Shown here piece by piece: positions 1 to 22,031 of a stretch of 22,031 nucleotides of DNA; position 1 is the stretch's first letter, and each line of letters begins with the position of its first letter. The notes beneath the pieces are model-generated. The model did no database searches. It was not told the DNA's origin and saw nothing but the letters and a program-made list of their open reading frames with translations. Both the position numbers and the translations under genes were made by a program. Source of the DNA: an uncultured Porphyromonas sp. (GTDB lineage: Bacteria; Bacteroidota; Bacteroidia; Bacteroidales; Porphyromonadaceae); assembly GCA_902465775.1 (NCBI GenBank), contig CABQOJ010000004.1, forward strand, positions 1 to 22,031. The letters are read 5' to 3'.

Positions 1-49
1 TGGCTACAATTATTTTTTGCGAGAAAAAAGTGTAGCCAGATTGTAGCCA
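1..49. repeat. TGTAGCCA repeat cluster
   Basis: The 8-base word TGGCTACA at 1-8 is repeated inverted at 31-38 (TGTAGCCA) and again in that orientation at 42-49. Three copies fall in 49 bases, and the first two form an inverted repeat with a 22-base spacer. Such clusters can be recombinase arm sites or operators. Their place just beyond the 3' end of a tRNA gene makes an integrated-element boundary possible, but no integrase is visible here. Confidence 0.45.
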
Positions 50-129
50 TTGGAGAGTATTTTGGGCGTTTCGGCTATCTCTGTAACTACTCTGAAGAGG
101 TAGAGGCTTATAAAACAAAAGTATCGTAA
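1..129 (+). other. Possible C-terminal fragment of an unidentified protein
   Basis: The frame that starts at base 1 has no stop until TAA at 127-129, giving 42 sense codons that run in from outside the window. The peptide ends EAYKTKVS and resembles no family I know. The stop lies inside the left arm of a hairpin at 119-150, which would suit a gene end followed directly by a terminator. Against this, the stretch is AT-rich and holds short TGTAGCCA repeats, so the open frame may be chance. On the other strand an ATG at 48-50 reads out of the window, but its first residues also match nothing known to me. Confidence 0.2.
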
Positions 130-150
130 CTCGTTGGAATTACGATACTT
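119..150. terminator. Hairpin terminator downstream of tRNA-Ser
   Basis: A perfect 11-base-pair inverted repeat, AAGTATCGTAA at 119-129 and TTACGATACTT at 140-150, encloses a 10-base loop. On the minus strand the stem is followed by the T-rich run TTTTGTTTTAT, as expected of an intrinsic terminator about 50 bases beyond the tRNA 3' end. On the plus strand a shorter run, CTTTTT, follows, so it could act in both directions and also end whatever gene enters from the left. Confidence 0.7.
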
Positions 151-198
151 ATACTTTTTCGGTAGTGCTCTCTGGCGGTGCTGCCAGAGTACTTAAAG

Positions 199-283
199 CG
201 GAGAGAGAGGGATTCGAACCCCCGGACCCGTGAAGGTCAACGGTTTTCAAGACCGCCGCGATCGACCACTCTGCCACCTCTCC
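199..283 (-). tRNA. tRNA-Ser (anticodon UGA)
   Basis: The minus strand folds as a class II tRNA of 85 bases. The acceptor stem is GGAGAGG (plus 277-283) paired with TCTCTCC (plus 200-206), with one G-U pair and discriminator G at 199. The anticodon loop is CTTGAAA, with anticodon TGA at plus 247-249, which reads UCA and other UCN serine codons. The long variable arm needed for serine tRNAs is present, and the T loop is TTCGAAT. No CCA is encoded; the next bases read CTTT, so the end must be added by nucleotidyltransferase. It has its own promoter at 345-374 and a terminator at 119-150. tRNA-Ser 3' ends are frequent integration sites, which matters given the odd sequence beyond it. Confidence 0.96.
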
Positions 284-344
284 TTGCTTGCCGACTGAAG
301 GAATATCCCCCGTCTGTAAGCATGCATCTCAATCAATGCGCCTG

Positions 345-374
345 CAAAGATACTACATTTTCCCTAATAAACAA
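345..374 (-). promoter_or_regulatory. Bacteroidota-type promoter of tRNA-Ser
   Basis: On the minus strand TTG (plus 372-374) is followed after 19 bases by TATCTTTG (plus 345-352). This fits the Bacteroidota primary sigma factor consensus TTG-N19/20-TAnnTTTG. Transcription would start near plus 338, about 55 bases before the mature tRNA. It lies between rnfA and the tRNA, so the tRNA need not depend on readthrough from the rnf operon. Confidence 0.75.
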
Positions 375-424
375 GCCCCCTGGCGTCAGCGCTGCCTCGC
401 TAAAGAGATGGAGGCTATGGGATC

Positions 425-1006
425 CTAGATAGCTGCTAGACCAGAGAAGCCCATGAAGGCCATCGCTAGGATGCCAGCGGTGATGAGGGCGATGGGGGTA
501 CCTTTCATAGCTCGTGGCGTACTACCCGTCTTGGCTAGCTGCTCGCGGATACCAGCGAAGATGACCATGGCGAGGAGGAAGCCGATACCGATGGAGACGG
601 CATAGACGAGTGACTCAGCATAGGTGAACTCCTTCTGGATGACGAGGATAGCGACACCGAGTACACAGCAGTTTGTCGTGATCAGCGGGAGGAAGACTCC
701 GAGCGCCTGATAGAGCGCAGGGGAGATCTTCTTGATGATCATCTCGATCATCTGCACGAGTGTAGCGATGACGAGAATGAAGGCGATGGTCTGCAGGAAT
801 TCGAGTCCCAGGGGAACTAATATATAGGTCTGTACGAGCCAGGTAACCATCGTCGCTAGGAGCAAGACGAAGGTGACGGCGGCGCCCATGCCTGTGGCGG
901 TGGAGACCTTCTTAGATACGCCTAAGAAGGGGCAGATGCCGAGGAACTGGGAGAGGACTACGTTGTTGACAAAGACCGCAACGATGAATATGATAATAAA
1001 TTCCAT
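425..1006 (-). CDS. rnfA: Rnf complex subunit RnfA
   Basis: RnfA is an integral membrane subunit of the Rnf complex, which couples electron transfer between ferredoxin and NAD to Na+ or H+ movement across the inner membrane. The 193-residue protein has the usual family length and about six hydrophobic segments. The N-terminal motif has NNVVLSQFLGICPFLG, and a second motif TNCCVLG lies at 111-117. RnfA and RnfE are inverted-topology paralogues. Structural work on the family places a 2Fe-2S cluster between them, held by cysteines that would correspond here to C25 and C113 or C114 and to their partners in RnfE. It is the last gene of the operon, 64 bases after rnfE, the largest gap in the set. 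No convincing terminator follows before the tRNA promoter. Confidence 0.95.
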   Translation of the reverse strand: MEFIIIFIVAVFVNNVVLSQFLGICPFLGVSKKVSTATGMGAAVTFVLLLATMVTWLVQTYILVPLGLEFLQTIAFILVIATLVQMIEMIIKKISPALYQALGVFLPLITTNCCVLGVAILVIQKEFTYAESLVYAVSIGIGFLLAMVIFAGIREQLAKTGSTPRAMKGTPIALITAGILAMAFMGFSGLAAI

Positions 1007-1070
1007 AGTAGTAAGTGTCTGTGTGATGAGCTGTGGCTAGGGACTAGCCGTTACGTCTCATGGGTTTGAC

Positions 1071-1661
1071 CTATTGCTTCTTGGTGATAGCGTGATAGAT
1101 GCCGATGAGTAGTCCTAGAGCGATGAAGGCTCCTGGAGGCAATACGAAGAGTAGTGCTGAGAAATCATTGGGATAGGCCGTCATGCCAAAGAATGAACCG
1201 CCTCCGAGCATCTCACGTACGGTGCCTAGGAGGGTTAGTCCGATGGTGAAGCCTAGTCCGATACCGATACCATCGAAGAGGGATATGCCGACGCTACTCT
1301 TGGAGGCGGTCGACTCGGCACGTCCGAGGACGATACAGTTGACCACGATGAGCGGGATGAAGATACCTAAGCTCTGATCGAGTGCTGGCATGTATGCCTT
1401 GATGACCATCTGCAGTACGGTGACGAAGCCTGCGATGACGACGATAAAGGCTGGGATACGTACGGCATCAGGTATGAGTCGCTTCAGGAGGGAGATCATC
1501 ACGTTGGAGCAGATGAGCACGAAGGTGGTGGCTAGTCCCATGCTGAGTCCATTGATGGCTGACGTGGTGGTCGCCAAGGTAGGACACATACCGAGGAGAA
1601 GCACGAAGGTGGGGTTCTCCGTAATGATACCATTGGTAATTGTCTTGATATACTTATTCAT
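1071..1661 (-). CDS. rnfE: Rnf complex subunit RnfE
   Basis: RnfE is the membrane paralogue of RnfA in the Rnf complex. The 196-residue product has the family features: NPTFVLLLGMCPTLA at 16-30, VNCIVLGRAE at 107-116 and a C-terminal LPPGAFIALGLLIG segment. C26 and C109 correspond to the positions that hold the intramembrane iron-sulfur cluster shared with RnfA. It starts 9 bases after the end of rnfG, so the two are clearly co-transcribed. A small inverted repeat (GGCTAG, three bases, CTAGCC at 1035-1049) lies in the gap to rnfA; whether it does anything is unknown. RnfE and NqrD are homologous, but the RnfB and RnfC genes upstream identify this as Rnf and not Nqr. Confidence 0.95.
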   Translation of the reverse strand: MNKYIKTITNGIITENPTFVLLLGMCPTLATTTSAINGLSMGLATTFVLICSNVMISLLKRLIPDAVRIPAFIVVIAGFVTVLQMVIKAYMPALDQSLGIFIPLIVVNCIVLGRAESTASKSSVGISLFDGIGIGLGFTIGLTLLGTVREMLGGGSFFGMTAYPNDFSALLFVLPPGAFIALGLLIGIYHAITKKQ

Positions 1662-1670
1662 GGTCGTGCA

Positions 1671-2816
1671 TTACTTAGTTGATTCGTTGGCATTAGCCTT
1701 AAAGATGCGCTGCGCACGGGCGATGCCCTGGAGGATAGCTCGCGAAGAGACCGTAGATCCTGAGACTGCGTCTATAGAGCCGCCGTCCTTGCGAAGCTTG
1801 AGACTAGAGGGTGTGACCTTCTTGCCGATGAGGGACTTCTTTGAGGGCTTGACGGTGGCGGGGTCTTGGTTGCCTCCATAGTTATTACTGATGGAGATGA
1901 GCTTGCCCTTGGCATTGACATCAGCGATGGCAAAGGCTGTGAGTGTACCACTATTGTCAAAGCAGACGAGCATCGGGAGGCAACGCCCCTCGTAGTCATC
2001 GCCACTGGTGGTGACGACGAGCAAGCCTGCCGTCTTGCTCATATCGTTGGTGCCGTAGCTCTGAGTTAGCCAGGGAGTGCCGTCGTCAGCGGTGCCGGTC
2101 CTCTCTTTGTCCACCAGACGGTAGGCGGGAAGTAGCGTATTGAAGAGGCTGTCGATGACCTCTCGCTCGGGGAGCTCACAGTTGCTCACAGTGGGCTGAG
2201 CCGTGGGGCCACCCTCGCCGATGACGCTCTGATAGACTCGGTAAGCTCGCTCGAGGGCATCGATGAAGGCTCTACTGGAGATGGTCGCTGCGGTGATGGC
2301 GTCGACCTTACCTCCATCCTTGGAGACCTTGAGTGGCGAAGCTTGGCTCATATCAAGCCCGCGAACGTCACGGATGAGGTCAGCATTGGGTGCGGGAGAG
2401 GTGAACCACTCCTGTATCTTAGCACCTAGTCCGGGGGTCTCCTCGTGCTTGAGCACCTTGAAGCCGACGATCTGGCTCTGCATATCAAAGCCCACCATAA
2501 TATCTATGTGACCAGCGAAGCCCGCATCGGTATAGGTTTCGATGGCGTAGCCGACGGGTTGGCCACCCTGCGTGGCGGGGTAGACGGTAATGGGGCGAGG
2601 CTCGTTCTCAAGCGTGACGGTGTCTCGCTCTTCGTAAGGGTTATTGTCAAAGGCAGGGACGATCTCTTTGATCGCCTCGACCTTAGCTTTCGTCTCGGCC
2701 TGTGCGATGGTATCTTTGGTCGCCACATTGACCAAAGCTAAGATACCAGCGATGATCAGACAGATGATCCCGAGTGAGAGGATCATGTTGGGGAGTGTAG
2801 AGGGTAGCTTCTTCAT
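1671..2816 (-). CDS. rnfG: Rnf complex subunit RnfG with two FMN-binding domains
   Basis: RnfG carries covalently bound FMN on the outer face of the membrane and passes electrons within the Rnf complex. This copy has 381 residues, against roughly 190-230 usual for the family. A single transmembrane anchor lies at about 11-31. The first FMN_bind domain (about 75-195) ends in KDGGKVDAITAATISSRA, with T178 at the flavin position and TAAT in place of the common SGAT. A second domain (about 215-372) ends in KDGGSIDAVSGSTVSSRA, with the canonical SGST and T355. The two ends align closely, showing an internal duplication rather than a run-on into a foreign gene. The second N-terminal half is more diverged. 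The start codon overlaps the rnfD stop as ATGA (2813-2816), indicating coupled translation. A fusion of RnfG to a separate FMN_bind protein is the alternative origin. Confidence 0.9.
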   Translation of the reverse strand: MKKLPSTLPNMILSLGIICLIIAGILALVNVATKDTIAQAETKAKVEAIKEIVPAFDNNPYEERDTVTLENEPRPITVYPATQGGQPVGYAIETYTDAGFAGHIDIMVGFDMQSQIVGFKVLKHEETPGLGAKIQEWFTSPAPNADLIRDVRGLDMSQASPLKVSKDGGKVDAITAATISSRAFIDALERAYRVYQSVIGEGGPTAQPTVSNCELPEREVIDSLFNTLLPAYRLVDKERTGTADDGTPWLTQSYGTNDMSKTAGLLVVTTSGDDYEGRCLPMLVCFDNSGTLTAFAIADVNAKGKLISISNNYGGNQDPATVKPSKKSLIGKKVTPSSLKLRKDGGSIDAVSGSTVSSRAILQGIARAQRIFKANANESTK

Positions 2817-3802
2817 CTTTTAGCCTCCTTTCTAGGTTTGACCACATGACCGAAGTGACGTGGCTTGATGTAGGTGTTGAGTAGTGGGGTGAGCGCATTC
2901 ATGATGAGGATGGCAAAGGACATACCCTCAGGGTAAGAGCCCCACAAGCGAATGATGACGGTGAGCAGTCCGATCATACAGCCGTAGATGAGCTGCGCAC
3001 GGTGCGAGATGGGCGAGGTGACGTAGTCGGTCGCCATAAAGACTGCACCAAAGAGTAGACCACCAGTCAGTAGGTGGAAGAAGGGACTGGCGTACATCGC
3101 TGGGTTGTAGAGATGCATGATGCCACTCAGGACGAAAGCGGAGACGATGATAGCCACGGGCGTGTGCCAGGTGATGATGCGTCGGATGAGCAAATAGGCT
3201 AAGCCGATGAGGATGGCGATGGCACTCACCTCTCCCATGGAGGAGAAGTTGAAGCCGACGAGGAGCTGCAGCGAGTCGGGGAGCTTGTCGATAGCTCCTG
3301 ACTTGAGGATGCCTAGAGGTGTCGCTCCCGTGACGGCATCGGTAGCTTGCTCGGCAAGGCGAGCAGGGAGCTTCCAGGTGGTCATCTGCGCAGGATAGGA
3401 GATAAGGAGGAAGACACGCCCGACGAGTGCGGGGTTGAATATGTTGTTGCCCAGACCTCCGAAGGCCATCTTGCCAATGCCGATAGCGACGACGCCACCC
3501 ATCAGGACGAGCCACCAGGGGAGCGAGGCGGGGAGGTTGAAGGCTAGGATGACCCCCGTCAGCAGTGCCGAGCCGTCCAGCAGACGACAGGGGCGGTGCA
3601 GGAAGAATCGGGTGATGACCCACTCCGTGAGCATACAGGAGGCTACAGAGATGGCGGTGATCAGTAGAGCGTCTGTCCTAAACTGGTAGAGCATGACAAG
3701 GAATGCTGGTATCAAAGCAATCAGCACCCCATACATATTCTTGCTAATGGTGTCACCGCTATGGATATGCGGTGAGGGTGATACGATGACTTGTTGTGCC
3801 AT
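2813..3802 (-). CDS. rnfD: Rnf complex subunit RnfD
   Basis: RnfD is a polytopic membrane subunit that holds a covalently attached FMN and lines the ion path of the Rnf complex. The 329-residue protein has multiple hydrophobic segments and the family sequence GGLGNNIFNPALVGRVF at 115-131. The flavin-linkage motif is TGATPL at 158-163, with T161 as the likely attachment residue. SGDTISKNMYGVLIALIP near the N terminus and ATDYVTSPI at 257-265 are also typical. The gene follows rnfC after 52 bases and overlaps rnfG by four bases. Length and motifs are normal. NqrB is the homologue in the related Nqr complex, but the neighbouring rnfC and rnfB exclude that reading. Confidence 0.95.
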   Translation of the reverse strand: MAQQVIVSPSPHIHSGDTISKNMYGVLIALIPAFLVMLYQFRTDALLITAISVASCMLTEWVITRFFLHRPCRLLDGSALLTGVILAFNLPASLPWWLVLMGGVVAIGIGKMAFGGLGNNIFNPALVGRVFLLISYPAQMTTWKLPARLAEQATDAVTGATPLGILKSGAIDKLPDSLQLLVGFNFSSMGEVSAIAILIGLAYLLIRRIITWHTPVAIIVSAFVLSGIMHLYNPAMYASPFFHLLTGGLLFGAVFMATDYVTSPISHRAQLIYGCMIGLLTVIIRLWGSYPEGMSFAILIMNALTPLLNTYIKPRHFGHVVKPRKEAKR

Positions 3803-3854
3803 AAGCTATATATCGTAGTCGATGATGAGGATCGGTGATCTATCTCAGTGTGTA

Positions 3855-5207
3855 TTACTTCTTGCGGGCTCGCATGATGCCCATGACGGTCTGCTTGCCC
3901 ACACGTATGTAGTCAAGGAGCGGACGACCTGCTGGGCAGGTATAGCTACATGAGCCACACTCGATGCAGTCAACGATGTAGTTGTGCTCGGAGGTCTCCC
4001 AGTCCTTGTAGATGGTGTCACGCATGAGGAAGGCGGGGTTAAGACCCATCGGGCAGACCGACACGCACTTACCACAGCGTATGCAGTCGTGCATCTCGGG
4101 ACGTGTCGACTCCTTGGCGGAGAGGATGAGTAGTCCTGACGAACCCTTCGCAACGGGTATATCGGTGCTGACGAGTGCTCGACCCATCATAGGACCACCG
4201 CCAATGATTTTGCCTGGCTCCTCGGCATAACCTCCCGCAGCGTCGATGAGCGTCTGCATAGAGGTACCGATACGTGCCTTGAAGTTGGAGGGATGCGTGA
4301 TAGCTCGTCCCGTGACGGTGATGATACGCTCGATGAGAGGCTTGTGCTTCATGACCGCCTCGTAGATGGCAAAGGTCGTTCCGACATTCTGCACGATCGC
4401 TCCTGTGGAGATAGGCAGTGCGCCTGAGGCGACCTGCTTGCGAATGAGTGCGTCGATGAGTTGCTTCTCACCACCTTGCGGGTAACGCTTCTTGAGCGGT
4501 ACGACGGTGATGCTCTGTCCCTCGGGCAGGAATTCCTTAGCTCGCTCCGCAGCGTCACGCATGATGCGGATAGCGTCTGGCTTATTGACCTCAATGCCGA
4601 TGAGCGTGCGGGGAGCGTTGGCAGCCTTCATGATGATGGCGCAGCCGACCATGATCTCCATCGCCTTGACACGCATGAGCGCATCGTCGCTAGTCAGATA
4701 AGGCTCACACTCGACGGCGTTGATGATGACGTAGTCAGCGCTTTGACCAGGAGGAGGCGAGAGCTTGACATGCGTTGGGAAGGTCGCGCCGCCCATACCG
4801 ACGATACCCATCTCAGCGATGCGATCGATGATCTGCTTGGCGTCTAGGTCGGTCTCAGTGATGAGCGTATCGGTCTGGTCGATGTACTCCTCCCATTCGT
4901 CGCCCTCGACCTTGATAAAGATGGCGGGCTTCTTAAAGCCACTGGCATCCGTAATCTGGTCCACCTTGGTGACCGTACCAGAGACGGAAGAGTGAATGTT
5001 TGCCGAGACAAAGCCTCCTGCCTTGCCTAGGAGCGTACCCACACGCACCTTGTCGCCCTTGTTGACGACCGCAGTAGCAGGCGCTCCGATATGCTGTGCT
5101 AATGTGATGACCACCTCATCTGGAGGAGCGACCACGGTGATAGGTACCCCTGCGCTGATCTTATGGTCGTGGGGATGGATGCCCCCTATTCTAAATGTCT
5201 TTGCCAT
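3855..5207 (-). CDS. rnfC: Rnf complex subunit RnfC (NADH/FMN and 4Fe-4S subunit)
   Basis: RnfC is the cytoplasmic peripheral subunit where NAD(H) meets the Rnf complex. The 450 residues start with GGIHPHDHK (8-16), followed by a barrel-sandwich domain around 40-100. The nucleotide/FMN fold has GMGGATFPTHVK at 137-148, NAVECEPYLTSDD near 163-175 and GGEKQL at 245-250. A SLBB-like stretch follows, then two 4Fe-4S clusters with cysteines 375, 378, 381, 385 and 414, 417, 420, 424. The protein ends soon after, so it lacks the long alanine/lysine-rich C-terminal tail found in enterobacterial RsxC. In this operon a comparable tail sits on RnfB. It starts 9 bases after rnfB. Confidence 0.96.
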   Translation of the reverse strand: MAKTFRIGGIHPHDHKISAGVPITVVAPPDEVVITLAQHIGAPATAVVNKGDKVRVGTLLGKAGGFVSANIHSSVSGTVTKVDQITDASGFKKPAIFIKVEGDEWEEYIDQTDTLITETDLDAKQIIDRIAEMGIVGMGGATFPTHVKLSPPPGQSADYVIINAVECEPYLTSDDALMRVKAMEIMVGCAIIMKAANAPRTLIGIEVNKPDAIRIMRDAAERAKEFLPEGQSITVVPLKKRYPQGGEKQLIDALIRKQVASGALPISTGAIVQNVGTTFAIYEAVMKHKPLIERIITVTGRAITHPSNFKARIGTSMQTLIDAAGGYAEEPGKIIGGGPMMGRALVSTDIPVAKGSSGLLILSAKESTRPEMHDCIRCGKCVSVCPMGLNPAFLMRDTIYKDWETSEHNYIVDCIECGSCSYTCPAGRPLLDYIRVGKQTVMGIMRARKK

Positions 5208-5216
5208 AGCTTCGTA

Positions 5217-6185
5217 TTAATCTTTCTGAGGTACAGATGCTGTCGAAGAGGTCTCAGCTGCGGGTGCTGCAGGTGCTGCGGGCTCAGCCTTAGTGGGCTC
5301 AGCCTTAGCAGGTTCAGCCTTAGCCGGCGCTGGCTTTTCGGCCGGCGTTGGCTTTGCAGCTGGTTCCTTGCGTGGCGGGAGGTTGACCTCGTGGATAGCT
5401 CCCGTCGGGCACTCGGGCGCACACTTGCGACAGAGACGACACTTCTGATGGTCTATGTAAGCCAAGTTATTCTCAAACGTGATCGCCTCAAACGGGCAGA
5501 CCTTAAAGCACTTGCTACATCCGATACAAGCATTCGCACAAGCCTTACGAGCCACGCCGCCCTTGTCCTTGTTGACACAGCTGACGTAGAGGCGGCGACC
5601 CTTGGGCCCCTTCTTGCGAAGCTCAATGATCATCTTCGGGCAAGCCTTGACGCAAGCTCCGCAGGCGGTACACTTATCCTCGTCCACCTCTGGGAGCCCC
5701 GTCTCGGGATTCATATGGATCGCATCAAAGTCGCACACAGCGACGCAGTCGCCATTGCCCAGACAGCCGTAGCTACAGCCGGTCTCGCCACTGTAAAGCG
5801 TCGACTCGATCTTACAGCTGCGAGCTCCTATATAAGTATTCGTCCGAGGACGCGCCTCGCAGGTACCATTACAGCGTACGACCGCCACGAGTGGATCGCT
5901 CTTAGCGACGCTCTGACCGAGTATCTCTGCGACCTTCGTCATGACCGGCTCTCCGCCCACGGGGCACCAGAGACCTTCCAGCGTGGAAGCCTCGCAGCAA
6001 GCCTTCGCAAAGCTCGCACAGCCCGGGTGGCCGCAGCCACCGCAGTTCGCCTGTGGTAGGACCTCAGCGACCTCGCCGATGCGGGGGTCTTCTTTTACTT
6101 CAAACTTCTTGGAGGTGATAAAGAGTAGGATGGCACTCAAGAGCGCTATCACTACGAGGACAAGTATGGTGGATAGTATTGCCAT
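5217..6185 (-). CDS. rnfB: Rnf complex subunit RnfB (multi-cluster ferredoxin)
   Basis: RnfB is the membrane-anchored entry point for electrons from reduced ferredoxin. I place the start at the ATG at 6183-6185, giving 322 residues. An upstream in-frame start at 6248 would overlap rseC and put charged residues before the membrane anchor at 4-24. The RnfB cluster domain has C48, C51, C56 and C74. Several ferredoxin-like 4Fe-4S motifs follow: CSYGC with CVAVC at 137-151, CTACGACVKAC at 172-182, the set around CIGCSKCFKVC at 220-230, and CRLCRKCAPEC at 249-259. The last 50 residues or so are a low-complexity Pro/Ala/Lys/Glu tail with repeated AKAEP and TKAEP units, encoded by imperfect repeats near 5270-5340. 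The gene starts 16 bases after the rseC stop. Confidence 0.94.
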   Translation of the reverse strand: MAILSTILVLVVIALLSAILLFITSKKFEVKEDPRIGEVAEVLPQANCGGCGHPGCASFAKACCEASTLEGLWCPVGGEPVMTKVAEILGQSVAKSDPLVAVVRCNGTCEARPRTNTYIGARSCKIESTLYSGETGCSYGCLGNGDCVAVCDFDAIHMNPETGLPEVDEDKCTACGACVKACPKMIIELRKKGPKGRRLYVSCVNKDKGGVARKACANACIGCSKCFKVCPFEAITFENNLAYIDHQKCRLCRKCAPECPTGAIHEVNLPPRKEPAAKPTPAEKPAPAKAEPAKAEPTKAEPAAPAAPAAETSSTASVPQKD

Positions 6186-6201
6186 AGAAGTGTGTATGAA
6201 C

Positions 6202-6624
6202 TTACTTTTTTCGCACGGTAAAGGTGAAAGTGCGCTCAAACCGGTCACGTAAGAGCCATAGCAGGAGCATATAGGCAGCGGCTACACCTAAGGCGATCAA
6301 TATCTGAGCCAGCGTACCTACCTCTAGGTAGCTGAGGAGGATAGTTACAGCGATGATGAGTAGCGTAGGGACAACCATCGTGAGGAGTACTGCACGCATG
6401 CCCAGCGAGCTCTGCATCTCTAGAGAGACTTGGTCACCGAGAGCTATATCGCCAGGAAGCTGCGAGCGGTCGAGCGTGATCGTCTCCAGACGACTCTCCG
6501 AAGCGTGGCAATGCCCCGCCACCTCGCAGTTACTGCACGCCGATGGGCGTAGTACTGTGAGACACACCTCTCCGCCATTGATGGCTGTTATGGTGGCACT
6601 TCGCTCTATACACTCAGATTGCAT
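6202..6624 (-). CDS. rseC: RseC/MucC-family membrane protein heading the rnf operon
   Basis: The protein belongs to the SoxR-reducing-system/RseC family, which in enterobacteria links Rnf-type (Rsx) complexes to SoxR reduction and sigma-E control; here it may help Rnf assembly or activity. The 140 residues hold an N-terminal cysteine cluster (C-x2-C-x5-C, within ACSNCEVAGHC) and two transmembrane segments at about 75-96 and 103-124, ending in a basic tail. I use the ATG at 6622-6624; the GTG two codons earlier at 6630 is possible. It is the first gene after the promoter at 6662-6669 and lies 16 bases upstream of rnfB, so it is co-expressed with the complex. SoxR itself is not in the window, so the exact role is inferred. 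Confidence 0.85.
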   Translation of the reverse strand: MQSECIERSATITAINGGEVCLTVLRPSACSNCEVAGHCHASESRLETITLDRSQLPGDIALGDQVSLEMQSSLGMRAVLLTMVVPTLLIIAVTILLSYLEVGTLAQILIALGVAAAYMLLLWLLRDRFERTFTFTVRKK

Positions 6625-6661
6625 GGACACTATAATTACATTGCAACAACCTCCGCGTTCG

Positions 6662-6669
6662 CAAAGGTA
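6662..6669 (-). promoter_or_regulatory. -7 element of the rseC-rnf operon promoter
   Basis: TACCTTTG on the minus strand matches the Bacteroidota -7 consensus TAnnTTTG and lies 38 bases before the rseC ATG. No clear TTG is found 19-20 bases upstream, so the -33 part is weak, which could mean help from an activator. It is the only good candidate promoter seen upstream of the 6.2-kb operon. Confidence 0.5.
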
Positions 6670-6762
6670 GCAATAAATAATTAGTCTTAGTTCGGTATCG
6701 GGGTATGAATTTCTCCAAAGCCCCCTCCTTAGCGAGTGTCTCGCGCTCGTTCTCAGGAAGTT

Positions 6763-7791
6763 TTACCTCCCTTCGCAAAAGGTTGTGATAGCCTCCAGGA
6801 GCTTTGCATTGTCTACCGCATCACGAGCGGTGATACGGATCATCTCGCCCTTGACTCCTCGCTGCGTGGTCGCATCGTAGACCGCAATGTTGTGCTCCTC
6901 CAGCAGATACTTGATGAGCTCAGCAGCCGTAGCGCAGTGTATCTGCACGAGGAAGAATGGCGCATCGCTCGGCATCACCTCGATACCATCTATCTGGCGC
7001 AGCTTAGTCTCCAGCTCGAGCGCGTTGCGCTGCCACTTGCGTATCGGAAGGGTAAACTGTGCGGGGTGGATCAAGATATACTTCGCCACCTCGACCGCCA
7101 TCGTGCTGACCGACCACGGGTCGATCACCTTCTGGATCTCCTTGACGACCTTCTTGTCGGCCGTTATATAGCCGATGCGCAGACCAGGCAGGCCGTACGT
7201 CTGTGTGAACGAACTGACGAAGATAATGTTGGGGTGGCTCTTCACATCGCTCAGCGTAAGCGTCGACTGCGTCGTAAAGGTCGCATAGGACTGGTCCACG
7301 ATGAAGGAGACCTGTGGGTGTGCCTTGATAAGCTCCAGCAGCTCAGCCCGTGAGCGAAAGCGTCCCGTCGAGCTATTGGGCGAGCAAATCCAGCAAAACT
7401 CCTCTCCCTCGAGCTTGATCTCCTGCGTCTCCACATCCTCAGGAATATAGGTCAGCTGCCAGCCATAGCGCTTGGCCGCTAGCTCATAGTGCTGATACGA
7501 AGGCACCAAGATAGCGCCACGCCGCCCCGCAAAAGCCTCCGCAATCGTGTAGAAGCCAGCCGTACGACCTGGTGTGATGACTATATTGTCCGCATGTAGC
7601 TCATTACGCTTGGCGATCATCGTGCGAAGCGTCTTGTAGTCAGGCTCAGGATAGTAGCGCATCATCTCGACCATCTGGTCATTGAGGTGCTCAGCAAGCT
7701 TCGTCAGCTCGGGGGCAAACCATGAGGCGGTGTCAAACTGTAAGGGTGGACAGACCGTATTTGTCGTCTGGGTGGGATTCTTCTTGATCAT
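6763..7791 (-). CDS. Fold-type-I aminotransferase homologue lacking the PLP lysine
   Basis: The protein resembles the HisC/CobD group of class I/II aminotransferases. The start is taken at ATG 7789-7791 (342 residues); an earlier in-frame ATG at 7857 would overlap the upstream gene. Family landmarks are the YYPEP motif at 46-50, SPNSSTG at 137-143 (usually NPNNPTG), DQSYATF at 166-172 (usually DEAY), the Arg in GLRIGY at 203-208 and the carboxylate-binding Arg in MIRIT. At the site where the family has SF(S/T)K, this protein reads SFTQTYG: Q197, codon CAG at 7201-7203, replaces the lysine that forms the Schiff base with pyridoxal phosphate. A normal transaminase reaction is therefore doubtful. 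It starts 28 bases after the GH3 gene and is probably co-transcribed. A regulatory or binding role, or another lysine taking over, are open options. Confidence 0.82.
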   Translation of the reverse strand: MIKKNPTQTTNTVCPPLQFDTASWFAPELTKLAEHLNDQMVEMMRYYPEPDYKTLRTMIAKRNELHADNIVITPGRTAGFYTIAEAFAGRRGAILVPSYQHYELAAKRYGWQLTYIPEDVETQEIKLEGEEFCWICSPNSSTGRFRSRAELLELIKAHPQVSFIVDQSYATFTTQSTLTLSDVKSHPNIIFVSSFTQTYGLPGLRIGYITADKKVVKEIQKVIDPWSVSTMAVEVAKYILIHPAQFTLPIRKWQRNALELETKLRQIDGIEVMPSDAPFFLVQIHCATAAELIKYLLEEHNIAVYDATTQRGVKGEMIRITARDAVDNAKLLEAITTFCEGR

Positions 7792-7819
7792 ACTACGCTT
7801 GTTTAGACAGCTGTGAATG

Positions 7820-9061
7820 TTATTTCTTAGATACTTTGTTCTGTAGGTACTTAGCAAAAGAGACTAGCTCTGGCGTATGCAGCGCCTCGTAGAGCTCCTC
7901 CTTATTATATAGTGGTCTCTCGCTCGTCTCGCCCGCATGGAGTAGGAGCTTGTAGCAGAGGACACGCAGACAGCGATCCTGGATCGTCTCCGCCGAGAGC
8001 GTGCCCGCACGATAAGCCGAGAGTAGCTCCTGGTAGCTTGCTAGCGGATCTAGGGGACCTAGGAGCAGATCGTTGCCCGCTAGGATGGCAGCCACAGATA
8101 TAGGCAAACCCTCCGCACGCTGCACCCCTCGCATCTCTAGACCATCAGTAAAAATGAGCCCCTTGAAGCCCAACTGCTCACGCAGTAGCCTCGTCACGAC
8201 AGCGTGGCTCAGTGAAGTGGGACAAGTCACGTCAGGCTCCAGAGCTGGCACCGAGAGATGCGCTACCATGATGCCCCCGAGTCCAGCCTCTATGTAGGCG
8301 CGAAAGGGGGCTAGCTCCACCCGTTCGAGCTCCTCTAGACTACCCGACACGGTGGGGAGAGTCTTGTGCGAATCCTTGTCCGTATTGCCATGCCCCGGGA
8401 AGTGCTTAGCGACCGACAGCACCCCGCCATCCTCCAGCCCTCTCGCTAAGGCTAAGCCATGCGAAATGACAATGTCCGGCGTAGCGCCTAGGCTACGGGT
8501 ACCGATGACTGGGTTCTTCGGATTATTATTGACATCCAGCACTGGCGCAAAGCTCACGTGAATGCCCATCACACGGCACTGCTGCGCCATATGTTGTCCG
8601 AGCGTGTACATTTCCTCAGGCGTGCAGTGGTCTGCCAGGAACTTCATACGCGGATAGCGTATAGTCCCCTGCAGACGCATCGCCAGCCCCCACTCCGCAT
8701 CAGCCGTGATCAGTAGCGGGATGCGAGAGCGCTCCTGAAGAAGATGCGTAAGCCGATATTGATCGTAAGGCTCCCCCTTGCGAAAGAGGATACCCCCAGG
8801 ATGAATCTGGTCTATGAGCCGCAGATAGCGCTCACGCGAAGCCGAATCATAGCGAGGCTCCCAGATCGGGATGATCAGTTGACCGATCTGCTCCTCGATG
8901 GTGAGCGTGCTAAGCCAGTCACTAGCCGCACGAACGAGCGAGTCCGAGGCACGCTCGCTCATCGGCACAAGGTGCGTAGGCAACTGCTGTGCTGTGGTAC
9001 TCCCACCAGCACAACTAACCAGCAAGCCCAGCGACATACCGACCATGGCAAGGCATCTCAT
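7820..9061 (-). CDS. GH3 family beta-N-acetylhexosaminidase-like lipoprotein
   Basis: A glycoside hydrolase family 3 enzyme of the NagZ-like branch, expected to remove terminal N-acetylglucosamine from glycans or peptidoglycan fragments. The start is taken at ATG 9059-9061 (413 residues): it follows a purine-rich AGGGGG, and the next residues are a lipoprotein signal peptide with lipobox LVSC (C17). A longer in-frame start at 9130 puts basic residues ahead of the signal and coincides with the predicted transcription start. The TIM barrel fills the rest: KHFPGHG at 219-225, the D-S-H acid/base loop at 230-232, and nucleophile D306 in FTDGLEM. There is no C-terminal serine-hydrolase-like domain as found in some larger Bacteroidota relatives. 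Probable site is the periplasm or outer membrane. The aminotransferase homologue follows in the same unit. Confidence 0.88.
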   Translation of the reverse strand: MRCLAMVGMSLGLLVSCAGGSTTAQQLPTHLVPMSERASDSLVRAASDWLSTLTIEEQIGQLIIPIWEPRYDSASRERYLRLIDQIHPGGILFRKGEPYDQYRLTHLLQERSRIPLLITADAEWGLAMRLQGTIRYPRMKFLADHCTPEEMYTLGQHMAQQCRVMGIHVSFAPVLDVNNNPKNPVIGTRSLGATPDIVISHGLALARGLEDGGVLSVAKHFPGHGNTDKDSHKTLPTVSGSLEELERVELAPFRAYIEAGLGGIMVAHLSVPALEPDVTCPTSLSHAVVTRLLREQLGFKGLIFTDGLEMRGVQRAEGLPISVAAILAGNDLLLGPLDPLASYQELLSAYRAGTLSAETIQDRCLRVLCYKLLLHAGETSERPLYNKEELYEALHTPELVSFAKYLQNKVSKK

Positions 9062-9134
9062 CAGCCCCCTGCCTTGTAACTCTTCGCTGAGCGAAACGAA
9101 CCAACGCTCTAACCGCTTCGTATACTTCATACTG

Positions 9135-9142
9135 CAAAGATA
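9135..9142 (-). promoter_or_regulatory. -7 element of the GH3 gene promoter
   Basis: TATCTTTG on the minus strand is a full match to the Bacteroidota -7 consensus. The -33 position holds a poor match (GTG around 9163-9165). Transcription would begin near 9129, which argues for the downstream ATG at 9061 and leaves a leader of about 68 bases. The heptamer array at 9172-9213 begins about 30 bases upstream of this element. Confidence 0.6.
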
Positions 9143-9171
9143 AGCTTATCTGCGCAAAGGCACACATATTT

Positions 9172-9213
9172 GGTTAGAGGTTAGGGGCTAGAGATTAGAA
9201 GTTAGAGGTTAGA
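9172..9213 (-). repeat. Six tandem 7-base repeats (TCTAACC on the minus strand)
   Basis: Six unbroken 7-base units are visible on the plus strand: GGTTAGA, GGTTAGG, GGCTAGA, GATTAGA, AGTTAGA and GGTTAGA. On the minus strand, the coding direction of the GH3 gene, they read as variants of TCTAACC. The array ends about 29 bases before the GH3 -7 element. The same heptamer occurs upstream of the gene at 16910 in the same relative orientation. Confidence 0.9.
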
Positions 9214-9218
9214 GGGTC

Positions 9219-9245
9219 CACTAGTGGCACTAGTGTCACTAGCTA
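9219..9245 (-). repeat. Three tandem 9-base CTAG-core repeats
   Basis: The units CACTAGTGG, CACTAGTGT and CACTAGCTA follow each other in exact 9-base phase. In the orientation of the GH3 gene they correspond to CTAGTGNNN units lying just upstream of the heptamers. A longer array of the same 9-mer is at 16768-16830, again placed outside its heptamers relative to the promoter it serves. Confidence 0.88.
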
Positions 9246-9300
9246 GCTGTCAGCCGCTAATCGCCAAGGACTACCTCTACTCTCGAGAAAACCTCTGATT

Positions 9301-9460
9301 TCTTCGGAGGAGTTTTTGATTCTCCACCGAGGAACGAATCATTTCTTCGGAAGAACGAAATGAAACTTCGGAGGAATGAAATGAAACTTCGGAGGAATTG
9401 GTCGGTTCCTCCGCTGGAACTGGCGAGTTCCTCGGTTGGAACCAGAAAGTTCCAAGGGGG
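9301..9460. repeat. CTTCGGAGGAA / CCGAGGAA repeat-rich intergenic block
   Basis: Two identical 21-base units sit head to tail at 9357-9377 and 9378-9398; each contains GAAACTTCGGAGGAA. Around them are degenerate relatives (TTCGGAAGAAC, CCGAGGAACGAA) and alternating GGAAC/GTTCC words. A 22-base segment at 9376-9397 matches the complement of 16654-16675 at 21 of 22 positions, linking this block to the one on the far side of the LRR operon. Short open frames cross the block but translate to repetitive FRR/FLRS peptides and are not genes. Together with the arrays at 9172-9245 it fills the gene-free gap 9143-9553. Confidence 0.8.
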
Positions 9461-9489
9461 AAACTGTTTTTGGAACTCATATATACCTC

Positions 9490-9530
9490 GCAGACAGGTC
9501 GATGCGAGTGAAGCAATCAACGCTGTCTGC
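9490..9530. other. 8-base inverted repeat downstream of the third LRR gene
   Basis: GCAGACAG at 9490-9497 and CTGTCTGC at 9523-9530 are perfect inverted repeats with a 25-base spacer. It begins 23 bases past the stop of the LRR gene ending at 9554, so it may help end the operon or protect its transcript. No T-run follows on the minus strand, so it is not a classic terminator. Confidence 0.35.
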
Positions 9531-9553
9531 TTAGGTGTCGTCTCGGATAGAGC

Positions 9554-12136
9554 CTATCTCACGAGTACCTTGTGCGCCTTCCCGTCTATGGATACGATGT
9601 AGGTAGCGTTGGAGAGGTCTCGGATCGTGGTAGCTCGGAGTGGCTCCGTGACGAGGCTAGCGATCACATTGCCAGCGGGATCGTAGACGATGAGGTGGGA
9701 CTCTTGTGGGGTAGTCACCTCAATGGTGTGCGGCGCTGTCGTGATGCGATAGGAGGTCTCGTCGATGGGTTCGATGCTGTTGGGACAGCCAGAGCCGTCG
9801 CCTGTTACATCGACTTTCCAGCCTTTTTGCGTGGCTAGGTCGGTCTTGGCGGTCGCCACCTCGGGATTGCCTGCGATGCGGAGCTCTCCACCGATTACCT
9901 TAGGCAATAACTCGAAGAGCTGATTCATATCGCAGGGCTTGATGGCGCACTTGTCTACCGCTAGGTAGTTTAGCTTGTTGCAACTGCCTAGCGTTAGGCT
10001 CTGGAGCGGGTTCTGAGTCAGCTGCACTTTGGTCAGGCTGGGCGACTCGGGGATCTCCAGTCTGGTGAAGCCGCACTCCATCGCTGAGAATTGTTGTAGT
10101 GCCGAGTTTGGCGCGAAGGTTATCTGCGTGAGATTCGGATTGACGGAGCAGAAGAGGCGGTTGAGCTTCGCACACTTAGAGACATCTAGCTGGGTCAAGA
10201 GATTGGATCCACAAGCAAATCCCTTCAAGCTCTCGCAAGCATCAAGGCTTAGCTTTTTGATCTGGTTATTGGCACAGCTAAACTCTTCGAGCTTCTTGCA
10301 GTTTGACAGGTCAAGCTCCTGAATGCGATTAGTATGACACATGATAAGCGTCGCCCTAGAGAGCTTCGAGAGGTCGAGCTGCTCGATGTTATTGGCACTA
10401 CACTCTAGCTCTTCGATGAGCTTGCAGTGAGAGATGTCTAGGCGATCAATCTTATTTTCGTAGCAGTAGAGATACTGCAGGAAGTTGAGCCCAGTGAGGT
10501 CTAGCACCTTGATCTGATTCTTGCCACAGCTTAGGTCTGCTAGGTAGAGGCTACCACTAACGTTGATGGAGGTGATAGCGTTTTCGTGGCAGTAGAGGGT
10601 GGCTAGGTCAGGATTGTTTGAAGCATCGATAGCAGTGATGGCCTCCCCGTTCTTACTACAGCTGAAGTCGACCACTTTGCTGTGTAGACGCACTGTGCTA
10701 CCTGGGCATGCGATGTGAAACTCTGAGGGCTTGTCGTAGTCGGAGCTGATGAGCATCTTCTGAAAGATGCCTGGAGTCGCTTCTATCCAGACGTAGGAGT
10801 TAGGCTCGTAAACACGCATCGTCACCGTAATGTCGCTCCCGGGCTTGGTCGTTAGCGTGATGACAGGGGTACCCGCAGGGGGAGCCTCCACACCTCCCGA
10901 GGGGCAGCCTGTGTTGTCGCCCTGTACGTCTACCTTCCAGTTTCTCTGCTGAGCAAGTGTCGTGGTAGAGGTGGTGGCACCTGGATTGCTGACGATCGAT
11001 AGATTGCCCTGCTCCTGAGGCGTCGGGAGAGAGCGAAAGAGGTCGTTCAGACTGCAGGCGTCCATGTTGTTTTCATCGGCAGATAGGTGGACGAGAGCTT
11101 TGCAGTCGGTCACATCTAGTGCGGTGAGCTGATTGGCGTATATGGAGAGTCTCTCCAGTGCTGCAAAGCCTGTGAGAGCGATCGAGGAGAGCTTGTTATT
11201 GCTCGCGTTGAGACTGTTGAGGAGCGTGCAACCAGCTATCTGTAGCTGAGTGATCTGATTGTCCGAGCAAGAGAGCGTGGTGAGCGTCGCGCGGGAAGCT
11301 GTGAGGTCGAGCTGGGTGAGTTTATTCTCTGAGCAGTCGACACTCGTGAGCTTAGGTGATAAATGGAGATCCAGAGCGGTCAACTGATTATCGTAAATGT
11401 CCAGGTCCTCCAGCAGAGGCAACTTGCTCAGGTCTAGGCTCTGAATCTTATTTTGGTAAGCGGAGAGGACGCTTATCTCATTGGTCGCAGGGAGTGCGAT
11501 GGATGCGATCTGGTTTTCTCCAGCATAGACCGCCTGTAGCTTGAGACAGGCGGAAAGGTCTAGGGCGGTGAGAGCGTTTTGGGCGCAGTTCATCTTCTGT
11601 AGCTTTACCGCACTTGAGAGGGCTAAGGAGGAGAGCTCGTTCTTAAAGCAGGAGAGCTCCTCAAGGGCTGCACAGCCCGACAGATCGAGTGACGTAAGCG
11701 CATTCGTGGCGCAGCTCAGGAGACGAAGCTTCGTGCACCCCTTGACGGACAGCGTGGTGAGCGCATTATCGTTGCAGTAGAGCTGCTCGAGAGAAGTAAA
11801 GTTCGTTGCGTCTAGTCCTGTGATGACCGCTCCATTGGCAGGGCAGCCGAAGATATGGAAGGCGCCATAGATCTTCACTCGCCCAGAGCTGGAGGAGTAC
11901 TTAAAGACTGTCGGCACGGTAGGATTGTCACCAATAGAGAGCGGCGTAAACTGCCCATCTTGTAACTCTATCCAAGCTTGTCGTGCGTCAGATCTCGCTA
12001 TGAGACCAAACTGAAACTCTTCGCCAGGCTGTACCTCTAGCGTGATATGCTTCGTTCCCGTCGGGGGAACACTCTGCCCCCACATCATGGATGTGGCGAG
12101 CAGAGTGAGTATGAGTAGGAGAGCTTTCTTTGTCAT
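9554..12136 (-). CDS. Secreted two-module LRR protein with T9SS sorting domain
   Basis: The 860-residue protein starts with a signal peptide (1-20, cut likely before QS). It holds two homologous modules: 24-412 and 422-784. Each begins with a beta-sandwich-like segment (ITLEV.PGEEF and ITLTTKPGSDI), continues with internalin-like repeats of about 20-21 residues with a C/A-x-x-N pattern (LSCATNALTSLDLSGC, LYCHENAITSINV), and ends with an NDLF/NQLF..LP segment and WKVDV.GD..GCP. The last 70 residues (790-860) form a type A T9SS sorting domain: PAGNVIASL, then ATYIVSIDGKAHKVLVR. It is expected to cross the outer membrane through T9SS and be anchored on the surface or released. Its role is probably protein or host-surface binding, by analogy with other LRR proteins. 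It is third in its operon, 29 bases after the previous gene. Confidence 0.9.
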   Translation of the reverse strand: MTKKALLLILTLLATSMMWGQSVPPTGTKHITLEVQPGEEFQFGLIARSDARQAWIELQDGQFTPLSIGDNPTVPTVFKYSSSSGRVKIYGAFHIFGCPANGAVITGLDATNFTSLEQLYCNDNALTTLSVKGCTKLRLLSCATNALTSLDLSGCAALEELSCFKNELSSLALSSAVKLQKMNCAQNALTALDLSACLKLQAVYAGENQIASIALPATNEISVLSAYQNKIQSLDLSKLPLLEDLDIYDNQLTALDLHLSPKLTSVDCSENKLTQLDLTASRATLTTLSCSDNQITQLQIAGCTLLNSLNASNNKLSSIALTGFAALERLSIYANQLTALDVTDCKALVHLSADENNMDACSLNDLFRSLPTPQEQGNLSIVSNPGATTSTTTLAQQRNWKVDVQGDNTGCPSGGVEAPPAGTPVITLTTKPGSDITVTMRVYEPNSYVWIEATPGIFQKMLISSDYDKPSEFHIACPGSTVRLHSKVVDFSCSKNGEAITAIDASNNPDLATLYCHENAITSINVSGSLYLADLSCGKNQIKVLDLTGLNFLQYLYCYENKIDRLDISHCKLIEELECSANNIEQLDLSKLSRATLIMCHTNRIQELDLSNCKKLEEFSCANNQIKKLSLDACESLKGFACGSNLLTQLDVSKCAKLNRLFCSVNPNLTQITFAPNSALQQFSAMECGFTRLEIPESPSLTKVQLTQNPLQSLTLGSCNKLNYLAVDKCAIKPCDMNQLFELLPKVIGGELRIAGNPEVATAKTDLATQKGWKVDVTGDGSGCPNSIEPIDETSYRITTAPHTIEVTTPQESHLIVYDPAGNVIASLVTEPLRATTIRDLSNATYIVSIDGKAHKVLVR

Positions 12137-12165
12137 GGCTTCGTCTATTGATTATACTGATAGAT

Positions 12166-14025
12166 CTAGCGTACGAGGAGGGACGCCGTGGCGTAGCTCC
12201 CGTCCGCTCTATTGAGCAGTACGACATACTTGCCAGTCGCTAGGGAGAGCGCCAGTGAAGTTGCTCCAGAAGGCTCGAGACGAGCAACGACAGCGCCCGA
12301 GAGGTCCACGATCATGAGCGACGTGACGGAGAGCGCACTCTCTAGGTGAAGCTGCTGCGCCTCGCTGTCGTAGTAGACGCGTAGGTCGTCTGCGATGGAG
12401 GCGGGCGTGTTGATGCCGTTGAAGTAACCGTCGACCGTTAGTTCCCAAAAGCCTGATCGGAGTGTCGGCTGCAGGTCGTCAGACTCCACCCCTTCGCCAT
12501 CGTCGGCCCGTAGCGCCGAGCGTGGCTGTGTGCTACCCATCTTACCACTCGTGATGAGGCATACGTAGCGGCAAGCGTCCTCTTTGGAGACCCCTTGGAG
12601 CGTTAGCTTAGCCTCATTAGCGTTGGGGACAGGCTGTAGTGTGGTCATATTGTACCACCGATAGTGTTCGTCGCCGATGAGCGAGCCGGGATAGGTCGCG
12701 TCAAAGGTAACGTTGCTACCTGACTTGACGCTCTCCTTATGAAGCTCACTGTAAGCTTGCTGCATGCCAAAGCGGAAGATGCAGTCTTTGTTTTTGATGA
12801 ATCGATCCCACGCCTTAAAGTCCGCAAAGGAGAAGCGACAACTTCGTATGTCGATCATGTCTAGGTTCTTGAGCTTCTTGTAGATCGCTGGCACGCTACC
12901 TGAGAGGTTGTTGTTTCTCAGGGAAATCTTGCCCAGCGTCGTCGCACCCTGCCACGTAGCGGGGATGGCGCCTGTGAACTGGTTGTAGCCTAGATCCAAG
13001 TACCAGAGCTTCGTCGGCAGCACTTGTGGCAATGGACCCGTGAACTGGTTGTGATCGGCAAAGAAAGCTTCGCAACTCTCCATCGTGCCTAAGTCCTGTG
13101 GCAGAGGGCCTGTGAACTTATTGTTGGCACAGGAGAAGCGCTGCAGGCGAGGTAGCATCACGACGCTCTCGGGGAAGGGGCCTGTGAACTGATTGTCGTT
13201 GAGGTAGAGTCGTCCCGGCTCCGTAACGCCCATACCCAGATCTAGAGGCATCCCTAAGTTGATGAGGGAACTCAGATCTGGTATCTCACCGCTCATCTTA
13301 TTATTTTGGACAGAGAGGATCTGTAGGTCGGCACACTCACTGATAGAAGCAGGTATAGAGCCCGTCAGCTGATTGAAGGAAAGCTCTAGAACCTGCAGAT
13401 TGCGACAGAGACCGATCTGCTCGGGTAGCTGACCAGAGAGATTGGAGTAGGAAGCATCGATATACTCTAGCTGAGGCATCTTAGAGATGTCAGGCAGCGT
13501 GCCGGTCACCTCGGAGATCACATTGCCTTTGGCATCCTTATTATAGAAGTTTGCCAAGTGTAGGATCTTCAGATTGACCAGCTTATCTAAGTTAGGCAGC
13601 TGGCCCATCCATAGATTGGTACTGAGCGTGAGTCCCTCTAGCTTAGTCATTTCGCCAAGCGCCTCGGGAATAGGTCCCGAGAGCTTATTATTGGACAACC
13701 CCAAGAGTCGTAGCTCGGGGAATGCGGTGAAAAAGCTTTTCGGCAGTTGTCCCGTCAGTCCGACCCCGTCGAGAGCAATGCCCTGTACGTGTCCGCTTTG
13801 GATGATTACGCCAGCGTACTTCTCTGGACCTGAGGCAGCACGCCAGTTGTACCCCTCAGCCCAACCCGTGCCACCGCACTGGTCGTAGATCTCGAGGAGT
13901 GCCTTCTGCTCCGATGCAGGGATGACGCTCTGAGCTTGTAGCGAGGAGCTAGTGCTCCCCCAGCCGAAAAGGAGGAGGAGACTAGCTAGTATGATCGTAT
14001 AGAGTCGTGATTGCTTAGCGTACAT
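12166..14025 (-). CDS. Secreted plant-type LRR protein with Ig-like and T9SS sorting domains
   Basis: I place the start at ATG 14023-14025 (619 residues), because the signal peptide (about 1-31, ending LQA) begins there and because this ATG overlaps the preceding gene's stop by 11 bases. A longer frame from 14088 lies inside that gene. After an N-cap containing GGTGWAEGYNW come about a dozen repeats of the plant-like type at about 78-395, with N-x-x-(S/T)G-x-(I/L)P (SNNKLSGPIP, NNKFTGPLP, YNQFTGAIP). An Ig-like segment at about 425-498 (C485 and C489 near its end) is followed by a linker and a T9SS sorting domain at about 545-619, ending GKYVVLLNRADGSYATASLLVR-type. The repeats suggest a binding protein on the cell surface; the ligand is unknown. 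Confidence 0.9.
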   Translation of the reverse strand: MYAKQSRLYTIILASLLLLFGWGSTSSSLQAQSVIPASEQKALLEIYDQCGGTGWAEGYNWRAASGPEKYAGVIIQSGHVQGIALDGVGLTGQLPKSFFTAFPELRLLGLSNNKLSGPIPEALGEMTKLEGLTLSTNLWMGQLPNLDKLVNLKILHLANFYNKDAKGNVISEVTGTLPDISKMPQLEYIDASYSNLSGQLPEQIGLCRNLQVLELSFNQLTGSIPASISECADLQILSVQNNKMSGEIPDLSSLINLGMPLDLGMGVTEPGRLYLNDNQFTGPFPESVVMLPRLQRFSCANNKFTGPLPQDLGTMESCEAFFADHNQFTGPLPQVLPTKLWYLDLGYNQFTGAIPATWQGATTLGKISLRNNNLSGSVPAIYKKLKNLDMIDIRSCRFSFADFKAWDRFIKNKDCIFRFGMQQAYSELHKESVKSGSNVTFDATYPGSLIGDEHYRWYNMTTLQPVPNANEAKLTLQGVSKEDACRYVCLITSGKMGSTQPRSALRADDGEGVESDDLQPTLRSGFWELTVDGYFNGINTPASIADDLRVYYDSEAQQLHLESALSVTSLMIVDLSGAVVARLEPSGATSLALSLATGKYVVLLNRADGSYATASLLVR

Positions 14026-16414
14026 AGACCTTGTAGCTTGATTGATTGACCGTAACGATATAGAGACCCTCTGCGAGTGGCAGCTCATACGTGCCAGCAG
14101 GCAAGTAGTGAGAGGCTAGCTGTAGACCGCTAGGCGAGTAGATAGAGACGAGACTCTCAGCATCAGCCAGCTCAAGGTAGAGCGCACCTTCCGCTCCGTA
14201 GACTGTTGCTGTGCCGGTCTCTTCGGCAATTTGAGCGATAGATGTGATCGTCGAGTCGACCGTGTAGTGCTTGAAGTTGCTCCACGTATCGGCTGCCTGG
14301 TAAGCCTTCTGGATCTCCTCCGAAGCGACAACGATCGTTACCGTCTCGTAGTGCTCCTCGGTGAAAGCGTTCTCTGACGTGACAGGAGGCTCCTGGCGAA
14401 GCGTCGTGATCGTCTTAAGCGAATCACAAGCTAAGAAAGCCATATCCTTGATCTCGTTGACGTTTTCGCCAAGCCAGATCTGCTTGATGTGTGAGCAATT
14501 GGCAAAAGCTTCCTCGCCTATGTCCGCAACCTTCTTAGGAAAGCGAACCTCCTGCAGCGAAACACAGTCGAAGAAGCCGTAGTCTGGTATCAGCTCGATG
14601 CTATCGGGGAGGACGATTGACTCTAGCGAAGCGCAACCATGGAAGACGCTCTCGCCAAGGTTCAGAGCCGTCTGAGGTAGTGCTATACTACGCAAAGCGG
14701 AGCAGTAACTAAAGGCCTCCTCCTCAATCGTAGTCAGCCCCTCCGGTAGCACGACCTCCTCGAGGAGCATAGCTTGACTACAGCTAGAGGCAGGGATCGT
14801 CGTGAGCTGCTTCGGATAGGTCAGCTTGCGTAGCTGAGCGTAGTCCTTGAAGCTGAAGCCCTCTAGCGGATTTGCCTCAGCATCGTAAGTAACCTCGCCG
14901 AGGTCTAGCTCCTGCATACGGGGAAGCTGTGCGAGCGCCTCCAGGTCGGCACTCGTTATCGTACCCGTGAGCTTGACCGCACGGTATAGCTCGGGCGTAG
15001 TCAGTGCTGTGACGGTACCCTCTAGCGGTTTCTCGGCAGAGACCGCAGCCGTGAGTGTCAGCATCTCCGATACGTTAGCAAACTCCTTCCACTGCTTGGC
15101 AGCTGCATAAGCAGCCTTGGTTCCCTCAGGTACGATGAGCGTGAGGTCGCTCATAGCAGAGAGGTCGGCTAGGCCAGCTAGATCCTCCGCCTTGTTAGAA
15201 ACGACAGGTGTCGGGTTGGTCACGATCAAGGTTTTGAGCGAATCGCAACCGCCGAAGGCCTTGTCGCTCATCTTCTTCATCGAGCGAGGTAGCGTCACCG
15301 TTTTGAGGCTCTTACAATTGGCGAAAGCGCCATATAGTATCTCCTCACACGCATCAGGTATCGTTAGTTCTGTGATCGCTGTGCGAGCGAAAGCTCCGCC
15401 CATAAGTGTCTTAAGCTTCGAGGGTAAGATAACATTAGCAAGTGCTTCGCAGCCACTGAAGGCGAACCCTCCGATCTTTGTCACACCAGCGGGGATCATG
15501 ATCTTCTTCAGTGCCTTACAGTTCTTAAATGCGTTGTCACCGATGGTCTCCATAGCTACACTCTGTATACTGACACTGGTGAGCGCCTCGCAATCACTGA
15601 AGGCGTCATGCTCGATGGTGCGCATCAGGGGTGGTAGTTGTATTTCGGAGAGATTCGTGCAGCCTTCGAAAGCAAAGGCTCCAATCTTCTTAAGGAACTT
15701 CGGCATATCTAGCTCCTCGAGAGAGGTGCACCCCTTGAATGTAGCAAACGGTATCTCCTGTAGTGTCGGAGGCAGCGTCACCTCGGAGAGCGCTGCACAA
15801 CCATCGAAGACAGAGCCTCCCATTGAGACGACGCTTTCGGGGAGCTCTACAGACTCCAGAGCCTTACACCTTTCAAACGTTGCTCCTGCTAGCGTGTCGA
15901 TGCTCTCGGGTAGCTGGATAGCCGTTAGGCTCTCGCAGTAACCAAAAGCCATCTCGCCGAGATAGGTAAGCCCCTCGGGCAGATGTATCTCGGTCAGCTT
16001 GGTCCCGTTTTGCAGACAGCGGAGCCCTAGTCGAGTCACGCTGTTAGGGAGCGTGATAGAGGTGAGACTTTCTGCTAGTGTGCCTGCAAAGAGGAAGTAG
16101 CCTGGCATCGTACCAGGCACGGTCTGGACCTCCTCCGATGTGTTGGGGTTGCCCTTGTAGCTACCGCCAGCGACGATCTCCACGTCAGAGAGATCAAGCG
16201 TGGTGATGCCAGCTGTGTTTCTCAAGGCTCCAAAGTCGTTTGCATTGAGTGAGCCCTTAATTACGAGATTGGATAGCTCGGTTGTTTCGCTCAGCTTCTT
16301 CTGGAGCGTGCCTGGCTCTGTGACCTCGATCGTGGTCTGAGCCGATAGTGACGCTACGCCCAACCACAGGAGCAGGGAGAGCGCACAGGTTAATAATGAG
16401 TAGTAATGCTTCAT
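14015..16414 (-). CDS. BspA-like (LRR_5) secreted protein with T9SS sorting domain
   Basis: The 799-residue protein has a signal peptide (1-25, cut before QTT). Its repeats are of the BspA/LRR_5 (Treponema pallidum LRR) class, about 23 residues with the pattern AF-x-x-C-x-x-L-x-x-I-x-LP-x-x-(V/L). There are two modules. Module 1 (27-450) and module 2 (465-720) each open with a helical/strand segment (TLQKKLSETTELSNL; TTPELYRAVKLTGTI), carry a run of repeats and close with an I(V)VP.GT..AYAAAKQW-type cap. A type A T9SS sorting domain (about 735-799) ends GLYIVTVNQSSYKVYVR. BspA relatives in oral Bacteroidota bind fibronectin, fibrinogen or other bacteria; a similar adhesin role is inferred. 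It is first in the operon, with the promoter at 16502-16532. Confidence 0.92.
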   Translation of the reverse strand: MKHYYSLLTCALSLLLWLGVASLSAQTTIEVTEPGTLQKKLSETTELSNLVIKGSLNANDFGALRNTAGITTLDLSDVEIVAGGSYKGNPNTSEEVQTVPGTMPGYFLFAGTLAESLTSITLPNSVTRLGLRCLQNGTKLTEIHLPEGLTYLGEMAFGYCESLTAIQLPESIDTLAGATFERCKALESVELPESVVSMGGSVFDGCAALSEVTLPPTLQEIPFATFKGCTSLEELDMPKFLKKIGAFAFEGCTNLSEIQLPPLMRTIEHDAFSDCEALTSVSIQSVAMETIGDNAFKNCKALKKIMIPAGVTKIGGFAFSGCEALANVILPSKLKTLMGGAFARTAITELTIPDACEEILYGAFANCKSLKTVTLPRSMKKMSDKAFGGCDSLKTLIVTNPTPVVSNKAEDLAGLADLSAMSDLTLIVPEGTKAAYAAAKQWKEFANVSEMLTLTAAVSAEKPLEGTVTALTTPELYRAVKLTGTITSADLEALAQLPRMQELDLGEVTYDAEANPLEGFSFKDYAQLRKLTYPKQLTTIPASSCSQAMLLEEVVLPEGLTTIEEEAFSYCSALRSIALPQTALNLGESVFHGCASLESIVLPDSIELIPDYGFFDCVSLQEVRFPKKVADIGEEAFANCSHIKQIWLGENVNEIKDMAFLACDSLKTITTLRQEPPVTSENAFTEEHYETVTIVVASEEIQKAYQAADTWSNFKHYTVDSTITSIAQIAEETGTATVYGAEGALYLELADAESLVSIYSPSGLQLASHYLPAGTYELPLAEGLYIVTVNQSSYKVYVR

Positions 16415-16501
16415 ATGCTATTTGGTTTGATTGATGTCGTCTAGATGTCGTTTTTTGGGAAACGATCGCCTTAACTTCAAGCTTCGTAGCGTTGGCTACC
16501 A

Positions 16502-16532
16502 CAAAGATAACAGTTCTTCTTAAGAAAAACAA
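16502..16532 (-). promoter_or_regulatory. Promoter of the LRR surface-protein operon
   Basis: On the minus strand TTG (plus 16530-16532) is followed after exactly 20 bases by TATCTTTG (plus 16502-16509), a full match to the Bacteroidota promoter pattern. Transcription would start near 16495, leaving a leader of about 80 bases before the BspA-like gene. It is divergent from the promoter at 16882-16889; the repeat-rich block lies between them. Confidence 0.8.
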
Positions 16533-16610
16533 GTTGTACGAGCCGATCCGTCTGTCGTAGCCTGAGGCTTTTTCGTGGGGAATCCAAATTTCCACCAAGC
16601 TATTTTTTAT

Positions 16611-16757
16611 TCTTCACCGAGGTACGAAAAAAAACTTCGGACTTATGAAATGGTTCTTCCGAAGTTTCATTTCATAAGTCCGAAGTTTTATTTTTCGCCT
16701 CCGTGGGGGATTTCCGTTTTCTACCGAGGTAATTGCGATTTCCTCGCGGGGATGCAT
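16611..16757. repeat. ACCGAGG / TTCGGA repeat block with 21-base-pair hairpin
   Basis: The block contains a perfect 21-base inverted repeat: left arm 16631-16651 and right arm 16669-16689, each with AACTTCGGACTTATG or its complement, around a 17-base loop. The loop carries TTCTTCCGAAGTTTC, part of a 22-base match (21 identical) to the complement of 9376-9397. TCTTCACCGAGGTACGAA at 16611-16628 also resembles 9321-9338 at 16 of 18 positions. ACCGAGGTAA recurs at 16724-16733. A small open frame across the region is only repeat translation. With the arrays that follow, this accounts for the gene-free gap 16415-16909. Confidence 0.85.
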
Positions 16758-16767
16758 TAGCTCTTGG

Positions 16768-16830
16768 CTAGTGTCTCTAGTGCCTCTAGTACTCCTAGTG
16801 CCACTAGTGCTTCTAGAAATCCTAGAATCT
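16768..16830 (+). repeat. Seven tandem 9-base CTAG-core repeats
   Basis: Seven units start every nine bases at 16768, 16777, 16786, 16795, 16804, 16813 and 16822. All begin CTAG, five begin CTAGT and four begin CTAGTG; the last three bases vary freely (TCT, CCT, CCA, CTT). This is the longer partner of the three-unit array at 9219-9245. CTAG is rare in many bacterial genomes, which makes the density noticeable. Confidence 0.92.
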
Positions 16831-16857
16831 CTAACGTCTAATCTCTAACCTCTAACC
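16830..16857 (+). repeat. Four tandem 7-base repeats (TCTAACC)
   Basis: TCTAACG, TCTAATC, TCTAACC and TCTAACC follow directly on the 9-mer array, with a decayed fifth unit, TCTGGGA, at 16858-16864. The array ends about 24 bases before the -7 element of the plus-strand gene at 16910, closely matching the arrangement in front of the GH3 gene. Confidence 0.9.
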
Positions 16858-16881
16858 TCTGGGAGATTGCGCTATTTTTGG

Positions 16882-16889
16882 TATCTTCG
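16882..16889 (+). promoter_or_regulatory. Probable -7 element of the DUF2027 gene
   Basis: TATCTTCG differs at one base from the Bacteroidota TAnnTTTG consensus and lies 20 bases before the ATG. The -33 position falls in the last decayed heptamer (CTG at 16859-16861, 20 bases upstream). A very short leader would result. Confidence 0.45.
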
Positions 16890-16909
16890 CATAGAAATAG
16901 AAATCAGCA

Positions 16910-18169
16910 ATGGCACAGAATATAAAAGTAGGAGACACCATCCGCTACCTCAACGCATCGGGCGGTGGTGTCGTCAAGCGCATAGAGCGTGGCGTGGCAT
17001 GGGTCGAGGGCCCCGACGGCTTCGAGCTACCCACACCGATACATGAGTGCGTGGTGGTAGACAGCCGGGACACCTTCGTACCAGCTTACAAACCTCCCGT
17101 ACTGAAGCGACAAGAGCCAGCAGCGCAACCGTCTAAAAGCAAGGCGCCTGCTGTGACGCCCACTACCCCTGATGTAGTCGAGGAGGCCGAGCAGGACTTG
17201 AGCTTCGTGGCACCTCTCTCCAAGGGTCCCTGGTTTGACCGCTCAGGAGGCGAGCAACTGCAGGTGCATGTCGCCTATCTACCCGTATCGTACGAGCACT
17301 TCGGACAGTCGCCCTACGAGACCTATCTAATCAACGAGAGCAACTATCACCTCCTCTTCACCTACAGCACGACAACCTCAGCGGGTGGCTACAAACTTCG
17401 CTCGGCGGGTGTCCTAGAGCCGGATATGCGGGTGCTGGTTGAGGAGTTTGAGGCATCGGAGATCAACGATCATGCCGTCTCACACTTCCAGTTTATCGCC
17501 TACAAGCCCGAGCGTACCTATCGCTCCATGCCTCCCGTAGAGCGTCAGGTGCGGATGGATGTGGTCAAGCTGGCGAAGCGACACGCATTTCGTGAAAACC
17601 CCTTCTTTGATGAGGATGCGCTTGTGATTCCTGTCTTGGAGGCGTACGATGGCTCTCAGCAAGCTCCCGCAGAGGAGCCACAGCCAGCACCCAGTCGCTC
17701 GGGAGCTTTGCCACGGCGTGCGATAAAACAAACGAAGCCTGCTGTGACACCACAAAGGGTATCTCAGCAGGCTAACCAAAAGGCTTCCCAAAAACCAACT
17801 AAGCAGAGCGCTCCTCAGCCTCAGCCAGAGCGTAAGCAACCTGAAGCTACAGCGGCTCCACAATCTGCTCCCGCAGCTCCCGAACAAACCATCGAGAAGG
17901 TAGGACTGGAGGCGGAGCGAATCCTTCCAAATGCTACGGGGATGACTCCGCACGAGGTGCTACTCTATCAGCTGAAGAACTTTCGCCGTGAGCTGGACAA
18001 GCGTCTGGAGCGTCGCGGCAGCAAGGTGATCTTCATCCATGGCGCTGGGCAGGGAGTCCTTCATCAGCTCATCATCAACCGTATCGAGCAGGACTACCCG
18101 ATGGTACAGTATCGAGATGTCACGTTTGATGGCTTCCCGATGGGCGCTATTGAGGTGACGATATCGTAG
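16910..18169 (+). CDS. DUF2027 protein with C-terminal Smr-like domain
   Basis: The 419-residue protein belongs to a Bacteroidota family annotated as DUF2027 with a C-terminal Smr domain; the function is not established, though Smr domains are DNA or RNA nicking or binding modules. An N-terminal SH3-like segment (1-50, KVGDTIRYLNASGGGVVKRI) is followed by the DUF2027 beta-rich core at about 100-245. A Gln/Pro/Ala/Lys-rich linker fills about 250-335. The Smr-like end at 345-419 has IFIHGAGQGVLHQLI, the HGxGxG loop. The usual leading DLH motif is not seen: where relatives have a Leu-His element this one reads ERILPNATGMTPHE. The protein is soluble with no signal peptide. It stands alone behind its own promoter and is followed after 12 bases by the CYTH gene. 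Confidence 0.82.
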   Translation: MAQNIKVGDTIRYLNASGGGVVKRIERGVAWVEGPDGFELPTPIHECVVVDSRDTFVPAYKPPVLKRQEPAAQPSKSKAPAVTPTTPDVVEEAEQDLSFVAPLSKGPWFDRSGGEQLQVHVAYLPVSYEHFGQSPYETYLINESNYHLLFTYSTTTSAGGYKLRSAGVLEPDMRVLVEEFEASEINDHAVSHFQFIAYKPERTYRSMPPVERQVRMDVVKLAKRHAFRENPFFDEDALVIPVLEAYDGSQQAPAEEPQPAPSRSGALPRRAIKQTKPAVTPQRVSQQANQKASQKPTKQSAPQPQPERKQPEATAAPQSAPAAPEQTIEKVGLEAERILPNATGMTPHEVLLYQLKNFRRELDKRLERRGSKVIFIHGAGQGVLHQLIINRIEQDYPMVQYRDVTFDGFPMGAIEVTIS

Positions 18170-18181
18170 CTTTTACGCCCA

Positions 18182-18655
18182 ATGCTAGAGATCGAGCGCA
18201 AGTACCTCGTCTGTCGTGACGACTACCTCCGAGAGGCGTCTCACCACCGCCATATCCGCCAGGGCTATCTGACGGCAGATGAGCGGGTGACCGTGCGGGT
18301 GCGCATCATCGACGAGGTGGCACGACTCACTATCAAGGGGGGCTCATCCGCTGACGGGCTGGTTCGCTCCGAGTGGGAGTACCCGATCCCCGTCGCTGAT
18401 GCGGAGGCGATGCTACGCCAGTGCGCTAGCAGTTGCCTAGAGAAAGTGCGCTACTACGTACCTTACGAGGGCTTCGTATGGGAGGTGGACCGCTTCGGCG
18501 GAAGGTTAGAAGGCTTGGTCATGGCAGAGGTGGAGCTGACGAGCCCGACGGATTGCCCAGCATTGCCCTCTTGGCTGGGGCGTGAGGTGACGGGCGACAT
18601 CCGCTACTACAACGCTATGCTAGCGCAAGAGCAAGCGCCACCACCTACTACTTAA
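18182..18655 (+). CDS. CYTH-domain protein (triphosphate tunnel metalloenzyme)
   Basis: The 157-residue protein is a single CYTH domain. The hallmark ExExK is at E3, E5, K7 (LEIERKYLV). Paired basic and acidic strands of the tunnel follow: RQGYL, TVRVRI, ARLTIKGG, RSEWEYPI, EKVRYYV, WEVDRFGG and MAEVEL. Small bacterial proteins of this type hydrolyse inorganic triphosphate or other triphosphates with a divalent metal; class IV adenylate cyclases share the fold but are less likely here. It starts 12 bases after the DUF2027 gene, so the pair is probably co-transcribed. No signal peptide, so cytoplasmic. Substrate cannot be told from sequence. Confidence 0.87.
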   Translation: MLEIERKYLVCRDDYLREASHHRHIRQGYLTADERVTVRVRIIDEVARLTIKGGSSADGLVRSEWEYPIPVADAEAMLRQCASSCLEKVRYYVPYEGFVWEVDRFGGRLEGLVMAEVELTSPTDCPALPSWLGREVTGDIRYYNAMLAQEQAPPPTT

Positions 18656-18691
18656 CAGAATCAACGTAATACACTATAAAGAGAACTACCT

Positions 18692-20854
18692 ATGACAACT
18701 CACCTAAGAAGAGTACTCCTGCTCCTGTTGACTAGTCTCACCCTCTCGGCTGTTGCACTAGCCGACGGCGGTATGTGGCTACTGGAGCAGATGGCAGACC
18801 ACGCTGACGAGCTCCGAGCTAAGGGGCTACAGATCCCCGTGGAGGAGATATACAATCCTGATGGTCCCTGCTTACAGCGGGCAGTCGTGATGTTTGACGG
18901 AGGCTGCTCAGGCGTCTTCGTCTCGAACCAAGGGTTGGTCCTAACCAACCACCACTGCGGCTACGACCAGATACAGAGCCACTCAGCCGTAGAGCATAAC
19001 TACCTACGCGACGGCATCTGGACACAGTCCATGCGTGAGGAGCTGCCCTGTCCTGGACTAGAGGTGATCTCCATTGACAAGATCACCAACGTGACCGACC
19101 AAGTGAACAAACTGCTGAAGGAGTCTCCCTACAAGGAGGATCCGATGGCAGCTTTCTCCATCGCGACGCTCACCAAGATGATCCCCGCCATCGTAGGCGA
19201 GGCGGCGATGAAGCAACCTGGCATTCGTTACGAGCTAAAGCCTTTCTACGGGGGCAACCGCTACTACCTTTTTACTAAGAAGGTCTTCACCGACGTGCGT
19301 CTCGTAGCGGCTCCGCCCAGTGCTATCGGTAAGTATGGCTCCGACACGGACAACTGGATGTGGCCTCGCCATACGGGAGACTTCTCTATCTTCCGTGTCT
19401 ATGTGGACAAGAACAATAATCCCGCCGACTACAGCGCCGACAACGTGCCTTACAAGCCAGAGCGCTTCGCAGCGGTCTCTACTTCGGGCGTACAGCGTGA
19501 CGACTTTGCGCTGATCATGGGCTTCCCTGGTACGACCAATCACTTCTTCACCGAGGCGCAGGTGGACGAGTGGTCTGAGATCGACAACAACATACGTATC
19601 GAGATGCGTGGTCTACGTCAGGAGGTGATGCTCCGTCGTATGCTCGCTGACGAAAAGGTCAATATCCAGTACGCGGCTAAGTACGCTTACTCGCAAAATG
19701 GCTACAAGCGTGCTCAAGGCGCCAACTGGGCGATCCGCACTCGCAACCTACAAGCGACCAAGCGTGCACAGCAAGATGAACTGGCGCAATGGGCTAAGGC
19801 AAACAAGCGCCCCGAGGTGACGAAGGCTATCCAAACGATTGCCGACTGTGTCGCTGCGCGCCGTGAGGCTCGTCGTGTGCAGTGGTACCTGATGGAGGGT
19901 ATCCTGACGCCGATCGAGTTTCTCCAGATACCCCTAGCCGACGGCAAGAAGCTCCAGCAGTGGAGCGATCCGAAGGTGCGCGAGGAGATCATCAGCGACT
20001 TGCGTAGAGGCTACGCTGCCTTCTATAATAAGGACTACGACCCAGCGGTCGACAAGGAGGTAGCGACGGTACTCCTGCAGCGCTACACCGAGCGCATCGA
20101 TGAGGCGCACTGGCCAGTCGCTCTTCGTGAGGGCGTGGCTCAGTATGGCTCCGTGCAGGCTTACGTGACTCATCTCTTCGACAGCTCGATCTTTGCCGAT
20201 CCAGCACGCTTCGAGGCTTTCCTCAAGACACCGTCACGTGAGCAACTCCTGAACGATCCGATGACGCAGTTTGCCGTCTCGACCATCAATCTCTTCGTCC
20301 AAATGCGTGAGCAGCAGGCTGCCTACGACGATCCGATCAAGCTGGCTCACAGAGACTACGTGCGTGGCATGATGGATATGCAGGGCGCGCGCAAGGTGTG
20401 GCCCGATGCCAACCTGACGCTCCGCTTTACCTACGGCAATGTGCGTGGCTACGCTCCTCGCGACAACGTCTACTACGGTCATCAGACGACCCTCACGGGT
20501 GTGATGGAAAAGGAAGACCCCAAGAGCTGGGAGTTTGCCCTGCCTGATCGAATCAAAGAGATCTACCAGCAAAAGGATTACGGCGTCTATGCACTACCGA
20601 ATGGCGAGATGCCGGTCAACTTCTGCGCCACGACCCACACGACGGGTGGTAACTCAGGTAGCCCTGTCTTCGACGGCAAGGGACGCCTTATCGGGCTCAA
20701 CTTCGACCGCAACTGGGAGGGCGTCGGTGGCGACATCGAGTACCTGCCCAACTACCAGCGAAGCATTATCCTAGACATCCGTTACCTCCTCATGCTCGTC
20801 GACAAGTACGGTCACTGCCAGCGTCTGCTCGACGAGATGAACCTTGTTAAGTAA
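18692..20854 (+). CDS. dpp11: Dipeptidyl-peptidase 11 (family S46, Asp/Glu-specific)
   Basis: A periplasmic serine exopeptidase that releases N-terminal dipeptides, supplying the acidic dipeptides that asaccharolytic Porphyromonas ferment. The 720 residues equal the length of the P. gingivalis enzyme. A signal peptide covers about 1-24 (ALA|DG). The chymotrypsin-like triad is visible as H88 (TNHHCGY), D230 (HTGDFSIFR) and S655 (TGGNSGSP). The residue that decides specificity, known from P. gingivalis work as Arg673 in DPP11 and Gly in DPP7, is R673 here (LNFDRNWEGVGGD), so I call DPP11 and not DPP7. A helical lid domain lies in the middle (about 300-570). It starts 36 bases after the CYTH gene with no clear promoter between. 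The DUF59 gene follows immediately. Confidence 0.93.
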   Translation: MTTHLRRVLLLLLTSLTLSAVALADGGMWLLEQMADHADELRAKGLQIPVEEIYNPDGPCLQRAVVMFDGGCSGVFVSNQGLVLTNHHCGYDQIQSHSAVEHNYLRDGIWTQSMREELPCPGLEVISIDKITNVTDQVNKLLKESPYKEDPMAAFSIATLTKMIPAIVGEAAMKQPGIRYELKPFYGGNRYYLFTKKVFTDVRLVAAPPSAIGKYGSDTDNWMWPRHTGDFSIFRVYVDKNNNPADYSADNVPYKPERFAAVSTSGVQRDDFALIMGFPGTTNHFFTEAQVDEWSEIDNNIRIEMRGLRQEVMLRRMLADEKVNIQYAAKYAYSQNGYKRAQGANWAIRTRNLQATKRAQQDELAQWAKANKRPEVTKAIQTIADCVAARREARRVQWYLMEGILTPIEFLQIPLADGKKLQQWSDPKVREEIISDLRRGYAAFYNKDYDPAVDKEVATVLLQRYTERIDEAHWPVALREGVAQYGSVQAYVTHLFDSSIFADPARFEAFLKTPSREQLLNDPMTQFAVSTINLFVQMREQQAAYDDPIKLAHRDYVRGMMDMQGARKVWPDANLTLRFTYGNVRGYAPRDNVYYGHQTTLTGVMEKEDPKSWEFALPDRIKEIYQQKDYGVYALPNGEMPVNFCATTHTTGGNSGSPVFDGKGRLIGLNFDRNWEGVGGDIEYLPNYQRSIILDIRYLLMLVDKYGHCQRLLDEMNLVK

Positions 20855-20861
20855 TCCGCCT

Positions 20862-21176
20862 ATGGAGACACTACAACTAGAGGAGCAGATCGTCAAGATG
20901 CTCCGCACCGTCTACGACCCTGAGATCCCGGTCAATATCTACGACCTAGGACTCATCTACAACGTGGATGTACAGGACGAAGGGGCCAAGGTGGTGATCA
21001 CGATGACGCTCACGGCGCCCAATTGCCCGGCTGCAGACTTCATCCTGCAGGATGTACAGATCAAGGTCGAGAGCATCAAGGGCGTCAAGCGCTGTGACAT
21101 CGAGCTCACCTTCGACCCACCGTGGGATAGCTCGATGATGTCCGAGGAGGCACAGCTGGAGCTGGGATTCCTCTAG
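20862..21176 (+). CDS. MIP18/DUF59 family Fe-S cluster assembly factor
   Basis: The 104-residue protein is a single MIP18-family (DUF59) domain, the family of SufT and other factors that help mature iron-sulfur proteins. It has VYDPEIPVNIYDLGLIY at 17-33, the conserved cysteine C55 in TAPNCP, and the FDPPWD motif near 84-89. The start is taken at ATG 20862, eight bases after the dpp11 stop; an earlier in-frame ATG at 20844 overlaps that stop and adds residues not typical of the family. The many Fe-S clusters of the Rnf complex in this window are possible clients, but nothing in the sequence ties them. It is probably cytoplasmic. Confidence 0.88.
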   Translation: METLQLEEQIVKMLRTVYDPEIPVNIYDLGLIYNVDVQDEGAKVVITMTLTAPNCPAADFILQDVQIKVESIKGVKRCDIELTFDPPWDSSMMSEEAQLELGFL

Positions 21177-21203
21177 GGAAAAGCTTAGCTGATACCCTAA
21201 ACT

Positions 21204-21983
21204 ATGGGAGCTATATACTTCCTAGCCGATGCGCACCTAGGGTCGCCCTATCACGACGACCCTAGGCGTGCTGAACTACGACTCGTCGCCTGGCTACGCT
21301 CCATAGCGGACGATGCCGAGGCGGTCTACCTGCTAGGCGATATGCTCGACTACTGGTTTGACTACAAGTATGTCGTGCCGAGAGGGTTTGTACGCTTCCT
21401 CGCCGCTCTGGCAGACCTCGTGGAGCAAGGGGTCGAGGTGCACTACATCATGGGCAATCACGACCTCTGGCTCACCGATTACTTTGAGAAAGAGCTCGGC
21501 GTCATCGTGCATCGCGACACCATCGTTTGCCAGCTCAAAGGACGCACCTTCCGCCTGTCGCACGGACATCGGGAGTACGCCCTGCGCTATAAGAAAGAGC
21601 GCTGGCTCTTTGGCACTTTCGAAAGCCGACTCGCACGGCGTCTCTATGCCGCCATCCATCCACGCTGGACCGTTGGCTTCGCTCAGCGGTGGGCTTACCG
21701 CAATCGCCTGCGACAAATGCGAGCTGCCGACGATCCCTCACGACCAGGCTACAACCCGCAGATGAATGTGGAGCGGGACGAATGGCTCGTGCAGTACACC
21801 AAAGAGCTAATCCCGCAGCACCCCGAGATAGACTATTATATATATGGTCACCGTCATCTGTTGCTGAATCTCTCGCTCCCCGAAGACCGTCGCTGCATCA
21901 TCCTCGGCGACTGGATCCACTACAACTCCTACGCCCGCTGGGACGGCGAGTCGCTCACCATCGGGCTCTACGAAGAGCCGTAA
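21204..21983 (+). CDS. lpxH: UDP-2,3-diacylglucosamine diphosphatase (LpxH-like)
   Basis: A calcineurin-like metallophosphoesterase that likely hydrolyses UDP-2,3-diacylglucosamine to lipid X and UMP in lipid A synthesis, at the inner membrane's cytoplasmic face. The 259 residues carry all metal-binding motifs: D9 and H11 (DAHLG), D46 (GDMLDYW), N85 (GNHD), H120 (SHGH) and H216, H218 (GHRH). A basic, aromatic-rich insertion at about 125-172 (RYKKERWLFG, RRLYAAIHPRW) matches the lipid-binding lid of LpxH. The residue after HG is His122, where LpxH proteins commonly have Asp. It starts 27 bases after the DUF59 gene. A related phosphoesterase acting on another substrate is the alternative. Confidence 0.85.
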   Translation: MGAIYFLADAHLGSPYHDDPRRAELRLVAWLRSIADDAEAVYLLGDMLDYWFDYKYVVPRGFVRFLAALADLVEQGVEVHYIMGNHDLWLTDYFEKELGVIVHRDTIVCQLKGRTFRLSHGHREYALRYKKERWLFGTFESRLARRLYAAIHPRWTVGFAQRWAYRNRLRQMRAADDPSRPGYNPQMNVERDEWLVQYTKELIPQHPEIDYYIYGHRHLLLNLSLPEDRRCIILGDWIHYNSYARWDGESLTIGLYEEP

Positions 21984-21985
21984 AA

Positions 21986-22015
21986 GGCGTCGCCCGTCGC
22001 AGGGCAATGTACGCC
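21986..22015. other. Small GC-rich hairpin after lpxH
   Basis: GGCGT (21986-21990) pairs with ACGCC (22011-22015), and inside it GCCC (21992-21995) with GGGC (22002-22005). It begins three bases after the stop codon, a position suited to a terminator, but no T-run follows. The window ends 16 bases later. Confidence 0.3.
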
Positions 22016-22031
22016 CCTCCCCACGCCCGTG

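Follow-up and report, generated by a model that had tools for sequence, protein, structure and literature searches.

Among bacterial heptamer repeats are the short tandemly repeated (STRR) heptamers of cyanobacteria, for which we know of no composite layout and whose units differ from those found in Porphyromonas. Heptamer repeats are known in several bacterial groups (PMC4679880, PMC4692102). According to the available text of PMC4679880, intergenic TAACTGA heptamers occur in Beggiatoaceae, cyanobacteria, and five Bacteroidetes, in some of which other heptamers lie alongside; in the main genome, the sets hold 2–6 copies and mostly face a start codon a few nucleotides away, and strains differ by indels in 7-nt steps. 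Degenerate arrays of GGGAATC or GGGGAYT, some of them inverted, are described for Xanthomonas and Nostoc, with 183–186 arrays per genome in two Xanthomonas; they are G-rich, quadruplex-forming, and under-represented between divergent genes, and the same text mentions Calothrix heptanucleotides (PMC4692102). In P. gingivalis, BrickBuilt is a minisatellite within a MITE that is present in 19 copies; it is built of a 23-nt unit, has a leader, a tail, and inverted ends, and is reported to show promoter activity (PMC4596501). Sigma-ABfr promoters of Bacteroidetes carry TAnnTTTG at −7 and TTTG at about −33 (PMC7366714).

Herein, we analyzed a 22,031-nt stretch of DNA from an uncultured Porphyromonas sp. 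(the window), in which an earlier note had read two gene-free blocks on either side of an LRR operon as copies of one fixed element: a segment with TTCYTCCGAAGTTTCATTTC, then CTAG 9-mers, then TCTAACC heptamers, then a promoter. The blocks proved to be two members of an intergenic composite repeat family of the P. uenonis/P. asaccharolytica group, two genomes of which carry about 50 heptamer arrays apiece. The unit, TCTAAYN, is 7 nt long and repeated head to tail at many intergenic places, as heptamer direct repeats are, and is identical to neither of the described units TAACTGA and GGGAATC. With the TAACTGA repeats, the arrays share the intergenic direct repetition of a heptamer, a patchy distribution, changes in 7-nt steps, and, as a bias (55 versus 20 arrays), the direction towards gene starts; however, the unit is different, and the available text on TAACTGA describes neither a 9-mer core nor recurrent inverted arms nor a spacing to a −7 box (PMC4679880). 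Like the Xanthomonas and Nostoc repeats, the arrays are degenerate and some are inverted, whereas 23 of 104 lie between divergent genes, and GGTTAGA has just GG pairs (PMC4692102); with no run of at least 3 G, a G-quadruplex repeat was rejected.

BrickBuilt is likewise a dispersed intergenic tandem repeat of the genus, but its 23-nt unit is not among the repeat periods found in the two blocks (7, 9, 14, 21, 22, and 27), and the main text of PMC4596501 mentions neither P. asaccharolytica nor P. uenonis. The box beside many arrays fits TAnnTTTG at −7, whereas TTTG at about −33 was not seen at array promoters, where heptamers stand instead (PMC7366714). Among the titles and abstract openings listed by searches of the open-access literature, from which subscription journals are mostly missing and which does not cover preprints, no description of these arrays was found. 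Intergenic heptamers facing start codons (PMC4679880) and degenerate arrays (PMC4692102) appear in the available texts; the family differs from what they describe in its unit, in its inverted arms around 9-mer cores, and in the −7 box spacing.

Two matching blocks in the window

Block 1 (− strand) separates the GH3 hydrolase gene, which starts at 9130, from an LRR gene with its 3′ end at 9554, and block 2 (+ strand) lies between two divergent genes (16414 and 16910); the neighboring genes are those of the GH3 hydrolase, three LRR proteins, and a DUF2027 protein. The LRR operon (9554–16414) encodes a BspA-type LRR_5 protein and two other LRR proteins. For comparison, we used P. uenonis DSM 23387 (G001), P. 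uenonis 60-3 (G002), an uncultured Porphyromonas (G003), a single contig of 2,186,370 bases that we take to be P. asaccharolytica (G004), another Porphyromonas (G024), Prevotellaceae bacterium Marseille-P2826 (G027), and a Bacteroidales MAG (G028).

All parts named in the earlier note are present, and the match between the blocks is real, as three scans each gave 0 matches in 100 dinucleotide-preserving shuffles. The TTCYTCCGAAGTTTCATTTC segment was found twice in block 1 (9357–9376 and 9378–9397, −) and once in block 2 (16654–16673, +), and direct reading of the 21-mer segment showed 21 of 22 letters identical between the blocks; CTAG at 9-base spacing was found at 9221–9242 and 16768–16825, and the heptamer pair TCTAACNTCTAAC once per block. 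Both blocks do show the three parts in one order (Table 1). The CTAG scan also found three CTAG at 9-nt spacing within the GH3 coding sequence (8041–8062).

Table 1. Repeat arrays, candidate promoter boxes, and dispersed repeats of the two blocks (window coordinates).
Feature	Position	Strand	Remarks
Candidate −7 box TATCTTTG, block 1 (alternative)	9135..9142	−	29 bases past array 1; motif match only; conserved in G001 and G002
Candidate −7 box TGCCTTTG, block 1	9155..9162	−	11 nt past last TCTAA; motif match only
Heptamer array, block 1, six units	9172..9213	−	TCTAACC, TCTAACT, TCTAATC, TCTAGCC, CCTAACC, TCTAACC, reading towards GH3
CTAG 9-mer core, block 1, three CTAGTG units and adjoining CTAG	9221..9246	−	Scan, 0 in 100 shuffles
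Dispersed repeat with CCGAAGTTTCATTTC 21-mers	9343..9400	.	Copies of 85–98% identity in G001, G003, G004, and G026 among the matches listed
Second dispersed repeat, 22-mer GTTCC units	9405..9486	.	Copies of 78–87% identity among the matches listed
Third dispersed repeat, contains block 2 21-mer	16602..16746	.	Copies mostly of 74–86% identity among the matches listed
CTAG 9-mer core, block 2, seven CTAG-headed units	16768..16829	+	Scan, 0 in 100 shuffles
Heptamer array, block 2, four units	16830..16857	+	TCTAACG, TCTAATC, TCTAACC, TCTAACC, towards DUF2027 gene
−7-like box TATCTTCG, DUF2027 gene	16882..16889	+	24 bases past array 2; motif match only

A promoter 24–29 bases beyond the heptamers had also been proposed. 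Boxes do stand at both distances, but as motif matches, and block 1 has a nearer candidate, TGCCTTTG, in whose place the G001 orthologue carries TGTACCTTTG. A sigma-70 promoter scan of both gaps gave 0 hits, and a terminator scan gave 0 in 16415–16909 and 2 in 9131–9553 against a shuffle mean of 0.5. At gathering scores, Rfam matched only a tRNA (199–283) in the whole window, leaving both blocks without a match. The three dispersed repeats are families in related genomes, with many copies of 74–98% identity among the matches listed. No G002 copy of the repeat at 9343–9400 is among the matches listed, and positions around 106 arrays of G001 and G004 showed no tie between its 21-mers and the heptamers. 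A near-palindrome with 45-nt arms, 80% complementary and 1 nt apart, lies between the LRR operon and the DUF2027 gene (16615–16705).

Distribution of the family

The genome search that the earlier note had proposed, for CTAG 9-mers followed by TCTAAC heptamers, was run over 84,980 species genomes and returned 19 stretches, of which 17 were from Porphyromonas (G001, G002, and G003), one from a Bacteroidales MAG, and one from Prevotellaceae bacterium Marseille-P2826. That the blocks belong to a repeat family was borne out by TCTAACNTCTAAC, with 88, 72, and 51 copies in G001, G002, and G003, against 1, 0, and 0 for a reversed-pattern control. Among 26 genomes of the genus, five (G001, G002, G003, G004, and G026) had 51–133 copies, three had one, and eighteen had none, and a longer pattern matched only the same five of 38 family genomes. 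G027, whose arrays are laid out in a similar way, had 180 copies, and G028 had four. G024 gave 51 matches to a four-unit CTAG 9-mer pattern and 0 TCTAAC heptamer pairs, and a run of five CTAG 9-mers was present in 12 of 393 genomes at the order level. The starts of the GH3 and DUF2027 genes of the window were 94.8% and 93.5% identical to G002, and 94.5% and 93.4% identical to G001, and the window was therefore taken as a close relative of P. uenonis.

Modular arms and cores

We examined 55 arrays in 40 stretches of G001 and 51 in 38 stretches of G004, the stretches having been picked for holding arrays; 52 and 51 of these arrays, respectively, lay outside the genes called by our own ORF caller. 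At its most complete, the repeat is a palindrome of (GGTTAGA)n, a 9-mer core (CTAGNNNNN or TCYGATNNC), and (TCTAACC)n, and single heptamer arms are common. An opposing arm of varying length was present at 36 of the 106 arrays; a CTAG 9-mer core lay beside 27, a TCYGATNNC core beside 21, and neither beside 58, and 51 had neither a 9-mer core nor an opposing arm. The unit is modular, with heptamer arms around a swappable 9-mer core.

The fixed three-part element of the earlier note, whether regulatory or mobile, agrees with the part order of both window blocks, but it is refuted in G001 and G004 and deserves hardly any credence. The 21-mer segment lay within 450 nt upstream of 16 of the 106 arrays, in both directions (9 and 7), and downstream of 15; CTAGTG had no constant direction relative to the heptamers (44 versus 39); and 9-mers were found without heptamers and heptamers without 9-mers. 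The note had named an unfixed order of parts and a random orientation to neighboring genes as outcomes that would count against it: the order is not fixed, and the orientation is intermediate.

Among 480 internal units of G001 and G004, defined as those with TCTAA on both sides, positions 1–5 departed from the consensus in 0.4%–5.4% and positions 6–7 in 35%–38%, the latter varying mostly among pyrimidines, which gives the consensus TCTAAYN. The consensus letter was kept at positions 2 and 3 in 477 and 478 units and at position 5 in 454. In G027, the consensus held at positions 2–4 in 231–235 of 236 internal units and at position 5 in 214 of them. Nineteen loci carry two long arms, and the agreement in the order of unit variants between the arms of one locus scored 46, against 33.9 (sd 3.0) when arms were dealt among loci (0 of 2000) and 36.5 (sd 2.6) after shuffling within the locus (1 of 2000); the longest run common to both arms was one or two units in 13 of the 19 pairs. 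At three places of G004 (1064, 1129, and 1193 kb) the 9-mer cores were near-identical, two of them over 31 nt without a difference and the third with one letter off. Another part of that genome (L109, G004:C1:303300–309300) holds two near-identical array neighborhoods about 1,060 nt apart.

In G024, CTAG cores stand between other inverted heptamers, with YRGTGG to the left of 12 of 15 cores and CCAYYR to the right of 12 of 15; arms of at least two units numbered 10 on the left and 10 on the right (wrong way round: 2 and 1, once each). Several CTAG cores of this genome (L178–L185) are bordered by a GGCTGGCGCACG-like motif or its reverse complement. A recurrent GTCCAAYCGCGCTAGCCC-like border motif lies between the CTAG core and the heptamers in G027 (L157, L158, L165, and L173), and none was seen in the Porphyromonas arrays read.

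Turnover between strains

Strains often differ in the block that precedes an orthologous gene, even where its promoter is conserved. The −7 region of the DUF2027 gene is alike in the window, G001, G002, G003, G004, and G026. Above it, the window has CTAG 9-mers and heptamers, G002 has an arm, TCYGATNNC, and heptamers, and the other four have other sequence without heptamers. Above the GH3 gene, the window again has CTAG 9-mers and heptamers, G002 a different heptamer set without 9-mers, and G001 neither. Among orthologue pairs drawn within the fetched loci, identity over the region from −200 to −50 was 75% or more in 4 of 22 pairs that have heptamers and in 7 of 11 that have none, a comparison in which the second set is small and heptamers themselves can raise alignment scores; the baseline median for 200 unrelated pairs over this region was 0.57. 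From −50 to −1, the group medians of the orthologue pairs were 0.84–0.98. The number of heptamers at the same promoter also differs, for example 15 and 8 (L056 and L010), and cores are exchanged (L051/L123 and L075/L103). Among the matches listed, the LRR operon is present in G003 and G004 and not in G001, G002, or G026. In G004 it lies at 498–504 kb beside the DUF2027 gene, whereas GH3 lies at 821 kb; G004 thus lacks the junction at which block 1 is located.

Orientation, promoter boxes, and start codons

Two of the 106 arrays were dropped, leaving 104 with usable context. In co-directional gaps, 55 arrays ran towards the 5′ end of a gene and 20 towards the 3′ end, while 23 lay between divergent genes and 6 between convergent ones. 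Since 20 of the 75 co-directional arrays ran towards a 3′ end, the orientation is a bias and not a rule, and the claim that the element settles before promoters stands only in this weaker form. For co-directional arrays without an opposing arm, the counts were 41 versus 10 (p 1.5e−5). In G027 (56 arrays in 30 stretches), there were 26 versus 13 co-directional, 10 divergent, and 6 convergent arrays, and 1 within a gene call.

A TANCTTTR (−7) box, a motif match only like every promoter considered here, lay within 120 nt of 41 of 78 gene-start-facing arrays versus 1 of 28 other arrays. In 30 of these 41, the box started at most 13 nt from the last TCTAA, with offsets of 1 (once), 5–6 (18), and 10–13 (11); 29 of the 78 arrays thus preceded a −7 box of the Bacteroidetes type by 5–13 nt, with two peaks separated by about 7 nt. 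The box of block 2, 26 nt past the last TCTAA, falls outside both main peaks. We also scanned whole genomes (G001, G004, and G026, with counts taken in the first two) for CGTAYCTTTG, so that boxes were not picked for arrays. The nearest TCTAA stood at a gap of 3, 4, 9, or 10 from 26 of 32 boxes in G004 and 27 of 30 in G001, where about 4 each were expected from a uniform spacing over 0–30, a crude null because the 7-nt array is itself periodic. For the box TCGTAYCTTTG, TCTAA lay within 30 nt in 28 of 77 cases in G004 and in 29 of 71 cases in G001. TTG stood 18–25 before the box in 0 of 35 heptamer promoters versus 10 of 34 without TCTAA (7 of 76 boxes were in neither class), an absence partly forced because heptamers occupy that place and contain no TTG. 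In a further 24 of the 78 gene-start-facing arrays, the distance from array end to start codon was at most 40 nt, and in 21 it was −1 to 14 nt. Few of the G027 arrays read adjoin a recognizable −7 box.

Possible roles and origins of the arrays

Conserved TCTAA, the −7 box spacing, and the excess of lone arrays facing genes favor a cis role of the gene-proximal arm. The explanation we prefer, plausible although a little short of probable, is a repeat family whose gene-proximal arm would be kept as a DNA-level cis element amid turnover by slippage, template switching, and recombination. Slippage would lengthen and shorten the arrays, template switching within the inverted repeat would homogenize the arms, and recombination would copy cores from one locus to another; template switching has been described for yeast and E. 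coli (PMC8604942, PMC7202029, available text). With less assurance, the gene-proximal arm may be retained at the DNA level, where it might replace a weak −33 motif above the −7 box or serve as a leader beside the start codon, and array changes might thereby tune expression. The frequent end of arrays at a set distance from a gene start signal suggests such tuning, and the heptamer repeats perhaps act at promoters and leaders. The relation to promoters can be measured: the spacing to the −7 box is a preferred one, core letters are conserved, and unit numbers are specific to the strain, while the promoters of the orthologous genes below are otherwise much alike. The question can therefore be put directly to the test with reporters and transcript mapping. 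Should the arrays prove functional, close strains would have in them a route to rewire expression with the genes unchanged.

Close behind this cis role comes the reading of the arrays as mutational by-products without function, which we regard as possible but less probable: slippage and template switching would build 7- and 9-mer palindromes in unconstrained DNA, and selection on promoters and start codons would set the limits of the arrays. It fits the extension of arrays to functional borders, the unequal unit numbers at orthologous places, the differences of blocks between strains, and the several unrelated repeat families in the same gaps. It accounts less well for the conservation of TCTAA by position inside drifting units, for the preferred spacing to the −7 box, and for lone arrays that mostly face gene starts (41 versus 10). 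The spacing would also be fixed if array and box shared their origin or if slippage began at the promoter edge. A MITE-like mobile element, with the inverted heptamer arms as its ends and moved by a transposase, is unlikely. The inverted arms at 36 of 106 arrays, the near-identical cores at three G004 places, the presence or absence at orthologous sites, and the precedent of BrickBuilt in P. gingivalis (PMC4596501) agree with it; however, no clean empty site was seen among the pairs listed, the other allele being other sequence, arm length and unit order vary, and 51 of 106 arrays have neither a 9-mer core nor an opposing arm. Of 26 genus genomes, 3 gave a match above the cut-off for a Y1 transposase of the type that moves REP elements, as did just 2 of the 5 with heptamers; there was no match in G002, G003, G026, and G024, several of which are drafts. 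Transposition by a REP/RAYT system was rejected, as 3 of the 5 heptamer genomes show no such transposase.

Very improbable is an insulator that stops translation, in which TCTAA would supply a stop on either strand (TAA on one, TAG on the other) and the 7-nt period would put stops in all frames. All 24 start-codon arrays do have stops in all three frames, but the 7-nt period makes this automatic. In G001 and G004, the stop was kept in 32 of 43 units with a single substitution, where 8 of 15 possible changes would keep it, a figure without a control for transition bias. As only 16 of 36 G027 variants kept the stop, the signal was not repeated and the insulator was rejected; many G024 and 9-mer units are also without a stop.

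A wider proposal, which we hold to be doubtful, takes 7-9-7 palindromes as an undescribed Bacteroidales intergenic class, with an exchangeable 9-mer core, often CTAG-based, between inverted arms of a lineage-specific unit (TCTAACC, TCTAACG, or CCACTGA); the arm would be an alternative −33 module in fixed phase with the −7 box, read by a lineage-specific factor. Ten CTAG arrays were re-read in three further genomes (G283, G249, and G393), of which eight were intergenic, in co-directional, divergent, and convergent gaps, and two lay in ORFs. Since the CTAG arrays of other Bacteroidales occur in all gene configurations and even in ORFs, a promoter role is ill-suited to the core. Similar CTAG 9-mer arrays, 9–57 nt from both neighboring genes, were found in three other Bacteroidales genomes (L188, L189, and L190), and their flanking genes look orthologous by their flanks.
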